From a virus, in the IMG/VR virus record IMGVR_UViG_3300049491_000668, positions 1 through 51,532 of that record: 51,532 nucleotides of DNA, one strand, 5' to 3'. Made by a program: the position numbers and the translations under genes. This document shows positions 1-51,532 of the stretch, in pieces. Each line of letters begins with the position of its first letter. The first letter of the stretch is position 1. The notes under the pieces are model-generated. The model had not been told where the DNA came from. It searched no databases and worked only from the letters and a program-made list of their open reading frames with translations.

Positions 1-300
1 CAGCGGAAGTTTTTCAAATTCGATAGAGCCGCTACCGTTGAAAAAAGGGTATTTCAGGGTTTTTAGGTGAGTGACTGCCTATCTCACTGCCTTTCTGCCT
101 ATTTGAGCGCACCCCTGGGGGTAGTAGTGAAATTGAAAACTGTCCGAATGGGGTAGAGTCGGAACCCTCAATTCCCTTTGAATTTTTCCCCTATGTTGCC
201 AGAGCATGCAAATAGGCAGAAAGGCAGTGAGATAGGCAGTTTTGAGGGAGATGTTAAAAAAATAGTTTTGGAAAAGTCGCAAGAATTCGTTCACACCGGG
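1..300. other. AT-rich gene-free stretch at the window edge
   Basis: No convincing coding region: the short open frames have no ribosome binding site and cover both arms of the inverted repeat. Besides that repeat, TTTTTCAA (9-16) faces TTGAAAAA (39-46), and ACCCCTGGGGG lies near 111-121. If the genome is circular, this stretch would also hold the promoter of the leftward operon that begins at 51528. Confidence 0.5.
74..240. repeat. 32-bp perfect inverted repeat made of CTGCCT iterons; candidate replication origin
   Basis: The arms at 74-105 and 209-240 are exact reverse complements over 32 bases, separated by 103 bases. Each arm carries three CTGCCT hexamers (75-80, 87-92, 95-100; AGGCAG at 214-219, 222-227, 234-239). 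Three more copies lie at 371-376, 392-397 and 404-409, at the end of the primase gene. Nine copies in about 340 bases is far above chance. The stretch is AT-rich compared with its surroundings and has no plausible gene. Position beside a primase-helicase resembles satellite phage P4, whose alpha protein binds iterons at ori and crr. Origin function is inference. Confidence 0.6.
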
Positions 301-327
301 CAAAAAGAAGGCCACCCGAAGGTGGCC
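301..327 (-). terminator. Rho-independent terminator of the leftward primase operon
   Basis: On the minus strand GGCCACC, TTCG and GGTGGCC form a perfect 7-bp stem with a UUCG-type tetraloop, followed by TTCTTTTTG. It lies about 50 bases past the primase stop codon, so it ends the leftward transcript before the iteron region. Confidence 0.85.
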
Positions 328-374
328 GAAGGTTCCGGCAACTGCAAAGTCGCGCGGAAAAGAGGTCCAACTGC

Positions 375-2939
375 CTAAAGCTCGTCAGAATCTGCCTGTT
401 TGTAGGCAGCCAGGAAGTCGACTGTCTTGATCAGCACGCCGCGCAGCAGGACTGAATTCCCGGCCAATTTTGAGAATTTGACGCCGAGCGCTGCCACCTG
501 TGGCGTCTCGATCTCGTCGTACAGCCGCTGCTTTCCGAGGGGTCGCCGGTTCGAGTCGCGGCACCAGCGCGAGTAGGCTTCGTAGAAGTTGGAGCGCCGC
601 ACCGAGAACTGATCGCCCTTGCCGAGCAAGCACTCGTCGTCGTCTTGCAGGAATTCCATCAAGGTCGACGTGCGGCGGCGCCACTGGTCCATCAGGCGGT
701 TATGGGCCTTGGTGGTTGGGAAGTTGCCCCGCTCTTGCAGCCGCTTGGCCCCTTGCAGCGCCCACGCCATGATGGCCGGCAGTTCGTCACGGATGATCTG
801 TTCCGCGAGGTTCACGTTGATGGTTTCGTCGGTGCCGAGGCGCGAGTTGCGGAAGTCCATCAATATCCAGCGGGCATAGAACGCCTCGCTGTGGTCCTTG
901 GTGAACACATAGTGGTTCGCGTTGAAGATGTGCGCCGCGGTGTTGCGGAAGTTGAAGGGCCGATGCGTTGGATGCCGGCCGGTGAGCATGTCGCGGCCGG
1001 TCACGCTCTTGAAGTGCGACGCCGGGATGGCTTCGTCGTCAGGCAACTCGCCCACCACGTTGAGCCGCTTGCCTGCCATGTTCGCGAGGTAATACTCGCT
1101 GTCCCACTTGAAGGGCGACACTGCTGATCGAGCGTCGCTCGGCACGAGGTGCTCGATGATCTTGGCGATCGTGCTTTTGCCCGAGCGACCAGGCCCCTTC
1201 AGCAGCAGCACCTTCTCATGGCGGGCCATCGTGCCGAGTGCCACCGCGCCCATCACTTCCTGCAAGAGGTCGATCTGTTCGGTGTTGCCGTCGCCCCTGA
1301 AGGTGTCGGCCATGAACGCTCGGAAGATCGGCATGTCGCCCGTGATGGGCCGCACTGGCGAGAGCACGCGTTGCCGGTGATCTGCCGACAACTTGTCTCG
1401 AACGATCTCGTTCTCGTCGGTCACACGGTAGAAGCGCTTCTCGCAGGCCAGGCCGATGGGCGCGTCGTTGAAGAAGTCCTCTTCGTCTTCCGATGCGATG
1501 GCGTAGGCGTGCGTCGCGATGGCCACGTAGTCGCTGCGGCGGTTGCAGTTCTCCTTGCCGTCGAAGTGCTGCGCGACCTCGACCTCGTAGTCAGAGGTGA
1601 GTCGGCCGACCCACACGCCGCGGTCGGGCGCGTACTTCCACAACTTGCCCTCGACGCCGACAGCCGGCACGTCGCCCTGCGCCTTCAGTTCCTTCAGCAG
1701 CGCGAGTGCGTAGTTGGCATGCGTCGGCTTGTCGGCGGGCTCGCGAGCGACCTTGGCGGCTTTGCGCAGTGCGCCGAGGGCGATCTTCGTTTGGTCCTTG
1801 ATCGCCTTGATGAGCCGCTCTTCACTGAGGGTCGAGAGGTCAGCTTCGACGATCTTGTTCAACAGTTTCGTCGCGCCGTCGCCGTCGTCCTCGACGAGGA
1901 ACTCGATCTCATCCATCAGAGCGTCGAACGCACTCTGTTCTTCCTTGAGGGTGCGCTTGCGGGTCGCGTCCCATCCGGCACGCTTGGCCATGTCGAACAG
2001 CGTGCCGATGGTGACGGCGTTGGCTCTCGACTGTTTTTCGGCGCCGCGCCAGATGACATTGAAGGTCTTGCCGACGTGCTTGCTTGAGGACTCACTGAAC
2101 TTGCGGGCCAGTGCTTCGCCGCAGGACCACTTGAGCCACTTGAGCGAGAAGAGGACGTTGCGATACTGGTCGTAGTCGAGGTCCGACGATTTCGCTTCGA
2201 GGTGTTCGAGCGCTGCCTTGACTCGCTCGACCTCTTCATCGGTTTCGGGCGGCGGCGCGTCTTCGGCCAGCTTGTCGGCAACGTCGCTTGTGGTGTTGGC
2301 CAGGTCGCCGGCACTGCCTGCGCCGATCTTCTCCCACCCGCTTTGCTCGACAACCCGCTCGAACTCGCGACAGATGGCTTGCGCGTCTTCGAGGGTCAGG
2401 GTCGGCAGATCAAGCGCCGGCACGCTGAGAGGGCTGTCACCGCTTGGCCAGGTGTAGGGCTTGCCGGTGTCGGGGTGGATGTGGAACGCGACGAACTGCT
2501 GCCCGAGCCCGAGCACCTCGATGCGGTGGGCCTTGGCGTCAGGTGCGTCGTCCGGCTTGCGGTAGCGCGCCGACATCACCTTGCGGAACGGGGCATCGGT
2601 TTGGAAGAGAAGCAGGCTCTTCGGGTGCTCGCCGATGCGCAGCGGCGCCTCGCTGCTGATGTGGTCCTTGATCCACTCGACCATGTAGGCCGCAATGACT
2701 TCGTCGCGCACGTCGATGTCGACGGCGGGGGTGTGCTTGGTGAGGATGCCGACGCCGGATCGACGGTGCCGCGTTGCGAGCAGGCCGGTCAGCCTTTCTC
2801 GGGTCACGCGGTTCGTTTGCCAATCGTCGATGCCAGGGGCCTTCGAGCCCGGCTGGATCGGAACGATCTCGTATCCGTTGTCTAGCAATGCAACACCGTG
2901 CAGCGCGAGGAACGCGCCATCGGGTGTTGGGGTACTCAT
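375..2939 (-). CDS. Bifunctional primase-helicase (prim-pol plus D5/SF3 helicase)
   Basis: An 854-residue replication protein expected to synthesise primers and unwind DNA at the phage origin. Residues about 15-180 match the prim-pol (AEP) domain, with the acidic pair in VDIDVRDE (D74, D76). A PriCT-2-like segment follows (DQYRNVLFSLKWLKW). The C-terminal part has a D5_N/SF3 helicase: Walker A GPGRSGKST near residue 585, GELPDDE as the acidic motif, then FNANHYVFTKDHSEAF. I chose the ATG at 2939 because it overlaps the HTH gene stop (ATGA); the open frame continues further upstream without a good start. The architecture resembles phage P4 alpha and many prophage primases. The C-terminus is acidic (DSDEL). 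Confidence 0.9.
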   Translation of the reverse strand: MSTPTPDGAFLALHGVALLDNGYEIVPIQPGSKAPGIDDWQTNRVTRERLTGLLATRHRRSGVGILTKHTPAVDIDVRDEVIAAYMVEWIKDHISSEAPLRIGEHPKSLLLFQTDAPFRKVMSARYRKPDDAPDAKAHRIEVLGLGQQFVAFHIHPDTGKPYTWPSGDSPLSVPALDLPTLTLEDAQAICREFERVVEQSGWEKIGAGSAGDLANTTSDVADKLAEDAPPPETDEEVERVKAALEHLEAKSSDLDYDQYRNVLFSLKWLKWSCGEALARKFSESSSKHVGKTFNVIWRGAEKQSRANAVTIGTLFDMAKRAGWDATRKRTLKEEQSAFDALMDEIEFLVEDDGDGATKLLNKIVEADLSTLSEERLIKAIKDQTKIALGALRKAAKVAREPADKPTHANYALALLKELKAQGDVPAVGVEGKLWKYAPDRGVWVGRLTSDYEVEVAQHFDGKENCNRRSDYVAIATHAYAIASEDEEDFFNDAPIGLACEKRFYRVTDENEIVRDKLSADHRQRVLSPVRPITGDMPIFRAFMADTFRGDGNTEQIDLLQEVMGAVALGTMARHEKVLLLKGPGRSGKSTIAKIIEHLVPSDARSAVSPFKWDSEYYLANMAGKRLNVVGELPDDEAIPASHFKSVTGRDMLTGRHPTHRPFNFRNTAAHIFNANHYVFTKDHSEAFYARWILMDFRNSRLGTDETINVNLAEQIIRDELPAIMAWALQGAKRLQERGNFPTTKAHNRLMDQWRRRTSTLMEFLQDDDECLLGKGDQFSVRRSNFYEAYSRWCRDSNRRPLGKQRLYDEIETPQVAALGVKFSKLAGNSVLLRGVLIKTVDFLAAYKQADSDEL

Positions 2940-3226
2940 TCCGTGGCGATTTCCAGCGGGTTGCGAAGGTACTCGTGGGGGGTGTGGTCGCGGCCGACAG
3001 CCTCTTCGATGGCGATGGCCATGCGAGGCGAGAACGAGCCGTCTTGAACGAAGGTGTGCAGGGTCGAGCGCTCGACGCCGATGAACTTGGCGAAGGCGGT
3101 GATGTTGCCGCTCGGCACGACTTGCAGTGCTGCGCGATACAGCAGGTAGTTGAGCCGCTTTGAAGCTTTGGCGGCTTTGGATTGTCGCGCGGGGTTGTCG
3201 ACCCACGACGGGAACTTGATGCTCAT
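2936..3226 (-). CDS. Small HTH regulator (Cro/YdaS-like)
   Basis: A 96-residue protein with one helix-turn-helix: GNITAFAKFIGVERSTLHTF around residues 41-60, then an early-C helix (MAIAIEEAVG). The start at 3226 follows an excellent ribosome binding site (AAGGAG). It is the first gene of the leftward primase operon, overlapping the primase start by four bases, and lies next to divergent promoters. That position suggests a Cro-type or copy-control regulator acting on both promoters. No C-terminal cleavage or oligomerisation domain is present. Confidence 0.7.
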   Translation of the reverse strand: MSIKFPSWVDNPARQSKAAKASKRLNYLLYRAALQVVPSGNITAFAKFIGVERSTLHTFVQDGSFSPRMAIAIEEAVGRDHTPHEYLRNPLEIATE

Positions 3227-3341
3227 ACGCTTCGCTCCTTGCGTGTCTGAAGTGCGCGGGCAGTGTAAATCAAATTGTTGACAACGAGAACCATTTGTGG
3301 AAAATGCGAACCTTGATTTCAAACATCGGGAAGTTTCAAAC
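3227..3341. promoter_or_regulatory. Divergent early control region
   Basis: Rightward, TTGACA (3278-3283) lies 16 bases before GAAAAT (3300-3305). Leftward, a TACACT -10 box lies at 3267-3262 with a poor -35. The rightward -35 is embedded in the palindrome GTTGACAAC, and CCATTTGTGG (3291-3300) is a second small dyad. TTTCAAACAT is directly repeated just before the 3342 start. These look like operators for the HTH protein encoded alongside; which protein binds is not visible. Confidence 0.6.
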
Positions 3342-3830
3342 ATGGACATGCGACCTGGTTTTGTCGAGGCTGTTCGTAGCTTCATGGCCACTGCCGGCCA
3401 GTCCACCGACAGATTCAACGCCAGGCAGGCAACGCTTTACACCGGCCTGCAACTCGAAGAGATGGCTGAGAAGTTGAAGGTCATCGCCGGGGGAACCGTC
3501 ACGCCGCATGCGCAGACCTGCCTTTTGCGCACCGTCGAGGCGTTGGAAAGCCTGTCCACCGAGTTCAAGCAAGGCTTCCACACAGGTGACGTGATGCGGG
3601 CAGACTATGCCGGACTTCTCGACGCCGACATTGATCTCGCGTGGGTCTCGATCGGTGCCGCATTGTCCACCAGCACGAACACGCCGGCTGCCGTCGCCGA
3701 GGTCTCGCGCTCCAACCACGACAAGTTTCCGAACGGTGTTGTCGTCAGAGACGAGAATGGCAAGATCGCGAAGCCGGTGTCATGGTTGCCGCCGAACCTG
3801 AAGCTCTTCGTCGACCCGCCGAAGTTCTGA
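3342..3830 (+). CDS. MazG-like / HisE-like nucleotide pyrophosphohydrolase-fold protein
   Basis: A 162-residue protein resembling phage MazG-like proteins: an all-helical N-terminal part (VRSFMATAGQ), an acidic stretch (RADYAGLLDADIDLAWVSIGA) and the typical C-terminal signature AEVSRSNHDKFPNG followed by WLPPNLKLF. The family hydrolyses NTPs or related nucleotides; phage members are thought to influence nucleotide pools or alarmones. The first metal-binding EExxE motif is not obvious, so activity is uncertain. ATG 3342 is preferred because GGGAAG sits 7-8 bases upstream; ATG 3348 is an alternative. First gene of the rightward early operon. Confidence 0.6.
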   Translation: MDMRPGFVEAVRSFMATAGQSTDRFNARQATLYTGLQLEEMAEKLKVIAGGTVTPHAQTCLLRTVEALESLSTEFKQGFHTGDVMRADYAGLLDADIDLAWVSIGAALSTSTNTPAAVAEVSRSNHDKFPNGVVVRDENGKIAKPVSWLPPNLKLFVDPPKF

Positions 3831-3851
3831 ACGCGCGCTTCAATGCGCCCG

Positions 3852-3871
3852 TACAATCCACCGTTTGTGGA
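3852..3871 (+). promoter_or_regulatory. TACAAT box fused to the TCCAC-N5-GTGGA palindrome
   Basis: TACAAT (3852-3857) runs straight into TCCAC CGTTT GTGGA (3857-3871), 54 bases before the 3925 start. No convincing -35 box is present. The palindrome is one of several copies in the window and could be an operator or form a hairpin at the 5' end of the transcript. Confidence 0.45.
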
Positions 3872-3924
3872 AAACTGACCAATCCGCGAACGCCTTTTCC
3901 GGTCAACTTCTAGGAGTTCTATCC

Positions 3925-4287
3925 ATGTCTTTCGACGCGAAGATCGACGCACTGATCGCTGCCATCAATGCCAACACCGAAGCCCTGAAGGGTGCCGGTG
4001 GCGCCAAGTCTGCCGCCGCACCGGCCCCTGCCGCCAAGGCCAAGACCGAAGCCGCTGCGGCGCCGGCTGCCGTCAAGCCGAAGCACACCCGTGCCGAAAT
4101 GCAGGCCGCCCTGAACGAGGTCAAAGAGAAGTTCTCGCCGGCCGACGCCAAGGGCATCATCAAGGACAGCGGCAAGGTCGACAAGATGTCCGACATCCCC
4201 GACGCGGCGATCGACGCCGTCTACGACGCCTGCAAGGCCAAGATGGGGGAAGGCGAGGGTGGCGGGGATTCGGGCGACGGGCTCTGA
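3925..4287 (+). CDS. Conserved phage protein of unknown function with Ala/Lys-rich linker
   Basis: I do not recognise a named family. The 120-residue product has a short helical N-terminus, a low-complexity Ala/Pro/Lys linker (residues about 30-55), a compact helical domain (RAEMQAALNEVKEKF) resembling small domains in other phage replication-module proteins, and a Gly/Asp-rich tail ending GDSGDGL. AGGAG at 3912-3916 supports ATG 3925. The acidic tail is like those of its neighbours, so a partner role in the replication complex is possible but inferred. Confidence 0.65.
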   Translation: MSFDAKIDALIAAINANTEALKGAGGAKSAAAPAPAAKAKTEAAAAPAAVKPKHTRAEMQAALNEVKEKFSPADAKGIIKDSGKVDKMSDIPDAAIDAVYDACKAKMGEGEGGGDSGDGL

Positions 4288-4315
4288 CCACCCTGTTCTA
4301 CGGCAACGAGCCCCT

Positions 4316-5629
4316 GTGACCGAGCATCGGGTCGACCTGAGCCAACTCGCATCCGTGCGGGACGGCTCGGGCCATTCGATCTTCGGCGCCAGCGGCTCGC
4401 CGATGTTTCTCAACTGCGTCGGTGCGTTGGTGCCGAACCTTGGCGTCGTCGACAAAGGCAACGTCGATTCAGCGTATGGGTCCATCGCCCACGGCTGTAC
4501 CGAGTTGCAGTTGAAGTCGGGCGTGGCACCACACCATCTTGTCGGAACGACGCAGTCGAAAGACGGCTTCGACATCGAGATCGACGAAGAGATGCTTGAC
4601 TTTGTTCAGTTGGCCGTCGACCGCTGCGAGTTCGAGCCTGGCGATCACCTTGTCGAAGAACACGTTGACTACTCGTGTCTCACACCGATACCGAATCAGG
4701 GCGGCACGCTCGATTTTGCCGCCATGCGCTATCAAGAGGCGGTTGTTCACGATCACAAGTTCGGCAAGGCCGAGATCGTCTTTGCCGAGTGGAATTTTCA
4801 GTTGATGCTCTACGCCTTCGGTCTGTACCTTCGATGGGACTGGCTCTACGACTTTCAGCGGTTCATTTTGCGCATCGCGCAGCCTCGCATCGACCATTAT
4901 GACGAGTGGGTGTGCACGCGCGAGCAGTTGCTCAAGTTCGCTGAGTGGGCCAAGGCTCGCATGCATGAGGCATGGGCCATTGACGCGCCGCGGACTGCTG
5001 GCGAGAAGCAATGCAAGTATTGCCGCGTGCGGAACAACTGCGTGGCCAACGCGAAGTTTCAGGCCGAGTTGACCGAGGGTGTTTTTGGCGACGTGGCGTT
5101 GCCTGCGACGGCGCAAGACATGGTCGAGTTTAAGGAGCGGCTCGACGACCAGTCGTTCAGGCTTCATGCGCTCGATGCTGGCACGCTGACGCTCTCGCAT
5201 ATCGCGACGCTGTTCAAGCATCGCAAGACGGCAGAGAAGTTCTGGCATGGCCTCGGCGCCGAGTTGTTCCGTCGAGCACAGGACGGTGCTGATTTGGCGT
5301 CCGTTGGATATAAGTTGGTAGAGGCCCGCGCGAAGCGAGCCTTCAAGGACAAGGGCGCAGCCGAGGCGAAACTGATCGCGTTGGGCGTCCCGTTTGACGA
5401 GGTCATCGAAGAGTCGCTCGTGTCTCCTGCGCAGGCTGAGAAGCTTGTGCGCAAGGCCGGGCATCGACAACGAGACCTTCCGAGTTTGCTGGGCGACCTG
5501 ATCTACAAGCCGCCTGGCAAAACGACGCTTGCTGCGCTCGCCGACAGGCGACCGGCAATCGCCGACCTGTCTGCCCTCGTCTTCGAGGACATGACCGACA
5601 ACCCTGAAACCGATGAAGAAGGACTTTGA
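4316..5629 (+). CDS. DUF2800 family PD-(D/E)XK nuclease (Cas4/RecB-like)
   Basis: A 437-residue protein of the DUF2800 family, usual in phage replication modules next to a DUF2815 SSB and a polymerase. The N-terminus has the family pattern HSIFGASGSPMFLNC; the nuclease core is seen as VVHDHKFGKAEIV followed by the helix NFQLMLYAFGLY (D-x-K plus QxxxY). The cluster CKYCRVRNNC may hold a metal or iron-sulphur centre, as in Cas4. Expected role: 5'-3' or end processing of DNA during replication or recombination. GTG 4316 is chosen because it precedes all conserved sequence; its ribosome binding site is weak. Confidence 0.8.
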   Translation: MTEHRVDLSQLASVRDGSGHSIFGASGSPMFLNCVGALVPNLGVVDKGNVDSAYGSIAHGCTELQLKSGVAPHHLVGTTQSKDGFDIEIDEEMLDFVQLAVDRCEFEPGDHLVEEHVDYSCLTPIPNQGGTLDFAAMRYQEAVVHDHKFGKAEIVFAEWNFQLMLYAFGLYLRWDWLYDFQRFILRIAQPRIDHYDEWVCTREQLLKFAEWAKARMHEAWAIDAPRTAGEKQCKYCRVRNNCVANAKFQAELTEGVFGDVALPATAQDMVEFKERLDDQSFRLHALDAGTLTLSHIATLFKHRKTAEKFWHGLGAELFRRAQDGADLASVGYKLVEARAKRAFKDKGAAEAKLIALGVPFDEVIEESLVSPAQAEKLVRKAGHRQRDLPSLLGDLIYKPPGKTTLAALADRRPAIADLSALVFEDMTDNPETDEEGL

Positions 5630-5631
5630 AA

Positions 5632-6291
5632 ATGAGCAAGTTGGAAGAGATCAAGCGAGTCAAGAACGGTGTGCTCTACAAGGACGCCAAGGGTGTGAAG
5701 TTCGTGCGCGTCGACAACGTGCGCCTCTCGTTTCCGTTCGTCGGCACGCCCGGCGAAGACGAAGACGACGACGGCAACACCAAGAAGGCGTGGCGCGCCA
5801 CTGGCATGCTGCCGAAGACGACACACGTCGAGGTGAAGGACATGATCAAGGCGGTCTTCGCCGAGTTGATGACCACCAACGATGTGAAGGTGCCCTCTGC
5901 CAATTGGGCACTCAGCGACGGCGACGGCGACAAGCACGAAGAGCATCCCGAGATGCACGGGCACTGGTTGCTGTCGGCCAAGGAAGGGCAGCGCAAGCCG
6001 CCGTGCCGCGATCAGAAGGGCGAACTGATCGAGGACATCACCAAGATCGACGACAAGTTCTACGGTGGCTGTTGGGCGAACATCCTCGTCCGTCCCTGGT
6101 ACTTCGACGGTCGCACGAAGAACTCGAAGAAGACCTATCCGAAGCGACTGCTGTGTGGCCTGTCCGGCGTGCAGTTCGTGCGCGACGACACGCCGTTCGG
6201 TCAGGGCCGGGTCGACGAGAGCGATGCGTGGGACGAGGTTGCCGGCGACGGCGGCGACGGCATGGGTGGCGGTGACGACGACGGGCTCTGA
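5632..6291 (+). CDS. Single-stranded DNA-binding protein, DUF2815 / gp2.5-like
   Basis: A 219-residue OB-fold SSB candidate. DUF2815 features are visible: an N-terminal strand with RLSFPFVG, the central segment FYGGCWANILVRPWYFDG, and the late signature GLSGVQFVRDDTPFGQGR, followed by a Gly/Asp-rich acidic tail ending GGGDDDGL. In T7 gp2.5 and bacterial SSB the acidic tail recruits partner enzymes. AAGGA at 5619-5623 supports ATG 5632, two bases after the nuclease stop. It would coat single strands for the polymerase and primase encoded nearby. Confidence 0.8.
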   Translation: MSKLEEIKRVKNGVLYKDAKGVKFVRVDNVRLSFPFVGTPGEDEDDDGNTKKAWRATGMLPKTTHVEVKDMIKAVFAELMTTNDVKVPSANWALSDGDGDKHEEHPEMHGHWLLSAKEGQRKPPCRDQKGELIEDITKIDDKFYGGCWANILVRPWYFDGRTKNSKKTYPKRLLCGLSGVQFVRDDTPFGQGRVDESDAWDEVAGDGGDGMGGGDDDGL

Positions 6292-6346
6292 CACGCCCGC
6301 GGCGTCCACAACTGGTTTTCTCAACAACTGCTGAAGGAGCAGAAAC

Positions 6347-6562
6347 ATGGCAACGATGAAGAAAGTGGTCAAGAAGGCAAAGCCCGCGCTGAAGCTCGGG
6401 CGCCGCGTGCAGTTCACTCGCCGCAACGGCGAGACGGCAACCGGCAGCATCGTCGGCACCGACGACACATCCAAAGGTCGGTGGGTGGCGGTGAACACCG
6501 CGAAGAAGGGGAAGAACCCCGAGGTCACGAAGGTTCGGCAGTCGATGCTGATGTTCCTGTGA
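6347..6562 (+). CDS. Small basic protein, unknown
   Basis: A 71-residue, very basic product with a lysine-rich N-terminus and a beta-rich remainder (GRRVQFTRRNGETATGSIVG, then GRWVAVNT), resembling small SH3-like or KOW-like folds. A strong GAAGGAG site precedes ATG 6347. It is the last gene before a clear terminator, between the SSB and the DNA polymerase. Nucleic-acid binding is plausible from charge but unproven. Confidence 0.65.
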   Translation: MATMKKVVKKAKPALKLGRRVQFTRRNGETATGSIVGTDDTSKGRWVAVNTAKKGKNPEVTKVRQSMLMFL

Positions 6563-6568
6563 CCGCGT

Positions 6569-6594
6569 GCCTGCCCTTCGGGGCGGGCATTTTG
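6569..6594 (+). terminator. Rho-independent terminator after the SSB group
   Basis: GCCTGCCC, TTCG, GGGCGGGC (6569-6588) forms an 8-bp stem with one G-T pair and a UUCG-type loop, followed by ATTTTG. It separates the SSB group from the polymerase gene, which therefore needs readthrough or its own promoter in 6595-6684. Confidence 0.8.
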
Positions 6595-6684
6595 ATGGGG
6601 GTGCTCTGACCCCGCTAGGCCCGAGGGATCGGCTGCATAAATTTCGGGCAGTGAGCAAAGCCACCATAGGGCGCCTCCTTCAAA

Positions 6685-8721
6685 ATGAGCGATTTCAAGT
6701 ACACAGCACCTCGGCCCGTCGCGACTTTGGATTCCGAGTGCTACCAGAACTATTGGTCGATAGGTTTCCGCTCCGTTGCGGATGGTCGCGTGCGCGTCTT
6801 TGAGAAGTACGACGGACAGCCGCTTGACCGTCTCGCCATCGCTCGCATCTTGCGCAGTTGGCGCGTCATCTCCTTCAACGGGATGAACTACGACATGCCG
6901 ATGATCGCGTTGGCGATGAACGGCGCCGACAACGCTACGCTCAAGCGGGCGAGCGATGACATCATCTTGAGCGACCTTCGTGCGTGGGACTTCTACGAGC
7001 GCTATCAGGTCACGCTTCCTGACTTCATCGACCACATCGACACGATGGAAGTGTCGCCAGGCTCGCCGACGAAGCCGAGCTTGAAAATTTACGCCGGCCG
7101 GTTGCACTCGAAGCGGATGCAGGACTTGCCGTTCGAGCCCGACCAGTGGATCACGCCTGACGACCGCGAGGTGCTGTGCGAGTATCTCGGCAACGACTTG
7201 ACCGTCACGCAAGACCTCTACCTCGAACTCAAGTCGCAGATCGACTTGCGGTCGGAGATGAGCGAGCAATACGGTGTCGACGTTCGCTCGAAGTCAGATG
7301 CGCAAGTCGCAGAGGCGGTGCTGAAGACCGAGTTGCAGCGGATCACCGGCCGGAAAATCTACCGGCCCGAGATCAAGCCCGGCACCTTCAACTACAAGCC
7401 TGCGTCGTGGGTCCGCTTCATCACGCCCGAGATGCGTGAGATGCTCAACAAGATCAAGAACGCGCCATTCGTTGTCGACCACGCTGGCACCGTGTGCATG
7501 CCGCAGTTGCTTGAAGACGCGAAGATGCTGATAGGGAAGGGCGCCTATCGAATGGGTATCGGTGGTCTGCACTCGTCCGAGTCGAAGGCGACGCACGTCA
7601 GCGACGACGGGTTCGTCTTGCTCGACCGCGACGTGACGAGTTACTACCCCTCAATCATCCTGAACGGTGGCCTCTATCCGAAGCACCTCGGACAGCAGTT
7701 CTTGGATGTTTACCGCAGCATCTTTCAACGCCGATTGGCAGCGAAGAAGGCCGGCAACAAGAGTGTTGCCGAGACGCTGAAGATCGTCTTGAACGGCAGT
7801 TTCGGCAAGCTCGGCTCGCCCTGGTCGGTCTTGTACTCACCTGACCTGATGATTCAGACCACGCTGACGGGCCAACTGGCCGTGCTCATGCTGATCGAGG
7901 CTGTCGAAGCCAACGGCATCGAGGTCGTGTCAGCAAACACCGATGGCTTCGTCAGCAAGGTGCCTCGCGCACGACGTGACTTCTTCAACGCACTCGTCTT
8001 TGATTGGGAGTGCGACACCGGCTTCGGCACTGAGGAAACCGAGTATCGAGCCCTGCATTCGCGCGACGTGAACAATTACATCGCCATCGGGCAGGGCGGC
8101 AAGGTGAAACTCAAGGGTGCATATGCTCCTGGCGGACCTGGTCAGCCAGGTGCAGCGGGAATGAAGAAGAACCCTGACTGCGAGATCAGCACCGATGCAG
8201 TAGTGGCCTACCTGAAGGATGGCACACCACTCGAAGAGACGATTCACGCCAGCACCGACATCACCAAGTTCGTGACGATTCGCCGCGTGAAGGGCGGCGC
8301 AGAGAAGGACGGGGCCTACCTCGGCAAGGCGATTCGTTGGTACTACGCTGAAGGCGAGACGGGCACGATCACCTACCGGACCAACGGGAATACCGTCCCC
8401 TCGACCGAAGGCGCTCGGCCATGCATGCAGTTGCCGGATGAGTTCCCGACAGACATCAACTATGCGTGGTACGTCCGCGAGGCGAACGCAATCCTTCAGG
8501 ATGTCGGCGCTCGTTCGGTTGATCCTGCGCTCGTCGGGCGCAATGGTGTCATGGTGGCTCGCCTGCCTGACCAGAAGACCTATCACATCGTCACGCTGCC
8601 GTTCGGCGCTGCGCATTGTGGCCGGCAGCCGGCGTCGATCCGTGAGAAGTGGGTCGAGGTTGACGATGTGCCGATGGGTCAGCGGCTTTGCGCGCAGTGC
8701 CGCACTGCCGACACGCTATGA
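6685..8721 (+). CDS. Family B DNA polymerase with proofreading exonuclease
   Basis: A 678-residue replicative polymerase. The 3'-5' exonuclease motifs are present: Exo I D16-x-E18, Exo II around N65 to D70 (FNGMNYD), Exo III Y167-x3-D171. Polymerase motif A is DVTSYYPSII (D316), motif B K366 to N370-G371 (LKIVLNGSFGKLGS), motif C SANTDG (N418-T-D420-G). Motif C has Asn in place of the first Asp of the usual DTD, while the metal-binding second Asp is kept. ATG 6685 has only a weak ribosome binding site. The stop overlaps the nuclease start (ATGA). No terminal-protein gene is seen, so protein priming is not suggested. Confidence 0.88.
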   Translation: MSDFKYTAPRPVATLDSECYQNYWSIGFRSVADGRVRVFEKYDGQPLDRLAIARILRSWRVISFNGMNYDMPMIALAMNGADNATLKRASDDIILSDLRAWDFYERYQVTLPDFIDHIDTMEVSPGSPTKPSLKIYAGRLHSKRMQDLPFEPDQWITPDDREVLCEYLGNDLTVTQDLYLELKSQIDLRSEMSEQYGVDVRSKSDAQVAEAVLKTELQRITGRKIYRPEIKPGTFNYKPASWVRFITPEMREMLNKIKNAPFVVDHAGTVCMPQLLEDAKMLIGKGAYRMGIGGLHSSESKATHVSDDGFVLLDRDVTSYYPSIILNGGLYPKHLGQQFLDVYRSIFQRRLAAKKAGNKSVAETLKIVLNGSFGKLGSPWSVLYSPDLMIQTTLTGQLAVLMLIEAVEANGIEVVSANTDGFVSKVPRARRDFFNALVFDWECDTGFGTEETEYRALHSRDVNNYIAIGQGGKVKLKGAYAPGGPGQPGAAGMKKNPDCEISTDAVVAYLKDGTPLEETIHASTDITKFVTIRRVKGGAEKDGAYLGKAIRWYYAEGETGTITYRTNGNTVPSTEGARPCMQLPDEFPTDINYAWYVREANAILQDVGARSVDPALVGRNGVMVARLPDQKTYHIVTLPFGAAHCGRQPASIREKWVEVDDVPMGQRLCAQCRTADTL

Positions 8722-9008
8722 GCAAGCCGTTCTTCGTCAAGCCGGTGCGAGAAGCTTCGGTCGAAGCTGAAGGCTGCGCCTACGCTCGCGAGCGGGGTTG
8801 GATCGAGTTCAAGATTACGTCACCGTCGAAGCGAGGCTTCCCTGACCGCTTCTATGCACGATGGGGAACGATCCTCTTGGTCGAGTGGAAGAAGCCCGGT
8901 GAGGGTCCAACCCCACAACAGGCGAAACGTCATCGTGAGTTGCGCGCTGCCGGTGTGCTTGTTTGCGTTATAGATAACATGGACTTGGCGCGTGCAGTCT
9001 TTTTTTGA
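8718..9008 (+). CDS. VRR-NUC domain nuclease
   Basis: A 96-residue stand-alone VRR-NUC protein. The PD-(D/E)XK core is visible as GFPDRFYARWG (D43) followed by LLVEWKKPGE (E56, K58), then QQAKRHRELRAAG. Phage members commonly sit next to a polymerase and an SNF2 helicase and are proposed to cleave branched DNA such as Holliday junctions. It starts within the polymerase stop codon (ATGA). The helicase that usually follows directly is about 1.4 kb away here because the attC cassette region intervenes. Confidence 0.85.
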   Translation: MSKPFFVKPVREASVEAEGCAYARERGWIEFKITSPSKRGFPDRFYARWGTILLVEWKKPGEGPTPQQAKRHRELRAAGVLVCVIDNMDLARAVFF

Positions 9009-9044
9009 CGACGGCGAAGCGGCGGTGTGCTGTTACGCCAGTGC

Positions 9045-9231
9045 ATGAGTAAAGCCACTGTTCGAGTTGAGGCGGAGACGACGGTATGACGACAGGCCCG
9101 ACAGAAGGAAAATGTGCCAACCCTGCTGGCGGGCCTGTGCAGTCGCCTATGTTGGCGCCCGCTACCCGAAGGACTGGCCCGCGCTGAAGCCACAACATCG
9201 AAAGCGCGTTCGGCGACGAACTGGCCCTTGA
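9045..9231 (+). pseudogene. Possible frameshifted cassette reading frame
   Basis: ATG 9045 opens a 14-codon frame (MSKATVRVEAETTV) ending at 9089. A one-base skip near 9084 joins it to a frame that runs to 9231 and reads like protein, including KMCQPCWRACAVAYVG and a basic end. A separate 33-codon frame, 9086-9187, ends just before the first attC. The region is therefore either a broken cassette gene or holds a tiny peptide gene; nothing is recognisable. Confidence 0.3.
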
Positions 9232-9241
9232 TGGGTTAGGC
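9189..9241. repeat. attC site 1 (degenerate left core)
   Basis: The right core GTTAGGC (9235-9241) matches the consensus. The left core GCCACAAC (9189-9196) is degenerate but ends in AAC. The interior folds weakly around an apical GTTCG/CGAAC stem (9208-9221). It is identified mainly by its right core and by its position exactly one cassette upstream of a textbook site. Confidence 0.55.
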
Positions 9242-9277
9242 GTCTGCCCCGATAGACTGTCACCGACAAGGATTGAA

Positions 9278-9541
9278 ATGCGGATCAACGTTTACAGCCA
9301 AGAACTCACCGACGAAGTGATCTTGATCGAGAAGGCCAGCAATACTGGCGTGACCTACCACGCGGCGCAGTTGGTGTTGCACTCGTCTCCGAGGTTGCAC
9401 CACCCGCCCGAAGACGATGATCGCAGCGCTGTGACGTTCTGGCTGCCCAAGTCACACGCGCGCCGCGAGGTGATGGCGCTGGCCTTCGAGCGCATTGCAC
9501 AGATGTTCCGCAACGCTCCGGCCGCAACCGGCTTGGACTGA
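9278..9541 (+). CDS. Cassette protein, unknown (87 aa)
   Basis: Function not recognised. The soluble 87-residue product begins MRINVYSQELTDEV, has a beta-rich first half, an acidic turn PPEDDDRSAVTFW and a C-terminal helix (REVMALAFERIAQMF). The style is that of small hypothetical proteins found in integron cassettes and some phages. AAGGA lies 6 bases before ATG 9278 and TAGACT (9252-9257) could be a -10 box of its own promoter. The stop (9539-9541) lies 8 bases before attC 2, as in a typical cassette. Confidence 0.75.
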   Translation: MRINVYSQELTDEVILIEKASNTGVTYHAAQLVLHSSPRLHHPPEDDDRSAVTFWLPKSHARREVMALAFERIAQMFRNAPAATGLD

Positions 9542-9549
9542 ACCCTGAC

Positions 9550-9618
9550 GCCTAACGTTTGACATGAGAGGCAGACGCCGGTACTCCGGGGGCTGTCCTC
9601 TCGATGGAAGGGTTAGGC
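9550..9618. repeat. attC site 2 (textbook structure)
   Basis: The cores GCCTAAC (9550-9556) and GTTAGGC (9612-9618) extend to 10-bp complementary ends. The left inner box CATGAGAGG (9563-9571) pairs with CCTCTCGATG (9597-9606), which has one extra base; another unpaired T is at 9596. Extrahelical bases at these places are a hallmark of attC. The extra bases and the short 5-base spacer are in the right arm, the reverse of the usual plus-strand arrangement. Confidence 0.88.
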
Positions 9619-9640
9619 GTCTTGCGCTCCTTATGTTTAT

Positions 9641-9665
9641 GTCATACACTAACCATAACAGAAGG
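9641..9665 (+). promoter_or_regulatory. Candidate promoter inside cassette 2
   Basis: An AT-rich leader between attC 2 and GTG 9674 contains TACACT and facing TTATG/CATAA repeats, then GAAGGAG. It could give the cassette gene its own transcription; no clear -35 box is visible. Confidence 0.35.
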
Positions 9666-9673
9666 AGCACAAC

Positions 9674-10024
9674 GTGCCGAAGATGACCGCTAGTGAGCAG
9701 AAGGTATTCGATGCACTTATTGACCTGCACGCGGACAAGACGAGCGAGCTTTACAAGCCGGACGGCTCGCAGCGCACGGGTGCAAACGTGCGAATCTACT
9801 TCTGGCATGGCTACAACGGCGAGGCGTGCCCGCGCTCGGCTGGTGGTCTTGGCAAGGCTGCTTGGCACGCCGGCAAGGAATGCAGGCGTCGTGCTGGCGG
9901 GCGCCCTGCAATGGCTGACGAAGACAAGCCGAAGGTGCACAGCGTGCGCTTGAACGATGCGCGCTGGGCGAAGTTTCAGACCCTCGGCCGTGGATGGCTT
10001 GAGGCCGCGATTGATGACGCCTAA
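9674..10024 (+). CDS. Cassette protein, unknown (116 aa)
   Basis: A 116-residue product of unknown function. The N-terminal half is helical and charged (SEQKVFDALIDLHADK), a central Gly/Arg-rich segment carries two cysteines (EACPRSAGG, KECRRRAGG), and the C-terminus (VHSVRLNDARWAKFQTLGRG) resembles the short strand-helix pattern of ribbon-helix-helix proteins. GTG 9674 follows AAGGAG by 7 bases; ATG 9683 is an alternative. Its stop codon lies inside the left core of attC 3, a common cassette feature. Confidence 0.75.
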   Translation: MPKMTASEQKVFDALIDLHADKTSELYKPDGSQRTGANVRIYFWHGYNGEACPRSAGGLGKAAWHAGKECRRRAGGRPAMADEDKPKVHSVRLNDARWAKFQTLGRGWLEAAIDDA

Positions 10025-10107
10025 CGTCGGCGATGAGCGGCCCGCCCGCTCAAGCTGACACGCAGCGCGGCCTGCCTCGGCGGGTCCGCTCGATCAATCA
10101 GTTCGGC
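10019..10107. repeat. attC site 3
   Basis: The left core is GCCTAAC (10019-10025) and the right core GTTCGGC (10101-10107). GATGAGCGG (10032-10040) pairs with CCGCTCGATC (10086-10095), one extra base on the right; CCCGCC (10041-10046) pairs with GGCGGG (10079-10084), with T10085 unpaired. Spacers of 6 and 5 bases match attC 2. Total 89 bases, within the known size range. Confidence 0.85.
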
Positions 10108-10134
10108 CTCTGGTGCCGGAGCGAAAGGACAGTG

Positions 10135-10392
10135 ATGACGCAAGAAGCATTGACCGCCGCTGCATTGAAGCGCGGCGGCCGGTACAACTGGAAGAACCAG
10201 CCCGACCGGCGGGTCTACCTGCGCAAGTTCAACGGCTGGCACCAGTTCAAGAAGATCGGCGACACGCGCGAGGTGTGGTGTGAAGTGCTTGATGCGGACC
10301 TTCACATGCTGGAGGAGACGAAGCCGGATTACGGCGGCATGAACAGCGGCGACCTGATCGCGGCGATGCCGCGTGACGGCGCCGGCTCGTGA
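10135..10392 (+). CDS. Cassette protein, unknown (85 aa)
   Basis: An 85-residue product, unrecognised. It is rich in aromatic and basic residues in the first half (RYNWKNQPDRRVYLRKF, NGWHQFKK) and acidic later (EVLDADLHMLEETKPDYGG). AAAGGA 6 bases upstream supports ATG 10135. The stop (10390-10392) is one base before the GCCGAAC core of attC 4, and the cassette opens with the complementary GTTCGGC, so gene and site belong together. Confidence 0.7.
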   Translation: MTQEALTAAALKRGGRYNWKNQPDRRVYLRKFNGWHQFKKIGDTREVWCEVLDADLHMLEETKPDYGGMNSGDLIAAMPRDGAGS

Positions 10393-10393
10393 G

Positions 10394-10490
10394 GCCGAAC
10401 GTGCTGGTAACCGGGGACCAACGGCCGTGAAGAACGACGACGAAGCCGCGGTGCCTGCTGCCGTTGGTACTCCGGTTGACTTGCAAACTC
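10394..10490. repeat. attC site 4, incomplete right core, overlapping the helicase gene start
   Basis: The left core GCCGAAC (10394-10400) is intact. GTAACCGG (10407-10414) pairs with CCGGTTGAC (10472-10480, one extra base) and ACCAACGGC (10417-10425) pairs perfectly with GCCGTTGGT (10460-10468). Five bases further, where a GTT core is expected, the sequence is AACTCTG, so the right core is lost or changed. The site covers the first 20 or so codons of the helicase frame. Confidence 0.7.
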
Positions 10491-12127
10491 TGATGAGGCG
10501 CGACTTCTTCAATGAACGCATCCGTGCGAAGTTGAGTCATGTCGTTCGTACTCGACGCGACATGCACCTCTACCAAGAAGAGGCGTATGAGTTTCTTCGA
10601 GGCAACCCCTTTTCGGCCCTGTTCATCGACATGGGCCTCGGCAAGACAGTCACCTCGCTGACGCTTGTCGTAGAGCTTCTCAGTGAGTTTGTCGACGATC
10701 CCATACTGATCATCGGGCCGCTTCGTGTGGCCACTGAGACGTGGCCGACCGAGATCAGTCTGTGGGAGCACACCGCGCCGTTCAACTGCGAGGTCATCCA
10801 TGTCTCTGACAACCACCCTCGGGTCAAAGCCGCTCGCGACGCTGCACGTCGGTCGGCCAGGGACGATGGGTGTGATGCTGCGGAAGCTTCTCGCATTGCC
10901 GGCAGGGCGGCAACGATAGAGCGTGACAGCATTCGATGCGGTCTTGCGAGAAGCAAGCGATCCATCCACATTATCAGTCGCGATTGGGTCGAGTGGCTCG
11001 TGAACTTCTACGGTCCACGCTGGCCCTACCGATGCGTGATCATTGACGAGTCGAGTGGTTTTAAGGACCACACGAGCACTCGTTTCAAGTCGCTGGCGAA
11101 GATCAGGCGCACACCCGGCTTGATCACACGTTTGCACGAGTTGACGGCGACGCCTGCCGCCGAGACCTACGAGCATCTCTTTGCGCAGTTGTACTTGATG
11201 GACCTCGGCAAGAGGCTCGGCAAGGACATCACTACCTATCGGCGTCGGTACTTTACTCAAAGTCCGTACACCCGCAAGTATGAACTTCGTCCTGGCGCCG
11301 AGGAAGAAATCCTCGCGAAGATCAGTGACATCTGTCTCGTGATGAAAGTTGAGGACTACCTTGACATCGAGAAGCCGGTGATCGTCCCTCGGCCCGTGTG
11401 CCTGGCCGACGATCAGATGGCGTTGTATGAGCGGATGAGCAAGGACTTTTTGATTCAACTACCTGACGGCACGGAGATCGAGGCTGAGACTGCCGCTGCG
11501 CTCTCGCAGAAACTTTTGCAGATGGCGTCGGGTGTCATTTACGACACGAGGTATGAAGACGACCTCGACGGCGGTTTCGTCAAGGTGCAGACCGTTCACA
11601 AGTTGCACGACCACAAGATCGAGGCGTTGGCTGAGATCGTCGAGGAATCGCAGGGTGCACCTCTCGTCGTTACCTATCACCACAAGTCGTCGCTTGAGCG
11701 GCTGAAGAAAGCCTATCCGAAGGCGACCGTGATGGATCGCGAGGGAAAGTGCGTCAAGGCTTGGAATGCGGGCAAGATTCCGATGCTGTTGATACATCCA
11801 CAGTCAGGTGGACACGGCTTGAATCTTCAGTTCGGCGGGCACCATCTTGTGTTCTTCGACCTGATCTGGTCGCTTGAACTTTACTTGCAACTGATCGGTC
11901 GCCTCGCTCGACAGGGGCAGAAGTATGTCGTCGTGGTTCAACTGCTGATCGCCACCGGGACGCTCGACGAGTTCGTCTTCGAGATGTTGAACGAGAAGGA
12001 AGACGGCCAAGACCGCTTCTTTGCCATGCTCAAGCGGCTGATCAAGCTCCGTCGCAAGGAGAGCATCCCAAACATGAGGGATACGTTCAGTCCACAGAAA
12101 GTGGATAGCACCGCCTATACTTCCTAG
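10427..12127 (+). CDS. SNF2-family DNA helicase/translocase
   Basis: A 566-residue superfamily 2 ATPase. Walker A is MGLGKT (residues 69-74), the DEAH-type box is IIDESS (D207), motif III ELTATPA, and motifs V-VI are SGGHGLNLQ and QLIGRLARQGQ. Phage SNF2 proteins act in replication restart or branch processing and typically neighbour VRR-NUC and polymerase genes. The start is uncertain: GTG 10427 has GGGGA upstream but lies within attC 4, whereas ATG 10493, just past attC 4, has no ribosome binding site. The first 22 residues may thus be cassette-derived. Confidence 0.85.
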   Translation: MKNDDEAAVPAAVGTPVDLQTLMRRDFFNERIRAKLSHVVRTRRDMHLYQEEAYEFLRGNPFSALFIDMGLGKTVTSLTLVVELLSEFVDDPILIIGPLRVATETWPTEISLWEHTAPFNCEVIHVSDNHPRVKAARDAARRSARDDGCDAAEASRIAGRAATIERDSIRCGLARSKRSIHIISRDWVEWLVNFYGPRWPYRCVIIDESSGFKDHTSTRFKSLAKIRRTPGLITRLHELTATPAAETYEHLFAQLYLMDLGKRLGKDITTYRRRYFTQSPYTRKYELRPGAEEEILAKISDICLVMKVEDYLDIEKPVIVPRPVCLADDQMALYERMSKDFLIQLPDGTEIEAETAAALSQKLLQMASGVIYDTRYEDDLDGGFVKVQTVHKLHDHKIEALAEIVEESQGAPLVVTYHHKSSLERLKKAYPKATVMDREGKCVKAWNAGKIPMLLIHPQSGGHGLNLQFGGHHLVFFDLIWSLELYLQLIGRLARQGQKYVVVVQLLIATGTLDEFVFEMLNEKEDGQDRFFAMLKRLIKLRRKESIPNMRDTFSPQKVDSTAYTS

Positions 12128-12145
12128 CATTGATACATCGCTAGG
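12091..12145 (+). promoter_or_regulatory. Promoter and operators of the 12155 regulator
   Basis: TATACT (12116-12121) is a good -10 box. TCCAC AGAAA GTGGA (12091-12105), still inside the helicase gene, covers the -35 position. CCTAGC (12123-12128) faces GCTAGG (12140-12145) just downstream. The layout suggests an autoregulated regulator gene. The first palindrome is nearly identical to one at 48100-48114. Confidence 0.55.
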
Positions 12146-12154
12146 GGTTACCTC

Positions 12155-12835
12155 ATGGCATCCACACCTGAATTTCGTCTCGCCTTCGTTGCGCGGTTGA
12201 AACAAGCTTGCGACGAGTCGTCCATCATCCCGCCGCCGCACCAGGGGCGACAAGCCGTGATCGCCACTCCCATGGGCATCGCGCCCGAAGCTGTGAGCAA
12301 GTGGTTCAAAGGCGTGGCGATGCCGAACCGCGAACGCATGGTGGAGTTGGCCGAGTTGCTTGATGTCGACGAGTCCTGGCTCGACCGTGGCGTGAAGCCT
12401 GAGATGGACCGGACGCAACGTCGTGCCCATGCCCGCGAGGCAAGCGGTGCTGCCGACCTCGTGCGGGGTATGGCAAAGCTGTCGGGCGCAGCGGTTGCCG
12501 AGCCGACGAAGACCGACCCTCGGGCAGGCTACGTCGATTTTTACTGCACTCTCAATGGTCGGATGTTCGCCATCCACGTCTCGCTCGGTCGCGAGACGGC
12601 ACAAGGAGAGTACGAGTTTCTCGTGCCAAACGAGTACGCGGACACACGGACTATCGGGGTCGTTCTTTATCAGCGTGAGTACGTTTTCATCGACATGCCG
12701 GCCGACTTGATCAACGAGGTCAAGGTCCGCAAGGCTGGTGAGTTCCTGATCTCCGTCACGCGCGCCGAGGGTGGCAAGTACGTCAGTGACTCGGTGCAGT
12801 GGCCCCGCGTCCGTTCGCTCGCAGAACTGCGCTGA
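12155..12835 (+). CDS. XRE-type HTH regulator, candidate phage repressor
   Basis: A 226-residue protein. The N-terminal third has an HTH of the XRE/CI kind (ATPMGIAPEAVSKWFKG, then MPNRERMVELAELLDV around residues 60-72). The C-terminal half is beta-rich (YVDFYCTLNGRMFAIHV, YEFLVPNEYADT) and is not an obvious S24 LexA-like peptidase, so SOS-type self-cleavage is not predicted. The gene has its own promoter with two palindromes. Because no classical CI gene is seen elsewhere, it is a candidate lysogeny repressor; a middle or late gene regulator is the alternative. Confidence 0.65.
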   Translation: MASTPEFRLAFVARLKQACDESSIIPPPHQGRQAVIATPMGIAPEAVSKWFKGVAMPNRERMVELAELLDVDESWLDRGVKPEMDRTQRRAHAREASGAADLVRGMAKLSGAAVAEPTKTDPRAGYVDFYCTLNGRMFAIHVSLGRETAQGEYEFLVPNEYADTRTIGVVLYQREYVFIDMPADLINEVKVRKAGEFLISVTRAEGGKYVSDSVQWPRVRSLAELR

Positions 12836-12900
12836 CTTCGCCGCGGTTCGGGCCCGCGAATCCGGCATCCGGTTATATTCAATGCACACATTGAAGCCGC
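12836..12900. promoter_or_regulatory. Promoter with hairpin leader ahead of the terminase group
   Basis: TATATT (12874-12879) merges into a perfect dyad TTCAATG-CACA-CATTGAA (12878-12895), five bases before ATG 12901, which therefore lacks a normal ribosome binding site. GC palindromes CCGCGG (12841-12846) and CGGGCCCG (12849-12856) lie upstream; lambda-type phages have cos near the terminase genes, but no cos can be assigned here. Confidence 0.45.
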
Positions 12901-13119
12901 ATGCCGAATCTCATCCTCACTGAACTTGAGACGCACACCGACCTCGGACCCACGTTCGCCGCTCGGTTGCTTGGTGTCGCCTATCCGACTTACGCACAGT
13001 ACCGCAGTGGTCGGCGCGAGCTTCCTCAGTACCACTCGAATCACATTCAGGCGCTGTTGCTGCTGTCGCCGGTAGCCCTTCGCCAACTCATCAAGGAGCA
13101 CCTACGTGAGTCGACTTAA
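12901..13119 (+). CDS. Small HTH-like protein ahead of the terminase
   Basis: A 72-residue product whose core (LGPTFAARLLGVAYPTYAQYRSGRREL) looks like a compact helix-turn-helix, followed by a C-terminal helix. Similar small proteins precede terminase genes in other betaproteobacterial phages as far as I recall. The start is set by position: the leader upstream of ATG 12901 is a hairpin, not a Shine-Dalgarno sequence, so translation could be leaderless-like. It overlaps the small terminase gene by 14 bases. Confidence 0.6.
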   Translation: MPNLILTELETHTDLGPTFAARLLGVAYPTYAQYRSGRRELPQYHSNHIQALLLLSPVALRQLIKEHLREST

Positions 13120-13657
13120 CGCCGCTGCAACGCTCGACGCCAACAGCAAGGCCATGCTCTATGAAGGAGCGAACCTGTCGCAACTCGCGGTGATCTTCCG
13201 CATCGCTCACCCTGTCTTGGTCGAGAAGATTCAAGGCGTGCCACCCGCGGGCGAGCGAAGCGGTGTGGCCATCTATCACATCCGCGACGTTGCGCAGCGC
13301 CTCGCGCGTCCCGAGGCTCACGAGATCACCGCGGCGGTGATGCGCATGCATCCTTCCGAGCTTCCGAAGATGCTTACCAAAGAGTATTGGGCAGGCCAAC
13401 GCTCGCGCCAGGACTACGAACTGAAGGCCGGTGAGTTGTGGCCGACAGCGAAGGTCGTGAGTGAGGTCGGCGAGTTGCTCAAGCTCGTGAAGATGTCGGC
13501 GCAGTTGACCGGCGACGCCGTCGAGCGTCAGGTCGAGTTGAGTGACCGGCAGCGCGCCATCATCAAGGGTCTAATGGACGGTATGTTGCAAGACCTTCAC
13601 AAGAGCGTTGTCGAGAAGTTCTCGAAGAAGGAAGTGATCGACGATGAGCCGCTATAA
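13106..13657 (+). CDS. Terminase small subunit (DUF1441 / Nu1-like)
   Basis: A 183-residue packaging protein. It has an N-terminal HTH-like part (LSQLAVIFRIAHPVLVEKI), a conserved ITAAVMRMHPSELPKML segment and a long helical C-terminal region (VSEVGELLKLVKMSAQL), as in DUF1441 small terminases. It should bind the packaging site and feed DNA to the large subunit. AAGGAG lies 8 bases before GTG 13106. The gene overlaps the large subunit gene by 14 bases, implying coupled translation. Confidence 0.8.
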   Translation: MSRLNAAATLDANSKAMLYEGANLSQLAVIFRIAHPVLVEKIQGVPPAGERSGVAIYHIRDVAQRLARPEAHEITAAVMRMHPSELPKMLTKEYWAGQRSRQDYELKAGELWPTAKVVSEVGELLKLVKMSAQLTGDAVERQVELSDRQRAIIKGLMDGMLQDLHKSVVEKFSKKEVIDDEPL

Positions 13658-15710
13658 GACAGTCGGCGACATCTTCGTCGGCCTGGCCGACTTGCTGCGC
13701 CCACCCGAACGACTGACCGTCTCGCAGGCTGCCGAGAAGTATCGCTATGTCAATCAACCCGGCGCTTACGTCGGGCCTTGGTTGAACTGGACGACTCCGT
13801 ACATGGTCCTTCCGATGGATACCTTCACGTCCTATCGGTACACCGGCATGATCTTCGTTGGCCCGGCGCAGAGCGCCAAGACGGACGGCTTGATCATCAA
13901 CACCGCCTCGTACTCGATCAAGGTCGACCCGATGGACATGATGATCGTGTGTCCGACGATGCTGGCGGCGCGTGATTTCTCGATTCGTCGCCTTGACCGA
14001 CTTCACCGGCACAGCGAAGCCATCGGCGACATGCTGTTGCCAGGCTCGGACAACGACAACACGTTCGACAAGAGCTACATCAACGGGATGCTGTTGTCGC
14101 TGTCGTGGCCGACGCCAACCGAGTTGGCAGGCAAGCCGATCGGTCGCATCGTGCTCACCGACCGTGATCGCATGGTCGACGACGTGGACGGTGACGGCGA
14201 GCCGTTCGACCTTGCCTCGAAGCGAACGACGACGTTCGGCTCGCACGCAATGACTGTGGCCGAGTCGTCACCAAGCCGTCCCGTCGAGAACCTGAAGTGG
14301 ATACCTTCGAGCCGCCATGAGGCGCCGCCAGCGGCCGGTATCCTTGCGCTCTATAACCGCGGCGACCGTCGCCGTTGGTATTGGGCCTGCCCTCATTGCT
14401 CGAAGTATTTCGAGGGCAACTTCACGATGCTGACCTACCAAGATTGGCCGGGCGCCTCGAACCTTGAACGCGCAGAGACCGTGCGCATGGTCTGTCCTTC
14501 GTGCTCCAAGGACATTCATCCTGACGAACGCGACGAGATGCAGCAGTGGGGCATCTGGCTCAAGGACGGCCAGGGGATCGACGAGAAGGGCAGGGTGTTC
14601 GGTCCCGAGCCCCGCACGTTGATCGCCTCGTTCTGGCTCAACGGTGTTGCCGCCGCGTTTGTCAGTTGGAAGAAGCTCGTGGCGCTCTATCTCGATGCGC
14701 ATGACGACTTCACGCGCACGGGCTCTGAAGAGGCACTCAAGAAGTTCTACAACAACGACCTTGGCGAGCCCTACTACCCGAAGAGCACAGTCGACATGCG
14801 GTTGCCCGAGGTGCTTAAGGCGCGTGCCGAGAAGCTGCCCGAACGCATGGTGCCTGATGGGGTTCGGTTCCTTCTCGGGCTTGCCGACGTGCAGAAGAAT
14901 ATGTTCGTTTGCCAGGTCTTCGGCATTCTTCCTGGCGAGCCGTTCGACATCGTTCTCGTTGATCGTTTCGAGATCAGGAAGTCGCAACGAACCGACGACG
15001 ACGGTGAGCGTCTTTGGGTCAAGCCGAGCGCGTACCTCGAAGATTGGGACGAACTGATTGAGCACTTTATCGAGCGGGAATATCCGCTTGCGGACGGCAG
15101 CGGACGCATGATGTCGCTGCGGTTTTGTGGCTGCGATTCGGGCGGCAAGGAAGGCGTCACGACGATGGCCTACAACTTCTATCGTCGGCTGCGCGAGCAG
15201 AACAAGCACCGTCGCTACGTGCCCATCAAGGGGGACCATGTACCGAACCAACCGCGTGCCCGTATCAGTTACCCCGACAGTAGTCGCAAGGACTCGAAGG
15301 CCGGCGCGCGTGGCGACATTCCTGTGCTGTTGCTCAACTCGAACGTCGTCAAAGACGACCTCAACAACCGTCTCGATTGCTTGGTGCCTGGCGCGGGGAT
15401 GTTTCGCTTCCCCGACTGGTTGAGCGACTCGTTCTTCGCAGAACTGTGCGCGGAAATCCGAGGTCCGAAAGGATGGGAAGACCCGACCGGCCACCGTCGA
15501 AATGAAGCGTGGGACTTGGCCTACTACTGCATCGGCTTGTGCGTGTCGGAACTGCTGCGCGTCGAGCACATCGACTGGAAGAACGCGCCAGGATGGGCGA
15601 AGCCGTGGGATGAAAACGACCTCGTTCGGATGCCCGAGGCAGAGCCCCGGTTTGCGCGAACGGCCGAATCTAGATATGATTTCGCCCAATTTGGCAAGAG
15701 CCTTGCCTAG
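13644..15710 (+). CDS. Terminase large subunit, lambda GpA family
   Basis: A 688-residue packaging motor and nuclease. The Walker A-like loop is VGPAQSAKT (72-80), the Walker B region RIVLTDRDRM, and a zinc-finger-like pair CPHC/CPSC lies near residues 250-290. The C-terminal nuclease part includes FCGCDSGG and the late aspartate in NEAWDLAYYC. GpA-type terminases usually cut at cos, so a cos-packaged genome is expected. GAAGGA precedes ATG 13644. The final codons contain TATGAT and a GGCAAG-AGC-CTTGCC hairpin (about 15674-15708), a possible internal promoter for the head genes. Confidence 0.92.
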   Translation: MSRYKTVGDIFVGLADLLRPPERLTVSQAAEKYRYVNQPGAYVGPWLNWTTPYMVLPMDTFTSYRYTGMIFVGPAQSAKTDGLIINTASYSIKVDPMDMMIVCPTMLAARDFSIRRLDRLHRHSEAIGDMLLPGSDNDNTFDKSYINGMLLSLSWPTPTELAGKPIGRIVLTDRDRMVDDVDGDGEPFDLASKRTTTFGSHAMTVAESSPSRPVENLKWIPSSRHEAPPAAGILALYNRGDRRRWYWACPHCSKYFEGNFTMLTYQDWPGASNLERAETVRMVCPSCSKDIHPDERDEMQQWGIWLKDGQGIDEKGRVFGPEPRTLIASFWLNGVAAAFVSWKKLVALYLDAHDDFTRTGSEEALKKFYNNDLGEPYYPKSTVDMRLPEVLKARAEKLPERMVPDGVRFLLGLADVQKNMFVCQVFGILPGEPFDIVLVDRFEIRKSQRTDDDGERLWVKPSAYLEDWDELIEHFIEREYPLADGSGRMMSLRFCGCDSGGKEGVTTMAYNFYRRLREQNKHRRYVPIKGDHVPNQPRARISYPDSSRKDSKAGARGDIPVLLLNSNVVKDDLNNRLDCLVPGAGMFRFPDWLSDSFFAELCAEIRGPKGWEDPTGHRRNEAWDLAYYCIGLCVSELLRVEHIDWKNAPGWAKPWDENDLVRMPEAEPRFARTAESRYDFAQFGKSLA

Positions 15711-15722
15711 AAAGTCCACACG

Positions 15723-15968
15723 ATGTTGACGGCTGCACAGTTGGTTGACCTGAAGAAACAGATCGCCGACGCCCGTGCGGCTTACCACTCGTTGCAGACC
15801 GGCCGACAGCCGCGCGTGGTGGTGGATCAGAACGGTGAGCGTGTCGAGTTCGCCCCTGCGAACCTCGCTCGCCTCTACACCTACATCATGCAACTCGAAG
15901 CGCAGTTGCCGTGCTCTGTGCCGGCATCTGGCGTCCCGAGTAACGGCCCGGCCGGCTTCATCTTCTGA
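15723..15968 (+). CDS. Head-to-tail joining protein gpW
   Basis: An 81-residue protein matching lambda gpW: helix (LKKQIADARAAYHSLQTG), beta hairpin (RVVVDQNGERVEFAPAN), second helix (LARLYTYIMQLEAQL) and the conserved ending NGPAGFIF. gpW stabilises packaged DNA and forms part of the connector below the portal. ATG 15723 is twelve bases past the terminase stop; a TCCAC half-site sits across the leader. Confidence 0.88.
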   Translation: MLTAAQLVDLKKQIADARAAYHSLQTGRQPRVVVDQNGERVEFAPANLARLYTYIMQLEAQLPCSVPASGVPSNGPAGFIF

Positions 15969-15969
15969 C

Positions 15970-17598
15970 ATGGCTCGCGCCCCTCGCAAGACTCTCACGC
16001 CGGTTCAACCGATCGGCCAAAGCGCCATCGGCGGCGGGCTCGAAGGTGCCGAGCGCACCTCGCGCGAAACTGTGTCGTGGCAACCGGCGATCATCTCGCC
16101 GGACCAGCAGATCAATCCGCTCAAGGAGATGGCCGACGCGCGGGCACGCGACTCGGTGCAGAACGACGGCTATGCGATGGGCGCGGTCTACACGCACCGC
16201 GACTCGATCGTTGGCTCGCAGTACCGGCTTAACGCGCAACCCGACTTCGAGGCGCTCGGCGCGACGCAGGAGTGGGCCGAAGAGTTTCAGCGCGTTGTCG
16301 AATCGCGCTTCAACCTGATTGCCGACAGTCCTGAGTGCTGGCTTGACGCCAGCAGGATGAACACGCTGACGGGGCTCATCCGTCTCAGCGTCGGCGGTTT
16401 CTTGATGACCGGCGAGGTGCTCGGCACGGCCGAGTGGCTGCGCGCCGCCAATCGGCCGTGCAGCACTGCCATCCAGATGATTTCGCCGAGCCGCCTGTCG
16501 AACCCTGACGGCAAGGCCGACGACCGCTACTTGCGGCGCGGCGTCGTGCGTGACTTCTTCGGTGCTCCGCAAGGCCATTGGATTCGTAGTTCACATCCTG
16601 GCGACTTCACGTTCTTCGACGACTCGGCCTACGTGTGGCGTTTCGTTCCGGCGATGAAGCCGTGGGGCCGGCGCCAGGTGCTGCACATCGTCGAGCAGTT
16701 GCAGCCCGATCAAACGCGCGGCGTGGCCGACATGGTGTCTGTGCTCAAGCAGATGCGCATGACGAAGAAGTTCCAAGACGTGACTCTGCAAAACGCCGTC
16801 GTGAACGCGAGCTATGCAGCGGCCATCGAGTCGGAACTGCCGCGTGAGGTCGTGTTCGGCTCAATGGGCGTTGGCCAAGCCGGCTTCGGCGACATGCTCG
16901 GTCAGTACCTGACGCAGTTGCAAGCCTACTCGGGCAACAGCGACAACATTGCGATCGACGGCGTGAAGATGCCGCATCTGTTTCCCGGCACGAAGCTTTC
17001 GCTGAAGCCGATGGGAACGCCTGGCGGTGTCGGCACCGAGTTCGAGGAAAGCCTCTTGCGGCACGTTGCCGCGGCTCTCGGTCTGAGTTACGAGCAGTTC
17101 TCGCGTGACTACAGCAAGACGAACTACTCATCGGCCCGTGCGTCAATGAGCGAGACTTGGAAGTTCATGCAGTCGCGCAAGAAAGTCGTTGCCGACCGCA
17201 TGGCAACGATGATCTATACGCTGTGGCTCGAAGAAGACCTCAACGCTGGCAACCTGCCGTTGCCCAAAGGCATGGGGTCGGAAATCTTCTATGACCCCGT
17301 GAAGCGTGAAGCTCTCACCAACTGCGATTGGATCGGCGCGTCGCGCGGCCAGATCGACGAGTTGAAAGAGACGCAAGCTGCGGTGATGCGCATCAACTCG
17401 GGTCTCTCGACCTACGAGAAGGAATGCGCCCGACTCGGCGAAGACTTCCGCCGCATCTTCAAGCAGGCCGCTCGTGAGAAACGGATGATGGCCGAACTCG
17501 ACCTGACGTTCGGTACCGATGCGACCAAGCCTGGTCACAACGATGCGCAGCAGACCATGGACGAGTCCGACAAGCGGCCCGCGAAGGAAGCCGCGTGA
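15970..17598 (+). CDS. Portal protein, lambda gpB-like
   Basis: A 542-residue portal protein. Typical lambda portal segments are visible: DARARDSVQNDGYAMGAV near the N-terminus, RRQVLHIVEQLQPDQTRGV in the middle and LGLSYEQFSRDYSKTNYSSAR in the clip/stem region. Twelve copies should form the ring through which DNA enters the head. ATG 15970 is two bases after the gpW gene. The next gene encodes the protease, as in lambda. Confidence 0.9.
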   Translation: MARAPRKTLTPVQPIGQSAIGGGLEGAERTSRETVSWQPAIISPDQQINPLKEMADARARDSVQNDGYAMGAVYTHRDSIVGSQYRLNAQPDFEALGATQEWAEEFQRVVESRFNLIADSPECWLDASRMNTLTGLIRLSVGGFLMTGEVLGTAEWLRAANRPCSTAIQMISPSRLSNPDGKADDRYLRRGVVRDFFGAPQGHWIRSSHPGDFTFFDDSAYVWRFVPAMKPWGRRQVLHIVEQLQPDQTRGVADMVSVLKQMRMTKKFQDVTLQNAVVNASYAAAIESELPREVVFGSMGVGQAGFGDMLGQYLTQLQAYSGNSDNIAIDGVKMPHLFPGTKLSLKPMGTPGGVGTEFEESLLRHVAAALGLSYEQFSRDYSKTNYSSARASMSETWKFMQSRKKVVADRMATMIYTLWLEEDLNAGNLPLPKGMGSEIFYDPVKREALTNCDWIGASRGQIDELKETQAAVMRINSGLSTYEKECARLGEDFRRIFKQAAREKRMMAELDLTFGTDATKPGHNDAQQTMDESDKRPAKEAA

Positions 17599-17608
17599 GC
17601 ACGCTCGG

Positions 17609-17630
17609 TACAATGTGTGGATTCATCCAC
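17609..17630 (+). promoter_or_regulatory. TACAAT box followed by a GTGGA/TCCAC hairpin
   Basis: TACAAT (17609-17614) is followed after two bases by GTGGA-TTCA-TCCAC (17617-17630), then AAAGGAA and GTG 17644. No -35 box is visible. The half-sites are in the reverse order compared with the 3857 and 12091 palindromes. Confidence 0.4.
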
Positions 17631-17643
17631 CGAAAGGAACGCT

Positions 17644-18942
17644 GTGAGCGATGACGTTGCCCGCGCCGCACTGTCGCGCATGAACCTGCGCGAGATCGCC
17701 GTCGCGCCGCACTACACCGGCATCGGGCCTGACCTCAAGTTGCTGGCCAGCACCGATGTCGAGGACGGCAAGAACGCCTTCATGGCGCGTCGTGCCGAAC
17801 TGTGCGCAGCCTACGGTCTCGACGGCTCGGTGCAGAGCAAGCCGTTCGCGTTTGCGGGCGGCGTTGCCATCATCCCGATCACCGGCCTACTGATCAACCG
17901 CTTCGGCCAGTCCTACGGTTTCATCACAGGCTACAACTTCTTGCGTTCTCAGGTGGCGCTCGCTGGCCAAGATGCGGACGTGAAGGCCATCGTCTACGAC
18001 GTGAACAGTTTCGGCGGTGAGGCTGCCGGGTGTTTCGAGTGCTCGGCCGACATGAAGCGCCTGGCCAATGGCAAACCGACGATGGCAGTCGTGGACTCGA
18101 ACTGCTACAGCGCTGCATTCGCGACCGCGAGTTCTGCCGACAAGATCGTCTCGACGCCGAGTGGCGGCATCGGCTCTGTCGGTGTCGTGGCGATGCATGT
18201 CGACATGAGCAAGATGCTCGCCGAGTGGGGTATCGACATCACCTTCATCTTTGCCGGCGATCACAAGGTCGACGGCAACCCCTACGAGGCATTGTCGGCC
18301 GAGGTGAAGGCCGACATCCAAGCCAGCATCGACAAGAGCATGAACGCCTTCGTTTCGCTCATTGCCACCAATCGCGGGATGACCGAGAAAGCCGTGCGTG
18401 ACACGCAAGCTCGTTCGTACCGGGCCGAGGACGCACTTGCTCTCGGCTTCATCGACGCCATTGCATCGCCTTCCGAGGCGGTGCATGCGTTCCTCGGCGA
18501 GCTATCCGGCTCGACACTTCACTCTCAACAGGAGGTCAACATGACCGATGCAACAAAGCCGGGCGCCGAAACGAAGGCCGAACCCGCAAACACCGAAGCG
18601 GCTGCGGCCGAAGCTCGCACCACGGAACGCGCCCGCATCTCGGGCATCCAGGGCTGCGAAGAAGCCAAAGGCCGCGAGTCGCTCGCGAACCATCTGGCCT
18701 TGAACACCGACATGAGCGTGGACGCCGCCAAGGCCGTTCTCGCCGCGTCGCCGAAGACCGAGCCCGTCAAGACCGAAACTGCGAATCCCTTCAAGGCTGC
18801 GATGGACGGCAGCAAGCACCCCAACGTCGGCGCCGAGACCGGCAGCGGCGGCAATGGTGGCGACGGCGCCGAAGCCCCGCATCTGGCCATCCTGCGTGCG
18901 CAAGAGCAGGCCACGGGCGTCAAGTTGCTGACGGCTGCCTGA
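17644..18942 (+). CDS. Prohead protease (S49, lambda gpC-like) with C-terminal scaffold domain
   Basis: A 432-residue serine protease fused to a scaffold domain. The catalytic pair is probably S156 (NCYSAAFATAS) and K208 (DHKVDGNPYE), a spacing of 52 as in lambda gpC. The C-terminal third is low-complexity Ala/Glu/Lys-rich, as in gpNu3. It directs head assembly and then removes the scaffold. AAAGGAA supports GTG 17644. Confidence 0.9.
   Translation: MSDDVARAALSRMNLREIAVAPHYTGIGPDLKLLASTDVEDGKNAFMARRAELCAAYGLDGSVQSKPFAFAGGVAIIPITGLLINRFGQSYGFITGYNFLRSQVALAGQDADVKAIVYDVNSFGGEAAGCFECSADMKRLANGKPTMAVVDSNCYSAAFATASSADKIVSTPSGGIGSVGVVAMHVDMSKMLAEWGIDITFIFAGDHKVDGNPYEALSAEVKADIQASIDKSMNAFVSLIATNRGMTEKAVRDTQARSYRAEDALALGFIDAIASPSEAVHAFLGELSGSTLHSQQEVNMTDATKPGAETKAEPANTEAAAAEARTTERARISGIQGCEEAKGRESLANHLALNTDMSVDAAKAVLAASPKTEPVKTETANPFKAAMDGSKHPNVGAETGSGGNGGDGAEAPHLAILRAQEQATGVKLLTAA
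18541..18942 (+). CDS. Scaffold protein, nested in-frame start (Nu3-like)
   Basis: ATG 18541 within the protease gene is preceded by CAGGAGG at optimal distance, giving a separate 133-residue product identical to the C-terminal scaffold domain. In lambda, Nu3 is made the same way from within gene C. The strong internal ribosome binding site in an otherwise coding region is the main evidence. Confidence 0.75.
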   Translation: MTDATKPGAETKAEPANTEAAAAEARTTERARISGIQGCEEAKGRESLANHLALNTDMSVDAAKAVLAASPKTEPVKTETANPFKAAMDGSKHPNVGAETGSGGNGGDGAEAPHLAILRAQEQATGVKLLTAA

Positions 18943-18982
18943 ACGACCACCAACCAACTTCCAACTTTTCAAGGAGTCAGAA

Positions 18983-19345
18983 ATGGCTGTCAATGATCTC
19001 GCAAGCTGGGCCGAGTATGGTCCCTACACCCCCGAGCAACTGTTCGCAGGCGATGCGAAGGTGGTCAGCAACAACGCGCCCTCGTTGGTCGCTTCGCTGG
19101 CCAAGTACGAACTCGCTGCGCTGACGGCGACCGGCGTCACGACCTTCGTCACCGGCACGCACACCATCGCCGATGCCGTCGTCGTGGCGCAGCCCATCAC
19201 TGCCATTGGCCAACAGGTGCCGTACTTTGCGGCCGGCTTCTTCAACCACGCCGCGATCACCTGGCCTGCCGCTCTGTCGACCCTGGCCCTGCGCAAGGAC
19301 TTCTGCGGCAACTCGCCGATTCAAGTCGGCGCCATCACTCCCTGA
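18983..19345 (+). CDS. Head decoration protein, lambda gpD-like
   Basis: A 120-residue capsid-stabilising protein. The gpD signature is the late segment VPYFAAGFFNHAAITWP; the N-terminal region is Ala-rich and flexible. Trimers cap the expanded head at threefold positions. AAGGAG precedes ATG 18983. Position between scaffold and major capsid genes matches lambda. Confidence 0.9.
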   Translation: MAVNDLASWAEYGPYTPEQLFAGDAKVVSNNAPSLVASLAKYELAALTATGVTTFVTGTHTIADAVVVAQPITAIGQQVPYFAAGFFNHAAITWPAALSTLALRKDFCGNSPIQVGAITP

Positions 19346-19396
19346 TCGGCCGGCAACGGCACCACCCACAACCCGCCGACTGAAAGGAAATTCATC

Positions 19397-20452
19397 ATGG
19401 CAGGCGCAATCTACGACAACACGACCTTGCTTCAGGTCATGCGTTTTCAGAAGCAACTCACGCCGTTCTGGCTCGGGTTCTTCGGTTCGCAAATCAACTT
19501 CGAGACCGAGGACATCCTGTTCGACCGCGTGAACACCGACTACCGCAAGCTCGCGCCCTTCGTGGTGCCGAACGTGCAAGGCCAGGTGCACGGCATGACG
19601 GGTTACGACAGCATCTCGTTCAAGCCGGCCTACGTCAAACCGAAGTACGTGGTCGACCCGAACATGGTCATCCCCCGTCAGCCTGGCGAAGCGCTCGGCA
19701 GCGGCAGCCTGTCCTACGACCAACGTCGTGACGCCGTCATTGCCGAACTGACCAAGCAGATGCGGTCGATGCTCACGAACCGCAACGAGTGGCTCGCGGC
19801 CCGCGCGCTGATCGACGCGCAAGTGACCATCTCGGGCGACAACTACCCGGCCCGCACGGTCGACTTCCGCCGTCACGCCAGCTTGAGCTACACGCTCTTG
19901 ACCGGCGCCCGGTGGAGTCAGTCCACGGCAACCCCGCTGGCCGACTTGCAGAACGCCCGCATCAATGCGAACAACCGCAGCGGCGCGCGCATCAAGAAGA
20001 TCGTGTTCGGCGGCACGGCATGGGACTACTTTGCCAAGCATCCGAACGTCGACCTGAAGGCGCTGCAAGACCGCAACTTCGGCGGCATCAATGCCGACGT
20101 GCAGCGCATCTACGACGGCTACGAGGGCCAGGAGTACATGGGCCGCATCTCGGGCTCGATGGGCGGCGGCACGCTCGAACTGTGGGTCGACACCAGCAAG
20201 TACGTCGACCAGGCCGGTGCGGAACAGTTCTTCCTCGATCAGAAGACGGTGGTCGGCATCTCCGAGATGGTCGAAGGCGTGCGGTGCTTCGGCGCCATCA
20301 AGGACTTCGACGCGCGCCTGCAACCGCTCGAAGTGTTCATGAAGAACTGGCGCAACGAAGACCCGAGCGTCGAGTACCTGTTGGGCCAGTCGGCCCCGTT
20401 GATGGTGCCGAAGCGCCCGAACGCCACCTTCAAGATTCTGACCTCGGACTGA
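19397..20452 (+). CDS. Major capsid protein, lambda gpE family
   Basis: A 351-residue HK97-fold capsid protein of the E family. Recognisable parts: an N-terminal arm (FQKQLTPFWLGFFG), the conserved APFVVPNVQGQVHG, KQMRSMLTNRNEWLAARAL and the C-terminal LLGQSAPLMVPKRPNATF. AAAGGAAA precedes ATG 19397. A terminator-like hairpin follows the gene. Confidence 0.93.
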   Translation: MAGAIYDNTTLLQVMRFQKQLTPFWLGFFGSQINFETEDILFDRVNTDYRKLAPFVVPNVQGQVHGMTGYDSISFKPAYVKPKYVVDPNMVIPRQPGEALGSGSLSYDQRRDAVIAELTKQMRSMLTNRNEWLAARALIDAQVTISGDNYPARTVDFRRHASLSYTLLTGARWSQSTATPLADLQNARINANNRSGARIKKIVFGGTAWDYFAKHPNVDLKALQDRNFGGINADVQRIYDGYEGQEYMGRISGSMGGGTLELWVDTSKYVDQAGAEQFFLDQKTVVGISEMVEGVRCFGAIKDFDARLQPLEVFMKNWRNEDPSVEYLLGQSAPLMVPKRPNATFKILTSD

Positions 20453-20477
20453 TCCACGCAGGCGGACTCGCAACGGT

Positions 20478-20506
20478 GAAGCACCTCTCGGGGTGCTTCT
20501 CTTCAA
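20478..20506 (+). terminator. Hairpin terminator after the major capsid gene
   Basis: GAAGCACC (20478-20485) pairs with GGTGCTTC (20492-20499) around a six-base loop, followed by the pyrimidine run TCTCTTC. The weak U-run suggests a partial terminator that lowers expression of downstream neck genes relative to the capsid gene. Confidence 0.55.
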
Positions 20507-20525
20507 CCTCTTTCAGGAGATATAC

Positions 20526-20771
20526 ATGCCCAAAGCCAAAGCCATCGACACGATCACGCTGCATCGCGACGGCAAGAACATCGAGGTGCCTTCCGGCGCC
20601 GTTTTCGACTTCACGAAGGCGGAAATGGAAAGCATCAAGTCGGTCAACCCTGGCGCCATCACGAGCAAGGTGGAAGTCGATCTCGCGGTCGACGACGTGA
20701 AGACCGTCAAGGGCGGCGACAAGGGTCCGTCGACCACGACCGAAGCCGACAAGGATGCCTCGGCGCTGTAA
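20526..20771 (+). CDS. Small neck-region protein, unknown
   Basis: An 81-residue product starting after CAGGAG. The first 45 residues read as a small beta domain (ITLHRDGKNIEVPSGAVFDF) like short phage proteins found after capsid genes; the C-terminal half is a charged low-complexity tail (KGGDKGPSTTTEADKD). Position corresponds to lambda FI, but similarity is not visible. Confidence 0.65.
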   Translation: MPKAKAIDTITLHRDGKNIEVPSGAVFDFTKAEMESIKSVNPGAITSKVEVDLAVDDVKTVKGGDKGPSTTTEADKDASAL

Positions 20772-20810
20772 GCGTCAGGCCCCCGCGAAGTCGAACAGCG
20801 AGCCCTCGAT

Positions 20811-21167
20811 ATGGCCACGCCCATGTTCGACTTCGCCCAAACAAAACTGGACGCGCGCCGCGTCGTCCAATCCATCTTCGGTGTCGAAGCGTGGTACAGC
20901 GACTCTGTCGACTCGCAGCCGCGCGAACTGCGCGCTCGTTGCCACAATCGAAAGACTCTCGTCGGCGAACTCAACACTGACGGCTATGCCGAGGTCGTTG
21001 ACTCCGTCGACCGCATCGTCTTCGTTCCTGGCGACACGCCTGGCCTGGTGCTGCGGATGAATGGGCAAGTGAGGTTTCCGAGCCGCAATGACGAGACGTT
21101 TGTCTTGCGCGTGCGCGAGCGTTCCGATGGGCCGCTCGAAGAAGTGTGGCAAGTGGTGCCAGCATGA
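20811..21167 (+). CDS. Head-tail joining protein (gpFII-like position)
   Basis: A 118-residue beta-rich protein. Its order, between capsid and gpZ-like genes, and its content (VDRIVFVPGDTPGLVLRM, then FVLRVRERSDGPLEEVW) fit head-tail connector proteins such as lambda gpFII or the Gifsy-2 type. ATG 20811 has a weak ribosome binding site; ATG 20823 is an alternative. Its stop overlaps the next gene by ATGA. Confidence 0.6.
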   Translation: MATPMFDFAQTKLDARRVVQSIFGVEAWYSDSVDSQPRELRARCHNRKTLVGELNTDGYAEVVDSVDRIVFVPGDTPGLVLRMNGQVRFPSRNDETFVLRVRERSDGPLEEVWQVVPA

Positions 21168-21751
21168 GCGTGTCCATTTTTGCCAACGCGCTCGACGACA
21201 TGCGCGCCTACTTCGAGCAACTGCCGGACGTTGCCGAACAGGCTGCCGTGCTGGCTCTCAATGACGTGGCCACGCGCGAGGGCTACTCGCTCATCACGCA
21301 GACCATGAGCAAGCAAACGAACTTCCCGAAGGGCTATCTCAAGAGCCGCTTGAACGTCGTCCGCAAGGCGACCCGAGGCTCGCTCGAAGTAGCCATTCGT
21401 GGGCGAGATCGAGCGACTTCGTTGGCTCGTTTCGCAGAAGGGCAGAGCCCCGCCAACACCCGCGGTCGTGGCGTCCGCGTGAAGATCAAGCCGGGTCAAC
21501 AGCGCCTGTTGCGCAAGGCGTTCCTTGTGAGTCTGCGCAACGGCAACACGGGCCTTGCCGTCCGCCTGAAAGAAGGCGAGACCCTCGAACACTCGCAAGC
21601 CGCTGTGCAACTGGCGAACAACCTCTATTTGCTCTATGGCCCGTCCGTGGATCAAGTGTTCCGCGGCGTGGCTGAAGAGACGGCCCCGGTGCTCACCGGC
21701 CAGGTGTCGCGCCAGTTCCTGCGTCAGTTTGCGAGATTGAGCCGTGGCTGA
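21164..21751 (+). CDS. Minor tail protein, lambda gpZ family
   Basis: A 195-residue protein of the GPZ family: ALNDVATREGYSLITQTM, then FPKGYLKSRLNVVRKATRG, and GVRVKIKPGQQRLLRKAFLV. In lambda gpZ completes tails so that they can join heads. Starts within the previous stop (ATGA) and overlaps the next gene by eight bases. Confidence 0.8.
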   Translation: MSVSIFANALDDMRAYFEQLPDVAEQAAVLALNDVATREGYSLITQTMSKQTNFPKGYLKSRLNVVRKATRGSLEVAIRGRDRATSLARFAEGQSPANTRGRGVRVKIKPGQQRLLRKAFLVSLRNGNTGLAVRLKEGETLEHSQAAVQLANNLYLLYGPSVDQVFRGVAEETAPVLTGQVSRQFLRQFARLSRG

Positions 21752-22244
21752 TTCATTGAAGCTCACCGTGCTGACAACGCTGACGCGCCACCTCGAACGC
21801 ATCACGCCGAGCAACGGCTACGAGTTCAACTTGGAAGGTGCGGTTTTTCGGGGCCGCTCGCGCTTCGGCGAGAACGACCCGCCGACGATGCTCTCGATCC
21901 TCGAATCGCCGAAGCCCGACTTCCCGCTCTTTGCCGGCGAGAACAACGCCGTGCGGCACGAACAGTGGAACTTGTTGCTTCAAGGATGGGCGAAGGAAGA
22001 GAGTGACGTGCCTTCATCTCACCCGACCGACCAGACCTATCGCCTCATCGCCGATGTCGAGAATCAGCTTCGACGCCTGACGGCGACGACGGACTTCGGT
22101 AGTGCGAAGTATCCCGATGAATACTTGCTCGGGCGCATGGTTTCCGACATCAACTTCGGCTTCGGCGTCGTTCGCCCGCCGACTGAACAGGTCTCGAACA
22201 AGGCTTTCTTCTACCTTCCTCTGCGGATCGGCCTTGCCGCATAG
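21744..22244 (+). CDS. Tail terminator-like protein (gpU position)
   Basis: A 166-residue protein starting at GTG 21744 inside the gpZ gene end. Length and place suggest a tail terminator such as lambda gpU. Visible parts are an N-terminal helix (LTVLTTLTRHLERI) and strands FNLEGAVFRGRSRFG, QWNLLLQGW and FFYLPLRIGLA, consistent with that alpha/beta fold. Confidence 0.6.
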   Translation: MADSLKLTVLTTLTRHLERITPSNGYEFNLEGAVFRGRSRFGENDPPTMLSILESPKPDFPLFAGENNAVRHEQWNLLLQGWAKEESDVPSSHPTDQTYRLIADVENQLRRLTATTDFGSAKYPDEYLLGRMVSDINFGFGVVRPPTEQVSNKAFFYLPLRIGLAA

Positions 22245-22270
22245 ATCGCCTGACGGCTTTGTTTCGGCGA

Positions 22271-22300
22271 TAATTTCCACCGTCTGTACCCCACATCCAC
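22271..22300 (+). promoter_or_regulatory. GATAAT box with TCCAC repeats ahead of the major tail gene
   Basis: GATAAT (22269-22274) is followed by TCCACCGTCTGT, which resembles the left part of the 3857 site, and a second TCCAC at 22296-22300 next to AAGGAG. A weak ATCGCC/GGCGAT stem lies just upstream. Promoter function is tentative. Confidence 0.35.
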
Positions 22301-22313
22301 AAGGAGCTATCAC

Positions 22314-23126
22314 ATGGCGATCACCACCGATCTCGGCGGCAAGAACTACGTCCTCGGCCGCGGCCGGGTGTTCTTCGACCGCTTCGCTGCCAACGCGATC
22401 ATCAACGCCACCACGCAAGGTGACGGCGAGCGCTACATCGGCAACACGCCGTCGTTCTCGATGACGAGTTCGAGCGAAGACCTCGACCACTTCGACAGCG
22501 AATCCGGCGTTCGGACGAAGGACGCTTCGGTTCAACTGCAACTCGATCGCAGTGGCGGCTTCGAGTGCGACAACATCGACAAGGAAAACATCGCCCTCTA
22601 CTTCCTCGGCGATGCCGCCACCGTGACGCAGGTTCTGACCGCGGGCATCGTGCAAGTGATGACCGTGAAGAAGGGCCGCTTCTACCAACTCGGCGCGAGC
22701 GAAACGCTGCCGGCCGGGCACCGCATGGCGACCGTCACCGCCATCGGCAAGGGTGCGGGCTTCGCGACGGTCGTCACGCTGGCCACGAACGTGGAATTCG
22801 ACGTGGACACCGGGCGCCTGTTCATCCTGCCCAATGCACCGGACATCCCCGACAACACGCCGATTCAAGTGACCTACAGCATCGCTGCGGTCAACTACGA
22901 GCGTGTGATCTCGAAGACCAACGCCATCTATGGCGCCGTGCGCTTCGTCTCGGACAACCCGGCCGGCGTCAACCGCGACTACTACCTGCCCTACGTGAAG
23001 ATCAGCCCGGACGGCGACTACAACATGAAGGGCGACGACTGGCAGAAGATGGGCTTCACGATGGAAGTGCTGAAGAAGGCGACCAGCATCGAAGCCGTCT
23101 ACGTCACGACCCGTCCGACCGCCTGA
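22314..23126 (+). CDS. Major tail tube protein
   Basis: A 270-residue tail tube protein. The N-terminal GRGRVFFDRFA and GERYIGNTPSFSMTSSSEDLDHFDSE patterns are typical of siphovirus tube proteins, and an Ig-like or insertion domain seems present at about residues 105-190. It polymerises around the tape measure. AAGGAG precedes ATG 22314. Confidence 0.85.
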   Translation: MAITTDLGGKNYVLGRGRVFFDRFAANAIINATTQGDGERYIGNTPSFSMTSSSEDLDHFDSESGVRTKDASVQLQLDRSGGFECDNIDKENIALYFLGDAATVTQVLTAGIVQVMTVKKGRFYQLGASETLPAGHRMATVTAIGKGAGFATVVTLATNVEFDVDTGRLFILPNAPDIPDNTPIQVTYSIAAVNYERVISKTNAIYGAVRFVSDNPAGVNRDYYLPYVKISPDGDYNMKGDDWQKMGFTMEVLKKATSIEAVYVTTRPTA

Positions 23127-23140
23127 CGTTGGCCTGAAGC

Positions 23141-23584
23141 ATGGGACTTGCCGCATATCAGGCCGCACGGCGCGAGTTCTTCTCGGGCACCCCTGGCGCT
23201 TTCAGCGTTCAGGGGCTGTCTTTGGAAGGCATCGCGATCCTCGTGCGCGAGCACCTGTCGGAGATGGAACCGTTGGTGGACCTGTTCATCAACGGGGAGA
23301 AGGCCAAACTCACATCTGTGGCCGACAAGGACTTCACGCCTGTGGTGCAGGCACTCGTTTCCCAGGCGCCAGGCTTCGCCGCCAATGTCATCGCAGTGGC
23401 CGCCGGTGAGCCCGATGCGGTGGGGGTCGCTGCGACGATCCCCGGTCCCTTGCAGATCGAGATTCTCGTCGCCATCGGCGAACTCACCTTCAGCGAGGTC
23501 GGTGGCGTAAAAAAATCGTGGGAGACGGTCGCGAGTCTCCTGTCGATGGTGAAGAAAAGCCCGAAGAAGATCACGAAAACCTAG
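23141..23584 (+). CDS. Tail assembly chaperone (gpG-like)
   Basis: A 147-residue, largely helical protein in the chaperone position between tube and tape measure genes (LVREHLSEMEPLVDLFI, FTPVVQALVSQAPGFAANVIAVAAGEPD). It is the unshifted product; a heptamer at 23509-23515 directs some ribosomes into the -1 frame. ATG 23141 has only a weak upstream purine run. Confidence 0.8.
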   Translation: MGLAAYQAARREFFSGTPGAFSVQGLSLEGIAILVREHLSEMEPLVDLFINGEKAKLTSVADKDFTPVVQALVSQAPGFAANVIAVAAGEPDAVGVAATIPGPLQIEILVAIGELTFSEVGGVKKSWETVASLLSMVKKSPKKITKT

Positions 23585-23841
23585 ACGAACCGAGCCGGGT
23601 AATCCGGTTCTACGTCGGTCTTCGTCGCGATGTGAGTTTGCTACTGGCGTCGGGCCATGCTCATGCGCGAGAGTACCCGGTGGCAGTTGTGTGGTCCGAG
23701 GCGCGCATCGTCAGGCAGCGCGCGTCAATAGCACGTCGACTCGATTCCGCTGTGATGCAACGAGTCATCGGCTCGATATTCAGCAAAGACGCCGGCACGA
23801 GCCTGGCCAAACTCCTGACGAGGCTTGACCAAAGTGATTGA
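23141..23841 (+). CDS. Tail assembly chaperone frameshift product (gpGT-like)
   Basis: The codons GTA AAA AAA contain the slippery heptamer A AAA AAA (23509-23515). A -1 slip continues into an open frame to 23841, adding about 108 residues (IVGDGRESPVDGEEK to LAKLLTRLDQSD) for a fusion of about 233. The T-like extension would bind the tape measure protein during assembly, as in lambda G/GT. The extension has no good independent start. Confidence 0.85.
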
Positions 23842-26800
23842 CCGCAAGGAAGTCGAACTTCTCGTCCGTGCCAAGTTGCAAGGCAAGGGCGATCTCGCGT
23901 CGATCACCAAGTCGATCGTCGAACTTGAAAAGGCCATAGACAGTCAGGCCCTGGCTGCCAAGCGTGGCGAAGGCTCGGTCGATGGCTTGCGAGCCACGTT
24001 GCTTGCTCTGCAAACCGTGCAGGACCGGCTCAAGTCGAAGGCTGACCTCATTGGCACCTTCGAGCGCCAGTCGGCAGCCATCGAGAAGACCGCGGATCGC
24101 GTTGAGACGGCGCGCATTGCCTATCAGGCATACGAAGCCAAGCTCAAGGCGCTTTCCGAGGTTACGGACAAGCAGCAAGAGCGCCTGATCAAACTCTCGG
24201 CGTCCTACGACCGCGCGCAGGCGTCGTTGGCAAAGCAGCGTGCGACGCTTGCAGAGGTCACGACCTCGCTCAAGGAAGCCGAGATTGCCACCGACAACCT
24301 TGCCGGTGCAGAACGTGAGGTCCGTGAAGCTGCCGCGCAACTCGGTGTCTCGATCTCGAAGACGCAGGCTGCCATCTCGACCTACGCTGACGACATGGCG
24401 CGTGCGCGCCAGGCCACCAAGGCGCAGAAAGAAGAGATGGCCGAGGCGACACGTATCGCCGACCTCTTCGCTGCCGCCGAGAAGCGTGCGGCCGACGCCG
24501 CTGCTGCCCGCGCCCGTTCTGCGCAAGAGGTCGCGGCAACGCGCGCCGCACGCCTGCAAGGCAACGCCGAGCGCACGGTCGAGAGCAATGTCCAACGTGG
24601 CATTTTTGACGAACAGGCTGAGAGCGCACGGCGCACGGCCACGGCTGCCGAGTTCGTTCGTCGTTGGGCAGCGTCGCTCAAGGAAGCCGACGAAGCCGCG
24701 GACACGCTGGCCAAGAACAACGGACTTGCGAAGACTGCCGACGACGCCACTGCCGCAGCGCGTGGCTACAACACACTCGCTCGGGCATCGTCGGACCTTC
24801 GTCCGAAGGTGCTGTCAATCCGTGATGCCATCGAGGCGATCAACGATCCCGCTGCCACCACGCGGGCCACGCTGAGTGGCGTCGAGGGCGAGGTCGCGAA
24901 GCTTGGCGCTGCCATCGGCGCGATTCGCGGCCCGGTGCGCGACTACAAGGAACAGTTCCGTGCGCTCGCCGAAGCTGGCCGGTCCATTGCAAGCCAAGGC
25001 GGGCTCGTGGACCAGTTCCGTCAACAGGTCGTGGCGCTGCGCGAGGCACGCACCGCGTTCTCGGCCGCTCGGGCTCAAGTCACCGAGTACGCCAACGCGG
25101 TGCGCCAGGGTGGCGATGCCGGTGAGAAGTTCGTCAAGCCGCTGGCAGAGGCACAGGCCCGCTTGCGCAGCAGCGCGCAGTCGCTTCGCGATCAGGTGGT
25201 GGCCACACGCGAGGCTCGATCGGCGCTGCGCGACGCTGGCATTGCATCGAACGACCTGGCGACAGCCGAGACCCGCCTGACCTCGACGGCCCGCGCTGCC
25301 GCCAGTGCGACGCGCGAGCTTGGCGATGCGGTGAACCGCTACGGCACGGCTGCCGAAGGCGCCGGCAAGAAGTCAAAGAACCTCTTCGGTGATGAAGGCC
25401 GAACAACCCTTTCGTTGGTGCAACGCATCCGAGGTGAGGTGCTTGCACTCGCTGCTGCCTACGTTGGCTTGCAAGGTGGCATCGGCCTGGCCAAGTCCTC
25501 GATCGACGCCTTCAACACTCGCGAGGGCGCAAAGAATCAGTTGGCGATATCGGTCGGCAGCGACCGCAAGATCATCGACGCCGAGTATGCATATGTGCGT
25601 GCACAGGCAGATCGAATCGGCATCGAGTTCGAGTCGGCCATCAAGGGCTACGCCAAGTTTTCCGCTGCCGCTACGCTTGCTGGCCGCAGCCGCCAGGAGA
25701 TTCGTTCGATCTTCGAGACCTTTTCGGAACTCGGTCGTGTGGCCAACCTTAGCAAGGATGATTTGCAAGGTGTCTTCAAGGCTCTCGAACAGATCACCTC
25801 GAAGGGCAAGATTCAAGCAGAAGAACTCCGGGGTCAGTTGGGCGACCGTCTCTTCGGCGCCTTCCAAGTTGCAGCGCAGTCTCTCAAGGACGTGTTCCCC
25901 GACCTCGACAAGGCGTTGAAAGACGGCTTGGTCACGAGTGATCAACTTGTCGTGATTGCCGAGCAGTATCGCAAGATCGTCGCGAACGAATTGCCTGCTG
26001 CACAGCAGTCGCTCGCTGCCGAACAGATGCGGTTCAACAACGCGGTCTTTGACTTCAAAGCCTTGATCGCCGACGGTGGCTTTGCCGACGCCTACAAGAA
26101 CGCTCTTCTTGAGATCAACACGTTCCTCAAGAGCGACGACGGGAAGAAATTCGCGCAGTCGCTCTCGGACGGTTTCAGTGCATTGGCCCGTGCCGTTGTG
26201 TTTGTGCTCACGCATCTCGACGAACTGAAGACGATCCTGATGGTGCTCGGTTCAATTTGGGCCGGCAACCAACTGAAGAGTTTTGTTCTCGACACCATCT
26301 CGCTTGGCAAGGCACTGCAAGGTGCTGGCGTAGCGGGCGGTGCTCTCAACAAGGTATTCGCTGGCCTTCAAGCATTCTTCATTGGCTTCTCGATCGGTAC
26401 CTACCTCAACGACAATTTCGAGGCAGTGCGGAAGTTCGGTGTTGCCCTTGTCGTTGGCTTTGAACTGACTTGGACCGGCATCCGCGTTGGTGCGAAGCTT
26501 CTCTTTGCCGAAATTCCACGCTTCGCGCAGAACGCAGGCGCCTTCATTCTCAACACCTTCACGAAGGTCGCACGCGATCTCTTGAACGTGTTCCGTATCG
26601 GCTCGCGCGCACTCGGGCTGACCGGACTTACCGATGCGCTCTCGACGGCGATCGACGCACTGACGTTCAAGTATGAGTCGCAGGGCGCGAAGGCCAAGCA
26701 GGTAACGGCGGAACTAAAGAAGGAGTTGGACGACATTCGTCAAATCGGCCTTGACATGCTCAAGGACGCCGAGCGGAATGCCTCTGCCGCTGCGGGCAAG

Positions 26801-28303
26801 CCAACGCTGGCCACGCCGACGCCAGCAACCAAGAAGAAGACGGCGAAGAAAGAGGCGACGCCCGAAGAGATCGCGCGCCGGCAGGCACTCATCGAAAGCA
26901 TCCGCGGCGAACTCGAATCACTCGACGCGAGCATCGACCGGGCTGCCTCTCAGACCTTGAGCCAGCAGTTGACGGCGATCGACACGCAGTACGAGAAGCT
27001 TCAACGCAAGATCGGCACGCTCGGCAAGAACGACAAGGAAGGGTTGAAGTTTGCGGCTACTCTCGAACGACTGAAGGGCGAGAAGAAGTTGCTCGTGACT
27101 CGCGGCTTCAACCAAGAGTTGCTCAACGAGCAAGAGGCGCTTCAGAGCAAGCTCGAAGCTGTCGATGCCGCCGCGGGACGCAAGGACAAAACGAGCCTCG
27201 ACGCGCGCCTGCAAGCCGTGTCGGACAGCTACGCGGCGACATATCGCGACATCGCCACACTGCGGCAACGTCTTGTCGCCAACAATCTCAGCACCGAGCC
27301 GGCAGACCTTGCGAAGGAACGCCTTGACCTCGGCGTGCAGGAGATCAAGCGTCTCGAAACTCAGAAGTTCTACAAGGATGAGATCGCCCGTCGTGAGGCA
27401 GAGATCAACGAACTTCTGTCGGTGCGTGAAGCTCGTGCGAAGAGCATTGCTGATCAGGAAGCGCTCGGACTGATCACGAGCGAACAGGCGAAGCAACAGA
27501 CTGCCGACCTCGTCAAGAGCCTGCAACCCGAACTCGAACGCATGGCGGCGTCGGGTATTGCCTTCGCCACCTCGATTCAAGGTGCCTTCGATCCGACGCG
27601 CCTGGCTGACTTCATTGCGCGCCTTCAGATCGCGACGGCCGGCACGAAGAAACTCAGCGACGCCTTCGTACTGACCGGCAAGACGGTTGACGAGATGATC
27701 GCCACAGGCGCCGTCAATGCCATCGACAAGTCGGCAGCTTCGGTTGCCGACGCTGCCGTTGGTGCGAAGTCGTGGGGTGAAGCCTTCCGTGATGTCGGCA
27801 AGGCGTTCATCAACTTCGCTGCTGAGTTCCTTCGCAAAATTGCCGAGATGATCTTGCAGCAGATCATTCTCAACCAGTTGTCGAGGCTTGGTCTCGGCGC
27901 GAGCATCGGCGCTGGCGCAACGAGCACAGTTGCTGCAACCGCAGTCGCACACAGCGGAATGATCGTCGGTGCTGTTGCAAGCCGCACGCGCGCCGTGCCC
28001 GCTGCGTGGTTCAACAACGCGCCGCGTTATCACTCAGGCACGGGCGTCGGCATGGCTCGTGACGAGTATCGGGCGATCCTTCAAGAAGGCGAAGAGGTCT
28101 TGTCGAAGGGCGACCCTCGCAATGCGATGAACGGTGGCGCTGCGCTTCATCCTGACGGCACGGGCACCACGAGCAATCGTTTCGTCTTGGTTGACGACTC
28201 GCGTTCGGCGATCGAGGCAATGGCAGGCGTGGCCGGTGAGAACGTCACGATGGTGCACGTCCGCAAGAACATCAGCACGATTCGTCAACTGGTCAAGGGC
28301 TGA
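23825..28303 (+). CDS. Tape measure protein
   Basis: At 1492 residues this is the largest gene and sets tail length. Long coiled-coil helices fill residues 1-540, followed by the conserved tape measure domain (GIGLAKSSIDAFNTREGAKN to EELRGQLGDRLFGAFQ, about 555-680). Hydrophobic segments lie near 800-930 (VFVLTHLDELKTILMVLGSIW, ELTWTGIRVGAKLL). A second coiled-coil region and a hydrophobic Gly/Ala-rich end follow. TTG 23825 or GTG 23834 could start it; GAGG lies at 23820-23823. It overlaps the chaperone frame by 17 bases. Confidence 0.92.
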   Translation: MTKVIDRKEVELLVRAKLQGKGDLASITKSIVELEKAIDSQALAAKRGEGSVDGLRATLLALQTVQDRLKSKADLIGTFERQSAAIEKTADRVETARIAYQAYEAKLKALSEVTDKQQERLIKLSASYDRAQASLAKQRATLAEVTTSLKEAEIATDNLAGAEREVREAAAQLGVSISKTQAAISTYADDMARARQATKAQKEEMAEATRIADLFAAAEKRAADAAAARARSAQEVAATRAARLQGNAERTVESNVQRGIFDEQAESARRTATAAEFVRRWAASLKEADEAADTLAKNNGLAKTADDATAAARGYNTLARASSDLRPKVLSIRDAIEAINDPAATTRATLSGVEGEVAKLGAAIGAIRGPVRDYKEQFRALAEAGRSIASQGGLVDQFRQQVVALREARTAFSAARAQVTEYANAVRQGGDAGEKFVKPLAEAQARLRSSAQSLRDQVVATREARSALRDAGIASNDLATAETRLTSTARAAASATRELGDAVNRYGTAAEGAGKKSKNLFGDEGRTTLSLVQRIRGEVLALAAAYVGLQGGIGLAKSSIDAFNTREGAKNQLAISVGSDRKIIDAEYAYVRAQADRIGIEFESAIKGYAKFSAAATLAGRSRQEIRSIFETFSELGRVANLSKDDLQGVFKALEQITSKGKIQAEELRGQLGDRLFGAFQVAAQSLKDVFPDLDKALKDGLVTSDQLVVIAEQYRKIVANELPAAQQSLAAEQMRFNNAVFDFKALIADGGFADAYKNALLEINTFLKSDDGKKFAQSLSDGFSALARAVVFVLTHLDELKTILMVLGSIWAGNQLKSFVLDTISLGKALQGAGVAGGALNKVFAGLQAFFIGFSIGTYLNDNFEAVRKFGVALVVGFELTWTGIRVGAKLLFAEIPRFAQNAGAFILNTFTKVARDLLNVFRIGSRALGLTGLTDALSTAIDALTFKYESQGAKAKQVTAELKKELDDIRQIGLDMLKDAERNASAAAGKPTLATPTPATKKKTAKKEATPEEIARRQALIESIRGELESLDASIDRAASQTLSQQLTAIDTQYEKLQRKIGTLGKNDKEGLKFAATLERLKGEKKLLVTRGFNQELLNEQEALQSKLEAVDAAAGRKDKTSLDARLQAVSDSYAATYRDIATLRQRLVANNLSTEPADLAKERLDLGVQEIKRLETQKFYKDEIARREAEINELLSVREARAKSIADQEALGLITSEQAKQQTADLVKSLQPELERMAASGIAFATSIQGAFDPTRLADFIARLQIATAGTKKLSDAFVLTGKTVDEMIATGAVNAIDKSAASVADAAVGAKSWGEAFRDVGKAFINFAAEFLRKIAEMILQQIILNQLSRLGLGASIGAGATSTVAATAVAHSGMIVGAVASRTRAVPAAWFNNAPRYHSGTGVGMARDEYRAILQEGEEVLSKGDPRNAMNGGAALHPDGTGTTSNRFVLVDDSRSAIEAMAGVAGENVTMVHVRKNISTIRQLVKG

Positions 28304-28304
28304 C

Positions 28305-30389
28305 GTGGCTGTCACCGCAGCCTTCGGGCTCACGATCCCCGCACCGCACGCCGCCTCGTTCACGAACGGCGAGCAGGCGGTTTCGGTGGCGACGCCAATC
28401 AACGCGGCTTCTGGTCCTGCGGCTTTTCACCTGGCGAAGTGGCTCGTGCTGCAAGGCGGCACCTACGTGCTCAAGGCAGTTGCCGATGACGCCGCGGTGT
28501 GGCGTGTCGGGCCTGGCGACAACACGTCTCGTCGCTTTTACGACTGCGTCGTGGCCAATGGGGTCGTCGCTTCTCAGGTGTACTTGCCGCCTGGCTTGCA
28601 GCGCGTCGACATTCTCTTGCAGAACCTATCGGCCGGTGCCTCGGCGTGCTATGTGGCCTTCTCGCTCTTCCAAGACGGCGTTCTCGTCTACGCCTCGAAC
28701 GCGACAGGATGGGTCTTCGACACCGCAGTCATTGCCGACGCCAGCGTGCCAGCAGCGGTGGACCCGCGGCGCCTGATGCCGGTGTTCACGCTCTTGCCGA
28801 ATTGGGATGTCGGTGTGACGGAAGGGCTTGCGTGGAAGACCGACGTACTTCCAAGCGAGACTGCGATTGAGCAACGTCGAGGCGTGCGCCGCTATGCCCG
28901 TCGCACCATCGAAGCGTCCTTCCTTCGGCAAGTCTCTCAGATGGCCAGGCTCGACAACTTCTTTGTCGGTGCCGGACAGGCACAGGTTCAAGTGCCCTTG
29001 TGGTTCGAGCAATACCCGTTGCCTGCCGGCCTGACATCAGGTGTGGCCACACTCGTTTTCCCCGACGAGGCTCTCGTGCATCGAGAGTTCCGAGACGGCG
29101 ATCTCGTGCTCGTGACCAACAAGAACCCCGACGACTACGACATTCTCGAAATCGCGACGGCCAACGTCGTGACCGACACGATCACATGGGTGACGGCGCC
29201 GGCAAGGTCTTGGCCTGCTGGCACGCGGATCATCCCGCTGCGCACCGCACGAATCATGGACTCGGCGCAGAGCGCCAGCAAGACCGACCGTGTGGGCACT
29301 GCCACCGTGCGTTTCGACCTCAGTGAGCCCGAGACGCAGGTAGTGCCGTCGTGGGGCTACTGCGCGCCTTTGTGGCGCTTCAAGGTGGACAGGTCGGAAG
29401 ACATTGCGTTGACCTACGGTCGGACGACCTTCGTGCTCGACAACGAGTCGGGTGTCGTTGATGTCACCGACCCTGGCGAGCGGGCTCAAGTCAGCACCCG
29501 CAGTGCTGTCAAGCTATTCGGCCGAGCGCAAGTGTCGGCGTTCCGGTCTTTCATTGCGATGGCCCGCGGCCGAGCGCTTCGCTTCTACATGCCAACGTTG
29601 ACCTACAGCGTCGAGCCCATCGGCGACATCGCGGGTGGTGATCACATCGACGCGCGTCCGATGGGCTACGTTGAGTTGATGCGGCGTCCGCAAGATGCCC
29701 GTCTGATCATCGGCATTGTTTTCAACGACGGCAGCCCCCCGCTGTATCGAAAAATCGTGTCGGTGCTCGGCGTCGGTCTCGACACGCCGCCGAACCGAGT
29801 GACGGCAGAGCGCCTCTTTGTTGATGTTGTGCTGCCCACAATTCTCAAGAGCCGCATCGAGCGGATCATGTTCATCGCGCCGAGCCGCTTTGCTCAAGAC
29901 GCCTTCGAGTTGCTCCACCTGGTCGACAATTCTGCTGCTGTGACAACGGCGGTGGTCACAACGTCAGTCGACGGCACAGGCATGCCGCCGATCGATTGTT
30001 TCGTCACGAGCAAGCCTTACCCGGTGATCGAGCACGATGAGTTGAACTCATCCTTCACGTTGACTGGCGGCTACTTCGTGCGGTTCTTCGACCCCGAAGG
30101 GATTGACCCATCGTTCACCTTCCCGAGCGGCAGCACGCTTCGGCAGTTGCTGATCGACTATGGGCGCTATGCAGCAGAGGCGATCGACCCATCGTTCACC
30201 TTCCCGAGCGGCAGCACGCTTCGACAGTTGCTGATCGACTATGGGCGCTATGCAGCAGAGGCGCTTGATCCGACGTTCGCACTGACCACAGGAAGCACGC
30301 TGCGCCAAATGCTTATCGACTACCCTAACTACGCGCCGGAAGCTCTCGATCCGACGTTCACGCTATCGGCAGGAGGAACCCTCGTATGA
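28305..30389 (+). CDS. Distal tail / virion protein with C-terminal tandem repeats
   Basis: A 694-residue structural protein directly after the tape measure, in the position of distal tail proteins of phages with a GTA-like tip. The N-terminal domain is beta-rich; the middle contains SASKTDRVGTATVRFDL and VKLFGRAQVSAFRSFIAMARGRA, as in other siphovirus tail proteins. The last 95 residues are three and a half repeats of 27 residues (consensus xDPSFTFPSGSTLRQLLIDY). AAGGG precedes GTG 28305. Confidence 0.7.
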   Translation: MAVTAAFGLTIPAPHAASFTNGEQAVSVATPINAASGPAAFHLAKWLVLQGGTYVLKAVADDAAVWRVGPGDNTSRRFYDCVVANGVVASQVYLPPGLQRVDILLQNLSAGASACYVAFSLFQDGVLVYASNATGWVFDTAVIADASVPAAVDPRRLMPVFTLLPNWDVGVTEGLAWKTDVLPSETAIEQRRGVRRYARRTIEASFLRQVSQMARLDNFFVGAGQAQVQVPLWFEQYPLPAGLTSGVATLVFPDEALVHREFRDGDLVLVTNKNPDDYDILEIATANVVTDTITWVTAPARSWPAGTRIIPLRTARIMDSAQSASKTDRVGTATVRFDLSEPETQVVPSWGYCAPLWRFKVDRSEDIALTYGRTTFVLDNESGVVDVTDPGERAQVSTRSAVKLFGRAQVSAFRSFIAMARGRALRFYMPTLTYSVEPIGDIAGGDHIDARPMGYVELMRRPQDARLIIGIVFNDGSPPLYRKIVSVLGVGLDTPPNRVTAERLFVDVVLPTILKSRIERIMFIAPSRFAQDAFELLHLVDNSAAVTTAVVTTSVDGTGMPPIDCFVTSKPYPVIEHDELNSSFTLTGGYFVRFFDPEGIDPSFTFPSGSTLRQLLIDYGRYAAEAIDPSFTFPSGSTLRQLLIDYGRYAAEALDPTFALTTGSTLRQMLIDYPNYAPEALDPTFTLSAGGTLV
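30102..30386 (+). repeat. 81-bp tandem repeats in the tail protein gene
   Basis: Units begin at 30102, 30183, 30264 and 30345 (last partial). The first two are almost identical in DNA (a synonymous CGG/CGA change and start-codon-of-unit change), the later ones diverged, so the newest duplication is recent. Each encodes 27 residues in frame. Confidence 0.9.
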
Positions 30390-31291
30390 ACGCAAACCAA
30401 ATCAAAGCGGAAATGTCTGGTCGCTTCAAGATCGTCGCGACCAAGCCTGATGGTTCATCACGAGTCGTCGCGGATTGGTTCTCGAACCTCATCCTCGACG
30501 CAGCCTTGAATCGCATAGGCGGTGATGGCATGTACGACAGAGCCATCGTTGGTTCGGGTTCAACGCCGGTCAATGCTTCGCAAACATCGCTCGCGAACCT
30601 TGTTGCGACGACGGTGATTCTGTACGGCTTTCCGAGCACGGGCGTGAACCTCACCGATGGCTATGCGTGGCGACGCTGTACGTACCGATTTGCGGCCGGT
30701 GCCGCCGCGGGAAATCTGACCGAAGTCGGCATGGCGAATGCGAACGGAATTTGGAGCCGCGCATTGATTGTTGACGGTGGTGGTACGCCGACGACGATCA
30801 CGATTCTGAGCGATGAGACGCTCGATGTGACTTACGAGTTGCGGCTCTATCGACCAACGAGCGATGTATCCGCCAACGTGGTCATCAGTGGCGTGACTTA
30901 CGCGACCGTCACCCGTGTGGCGAGTTTCTCGACTTGGCAAACCGTGATGGACCTACTTGTCAGCGACGGGCCTGCGGGCGGGCAATTCATGGGCGCTCGT
31001 GCAACGAGTTACTCGTCAGGGGCACTCGGTGACATCGACAGTGGGCCAGGCGGCAGCCCGATATCCCAAATCAGCGGCATTGGTCCGTCGGGTTCCTACT
31101 CGAACAACTCGCTGCAACGTTTGATGATCGTCGCGTGGGGTTTGGCCAACGGTGGCGACCCGATCTACAACATCGTCTTCCCCACACCACTCGGCATCTT
31201 CAAAACGTCCTTCAGTCCGGCGATTCCGAAAGACAGCACGAAGGCTCTCAATCTGTTCTACACGCTCGCGTGGGCTCGCCGGACGATCTGA
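30386..31291 (+). CDS. Virion-associated tail protein, unknown
   Basis: A 301-residue beta-rich protein overlapping the previous stop (ATGA). The N-terminus (GRFKIVATKPDGSSRVVADWFSNLILDAALNRIG) is a pattern of phage tail proteins, followed by VGSGSTPVNASQTSLANL. The C-terminal half has Gly/Ser-rich segments. Likely a tail-surface or tip component; not assigned. Confidence 0.65.
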   Translation: MNANQIKAEMSGRFKIVATKPDGSSRVVADWFSNLILDAALNRIGGDGMYDRAIVGSGSTPVNASQTSLANLVATTVILYGFPSTGVNLTDGYAWRRCTYRFAAGAAAGNLTEVGMANANGIWSRALIVDGGGTPTTITILSDETLDVTYELRLYRPTSDVSANVVISGVTYATVTRVASFSTWQTVMDLLVSDGPAGGQFMGARATSYSSGALGDIDSGPGGSPISQISGIGPSGSYSNNSLQRLMIVAWGLANGGDPIYNIVFPTPLGIFKTSFSPAIPKDSTKALNLFYTLAWARRTI

Positions 31292-31293
31292 TC

Positions 31294-31869
31294 ATGCTGC
31301 CTGAAAACGTCGCATCGTCGCTCGCGATCCCGAGCGCCTTCCTCGATCCCGACACACGCTTGATCAACAAGCTGACGGACTTCGAGATGGGTGGTGTGGG
31401 CATTGCCGACGCGAGTCAAGGTCTGCTGGTGCAGGCTTGGAGCGCCTACCTTGTCGACGACGATGTCTTCATCAAGCCAGATGGCGGGTCGCCAACGTTG
31501 TTGATCTCTCGTGTGGGTATCACCGAGTTGTCGTTCACGTTCGACCAGAACATGCGGCCGATGCTGGCGTTCGTGGACGCGACGGGGATGAATCTGTGGT
31601 GGTACGACCCGACGTTGCCCGGCTACACCTTCACGGTGTTCGGTGAGGCTCGTAACCCACGTATCACGATGGACGACAAGCGACCCGAGGCGCTGGCCAC
31701 GATCTCGGACGCGATCCTCGGCTACATCCGCGGTGACACCCTCTACTACCGTCAGCAGCGAGATCGCTTTCAAGTCGAGCGGGCCTTGCGGGTTGGCGTG
31801 GTTGCCTCGGTGTCACTGCGGAACATCGGCCTGTCGCACAACCTGCGCCTTCAATTCGAGTTGGTTTGA
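31294..31869 (+). CDS. Tail protein, unknown
   Basis: A 191-residue protein two bases after the previous gene. Content suggests a beta-propeller-like fragment (VFIKPDGGSPTLLISRVG, LAFVDATGMNLWWYDPTLPGY, DTLYYRQQRDRFQVERAL). Found between a tail protein and the DUF2163-type hub gene, so a tip role is likely. No family name is recognised. Confidence 0.65.
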   Translation: MLPENVASSLAIPSAFLDPDTRLINKLTDFEMGGVGIADASQGLLVQAWSAYLVDDDVFIKPDGGSPTLLISRVGITELSFTFDQNMRPMLAFVDATGMNLWWYDPTLPGYTFTVFGEARNPRITMDDKRPEALATISDAILGYIRGDTLYYRQQRDRFQVERALRVGVVASVSLRNIGLSHNLRLQFELV

Positions 31870-31872
31870 GCC

Positions 31873-32688
31873 ATGACATACGACACTCGCGAACGCTCGC
31901 TCGAAGACGGTCAGCCCGTTGCGATGTATCAGTTCAGGCTCGGGCCAACCGTGTGGCGCTATACGTCGGCTGACAAGGACGTTCTCAGCAACGGACACCT
32001 GTGGAAGGCAGTGGCAATTTCTGACGACGGCGTGAAGGTGACTGGCGAGTCGTCGACCGACGCGCTAAATATCACAGCGCCAATTTCTATCGGCCCTGCG
32101 CAAGCCTACATCGGCACGCCGCCGTCTCAAGCGATCATGGTGGCCAAGCTTGAAAAGCACGAGGGCGACGCTGAGGCAATCGTCTCGTACTCGGGTGAGA
32201 TCAGCCAAGTCGACTTGTCGACTCCTGGCGCTGCGGTCATCGTTTGCGAGACGCTCTCAGCATCAATGCAGCGCGACGGCCTGCGGATAAGTTGGCAGCG
32301 TGCGTGCCCCTACGCGGTCTATGACCCTGTGACGTGCAAGGCGCCGAAGGCTTCGTTCGCCTCGAACACGACCGTCACTGGCATTGCAAACGGCGCCTTG
32401 GACTGCACGGGTCTTTCGGCGCACGCTGATGGGTACTACAGCGGCGGCTTTGTCGAGTGGACCGACCCGGTTCGAGGTTTGGAGTTCTGTACCATCGAGT
32501 CGCACATCGGCAACAACATCGTCATGTTCGGCATGACCGATCTCTTCTATGTCGGCATGCAACTGGTCATCTACAAGGGCTGCACACGAACAAAGGAAGG
32601 ATGTGATTCCTTCAGCAACTACGACAACTATGGCGGCGTGCGTGAGATGCCAGGTCGCTCGCCATTCGACGGCAACCCGGTCTTCTAG
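31873..32688 (+). CDS. Baseplate/tail tip hub protein, DUF2163 / BR0599-like
   Basis: A 271-residue protein with the C-terminal signature of the DUF2163/BR0599 family: YKGCTRTKEGCDSFSN followed by YGGVREMPG. Paired cysteines (CPYAVYDPVTC, GCTRTKEGC) suggest a metal site, as known for the related gene transfer agent hub proteins. It would form part of the tail tip beneath the distal tail protein. Start at ATG 31873, one base after the upstream stop. Confidence 0.8.
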   Translation: MTYDTRERSLEDGQPVAMYQFRLGPTVWRYTSADKDVLSNGHLWKAVAISDDGVKVTGESSTDALNITAPISIGPAQAYIGTPPSQAIMVAKLEKHEGDAEAIVSYSGEISQVDLSTPGAAVIVCETLSASMQRDGLRISWQRACPYAVYDPVTCKAPKASFASNTTVTGIANGALDCTGLSAHADGYYSGGFVEWTDPVRGLEFCTIESHIGNNIVMFGMTDLFYVGMQLVIYKGCTRTKEGCDSFSNYDNYGGVREMPGRSPFDGNPVF

Positions 32689-32697
32689 AGGATCAAC

Positions 32698-32934
32698 ATG
32701 AACATCGCCGTTCAAATTTTCATCATCGTCGCGTCGTTCATTCTTCAGTATGCGATGAGGCCTGACACGCAGAAGCCAAAGCCGACTGCTTTCGAGGACA
32801 TCGACTTTCCCCAGTCTGAAGAAGGCACGCCAATCGCAGTGATCTTTGGCGACTGTTGGTCGAGTGATTGGATGGTCCTTGGCGTCGGGAACTATCGCAC
32901 CTCGGCCATCGTGAAAGACGGTGGCAAGAAGTGA
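32698..32934 (+). CDS. Small tail-tip associated protein with N-terminal hydrophobic segment
   Basis: A 78-residue protein: an N-terminal hydrophobic helix (IAVQIFIIVASFILQYAM), a proline-lysine linker, then a short domain EEGTPIAVIFGDCW that is typical of small proteins encoded just before tail tip genes in this phage type. GAGGA precedes ATG 32698. Its end overlaps the next gene (GTGA). Confidence 0.7.
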   Translation: MNIAVQIFIIVASFILQYAMRPDTQKPKPTAFEDIDFPQSEEGTPIAVIFGDCWSSDWMVLGVGNYRTSAIVKDGGKK

Positions 32935-33137
32935 GCGATGGAATCATCGTCAAGATCGAGCACGTTCGTGGTGTGCTCTTCTGTTCACGTGGTGCAAAGG
33001 TGTGGTTCGAGAAGCACGGCCTCGACTTCCGTCACTTCCTGACGGTTGGCTATCCCATCGAAACGATCGAGGCGACCGGCGACGCGCTTGGCCTGCTGGT
33101 GGCCAAGGCGGCGCGTGACGAGGCTGAAGGGAACTAG
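32931..33137 (+). CDS. Small tail-tip associated protein
   Basis: A 68-residue protein starting at GTG 32931, inside the previous stop. The pattern VLFCSRGAKVWFEKHGLDFRHFL followed by GYPIETIEATGDAL recurs in small proteins preceding tip genes of related phages. Function unknown. Confidence 0.7.
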   Translation: MSDGIIVKIEHVRGVLFCSRGAKVWFEKHGLDFRHFLTVGYPIETIEATGDALGLLVAKAARDEAEGN

Positions 33138-33139
33138 AG

Positions 33140-34927
33140 ATGAGCGACGGCGGATCAAGCTCGCAGACCGTAGGCTTTCGCTACGCCTTCGGCATTCACA
33201 TGGGCATTGGCCTCGGGCCGATTGACGAACTTGTCGAGGCTCAAGTTGGTGAACGAACGGCGTGGCGGGGTTCCGTCACGACGAACACACAAATTGCCAT
33301 CGAGGCTTATGACCTCTTCGGCGGCGAATCGGGTGAAGGTGGTGTTCAAGGAACGCTCGACGTAATGATGGGCGGCCCGACGCAGACCGCGGCCGTCGCA
33401 TCACCGAAGCTCGTTGCGATGCATGGTGGCGCCGCTTTGCCTGGCTATCGGCGCAGGGTGACGGCGTTCTTCGACGGCATCGTCAGCATGATCAACCCCT
33501 ACCCGAAGCCGTGGAAGTTCCGCCAGCGTCGGGCTTTGAGCGGATGGGACGGGGATGTTTTCTATCCAGACAAAGCCGTCGTCCCGATACTTGTACCGGC
33601 AGCCGCTTCGGAGATTCCCGACGCGAGCGAGGAGAACACGTTGCACGGAACGGCCTCTCGGAACGTGCCCGTCTTCGGTTCACTGTCGAGCATCACCATC
33701 ACGTTACCTGCCGGCGCCGGATTGATCGCCGTTCAGTCAGTGACAACCTACGACCGAGCCACAGGCACGAAGGGCACCTTGAGTGGTTCTCAGTGGAGTT
33801 TGGCAGGACTGACCGTCAACCTGGTCTTCGTCCCCCTCAATCCGAATCTGACCGTCACGGTCAACTACACCTATAGCCTGGTCATCATCTCGACGCCGCA
33901 GTTCGCTCTGATCAAGGCGATGAACCCTGCGCACATCGTCTATGAGTGCTTGACCAATCGCGAATGGGGTAGGGGCCTTGCGCGCGAGGTGATCAACGAA
34001 GCTTCGTTCACGATTGCTGCCGACCTACTGTTCAACGAAGGCTTCGGCCTGTGCATCAAGTGGGCGCGTCGTGACGAAATTTCCAACTTCATTCAGAGCG
34101 TTCTCGACCACATCGGCGCAACGCTCTACACCGACAGAACGACGGCGCTGCTGACGCTCACGTTGATCCGGGGTGACTACGTGATGAGTAGCCTTCCGCT
34201 GTATGACCCGTCGAACGGCTTGCTTGAGATACGCGAAGCTTCGGTCTCGTCGTTCGGCCCGCTGGTGAACGAGATGATGGTTTCATACCACGATCCGATC
34301 AGCGACAAGGACAAGAGCGTTACGGTGCAAAGCGTCGGTGCTCTTCAGGCCAGTGGTGGTCGCTTTCGATCGGTGAAGCGGACCTACAGCGGATTGCCGA
34401 GCGCCGACCTGGCGACCCGCGTTGCCCATCGCGACCTGAAGGCTTCTGGTGTTGCGCTTCGACGCTTCACGCTGATCTGCGACCGACGTGCCTATGCCAC
34501 GGTGCCAGGTTCTGTGATCCGCGTTCGGGACTTGCCACGAGGCATTCCCGAGATGGCTGTTCGCGTCGGGCGCGTCGAGACGGGCACGCAGCAGGACGGC
34601 AAGATCACCTTGACCGTCGTGCAAGACGTGTTTTCGTTCCCGTTGACCTCTTTCACTGGCAGCGAGCCGGCGCGGTGGATACCACCGAACATCAAGCCTT
34701 GCCTCGGCAGGCATCGTGTGTTCGAGGTGCCTTACGCCATGTTGGCGCGAGCCAGTCGGCCTGCTGACTTTGCCATGATCGGTGACGAGGCTGCCTATCT
34801 CGGGGCCTGCCTCGAACAAGGTCAGTCACTCAACGCCGGCTATGCGTTCGCCGTGCGCAACGGTGCTCCAACGGTTGAAGACACGCCGCCCGACGATGCT
34901 TACTACTGCGGCTACACGCCGCCCTGA
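33140..34927 (+). CDS. Tail tip protein (TipJ-like), N-terminal part of the tip
   Basis: A 595-residue tip protein. Visible segments: FGIHMGIGLGPIDELVEAQVGERTAW at the N-terminus, FDGIVSMINPYPKPWKFR, and the hub-like core NPAHIVYECLTNREWGRGL, then LLTLTLIRGDY and VNEMMVSYHDP. These match host-recognition tip proteins of GTA-like or T5-like tails. The domain that often follows in one chain is encoded separately at 34930. Confidence 0.8.
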   Translation: MSDGGSSSQTVGFRYAFGIHMGIGLGPIDELVEAQVGERTAWRGSVTTNTQIAIEAYDLFGGESGEGGVQGTLDVMMGGPTQTAAVASPKLVAMHGGAALPGYRRRVTAFFDGIVSMINPYPKPWKFRQRRALSGWDGDVFYPDKAVVPILVPAAASEIPDASEENTLHGTASRNVPVFGSLSSITITLPAGAGLIAVQSVTTYDRATGTKGTLSGSQWSLAGLTVNLVFVPLNPNLTVTVNYTYSLVIISTPQFALIKAMNPAHIVYECLTNREWGRGLAREVINEASFTIAADLLFNEGFGLCIKWARRDEISNFIQSVLDHIGATLYTDRTTALLTLTLIRGDYVMSSLPLYDPSNGLLEIREASVSSFGPLVNEMMVSYHDPISDKDKSVTVQSVGALQASGGRFRSVKRTYSGLPSADLATRVAHRDLKASGVALRRFTLICDRRAYATVPGSVIRVRDLPRGIPEMAVRVGRVETGTQQDGKITLTVVQDVFSFPLTSFTGSEPARWIPPNIKPCLGRHRVFEVPYAMLARASRPADFAMIGDEAAYLGACLEQGQSLNAGYAFAVRNGAPTVEDTPPDDAYYCGYTPP

Positions 34928-34929
34928 TC

Positions 34930-35796
34930 ATGGCAGACACCGATTACAGCGTTCGAGGCTCGGGCATCATGTGCTCGGTGGCCGACCTTTCCGCCGCGGT
35001 GAGTTATTTCACGACGGTGTTCCCTCTCGTTGGATGGAACCGCACTGGCCCGAACGACGTGGCGGTTGGCATGGCTGCGTTGATCGACGAAGAGATCGTT
35101 CGGGTCGTCAACATCGGCTCGGGCAATGTGACCGTTGCTCGAGGGTGCCTCGACACCGTGCCGGCGCCGCATGCGCTCGGGGCCGAGGTGTGGTTCTTTG
35201 GGACGGCGTTCGGGTCGGATCGACGCGAGTACGCAGCCACCGAGACGCTCGGCGTCAAACTGCTACCGAAGACCGTGACGGGCGGCAGCGTGCCAATTTC
35301 GGGTAGCCCGCCGAACACCATCACCTTCAACTGGCGCTTCGCTCGACCGTACCCGCCAGGTCTCATGCAGGCCAACGGGGTCTCGTGGTTTTCGGCGACG
35401 CAAACGATCGACAACACTCATCCGGCCGTCGCCTTGACGTGGACGCACCGAGATCGCATCACGCAGTCGGATCAACTGATCGAGCATGGCGCCGCCAGCG
35501 TCGGACCCGAGGCGGGCGTGACCTACACCGTGCGGGTCTATAGCACCGCAAACGTCCTCTTGGCCACGCGAACAGGCATCGTTGGTACCTCGTGGGCCTA
35601 CACGCTGACGATGGCCAAGGCCGACTTCAGCCTGACAACTGGCCAGGTCGACGGCTACCTTCGCTTTTCGAGCCAGCGCGACGGGCACTTGTCCTGGCAG
35701 GACTACCGAATTGACATCCACGTTGACGCCAGGAACTACGTCGACAACCTCGTGGGGACGGCGAGCGCGGTCGGCCGTGTGGCCACCATCAGCTAA
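34930..35796 (+). CDS. Tail tip protein, separate C-terminal part
   Basis: A 288-residue protein two bases after the tip gene. ALIDEEIVRVVNIGSGNVTVARGCLDT, a VWFFGTAFG turn and GVKLLPKTV are familiar from the C-terminal half of single-chain tip proteins, and a fibronectin-like domain follows (TFNWRFARPYPPGLMQANG to TYTVRVYS). It appears to be the second half of a split tip protein. Confidence 0.65.
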   Translation: MADTDYSVRGSGIMCSVADLSAAVSYFTTVFPLVGWNRTGPNDVAVGMAALIDEEIVRVVNIGSGNVTVARGCLDTVPAPHALGAEVWFFGTAFGSDRREYAATETLGVKLLPKTVTGGSVPISGSPPNTITFNWRFARPYPPGLMQANGVSWFSATQTIDNTHPAVALTWTHRDRITQSDQLIEHGAASVGPEAGVTYTVRVYSTANVLLATRTGIVGTSWAYTLTMAKADFSLTTGQVDGYLRFSSQRDGHLSWQDYRIDIHVDARNYVDNLVGTASAVGRVATIS

Positions 35797-35884
35797 GGCT
35801 ACGCCCGGTGATTTCGCACACATTTTGCCGGCAGCGTACAATGCGCGTCCATTGTATGTGGACGAGTCAACAAGGAAACATGTA
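35797..35884 (+). promoter_or_regulatory. Late promoter candidate ahead of the lysis/decoration genes
   Basis: TACAAT (35837-35842) is followed by TCCAT TGTAT GTGGA (35848-35862), which extends to GTCCA...TGGAC and fits the recurrent 15-bp palindrome with one mismatch. No -35 box is visible. AAGGAAAC leads to ATG 35885. This is the largest gap in the tail and lysis region, so a promoter here is plausible. Confidence 0.5.
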
Positions 35885-36238
35885 ATGGTCTTGGACAGTG
35901 AACCAATGCCGCTTGGCGCGTCAGGCACCTCGGGGCGCAGCCATCGGGTCAAGATCGACACGACGGTCAACGTCCCGACCATGATCACGATTCTGACGAT
36001 TGCCGTGGGCTCGCTGACCGCTGGCTTTCGCACCGTCAACGAGATCGACCAACGTCTTGCACGCGCCGACTTCGAGATCGCGACGCTCAAGGAAAAGATC
36101 AGGAGCGCCGAGACGACGATCGCTGCAACGCGCATCGAGCAAACCTCACAAACGCAGTCGCTTCGGTTGGAACTTCGCAACGACCTTTCCGAGATCAGCC
36201 GCAAGCTCGACAACCTCGTCTTTCAACGTCAACGCTAA
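35885..36238 (+). CDS. Membrane-anchored coiled-coil protein, possible holin accessory
   Basis: A 117-residue protein with one hydrophobic helix (TMITILTIAVGSLTAGF, residues about 32-48) followed by a long coiled coil (IDQRLARADFEIATLKEKI and onward). Similar one-helix coiled-coil proteins occur beside holins. It could be a holin accessory or a structural membrane protein; the evidence is topology and position only. Confidence 0.6.
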   Translation: MVLDSEPMPLGASGTSGRSHRVKIDTTVNVPTMITILTIAVGSLTAGFRTVNEIDQRLARADFEIATLKEKIRSAETTIAATRIEQTSQTQSLRLELRNDLSEISRKLDNLVFQRQR

Positions 36239-36254
36239 AGCCAGGGAGGGAAGC

Positions 36255-36524
36255 ATGGGACTCGTTTCATTCGTCGCCGTCGAAGGCAAAGTGGACATGG
36301 TCAAGACCTACGCTGCCGTCGCGCACTTCCTGTTCGCGTGTGCCTTCCTCAAGTTTCAAGTGCTCACCCCCGACGCGTCGTTCGACGTGACGTTGTGGGC
36401 CACCTATGGCGCTTTCGCCATCTCGCATGACGCCTACAACCGGGCGACGGCGATGCTCAAGGACGTGAAAGACAAGCAGATCGAGGCCAACTCGGCCGCT
36501 GCTTTGCCTGCATCGTCCACCTGA
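36255..36524 (+). CDS. Putative holin (two membrane helices)
   Basis: An 89-residue protein with two hydrophobic segments, TYAAVAHFLFACAFLKFQVL and VTLWATYGAFAISHDAY, and a charged C-terminal helix (KDVKDKQIEAN). A strong GGAGGGAAG site precedes ATG 36255. Size and topology fit a class II holin, although the endolysin gene lies 6 kb downstream. Alternative: a small structural membrane protein. Confidence 0.5.
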   Translation: MGLVSFVAVEGKVDMVKTYAAVAHFLFACAFLKFQVLTPDASFDVTLWATYGAFAISHDAYNRATAMLKDVKDKQIEANSAAALPASST

Positions 36525-36553
36525 AGTTCTCACCACCACTCGAAGGAAACACC

Positions 36554-37018
36554 ATGGCAGCAGGCGACATCATCTGGTTCCGGCAAGGTCTGCTGGACCT
36601 CGGCAAGAAGCTTCACGATCTTTCGGCCGACGCGCTGAAGCTCGGACTCATCACGGCGGCGGCAACGCCCGTGGCGACTTCGGCTGATCCGCGATGGGGC
36701 GCGGGCGGCACAACCAACTTCCTGACCAATCAGGTTGCGGTGGCCACCGCCTACGTCACGGGCGGGCCGAGCTTGGCCAACGTCTCGTGGGCCTTGCAGT
36801 CGAACCAACCGGAACTGCGTGCCGACATCGTGACCATCGCGCAGGACCCCGGTGGCTTCACCAACGCACGATGGGGGATCATCTACAACAACACGGACGC
36901 AGGCAAACGCTGCCTTGCTTTCGTCGACCTCGGCAGCGACCGCTCGATCGTCGGCGGGCCGCTGGTGATCGACTGGAATGGTGCGAGCAACATCATCCTG
37001 AACATCGGCGGCGCGTGA
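36554..37018 (+). CDS. Virion-associated protein
   Basis: A 154-residue protein beginning MAAGDIIWFRQGLLDLGKK, with LSADALKLGLITAAATP and DPRWGAGGTTNFLTNQVA. This is a recurring type of small phage structural protein found in decoration or fibre regions of betaproteobacterial siphophages. GAAGGAAA precedes ATG 36554. Exact role unknown. Confidence 0.7.
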   Translation: MAAGDIIWFRQGLLDLGKKLHDLSADALKLGLITAAATPVATSADPRWGAGGTTNFLTNQVAVATAYVTGGPSLANVSWALQSNQPELRADIVTIAQDPGGFTNARWGIIYNNTDAGKRCLAFVDLGSDRSIVGGPLVIDWNGASNIILNIGGA

Positions 37019-37035
37019 TCTCGCGCTGCTGAGTC

Positions 37036-37737
37036 GTGCTGCAACTCGTACCTCGACTGCCGAGGCAACCTCGGCTGCCGCTCAAGGGGCGAGTTGCGGC
37101 CGGCGTTCTTGCGTTGTCGAGCTACAGCATCGACTTCAGCACGATTGCCGACGAGAGTCCCCTTGTCGTCGGTGGCAACTTCACCAGTACCGACAGTGCC
37201 CTCACGCGCATGCGCGTGGTCGGCGGCGTGGCAGTCGCGGCACCGATCGCGATGGTCAACTATGAGGACTCTTATGCCCTCAAGACCGGAACGTGGAGCG
37301 ACGATCAGGAAGCCGAGGGGATCATCTATCGTGCATCGGGCTACAACCCGCCCGCGAACCACGAGGTCGAGCTTCTCCTTCGTGGCACCGAGACGACTGG
37401 CGACAGTCGGTCTTGGTACGAGTTCCTTTGGAATGACCAAGGCGGCTTCTCGATCGTCTACCTGACCGGCCCCTCGGAAAACTACGTCGAAATCAGCACG
37501 GTCTTCAACAACAGCCTTGTACCTGCTGACGGCATGCGGATGGTGGCACGAGCGATCGGCACGACACTGTCGATATGGGTCAACGCCAATGACGGCAATG
37601 GTCTGGTCGAGCGGGTGCGCGCGACTGGCGAGACCCGCATTGCGGGCGGTCGACCTGGCCTGGCTGGCTTCTATCGAGCCGGCGCGACAGCCGCCAACTA
37701 CGGTTGGAAGAGCTACATCTGTAGGTCACTGACATGA
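37036..37737 (+). CDS. Beta-sandwich virion protein (lectin-like), unknown
   Basis: A 233-residue beta-rich protein from GTG 37036. The pattern of short strands with SRSWYEFLWNDQGGFSIVYL and TLSIWVNANDGNG looks like a concanavalin/LamG-type sandwich, as in carbohydrate-binding decoration proteins. The first 30 basic residues may not be translated; a later start cannot be excluded. Its end overlaps the next gene (ATGA). Confidence 0.6.
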   Translation: MLQLVPRLPRQPRLPLKGRVAAGVLALSSYSIDFSTIADESPLVVGGNFTSTDSALTRMRVVGGVAVAAPIAMVNYEDSYALKTGTWSDDQEAEGIIYRASGYNPPANHEVELLLRGTETTGDSRSWYEFLWNDQGGFSIVYLTGPSENYVEISTVFNNSLVPADGMRMVARAIGTTLSIWVNANDGNGLVERVRATGETRIAGGRPGLAGFYRAGATAANYGWKSYICRSLT

Positions 37738-39755
37738 CACTCGTCGTATCAGACTTCTTCGTTCGGGCCGACGAGAACCCACTCGCTTCCCCGTGGGCCA
37801 AGCCTTCAGGCATGGCTGCGCTGAAGTTGGCCAGCAACGGCGTCCTCGTGACTGCTGCGAGCACCGATTGTTGGGCCTACCGATCCGATGTCAGCTTGCC
37901 GACTCACCAGTGGGCACGCACGCGCGTCAAGATCGTCGGTGGTTCGGATTTCGGCCCGATCGTTTGGTGTTCGGACACCGATGACGGCTACATGGCGACG
38001 GCCTACGACCTTTCCAACATCTACATCTTTCGAGTCCTCAACAACAACTTCACCGAGCTTGTGAACTTTGCCGGCACGCTTGCGGTCGGAGATTGGCTCG
38101 AACTTCAAGTCGACAAGGTCACGACGACTGCTGTCTTAAAGGTCTTGAAGAACGGTGTTCAGGTCGGCACCGACTATGTCGACAACACGCCGCTTACCGA
38201 GACCGTTCGCGTCGGCATGCATGGCTACGATGCAACGGGCACGATCGACGGCTTCGAGGCAGGCGACTTCAACACTGCCACGAATCCGACGATCACGTTG
38301 CAGCCGGTCAACACGAGCGGCGTGCTCGGTGCCACAGCAGCGTTCACCGTTGCCGCGACAAGCAGTGGCGGCACGCTGCACTACCAGTGGAAGAAGAACG
38401 GGACTGTGGTCGGTACCGACTCGGCTTCGTACACCACCAGCGCGCTCACGAACGCGGACAACACGCACAGCATCGTCGTCCGCGTCACTGACGACAACGG
38501 CTTCATCGACAGCAACACCGTCACGCTCACTGTCATCCAAGTGGCCTACCCGGATGCCGACATCGTCGATGGTGCGTGGACACCGAGCGGCGGGGCCGAC
38601 CTCTATGCGGTCATCGACGATGCGAGCGACGCCGACTACATCACCGTCAACTCGAACAGTGAGTGCGAGATAGGCGTCGGCACGCTGGAAACTCCGATTT
38701 CCGGCACGCGAACCTTCGAGTACCGCATTCAAGGTGCAGCGAACAAGGCGCTCGTTGCCGGTCTGTACGACGGGGCGACGCTCGTTGAAGAGTGGACGAC
38801 AGACCCATGCCCCGCTGCGTTGACGACGCTCACGCGCACCATCGCGAATGCGTTCGGCAGCTACGGAGATGTCCGCGTTCGCTTCAAGACGCAAGCTGCC
38901 GCTTCACCGCCTACCACTGCCGTCACGTTCGGCGCCATCGGAACGGCCGGCACGCTGACGAACACCACGTCGCACGCCGTCAACTACCCGAGCGGCATCA
39001 CCGCCGCCTCGAAGCTGTACCTGTTCATGACGGGTGTGTCGAGTACGGCTGCCACAGAGTTCGCGATCACGGGTGGCGGATGGACGTTGGTCGGCACGCG
39101 CGAAGGCGGCAGCGGTGCCAGTTACGCCGCCGACGTTGGCAATCGTCGTGTGAGTGTCTTCAGGAAGGACACCGTCAGCGGCAGCGAGAGCGGCAGCATC
39201 ACCGTCACGCTTGCGGGCTCGGCGACGAACACGATCTTCGGTTCGATCGTTCGCTTTGAAGTCCCGTCGACCTACACCATCGCTGAAGAGTTCACGAGCG
39301 CCTCGGACACCAGTGCCGGCACGGGCTACTCGGCAACTGGCTCGGCGTCGTTGACGTGGGCAGCGGGCGACTTGCTCGCCGTGCTGGTTGCCTCTTCGAC
39401 GGACACCGCGACGCAGTCGTCGCAGGCGATCAGTGCCTCGGGTGTGACGTTCGGCACTCGAACGAATCAGCGCAGTTCGGCGGTGACGGGCGGCAACGAC
39501 CATCGTCAAATCCTCGACACCGTTCCTGTGACCACGGGCAGCGGCAGTTCTGCCCCCACCTACTCCTACACCGCAAGCGCGAGCACGAGCGGCCCGGCTG
39601 CCTTCCTGCGCTTGCGTGCGGTCCCGCCGACCGAGGCTGCCAGGGTGACGCAAGCGGTGGTCAAGCTGCCTGCTGGCACGTCGGGCTCACCGACGTATTC
39701 GTTCCCGCCCTACTTCAACCGCGCCGCGCGTTACGCGGCTCTCACTCGCTTCTAG
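37734..39755 (+). CDS. Multidomain virion protein with Ig-like domain
   Basis: A 673-residue Ser/Thr-rich surface protein. Residues 1-185 are a lectin-like sandwich similar in style to the 37036 product (VSDFFVRADENPLASPW). Residues about 190-265 form an Ig-like domain (GTLHYQWKKNGTVVG, NTHSIVVRVTDDNGFIDSN). A further sandwich and a long low-complexity beta region follow, ending SFPPYFNRAARYAALTRF. Ig-like domains on virions often bind carbohydrate weakly. Likely decoration or side fibre. Confidence 0.7.
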   Translation: MTLVVSDFFVRADENPLASPWAKPSGMAALKLASNGVLVTAASTDCWAYRSDVSLPTHQWARTRVKIVGGSDFGPIVWCSDTDDGYMATAYDLSNIYIFRVLNNNFTELVNFAGTLAVGDWLELQVDKVTTTAVLKVLKNGVQVGTDYVDNTPLTETVRVGMHGYDATGTIDGFEAGDFNTATNPTITLQPVNTSGVLGATAAFTVAATSSGGTLHYQWKKNGTVVGTDSASYTTSALTNADNTHSIVVRVTDDNGFIDSNTVTLTVIQVAYPDADIVDGAWTPSGGADLYAVIDDASDADYITVNSNSECEIGVGTLETPISGTRTFEYRIQGAANKALVAGLYDGATLVEEWTTDPCPAALTTLTRTIANAFGSYGDVRVRFKTQAAASPPTTAVTFGAIGTAGTLTNTTSHAVNYPSGITAASKLYLFMTGVSSTAATEFAITGGGWTLVGTREGGSGASYAADVGNRRVSVFRKDTVSGSESGSITVTLAGSATNTIFGSIVRFEVPSTYTIAEEFTSASDTSAGTGYSATGSASLTWAAGDLLAVLVASSTDTATQSSQAISASGVTFGTRTNQRSSAVTGGNDHRQILDTVPVTTGSGSSAPTYSYTASASTSGPAAFLRLRAVPPTEAARVTQAVVKLPAGTSGSPTYSFPPYFNRAARYAALTRF

Positions 39756-39765
39756 GAGAAACGCC

Positions 39766-40236
39766 ATGTCCGGCCTCTACACCGTTCCCTTTCAACTCAA
39801 CGCCGTCACCGCGCAACTCGACTTGGTCGAGGTGACTGCCGCCGCGAACAAGGTTCTCGTTTGGGTCGGCTACTACATCGCCAACTTGAGCGATGCCGGC
39901 GACTCGCAGGAAGAGATGTTGTCGGTGATCGTCAAGAGCGGGCAGACCACGAGCGGCTCGGGCGGATCGGCGGTGACGCCTGTGCCCAATGATCCATCGG
40001 GCGCTGTCGCTGCCGGCTTCGTGGCCGAGGTCGGCAACACGACCAAGGCGACAGCCGGAACGATCCTCACCCATCGCCCCGAGGGTTGGAACGTGCGTGT
40101 CGGCGAACGGGTGCTGTTGCCCGAGACCGAACAGATCATCCTCGGCGGCGGGCGGCGTGCGACGTGGGAACTGGCGAAGACGCCGGCCGACGCGATCGAC
40201 CTCACCGGCTTCCTCGTCATGCAAGAGATCGGCTAA
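39766..40236 (+). CDS. Virion structural protein, unknown
   Basis: A 156-residue beta-rich protein (MSGLYTVPFQLNAVTAQLDLVEVTA, SVIVKSGQTTSGSGGSAVTPVP, GWNVRVGERVLLPE). The composition and opening resemble small phage decoration proteins located in fibre gene clusters. TAGGAG precedes ATG 39766. Confidence 0.65.
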   Translation: MSGLYTVPFQLNAVTAQLDLVEVTAAANKVLVWVGYYIANLSDAGDSQEEMLSVIVKSGQTTSGSGGSAVTPVPNDPSGAVAAGFVAEVGNTTKATAGTILTHRPEGWNVRVGERVLLPETEQIILGGGRRATWELAKTPADAIDLTGFLVMQEIG

Positions 40237-40247
40237 GGAGAAACGTC

Positions 40248-40547
40248 ATGCACAAAGGAAAAGTCTTCACCGCGGCCGACCTGGCGCACAAGACGCGCCT
40301 CGACGAACCCTCGCGAGTTCGGCTCGCTGCCGAGATGACCGAGCGCTACAAGATCATCGCGATGGATGGCGACATGCCGATCATTGCCGAGGAACTCGAT
40401 GAACGCATCCTGCGCAAGCTCTCGGGCACCGCTCGACCGATTGCCACGATGTTGCTCGGGCTGTCGGTCGAGGCTCGCAAGGAGGTGCTCAACGCCTTCG
40501 ATTGCGACGACGGCATGCTGATCTGCCCGTTCGACCCGATCGAGTAA
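40248..40547 (+). CDS. Small helical protein in the fibre cluster
   Basis: A 99-residue protein with AAGGAG before ATG 40248. Unlike its neighbours it is helical and charged (ADLAHKTRLDEPSRVRLAAEM, ELDERILRKLSGTARPIATML), so it could be an assembly or chaperone factor for the fibre proteins. Not recognised. Confidence 0.65.
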   Translation: MHKGKVFTAADLAHKTRLDEPSRVRLAAEMTERYKIIAMDGDMPIIAEELDERILRKLSGTARPIATMLLGLSVEARKEVLNAFDCDDGMLICPFDPIE

Positions 40548-40551
40548 GGCA

Positions 40552-42090
40552 ATGCGCATCCGCCTGTTCACGCAGGCGCTTCTGCGCCTGCCGGTGCGAC
40601 GGTTCATCCCGTCGTTGGCAGGCGCGACCACGACCACCATCGACTGTGCGATCGGCGCTGCGAGCGCAGCAGGGCTTACCGCGACAGTCAGCGTCAGCCA
40701 AACGATCAGCGCGGCCATCGGCACGGCCACGGCGAACGGTCTGCCTGCTGTCGTCAGTGTCTCGCAGACCATCGCGGCTAGCACCGGGACGGCGAGCGCT
40801 GTTGGCCTGCAAGCCGGTGTCAGCGTCACAACGACGATCTCGGCCTTGACGGGCACGGCCGCGGCGAACGGCCTGCCGGCCGGCGTGAGCGTCTCGCAGA
40901 CCATCGCTGCCACCACAGGAGCGGCGACCGCCGCAGGCCTGCCTGCTGCCGTTTCCGCGTCTCAAATCGTCGTGACCACGCTCGGCGTCGCAACGGCGAA
41001 CGGTCTGCTGGCCAACATCTCGGGCTCGACGGTCATCCCTGGTGGGATCAGCAGCGCGACAGCGAACGGGCTGACTGCTTCAATCGTCTCGGGTAACACG
41101 GTCTCGGGCAACGTCGGCACGGCGAGCGCTGTCGGCCAGCAAGCTGGCGTCAGCAGTCCCGTGACCATCGACGCCGCCATCGGCACGGCGAGCGCTGTTG
41201 GCCTGACGGCAAGCCTGGCGTTGTCGCAGACCATCGACGCCGCCATCGGCACGGCGAGCGCTGTCGGCCGCACGGCAACGATCTCGGTCAGCACGACGGT
41301 CTCGACGACCATCGGCAGTGCCTCGGCAGTCGGTCTGCCTGCCCTCGTCAGCGTCTCGCAGACCGTGAGCACCACAACTGGCACGGCCACGGCTGCCGGC
41401 TTGACTGCTGGCATCTCGAACACCTTGATCGTCGGTGCGACTGTCGGCACGGCGAGCGCTGTCGGTCGACCGGCCAGCGTCTTGCAGAACGACATCGTCT
41501 CGGCGTTCGTCGGCACAGCAACGGCCAACGGCTTGCAAGCCGGCGTCTCGTCGACCATCGTGGTCGGCGCCAACGTCGGCACGGCCAGCGCGGTCGGCTT
41601 GCAGGCCAGCATCGTCAACGGCAACACCATTGCTGCTGTGATAGGTACTGCTGTGGCCAACGGCCTGCCTGCTGCCATCGCGTCGGGCAACACGGTCTCA
41701 TGCAACGTCGGAAGTGCCGCGTGTGCGGGCTTGCCGGCGAACGTCTTGGTCAGCCAAACGGTCAACGCGGCAACAGGCGTTGCGAGTGCGAACGGCCTGC
41801 CAGCTTCGGTCGTCGTCACCGTCACGATCTATTGCAACACCGCCACAGCGCCTGGCAGCAGTCTCCCTTGCACGGTCACTGCGTCGGACGTGATCAATTG
41901 CGTTCGCGGCCAGGCGATTGCAGTCGGCTTGCTGTGCTCGATCCAAGACCTCTCGGCGCGTGTCGAAACACAGGGCGGTCGAGCCAATGCCTTTGGCCGT
42001 CGAGCAAGTATCCGCGTGTCGGGCCTGGTGCCGTCGCGCGACCGCACTTGGTACGTGCCGGTTGAAGACCGCGTTTGGCGCATTCGATAA
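40552..42090 (+). CDS. Repeat fibre protein: 21 repeats of 22 residues
   Basis: After a basic 28-residue N-terminus, residues 29 to about 490 are 21 consecutive 22-residue units with consensus T-I-x-A-x-x-G-T-A-x-A-x-G-L-x-A-x-V-S-x-S-x. The exact period and alternation of small and beta-branched residues suggest a beta-solenoid. The C-terminus WYVPVEDRVWRIR is a motif seen before fibre-tail adaptor genes in other phages. Expected to be a virion fibre or adhesin. No conventional ribosome binding site beyond a purine run at the previous stop. Confidence 0.75.
   Translation: MRIRLFTQALLRLPVRRFIPSLAGATTTTIDCAIGAASAAGLTATVSVSQTISAAIGTATANGLPAVVSVSQTIAASTGTASAVGLQAGVSVTTTISALTGTAAANGLPAGVSVSQTIAATTGAATAAGLPAAVSASQIVVTTLGVATANGLLANISGSTVIPGGISSATANGLTASIVSGNTVSGNVGTASAVGQQAGVSSPVTIDAAIGTASAVGLTASLALSQTIDAAIGTASAVGRTATISVSTTVSTTIGSASAVGLPALVSVSQTVSTTTGTATAAGLTAGISNTLIVGATVGTASAVGRPASVLQNDIVSAFVGTATANGLQAGVSSTIVVGANVGTASAVGLQASIVNGNTIAAVIGTAVANGLPAAIASGNTVSCNVGSAACAGLPANVLVSQTVNAATGVASANGLPASVVVTVTIYCNTATAPGSSLPCTVTASDVINCVRGQAIAVGLLCSIQDLSARVETQGGRANAFGRRASIRVSGLVPSRDRTWYVPVEDRVWRIR
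40636..42021 (+). repeat. 66-bp coding tandem repeat array (about 21 units)
   Basis: The DNA has a 66-base period with recurring GGCACGGCGAGCGCTGT-like cores. Some neighbours, such as those near 41160 and 41226, are nearly identical over the core, others diverged, so copy number probably changes by recombination. Confidence 0.85.
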
Positions 42091-42100
42091 CGAGGATCAC

Positions 42101-42442
42101 ATGAGCGACTTCAAACAACTAGGTGATCAGACCTACATCGAAAAAAGCCAAGCGGCACAACTCGACTACACGTTCGACCTCACATCGTGGTGTGCGAAAT
42201 CGGGCGTGACCGTGAACGACTACGAGTTGACGCTGCCCACCGGCTCGACGATGACCTTGCTCGCCGACGAACGCAGCGGCGACACCGTGAGCGTCACGGT
42301 CGGCGGCGGCACCCCCGAGAACGTGACGCGCTGCGGCGAGTTGCTCGATGGCGTCACTTGCAAGTTCATCACCTCGAATGGCCCGGTGGGTGTGCCGCTC
42401 ATCGAATACCGAACCATGTGGTTCCTCATCACGGAGCGTTGA
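42101..42442 (+). CDS. Fibre-tail adaptor-like protein
   Basis: A 113-residue protein with the pattern LDYTFDLTSWCAKSGVTVND followed by DTVSVTVGGGTPENVTRC and YRTMWFLITER. This matches small phage proteins that link fibre proteins ending in WxVPxEDRxW motifs to later fibre components. CGAGGA precedes ATG 42101. It follows the 22-residue-repeat protein directly. Confidence 0.65.
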   Translation: MSDFKQLGDQTYIEKSQAAQLDYTFDLTSWCAKSGVTVNDYELTLPTGSTMTLLADERSGDTVSVTVGGGTPENVTRCGELLDGVTCKFITSNGPVGVPLIEYRTMWFLITER

Positions 42443-42443
42443 A

Positions 42444-42929
42444 ATGATCGAACCCCTTTGGCTGAGTGAAGCCCGCAAGCACGTCGGACAGCGCGAGATT
42501 CCCGGTCTTGTCGACAACCCGTGGATCGTCTCGCTGTGGAAGACCATCAAGCGTGGTGGCATCAAGAGTGAGAGCGTGCCGTGGTGCGCTGCATTCGTCG
42601 GTGCCTGCCTCGAAAACGTGGGCCTGATGAGTTCGCGCTTCGAGTCTGCTGCGAGCTACATGACGTGGGGCCGCAGCATCTCGCAACCCGTGGTCGGCTG
42701 CATCGTCGTCTTCACACGCCAGGGTGGCGGGCATGTCGGCTTCGTCGTCGGGCAAGACGTGGTCGGCAACTTGCTCGTACTCGGCGGCAACCAAGGCGAC
42801 GCGGTGAGTATTGCTGCCTTCAGTCGCTTGCGCGTGACTGCCTACCGTTGGCCTGACGCCGTGCCGTTGCCCACCGGCTCGAACGAGTTGCCGTTGGCCG
42901 TCGCGCAGATGTCAAGGAGCGAGGCATGA
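42444..42929 (+). CDS. Endolysin, TIGR02594/CHAP-like amidase or endopeptidase
   Basis: A 161-residue cell wall hydrolase. The papain-like triad is probably C48 (VPWCAAFVG), H97 (GGGHVGFVVG) and N116 (GGNQGD). The N-terminal WLSEARKHVGQREIPG is typical of the TIGR02594 family. There is no signal peptide, so it needs a holin. ATG 42444; the end overlaps the spanin gene by four bases. Confidence 0.88.
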   Translation: MIEPLWLSEARKHVGQREIPGLVDNPWIVSLWKTIKRGGIKSESVPWCAAFVGACLENVGLMSSRFESAASYMTWGRSISQPVVGCIVVFTRQGGGHVGFVVGQDVVGNLLVLGGNQGDAVSIAAFSRLRVTAYRWPDAVPLPTGSNELPLAVAQMSRSEA

Positions 42930-43384
42930 ACGTGATCTATCTGGCCGTGCTGTGCTTCGGGATCGGCGGCGGTCTCGGTGGCATCGGGTCGTGGTGGTTC
43001 ACCTCGGAGCACTACGAGAACGTCGCACTCAAGCTGAAGGCAGAGACCGACGAGAAGATCAATCAGGCCAACGACCGGGCCAACAAGGCTGCCGACAACT
43101 ACGAGACGTGGAAGGCTGCGCAGCAACCCGTGATCGTCATGCAACAACGAGAGGTGCAACGTGAACTCAAAGCTGACCCTGATTGTTCTTCTCGCCCTCT
43201 GCCTGTCGGCCTGCGGAACGCTCTCACGACCCGCAGCGCCAACGCTGATACCGGCGTCGCTGACGACCCCTTGCCCGCCGCACTTGCAACGAGTCTTGTC
43301 GACGTGGGGCGACCTGGCGCTCGACTACCAAGAAGCACTGACGGAACTGGCGGACTGCGCGTCACGCCATCGAGCCCTCGCTGA
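42926..43384 (+). CDS. Inner membrane spanin, Rz-like
   Basis: A 152-residue protein with an N-terminal membrane helix (VIYLAVLCFGIGGGLGGIGSWWF) and a periplasmic coiled coil (KLKAETDEKINQANDRANKAADNYETW). The Rz1-like gene is nested within it in another frame. Together they fuse inner and outer membranes in the last lysis step. Confidence 0.8.
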   Translation: MNVIYLAVLCFGIGGGLGGIGSWWFTSEHYENVALKLKAETDEKINQANDRANKAADNYETWKAAQQPVIVMQQREVQRELKADPDCSSRPLPVGLRNALTTRSANADTGVADDPLPAALATSLVDVGRPGARLPRSTDGTGGLRVTPSSPR

Positions 43385-43412
43385 AGCTGTGAAGAAGGAA
43401 GCCAAGAAATGA
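43161..43412 (+). CDS. Outer membrane lipoprotein spanin, Rz1-like
   Basis: An 83-residue lipoprotein from GTG 43161, mostly inside the Rz-like gene in a different frame. The signal peptide ends in the lipobox LSAC (C18). Proline residues follow (RPAAPTLIPASL), typical of Rz1, and the C-terminus is helical. GAGAGG lies upstream of the start. It overlaps the next gene by four bases. Confidence 0.85.
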   Translation: MNSKLTLIVLLALCLSACGTLSRPAAPTLIPASLTTPCPPHLQRVLSTWGDLALDYQEALTELADCASRHRALAEAVKKEAKK

Positions 43413-44116
43413 AGCACCTCTTGAACATCGCCATGCTGTTGGTCGGCCTGGTGGCAACCCCGGTCCACGGCGCCGACGCCGCTGCACCGGCTGTGGCAGC
43501 CTCGGCGCCCGTTCTTCCCGCGTGCTTGCCCTACCTCTATGGCAAGACGCTCACCTCGGATTGGAAGCGAACCGACGAGGGTCGCTATGCCTACGCCTGG
43601 TGTGAAGGAAAGTCGGGCCAACCGCTGTGGGTCTATGCCGCCTGTGTGCATGGCACTTGCATGCCCGTTGGCACGTTCGCAGAACTGGTTGACGCGCTGA
43701 AGCGCGATCCGAACCCTCTGACGGCTGCCAAGTCGGCTTGGCTCAATGCGACGTGGGCCAAAGACCCCTGTCCACCGGGTGTGTCCGGTCCGATGGGCAA
43801 GGTCTGCGCCGATGTGTCGGCAGCCATGATTGCCAGCAAGCCGGCGAGCGCTGCCAGTGCACCGACGCCGCCAGCTTCAGGCCCGACGCCAACGCCTGCA
43901 TTGGTCTACGTGGTCAAGACGAACGGAACAAGCGCCACGCGCCCTGCCTACACCTTGGCCAATGGTGTTCGGGGGACGAAGGAAGTCGCTCGCGCAACGG
44001 TCGGCCAACTGTGCGACAGAAGCAAGCCAATCTTGGCCAGCGGTGCTGACGAATGGGCATCCTTCGGGCCGTCGCCAGTCGCGGGCATCGTCGCCCTCTG
44101 CACGCTGGTCAAGTGA
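43409..44116 (+). CDS. Secreted protein of unknown function, possible lysogenic accessory gene
   Basis: A 235-residue protein with a signal peptide (KHLLNIAMLLVGLVATPVHGADA, cleavage probably near residue 22). The mature part is cysteine-containing in two regions (WCEGKSGQPLWVYAACVHGTC; LCDRSKPI to ALCTLVK) joined by an Ala/Pro-rich linker at about 140-165. Coupled to Rz1 by ATGA. It might assist lysis in the periplasm or be expressed by the lysogen. Confidence 0.65.
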   Translation: MKHLLNIAMLLVGLVATPVHGADAAAPAVAASAPVLPACLPYLYGKTLTSDWKRTDEGRYAYAWCEGKSGQPLWVYAACVHGTCMPVGTFAELVDALKRDPNPLTAAKSAWLNATWAKDPCPPGVSGPMGKVCADVSAAMIASKPASAASAPTPPASGPTPTPALVYVVKTNGTSATRPAYTLANGVRGTKEVARATVGQLCDRSKPILASGADEWASFGPSPVAGIVALCTLVK

Positions 44117-44129
44117 CGGACGTGCGCAA

Positions 44130-44468
44130 GTGGGTGCCTCGCGCGGGCGTGACATTGAAGATTGGGCAGAACGCGCCAGCGTAAGAGGGGTCGATTGCCG
44201 TCCATCTCTTCGTGTCTTCGGCCACGTCAAGGGCGAGCCCTACTTCACCAAGGAACGCCTCGACGATTGGCGCGATCGAGCCAAGGTGCAAGGCCACTCG
44301 ATGCCACCTCGACCGATCCAAACGACGGGCTCGCGTTTCAAAGCTATCGACCCGGTGGCCTTGCGTGCCGAGCTTCTCGAACAACGCATCAACAATTGGC
44401 GAGTGCCCGCAGACCTCAGCCGGCCAAGCTCGCCGGCAGCAGCGCCGCGGATCGAGAAGCATCGTTGA
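44130..44468 (+). CDS. Small basic/helical protein, unknown
   Basis: A 112-residue frame with repeated helical patterns (DIEDWAERASVRG, RLDDWRDRAKVQG, RINNWRVPADL). GTG 44130 is the most likely start, but its ribosome binding site is weak. The end overlaps the convergent integrase gene by 53 bases. A 23-codon frame at GTG 44113, coupled to the previous stop by GTGA, is a competing reading. Confidence 0.5.
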   Translation: MGASRGRDIEDWAERASVRGVDCRPSLRVFGHVKGEPYFTKERLDDWRDRAKVQGHSMPPRPIQTTGSRFKAIDPVALRAELLEQRINNWRVPADLSRPSSPAAAPRIEKHR

Positions 44469-45507
44469 TGTAGTAGGTGTCGCGAAGAAGACGAACGTCC
44501 TTCGTGCCGATGGCATGTGAGAGTTCGAGCACATCGAGATACTTCGCCAGGCGCGTTGCCGCCTCGTGCTTCATGTCGTGAAACTTCAAGTCCTCGACGC
44601 CGGACTGCCTTCTCGCCTTCCGCCACAGTGCATCGCGTTGGCTGTCGTTCACGCCGACGATGTACGGTTGCCCTGACGGCATGGTGGCCAACAGTTGATC
44701 AAGCAGCGCCTCGGCTCGCGGGGTTAGAGGCACGTTGCGGCTCGGGTCAACGGTCGCTCGGCCGCTGCGCGCCGACTTCCGCCCGCCTTGCTCGATGGCC
44801 GAGACGTGGGCCGTGCGGCGGTCCTTCCAATAGTCCTCGGGTCGCAGCCTCAGTATCTCGCCCGAACGCATGCCGGTCTCAAGGGCCAGGAGGAAGCAGG
44901 CGCCGACGCGCGCCGTCAACGTGCCAAGCTTCGGGTCGGTGGCGTAGCCCGTGGCAATGCAGATCGCCTCGACCTCGCGCGGCGTGATCTGCTGTCGCTT
45001 GCGAGCCCGGCTCTGTGGTGGCCGGCGAACGCCATGGCAGGGGTTGACCTTGATCCACTTGCGGTCCTTCACTGCGTAGGCGAAGGCAGCACTCATCAGG
45101 GCAAGCTCGCGTTTCACGGTGGCAGGGGAGAGCGGCAGGCCGGTGTGCGGATGCAGGGCCTGTAGGCGGCGCGCGATCCACTTGTTGATGTCGTGGGTCG
45201 TCGTGGCAGCCAGGCGCAGCGCAGCGACCTCGTCACGCTGCCAATTGAGGATGCGCAGGCGATTGAACTTGGCCGAGTCGGTCTTGCTGGCCACGTCGTC
45301 AAGGAACGCCTCGAACATTTCGCCGTTGGTGAGCCTACTGCTGCCGGCGCTCGACGGCGCCAGTGCCCCGACAGCCTTCTTGCGCTCGATCTCGTCGGCC
45401 CACCTCTCAGCTTCGCGTTGCGTGTCGAAGGTCGCCGTCCGCTTCTTGCCGCCAGGCAGGCGCACAATCGCGCGGACTGAATTTCCACGGGGTTCAAACG
45501 AGGCCAT
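44416..45507 (-). CDS. int: Phage tyrosine recombinase (integrase)
   Basis: A 363-residue integrase. The arm-binding N-terminus (RAIVRLPGGKKRTATF), core-binding domain (about 60-170) and catalytic domain are present. Catalytic Arg is in LETGMRSGEIL (about 214); box II reads FHDMKHEAATRLA, with Lys where Arg is usual; the next motif reads AIGTKDVRLLRDTYY, with Thr where His or Trp is usual; the nucleophile is in TYY (about 346). It lacks the extra alpha-I2 patch of integron integrases. Adjacent attP supports site-specific integration of the phage. Confidence 0.88.
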   Translation of the reverse strand: MASFEPRGNSVRAIVRLPGGKKRTATFDTQREAERWADEIERKKAVGALAPSSAGSSRLTNGEMFEAFLDDVASKTDSAKFNRLRILNWQRDEVAALRLAATTTHDINKWIARRLQALHPHTGLPLSPATVKRELALMSAAFAYAVKDRKWIKVNPCHGVRRPPQSRARKRQQITPREVEAICIATGYATDPKLGTLTARVGACFLLALETGMRSGEILRLRPEDYWKDRRTAHVSAIEQGGRKSARSGRATVDPSRNVPLTPRAEALLDQLLATMPSGQPYIVGVNDSQRDALWRKARRQSGVEDLKFHDMKHEAATRLAKYLDVLELSHAIGTKDVRLLRDTYYINDASRSAALLPASLAG

Positions 45508-45639
45508 ATGCAGTCACCGCCCTTGATATATTGCGGGGACAGTCTAGGGGACGGGCCGGGGACGATCAAGCCGTTGACTTAGGGGAGTTTCAGGGCTTTT
45601 CTGTAGAGCGCGTCCCCACTGCCGGACGGCGAGGCCTAC

Positions 45640-45672
45640 AAAAAAGCCTTCCAAATCAATGACTTAGAAGGC
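45640..45672 (-). terminator. Leftward hairpin terminator beside the tRNA-like core
   Basis: On the minus strand GCCTTC pairs with GAAGGC across a 15-base loop, followed by TTTTTTG. It lies 17 bases past the tRNA-like CCA end, where a tRNA terminator would be, so it may be part of the attachment core. It would also shield int from the upstream operon. Confidence 0.65.
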
Positions 45673-45689
45673 CGATTCGTGTGCTACAG

Positions 45690-45710
45690 TGGTGCCCAGG
45701 AAGGGACTCG
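45690..45710 (-). other. Candidate attP core: 3' end of a tRNA-Leu-like gene
   Basis: Read on the minus strand, these 21 bases run from CGAGT of a T-loop through CCCTT (T-stem) to CCTGGGC-A-CCA, i.e. acceptor strand, discriminator and CCA. Betaproteobacterial tRNA-Leu genes often begin GCCCAGG, which pairs with CCTGGGC. Phage integrases commonly use a tRNA 3' end as core, restoring the gene on integration. The upstream part of a tRNA is absent. Confidence 0.7.
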
Positions 45711-45774
45711 GGTGCTAGCATTGGCGCGGGTTAGCGGGGGTTTGGTGACGGGCTGTCCCCAAACTGGATGGAGA

Positions 45775-46044
45775 TTACTCCAAGCCGGCGACGGCCCGCA
45801 GCGCTTCCATAGCCTCGTCTTCGTTGCCGTCCTGCAAGTCGGTCAGCGCGTTCGCCACGCGGCCATCTGGTGCGAGCAAACTCCACTTGCCGGCCCTGCA
45901 CGCTGCGATTAGCGCCTCGGCCGCATCATGGACGCGGCGGCTCGGTGAGTTGACGAATTTTTTCGCGAAGCGAATCGAGTTTGTTGGCGATGTCGGGTGC
46001 CTGCCGGCGAAGTTCGACGTGCGCGACCTCGTCGAGCCGAACAC
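45775..46044 (-). CDS. Small acidic protein, start uncertain
   Basis: An 89-residue frame whose last 55 residues are convincing (VHDAAEALIAACRAGKWSLL, ALTDLQDGNEDEAMEALRAV). The first 35 overlap the next gene upstream and look less natural. No ATG or GTG sits at the expected junction. It could be read by a +1 shift from the 45926 gene, at an A6 run near 45959-45964. Last gene of the leftward operon before attP. Confidence 0.45.
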   Translation of the reverse strand: MFGSTRSRTSNFAGRHPTSPTNSIRFAKKFVNSPSRRVHDAAEALIAACRAGKWSLLAPDGRVANALTDLQDGNEDEAMEALRAVAGLE

Positions 46045-46174
46045 GCAGCCGGCGATGAATCGTGCGCTCCACGTCGGTCTGAGGCGCCGGCAGGTTCTCG
46101 CGCCAGGTCAGCAGTGTCTCGAAGCCAGCTTGCATCATGGTGGCGAGATCAGGATAGGTGGTCTGCCAGTTCAC
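45926..46174 (-). CDS. Small helical protein, unknown
   Basis: An 82-residue product from GTG 46174 (AGGGG upstream), overlapping the previous stop by GTGA. It is helical and charged (YPDLATMMQAGFETLLTWRENL, VERTIHRRLRVRLDEVAHVEL) and ends in LTEPPRP. Not recognised. Confidence 0.6.
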   Translation of the reverse strand: MNWQTTYPDLATMMQAGFETLLTWRENLPAPQTDVERTIHRRLRVRLDEVAHVELRRQAPDIANKLDSLREKIRQLTEPPRP

Positions 46175-46506
46175 AAGGAAACCCCTGGCACGTTCCGAGC
46201 GTGCCAATCTTCCATCTCGGTCGCCAGTCGCAGCGCTTCCTCGATCTTGGACTTCTCGTGAATGCCATTCGACATTGCAGCCCAATGCCGCAACGTCATC
46301 GGCGCAGCAATGTCCTTGGCGCGCAGCACGAAGATCGGTTCGTCGGCCGCAGCCTTGTTCAGGCAGCTTGTCGGGGTGATGAGTTCGGCTTGTTTCAGCA
46401 TGAGTTTTCCTCGTTCGTTGAGATGGTTTTCGCAGAAGTCTGACGGTGCCACGTCGCACGGTGTTTCGACATAGGTACCGCAGTAGAAACAGTATTCGAG
46501 GCTCAT
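46171..46506 (-). CDS. Small protein with N-terminal zinc-ribbon-like cysteines
   Basis: A 111-residue frame. Residues 1-35 carry CFYCGTYVETPC and DFCENH, a likely metal site. The remainder (LKQAELITPTSCLNKAAADEPIFVLRAKD) matches a small phage protein type found in leftward early operons. ATG 46401 inside the frame has GAGGAAAA at ideal distance, so a 76-residue product without the cysteine part may be made too. Confidence 0.6.
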   Translation of the reverse strand: MSLEYCFYCGTYVETPCDVAPSDFCENHLNERGKLMLKQAELITPTSCLNKAAADEPIFVLRAKDIAAPMTLRHWAAMSNGIHEKSKIEEALRLATEMEDWHARNVPGVSL

Positions 46507-46970
46507 TGATCGCAACCCGCACCGATCGAGCCGCTGTCGTCTTTGGCGGTGAACTTCTGCCAGTGCACCCACCCGACTTGCTCGCAATGAAAGCCCCACT
46601 TACGATACCTCGGACCGGTGATGAAGAGGGTCCAACAGGGACCGTCGATCAACTCGACGCGATGGGCGAAACTGCCGAAGAGACGCACGCGATAGTCGCC
46701 TTCGAGCAAGACCTGTCGGTTGTGAATGCCGCCCGCGGCGATGGTGTGCTCGCAGTAGCAACCGCGCAGCAAGAAGGAGATGTTTGACCAGGGGTGATCG
46801 TGCAACGCTCGATCGTCGTCACTGCGCAAGAACTGGTGCAAGTAGACGTTGAAGATCGGATTGCGCGGAAGGATGAACCACCGCCGAAGGTAAGGCCGGT
46901 CGGCACCACCAACGATGAAGTCAGGCGCGCGGCGCGTGACGAGAGCGATGAGTTTGTCTGCTGTTTTCAT
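46503..46970 (-). CDS. Cupin-like protein
   Basis: A 155-residue product. RALHDHPWSNISFLLRGCYCEHT and YRVRLFGSFAHRVELIDG resemble the two histidine-containing cupin motifs (H-x-H and a later H), and the strand-rich pattern supports a cupin barrel. Such phage proteins are common but uncharacterised. Overlaps both neighbours by ATGA. Confidence 0.65.
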   Translation of the reverse strand: MKTADKLIALVTRRAPDFIVGGADRPYLRRWFILPRNPIFNVYLHQFLRSDDDRALHDHPWSNISFLLRGCYCEHTIAAGGIHNRQVLLEGDYRVRLFGSFAHRVELIDGPCWTLFITGPRYRKWGFHCEQVGWVHWQKFTAKDDSGSIGAGCDQ

Positions 46971-47266
46971 TCTGGCTTTGCCTCGGACTCGGTAGGCGGG
47001 TTGTTCCACACCTTGAAGAGTTGGTTGTCGAATCCGCCTGTGGTTGCTGCCGCGTTGCTGCGAAGCTGCCAATCACGAAGCTTTTCAAGGCTCTTGACTG
47101 TGAGTTCATGAGGGAACTTCATATCTTTCGATGCATGTTCTTTGCTGAAGAATGGTTGGCCACACTCTTCGTTGAGGCACCTGTGACGGCGCCACATCGA
47201 GTCACCGTGACGACGGCTCTCGTTCACCTTGCTGGCCTGCGATCCGCAGTACGGGCACCGACACAT
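46967..47266 (-). CDS. Ogr/Delta-like zinc-finger transcription activator candidate
   Basis: A 99-residue protein with CPYC (C4, C7) and CLNEEC (C30, C35), the C-x2-C-x22-C-x4-C spacing of P2 Ogr and P4 Delta, and an Ogr-like order RRHRCLNEECGQPFFSKEHA. Ogr/Delta proteins activate late promoters that lack -35 boxes by contacting RNA polymerase. The C-terminal 55 residues are unlike Ogr. A general Ogr-type or NrdR-type zinc ribbon is the alternative. Confidence 0.65.
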   Translation of the reverse strand: MCRCPYCGSQASKVNESRRHGDSMWRRHRCLNEECGQPFFSKEHASKDMKFPHELTVKSLEKLRDWQLRSNAAATTGGFDNQLFKVWNNPPTESEAKPE

Positions 47267-47559
47267 CAAAAGTCCTCACTGTCGTGCAAACGAGGACGAC
47301 CACCCTTCGGATTCGCGCCTCGTGCGATGGCTTCCATGTGCGCCAGGATCGCGCGACGGGGCCAACGCAGTTGCCCACGCCTGCCGTCCTTCGTCCTTCG
47401 ACGGATTGCCTTCGGGAAGCCAGGCTCGTGCACGAGCACATCGGTGACGTAGCGCGCTTCGTATTTCATCAGGGCGCCGACATCGTTGGCATCAAGCCAA
47501 GCGTCGGGGTCCATGCGCGCAGCGATCTCGCGAGCCAAGGCTTGAAGGTCGATATCCAT
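47266..47559 (-). CDS. Excisionase / AlpA-like DNA-binding protein
   Basis: A 97-residue protein. DANDVGALMKYEARYVTDVL is a winged-helix or MerR-like HTH, followed by GFPKAIRR, a turn, and LRWPRRAILAHMEA, the typical AlpA/excisionase order. The tail GGRPRLHDSEDF is acidic. Encoded upstream of int in the same direction, it may control excision. Confidence 0.65.
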   Translation of the reverse strand: MDIDLQALAREIAARMDPDAWLDANDVGALMKYEARYVTDVLVHEPGFPKAIRRRTKDGRRGQLRWPRRAILAHMEAIARGANPKGGRPRLHDSEDF

Positions 47560-47566
47560 GGTGGTC

Positions 47567-47770
47567 CTACTGCCGAGAGAGCGACAACGCCAGCAGGTAC
47601 AACGAAAGCACTTGCTCGGGGAAGACCTGTGGTGCGAAGAGGTCGACCCTGCCGCCAAGTGAACGCATGAGTTCCTGCGTGTGAATGGCCAGTGCATCGG
47701 GACCGGCGTTGCTCTCGACGGCCTGGCAGAGAGCCATTGCCATCGAAACGACGTAGGGGTTCGAGTGCAT
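47567..47770 (-). CDS. Small helical protein, unknown
   Basis: A 67-residue, helix-rich product (VVSMAMALCQAVESNAG, PEQVLSLYLLALSLSRQ). ATG 47770 lies one base after the previous stop. No family is recognised. Confidence 0.6.
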   Translation of the reverse strand: MHSNPYVVSMAMALCQAVESNAGPDALAIHTQELMRSLGGRVDLFAPQVFPEQVLSLYLLALSLSRQ

Positions 47771-47771
47771 C

Positions 47772-48098
47772 TCAGTCCGCGTGCACGTCGTTGCGCTGCG
47801 AGTAGATGTGCATCCCTGCAAGGATCACGATGGCGTCGAGCAAGGTAATACGCTTGTCGATCGGTGGCATCACGAGCGAGGCTTGAATGGCAGCAATTGC
47901 CAGATGCGCAAGCCCTGCTGGCGAGCCCATCATCTCGGCAATGGCCAAGTCCTTCTGCGACTCGAACGGCAAGCCGCCATTGATGCTCGACTCGTCGTCA
48001 CAAATTGCCTTGGCGAGTGCCAGATTGAGCGTGTGTCGCAGAAGCTTGAACTCGTCGGGGCAACGATCAATGGCGACTTGTTGATCAGGTGTGCTCAT
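47772..48098 (-). CDS. Small helical protein, unknown
   Basis: A 108-residue product (EFKLLRHTLNLALAKAICDD, LAHLAIAAIQASLVMPP). ATG 48098 sits just after a TCCACAGAAAGTAGA palindrome, whose AGAAAG may double as ribosome binding site. A TTG 11 codons upstream is possible. First gene after an apparent promoter region. Confidence 0.6.
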   Translation of the reverse strand: MSTPDQQVAIDRCPDEFKLLRHTLNLALAKAICDDESSINGGLPFESQKDLAIAEMMGSPAGLAHLAIAAIQASLVMPPIDKRITLLDAIVILAGMHIYSQRNDVHAD

Positions 48099-48099
48099 G

Positions 48100-48180
48100 T
48101 CTACTTTCTGTGGATGCTGAGTGAACGGCAATTCTTAAAGAGAATTAATCTCTGCTGACTACTAACTGACCTCTTTCCAC
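48100..48180 (-). promoter_or_regulatory. Operator/promoter region inside the leftward operon
   Basis: On the minus strand TCCACAGAAAGTAGA (48114-48100) matches the 12091 palindrome in 14 of 15 bases. AATTCT-TAAAG-AGAATT (48130-48146) is a perfect dyad overlapping AGAG/CTCT (48039-type spacing at 48139-48153). This 82-base gap interrupts an otherwise overlapping gene string, so a regulated internal promoter is likely. Confidence 0.5.
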
Positions 48181-48573
48181 TCAGTCGGGGGAGCGGGTTT
48201 CTTCTGCCCTCATTGCCTGCCAGCGAACGAGTGTGTCGATTGCTTCTTGAACGTCTTGCTGACTTGCCTTGTGACCACGCGAGCCCGCGACGAGAACTTT
48301 CTTCAAGGCATGTTGCAAACAGGGGTCGGTGACGTTGAAGAGTTCGCAGATTCGATACACGTCGATCGCGTGGTAAGGGCAGTCGCGGAAGTAGTGGCTG
48401 TACTTCGGGGCCGGTTGCAACGTGAAACCGTCGAGCGGTTGTCGAGGCGCCGCGTCGGATGACAAGGCGAGTTGCGCGAAGAGTGCGTCTTCTTCTGGCG
48501 TGACCTCTATCGGCGGCAGCGAAGAGTCAACGACATGCAGCCACTCGGAACTTGAACTTGTCTTGGTACTCAT
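48181..48573 (-). CDS. Conserved phage protein, unknown
   Basis: A 130-residue product. The C-terminal domain (HAIDVYRICELFNVTDPCLQ followed by HALKKVLVAGSRG and DVQEAIDTLVRWQ) is a frequent phage domain, sometimes joined to nucleotide hydrolase N-termini. The N-terminus is acidic and flexible. ATG 48573 shares one base with the upstream stop (TGATG). Confidence 0.65.
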   Translation of the reverse strand: MSTKTSSSSEWLHVVDSSLPPIEVTPEEDALFAQLALSSDAAPRQPLDGFTLQPAPKYSHYFRDCPYHAIDVYRICELFNVTDPCLQHALKKVLVAGSRGHKASQQDVQEAIDTLVRWQAMRAEETRSPD

Positions 48574-49313
48574 CACAGTGCGTCCGGGTCGTCGTCTTCG
48601 AGCGTGGCTTGGATTTCTCGAACTGCCGGCTTTTCAGTCCGGTCAATCGACAAACCGGCATCGCGATTTTTGCCGGGGGTCTTCGCGAAGACACTGGCAG
48701 CTTCGGCGAGCGGCTTGCTGTGGGCGCGAGCCAGTTCGGATGGCAGCAGTTCGAGGGCCGCAGTGATCTTGCGCAGCGAGGCATAGATCACGTTGGCCTG
48801 GTGCCGCGCGTCATCGAGTGCCTTGTGCTTCACCCCCTCGAACGGCACTGCGGACGGTTGGATGCCTGCGGCGTCGACGATGGTCCGCATGTCGCGCACG
48901 GCGTCGAAGTACCAGGGTGCTTGCAGGCCGACGCCGCCGACGACGTATGCGTGTTCGAGTGCCGTGATGTCGAAACTTGATCCGTTACCCCATGGGCAGG
49001 GCTGACCGTTGAGACCTCGATACCAGGCTGCGAAACCGTCGAGTGCTGTGGCAAGGCTCACCTTGTCGTCGCGCCGAGCGTCGGAAAACAGTTCGCGTGC
49101 GGCCTGGCTTTGTTGCATCCACCACGTCAACGTCGAGCCCGAGACGTGTCCACATTGCATGGTCGAGTCGAGGTCGATTTCCTTGTAGAAGGTCGGTCCA
49201 TGCTTGCCGGTGTGCCGGTTGAAGGCAACGGCGCCGATGCTCAAGATGGCGCAATTCGCGCGTGTCGACAGCGTCTCAAGGTCGATCGATACATCTGTGA
49301 TTTCGTTGCTCAT
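48573..49313 (-). CDS. 3'-5' exonuclease, DexA/RNase H-fold
   Basis: A 246-residue DEDD exonuclease. Motif I is IDLET (D11, E13), motif II lies in NGSSFDITALEHAY, and motif III is HKALDDARHQANV near residue 165. These fit the T4 DexA / DUF5051 family. The C-terminal 60 residues form a linker with an acidic end (DDDPDAL). It may act in recombination with RdgC. ATG overlaps the upstream stop. Confidence 0.8.
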   Translation of the reverse strand: MSNEITDVSIDLETLSTRANCAILSIGAVAFNRHTGKHGPTFYKEIDLDSTMQCGHVSGSTLTWWMQQSQAARELFSDARRDDKVSLATALDGFAAWYRGLNGQPCPWGNGSSFDITALEHAYVVGGVGLQAPWYFDAVRDMRTIVDAAGIQPSAVPFEGVKHKALDDARHQANVIYASLRKITAALELLPSELARAHSKPLAEAASVFAKTPGKNRDAGLSIDRTEKPAVREIQATLEDDDPDAL

Positions 49314-49564
49314 GGCGCTTGCTCGTTCCCTTCGAGGTCGTCTTCCGTCAGGCCAAGAGGCCATGCCGGGTCGACCATGCCGAGCATCGTGACCGTCGCA
49401 GCGGGCTCGCTGTAGGTCGGATTGGCGTGCAGCAGCACGCCGTCGATGTCGATGATCTGGCCATCGAGCATGATGCGTTCGCCGACCGTGGGCTTGAAGT
49501 CAAGAATGCACTTCACCGGGTCGCGCTTCGCGTCGTTCGGGAATTCAATGACGATCATGGGCAT
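49310..49564 (-). CDS. Small beta-rich protein, unknown
   Basis: An 84-residue product with AAGGAG before ATG 49564 (ATG 49558 is the alternative). Beta-rich (IVIEFPNDAKRDPVKCILDF, GERIMLDGQIIDIDG) and ending in an acidic segment (TEDDLEGNEQAP). Unrecognised. Confidence 0.6.
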   Translation of the reverse strand: MPMIVIEFPNDAKRDPVKCILDFKPTVGERIMLDGQIIDIDGVLLHANPTYSEPAATVTMLGMVDPAWPLGLTEDDLEGNEQAP

Positions 49565-49591
49565 GGGTTTCTCCTTCCAGGGGGCTGTTGA

Positions 49592-49834
49592 TCAAAGTTC
49601 GTCATCGACCGGCTCGCCGGTCCACTTGTAGACGGTCTCATCACCGTCGAGGTCTTCTTCGGTGCGCACGCTGAGTTCGCCGTTGGCCACGCCGCGCACC
49701 GAGATTGCGCCAAGAACCGGCACACCCTTCTGACGCAGCCGTTCGAGGACTCGCACATTGGCGAGTACCTCGTTGTCGTTGAGGCGGGCTTGCAGGTCGC
49801 CGGGAAACCGGCATTCGATCGTTGTGATGGTCAC
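49592..49834 (-). CDS. Small acidic protein, unknown
   Basis: An 80-residue product from GTG 49834, overlapping the previous stop (GTGA). Sequence TITTIECRFPGDLQARLND, then an acidic C-terminus (TEEDLDGDETVY to EPVDDEL). Unrecognised. Confidence 0.6.
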   Translation of the reverse strand: MTITTIECRFPGDLQARLNDNEVLANVRVLERLRQKGVPVLGAISVRGVANGELSVRTEEDLDGDETVYKWTGEPVDDEL

Positions 49835-50079
49835 AGTTCGTCCCAACTTCCCTCTCGGCGCCAGATGCGCACGCCGGCTGTCTTGTAGATTTCGTCGACC
49901 TCGACATGCCGCATCGAGATCACCAGGCCGGCGCTCTTGCAGGCCGCACGCAGAAACTCAAGCTCCTGCCGCTGCGCGCCTTCGACGAAGAAGGAAGCGT
50001 TCAGGCGCATCGACTTGATCTTGATGAGGTACGCCTCGACGTGAGGTGCGCGAGGGCGCCCGCGGGGTCGTCCGTTCAC
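49831..50079 (-). CDS. Small protein, unknown
   Basis: An 82-residue product from GTG 50079, coupled on both sides by GTGA. A basic N-terminus (GRPRGRPRAPHVEAYLIKIKS) precedes a helix-strand region and ends REGSWDEL. Unrecognised; nucleic-acid binding is possible. Confidence 0.55.
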   Translation of the reverse strand: MNGRPRGRPRAPHVEAYLIKIKSMRLNASFFVEGAQRQELEFLRAACKSAGLVISMRHVEVDEIYKTAGVRIWRREGSWDEL

Positions 50080-50270
50080 GGCAACGTGCGCGTCAAGATG
50101 CTGCTGAGAGTCAGGCAGAACCACACGACGCCGAGGATGGTGTACTCGTCGCGCTGCGCTGCCCGGCAGAACGTGTTGCGCGACACGTCGAGTGCCAACC
50201 AGGCGATTGCCGCCGACCACAGGGCTGGCAGCACGAGCCACAGGCCGAAGTTCAGGTTGTTCCACATCAC
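50076..50270 (-). CDS. Small membrane protein
   Basis: A 64-residue protein with two hydrophobic helices (LWLVLPALWSAAIAWLAL; YTILGVVWFCLTLSSIL). AAGGAG lies seven bases before GTG 50270; ATG 50267 is the alternative. In an early operon such proteins may act in superinfection exclusion, which is inference. Confidence 0.6.
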   Translation of the reverse strand: MMWNNLNFGLWLVLPALWSAAIAWLALDVSRNTFCRAAQRDEYTILGVVWFCLTLSSILTRTLP

Positions 50271-50584
50271 GAGGGTGCTCCTTCAAGGTTGAGTTCAAGT
50301 TGTCCGATCGACTTGCGGACGGTTTTGGCGAGGTCGCGTTGTGCCGTCTTGTCGAGGTAGACGGCAAGGGTCTGCAAGTCCAAGCGCTCGGCTGCGGTCA
50401 GTTTCGGGCCACCACTGCCGACGCGAATCCACTTGTGCGGTGCGCGGTCAGGCATGGCGCCGTCGAAGCCGCAACGCAGCATTTCGGCAGCGCCGGCCGT
50501 GGCTTCAAGGCGTGCGATGGGCACCATGCCGGCCGGGTTGCCATCGCGGTCGCACAACAGCATCAACGAGGTGGGCGTGCTCAC
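50267..50584 (-). CDS. Small protein, unknown
   Basis: A 105-residue product from GTG 50584 (GTGA overlap). It has an N-terminal strand segment (LMLLCDRDGNPAGMVPIARL) and C-terminal helices (AERLDLQTLAVYLDKTAQRDL, VRKSIGQLELNL). Unrecognised. Confidence 0.55.
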   Translation of the reverse strand: MSTPTSLMLLCDRDGNPAGMVPIARLEATAGAAEMLRCGFDGAMPDRAPHKWIRVGSGGPKLTAAERLDLQTLAVYLDKTAQRDLAKTVRKSIGQLELNLEGAPS

Positions 50585-51528
50585 AGTTCGTCCTCGGGGT
50601 TGAGTTCGCCACCCATCTCGGCAGCGACGGCCAGAAGGGCTTGCGGGTAGGTGAGGGCGACGATCCATGCGAATGACTGGAATGCCGCTGCACGGTCGCC
50701 AGGAGAGAGGCCGGCGCCATCGGCCATGCGCGTGCCGTCAGCAAACGTGCAGCCGCGCATGCGCAGGCTGTCATCGAGGCGGAAGGCAAGACGGGGTTCG
50801 CCGTCATCGAGGAAGGTCAGGCCAAGTTCGCTGACCTTGTAGTCTTGCTTCGCCAGGCTCTGCACCTCGTGCGCTGCGATGTCACGCTCGCGGATGCGCA
50901 CGGTGCGTTTGTCGGCGCCCTTGAGGACTGCCGAGTTGTGCAACGTCAGGTTCTCGCCGAGCGCAATGTCGGTGGTCACGAAGGCGGTGAGGGCATTGCC
51001 GACATCGCGATTGACGTTGAAGGGAACTGGCGTGAACTTCGAGAGCGTCTCGAAAGCGCCCTTCAGCACCCCACAGCACTCGTCGATCTTCTTCTGGCTG
51101 GCACTGAAGACGAACAGCCAATCCTTGATGAACATGCAGTGCACGAGCGTGCGGCGGATGAAGGCACGGGGAAGCAACTCGAACTCGACCTCGTCGCGCA
51201 GTTCGGCATATTCCTTCTTGCTGCACTTGCCGTCGAGTTCGATCAGCAGTTCGACACGCTTGCGCAAATGTTCGTCGCGCACCTTGGCCGGCAAGATGCG
51301 TTCGTTGAACTGCACGAGCATGATGAACGCCGAAGACTCGATGTCGACGAGAAGCTCGCGGCCGATGGGCGCCAGGCCCATGGTGCGCCAGGCACCGCCC
51401 GCGGGATCAGCGGCAACGAAGGTTTCAAGGTGCGCGTCGAGGTTCCCGCCGCTGTACTTCTTGAGGTCGTTGAACACGTTGCGCTCGACGCGAAACGCGG
51501 CGACGTTCTTGAATGGGTTGCTTGCCAT
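50581..51528 (-). CDS. rdgC: Recombination-associated protein RdgC
   Basis: A 315-residue RdgC homologue. Family features: N-terminal NVAAFRVERN, then ERILPAKVRDEHLRKRVELL, ELLPRAFIRRTLVHCMFI and FVFSASQKKIDECC, with HEVQSLAKQDYKVSELGLTF near the C-terminus. RdgC forms a ring dimer around DNA and modulates RecA. Full length compared with the usual 300 or so. No ribosome binding site is visible in the four bases left in the window. Ends in an acidic PEDEL. Confidence 0.88.
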   Translation of the reverse strand: MASNPFKNVAAFRVERNVFNDLKKYSGGNLDAHLETFVAADPAGGAWRTMGLAPIGRELLVDIESSAFIMLVQFNERILPAKVRDEHLRKRVELLIELDGKCSKKEYAELRDEVEFELLPRAFIRRTLVHCMFIKDWLFVFSASQKKIDECCGVLKGAFETLSKFTPVPFNVNRDVGNALTAFVTTDIALGENLTLHNSAVLKGADKRTVRIRERDIAAHEVQSLAKQDYKVSELGLTFLDDGEPRLAFRLDDSLRMRGCTFADGTRMADGAGLSPGDRAAAFQSFAWIVALTYPQALLAVAAEMGGELNPEDEL

Positions 51529-51532
51529 GCCG

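Follow-up and report, generated by a model that had tools for sequence, protein, structure and literature searches.

A phage replication module with an integrase-less integron cassette fragment of apparently reversed gene polarity

A phage genome carries a fragment of an integron cassette array in its replication module. The fragment has genuine attC sites, integrase-type cassette ends, a well-defined insertion site and an inverted gene polarity, which recurs in most related viral arrays. The window that we analysed, 51,532 bases, is a single complete IMG/VR virus record. Our preferred explanation, to which we give a probability of roughly 0.78, is that the insert is an integrase-less array fragment in a Casjensviridae-like phage, that its cassettes belong to a phage-type, reversed class and that they were moved in trans. 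A cassette of this class would begin with its attC, followed by a gene that lies on the recombinogenic bottom strand and whose stop codon falls at the next crossover; bacterial cassettes have the reverse layout. It is the polarity that is new here, as attC clusters without an integrase have already been published for phages. The excerpts of Qi et al. 2023 (PMC9892861) available to us report such clusters (CALINs) in phages TJE1, PH101 and P12002L, show that phage attC bottom strands recombine with attI1 and that the TJE1 attCs are functional, and propose phages as cassette vehicles. The window shares with these CALINs an integrase-less cluster of attCs in a phage genome. The polarity of the genes relative to attC is not raised in those excerpts, and we found no description of reversed cassettes in phages in the open-licence papers searched.

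The window encodes a primase, an exonuclease, a DNA polymerase, a terminase, a portal and a tape measure protein, and its helicase is closest to those of Casjensviridae phages, e.g. MA11, AH2 and BcepNazgul. The insert comprises 1,484 bases and three small plus-strand genes. On its left is a VRR-NUC-type endonuclease (8718..9008, + strand; PHROG endonuclease and Holliday junction resolvase families, syntenic with Casjensviridae) and on its right a SNF2-type helicase (10493..12127, + strand), whose ATG at 10493 is close to the onset of homology, near residue 41 of the open reading frame 10373-12127. The window phage has its polymerase-endonuclease-helicase order in common with AH2, BcepNazgul, MA11, UF_RH7 and phiAxp-2. 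Unlike in the window, the endonuclease and helicase overlap, touch or almost touch in these phages, as they do in FoX4 and most IMG/VR relatives, and no attC was found near the junction in AH2, BcepNazgul, MA11, UF_RH7 or phiAxp-2. The sequence-only reading of this DNA had placed the insertion between these two genes, and comparison with phages without the insert upholds this, the site being empty in most relatives. Three other relatives hold unrelated genes at the junction, which is therefore a hotspot for accessory genes. The cargo there is a DNA methyltransferase in L007 (4922-5995) and other genes in L005 (679-1037) and L006 (5642-5998). L007, a relative of the window phage, also has a weak attC-like site (473-534, 20.5 bits) 5.5 kb upstream of its helicase.

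In order to identify attCs we used a covariance model, R1, whose 23 training attCs all came from bacterial chromosomal integrons and none from the window. The sources were arrays at integron integrase loci in genomes of the Zoogloea family, with the attC most like the window left out. Applied to 242 kb of bacterial arrays, R1 detects 92 sites; in 452 kb of helicase-related viral DNA it has one marginal match. Within the window it recovers attC2 (9550-9618, predicted bottom strand on +, crossover at 9555|9556) with 54.1 bits and an E-value of 2.6e-14, and the full attC3 site (10019-10107, predicted bottom strand on +) with 38.3 bits and an E-value of 2e-9. The bottom-strand DNA fold of attC2 has a z-score of -6.8 and is equalled by 0/200 shuffles. 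The whole attC3 site folds no better than shuffles, so the support for attC3 is the R1 match together with its inner stem, which by itself scores 19.6 bits (E 1e-3). Both sites have paired R and L boxes, unpaired 6- and 5-base spacers and an extrahelical G in L''. R' and R'' are mismatched in attC3, because its R' derives from cassette B. As the sequence-only reading held, attC2 and attC3 are genuine attC sites. A blastn search with the entire insert as query, run on 72,556 plasmids, returned 114 records, and the matches listed all align attC2 with the attC of aac(6')-Ib cassettes, at about 76% identity over the site. An Rfam search gave no match. The sedentary chromosomal integrons of the Zoogloea family (Betaproteobacteria) have the attC type in common with the window, and one of their sites (L177, 17006-17077) has arms near-identical to those of attC2.

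The two outer sites, previously described as weaker attCs, are remnants. The left boundary region (9009..9234, no strand assigned, 226 bp) has no recognised attC, no R1 match above background and a fold not superior to shuffles. It is possibly an eroded attC1, with the arm CTTGATGG before the R'' box GTTAGGC of cassette A (9235..9241, + strand; complementary to GCCTAAC at 9550); only this R'' and the shortened arm are retained. The attC4 remnant (10394..10490, + strand) has the R' box GCCGAAC and a stem, GGTAACCGG/CCGGTTGACT, with an extrahelical G, and lacks R''. The L boxes in this stem are identical to those of the bacterial attCs L165 and L190, and the fold has a z-score of -2.7, with 4/200 shuffles as good. 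R1 does not match attC4, also when it is rescored on its own stretch. Judged by boxes, spacers and extrahelical G, attC1 is not an attC and attC4 is one in part. As both are degenerate, attC2 and attC3 look to be the sole sites in the window able to recombine.

In cassette arrays the R'' of a cassette is expected to pair with the R' at its far end, rather than with the R' box of the attC to which it belongs. The window follows this rule. From the predicted bottom-strand assignment the crossovers are at 9555|9556, 10024|10025 and 10399|10400. Cassette B (9556..10024, + strand) runs from attC2 through the gene P0002 to the next crossover, with the ends GTTAGGC at 9612 and GCCTAA at 10019-10024, and cassette C (10025..10399, + strand) from attC3 through P0003, with the ends GTTCGGC at 10101 and GCCGAA at 10394-10399. 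Extended by one base, the matched ends are GTTAGGC at 9235 with GCCTAAC at 9550, GTTAGGC at 9612 with GCCTAAC at 10019, and GTTCGGC at 10101 with GCCGAAC at 10394. That is, R'' is complementary to the R' at the opposite end of its own cassette in 3/3 window cassettes, and the core matches noted in the sequence-only reading hold for all of them. The Zoogloea family integrons obey the same end-matching rule. Across 246 viral cassette pairs, 3.63 of the 4 variable bases pair between the R'' of one attC and the R' of the next, compared with 2.85 within one attC; permutation gives 2.75, and the highest of 2000 permutations 2.88. The values for 58 bacterial cassette pairs are 3.71 across the cassette and 2.62 within one attC. 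This pairing is the signature of integrase recombination. The layout of the window cassettes is attC first, gene next and stop codon near the following crossover, with the TAA of P0002 abutting the crossover exactly; among viral cassettes the median distance from stop to crossover is 0 nt, and the median start lies 24 nt past the attC. A CALIN is defined by at least two nearby attCs and no integrase. Here attC2 and attC3 are 400 bp apart and the 51.5 kb record encodes no IntI, which bears out the proposal of a CALIN-like array; an intI with attI, as in a complete integron, is absent from the window.

The sequence-only reading had a host integron integrase putting the cassettes into the phage. 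Real attCs and integrase-type ends agree with this, but the array has a broken attC at either end instead of a clean junction between an attC and a secondary site, so that homologous or illegitimate recombination, capturing part of an array, would account for the insert equally well. A piece of an array may thus have been pasted passively into the hotspot, its sites now being inert passengers. We consider this possible, if somewhat doubtful: the presence of unrelated genes at the same junction in three relatives suits it, whereas attC2 and attC3 retain good boxes and matching ends, and the conservation of polarity and geometry over many phages argues for continued use of the pool. Passive capture concerns the last insertion step alone and can be compatible with our preferred explanation.

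The polarity of the genes follows from the strand that recombines. Cleavage by IntI falls between the A and C of R' on the attC bottom strand, which also bears an unpaired G in L'' (PMC2727003). The window has this unpaired G on its + strand, within the 3' arm, and the + strand is therefore predicted to be the recombining bottom strand; it had earlier been taken for the top strand, which has to be reversed. The aac(6')-Ib cassette of class 1 integrons has an attC like attC2 and its gene on the opposite strand relative to it: with the attC oriented like attC2, the gene is on the minus strand, and the canonical coding strand is therefore the one opposite the window's + strand. The three window genes, P0001 to P0003, thus lie on the bottom strand, each downstream of its own attC, whereas a canonical cassette gene is on the top strand and upstream of its attC. 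Canonical integron cassettes have a fixed layout, in which one promoter expresses the captured genes. The genes of the Zoogloea family integrons are, unlike those of the window, mostly on the canonical strand and divergent from intI. Several independent lines (the extrahelical G, the aac(6')-Ib match, the orientation of intI and the bacterial controls), within one attC lineage, thus point to a reversal.

We surveyed this polarity in viral contigs gathered by homology to P0001 and by four strand-independent attC-arm patterns, applying one attC model and one ORF caller to all viral and bacterial cassettes. Phage genes are present on these contigs (for portal, terminase, tail, RecT, RecE, Erf, DnaB and polymerase). 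In this set, drawn via betaproteobacterial-like attC arms and P0001 and with several loci sharing metagenomes or contigs, 292 cassette genes are on the bottom strand and 20 on the canonical strand, and 86 of the 92 loci lean towards the bottom strand, with 2 canonical and 4 ties. The bacterial control, which is one family (Zoogloea), has 13 bottom-strand and 59 canonical chromosomal cassettes, with 15/16 loci canonical (Fisher p 4e-39 for viral vs bacterial polarity, with cassettes treated as independent). Genes with a clear ribosome-binding site divide in the same manner: 237 bottom-strand and 4 canonical in viruses, 9 and 28 in bacteria. The published virulent phage TJE1, analysed here, has canonical polarity, in contrast to the window and most sampled viral contigs, and the reversal is hence a rule for the pool sampled here and does not extend to every phage.

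Searches with the three cassette proteins, as proposed in the sequence-only reading, gave a phage family for P0001, weak plasmid relatives for P0002 and relatives in bacterial arrays for P0003. P0001 (cassette A; 87 aa, 9278..9541, + strand) belongs to the phage family phrog_20753, of unknown function (E 1.4e-44). With 123 viral relatives, 10 bacterial loci and no match among plasmids, the family is found almost only in phages. It is a very widespread, highly conserved small protein in phages of Proteobacteria and Actinobacteria. A relative also sits as a cassette in L066; the phage relatives L226, L230 and L231 have no attC nearby, so P0001 is usually not a cassette. P0002 (cassette B; 116 aa, 9674..10024, + strand) has no relatives in 299 host-family genomes, and P0003 (cassette C; 85 aa, 10135..10392, + strand) is phrog_30689-like (E 4e-11). 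A pattern scan found no close viral relatives of either, and no attC was found near the plasmid relatives of P0002 that were examined (L227-L229) or near the phage relative of P0003 (L232). Three bacterial copies of P0003, in two host-family genomes, each lie between attCs and on the bottom strand; phage-type cassettes therefore seem to enter bacterial integrons. The Zoogloea family arrays L202, L203 and L204 have a minority of bottom-strand cassettes, P0003 relatives included, as if imported from phages.

Could these be ordinary host cassettes, inserted by a host integron integrase at a secondary, attG-like phage site, with their orientation incidental? P0003 has its relatives in bacterial chromosomal arrays, IntI is frequent in host-family genomes (encoded by 92/151 Zoogloea family genomes), and there is precedent for insertion of the attG type (Loot 2024, cited in PMC12901181). 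We nevertheless find this improbable: the window genes are reversed relative to host cassettes, the P0001 family is nearly absent from bacterial genomes and plasmids, the host copies of P0003 are themselves reversed, and neither end of the array is a clean insertion junction. As the genes are on the recombining strand and the cassette A family is almost confined to phages, the window genes probably belong to a phage-type pool, with an integrase acting in trans.

That integrase might be the IntI of the host or of another phage. A full IntI (428 bits) is found in 1/50 attC-bearing viral contigs, G331 (IMGVR_UViG_3300034053_000051), which also has tape measure and virion genes. Its cassettes, its intI and the attI-like stretch between them (16878-19513) are all co-directional, whereas in bacterial integrons the cassettes and intI diverge. 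A virus with an IntI-like protein among co-directional genes, Rctr41k, was set aside, as no attC was found there. We infer a strand mechanism behind the reversal. Reversed cassettes could be read along the phage operon, co-directionally with intI, and were the operon to read into intI, only reversed cassettes would be expressed. If replication runs the same way, the folding strand would be on the lagging template, which may favour recombination; in Vibrio cholerae, excision rises strongly when attC bottom strands are relocated to the lagging template (PMC11023631).

More generally, we lean slightly towards the idea that phages own a separate integron class, of attC-first cassettes with the gene on the recombining strand and the start often in the hairpin, co-directional with an IntI that is their own or borrowed; such cassettes would be exchanged among phages and would at times escape into bacterial integrons. 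If true, phages would run a gene-exchange system of their own, with a layout opposite to canonical cassettes, and a phage pool would account for the movement of small accessory genes among phages that are not related. The effects of strand choice, transcription and replication on integron recombination would also become testable. The reversed pool would point to two-way traffic between phages and bacterial integrons.

A ribosome-binding site and an ATG or GTG lie inside the hairpin, with a frame of at least 60 codons beyond, in 71/428 viral attCs, compared with 1/428 on the other strand and 1/94 bacterial attCs. It is very improbable that the hairpins function in RNA, as terminators or for ribosome entry, and merely resemble attC: the starts in these 71 hairpins are on the coding strand, as that idea would have it, but integrase recombination, and not termination, explains the extrahelical bases, R boxes and end matching, attC2 matches the attC of a known resistance cassette, and the window hairpins are not followed by a T-run. 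A role in RNA may be additional to that as attC. The window genes have their own ribosome-binding sites after the hairpin. We rejected the assignment of the hairpin start codons to the upstream cassette, as the crossover position places them in the same cassette. Examples of loop starts are L218 2733-2835, L211 1421-1522, L244 4108-4202, L256 2899-2993 and L351 5590-5684, among others; in these the frame continues across the hairpin and on into the gene of the cassette. Gene bodies that differ from one another follow similar leaders, e.g. MNDELSPAKVRLTDGLG, in viral attCs. In the window (10428-10495), the helicase frame extends upstream without a stop into the attC4 loop, with VKNDDEAAVPAAVGTPVDLQTL before MRRDFF, and this leader resembles the PVD-containing leaders that start in the hairpins of other viral attCs.
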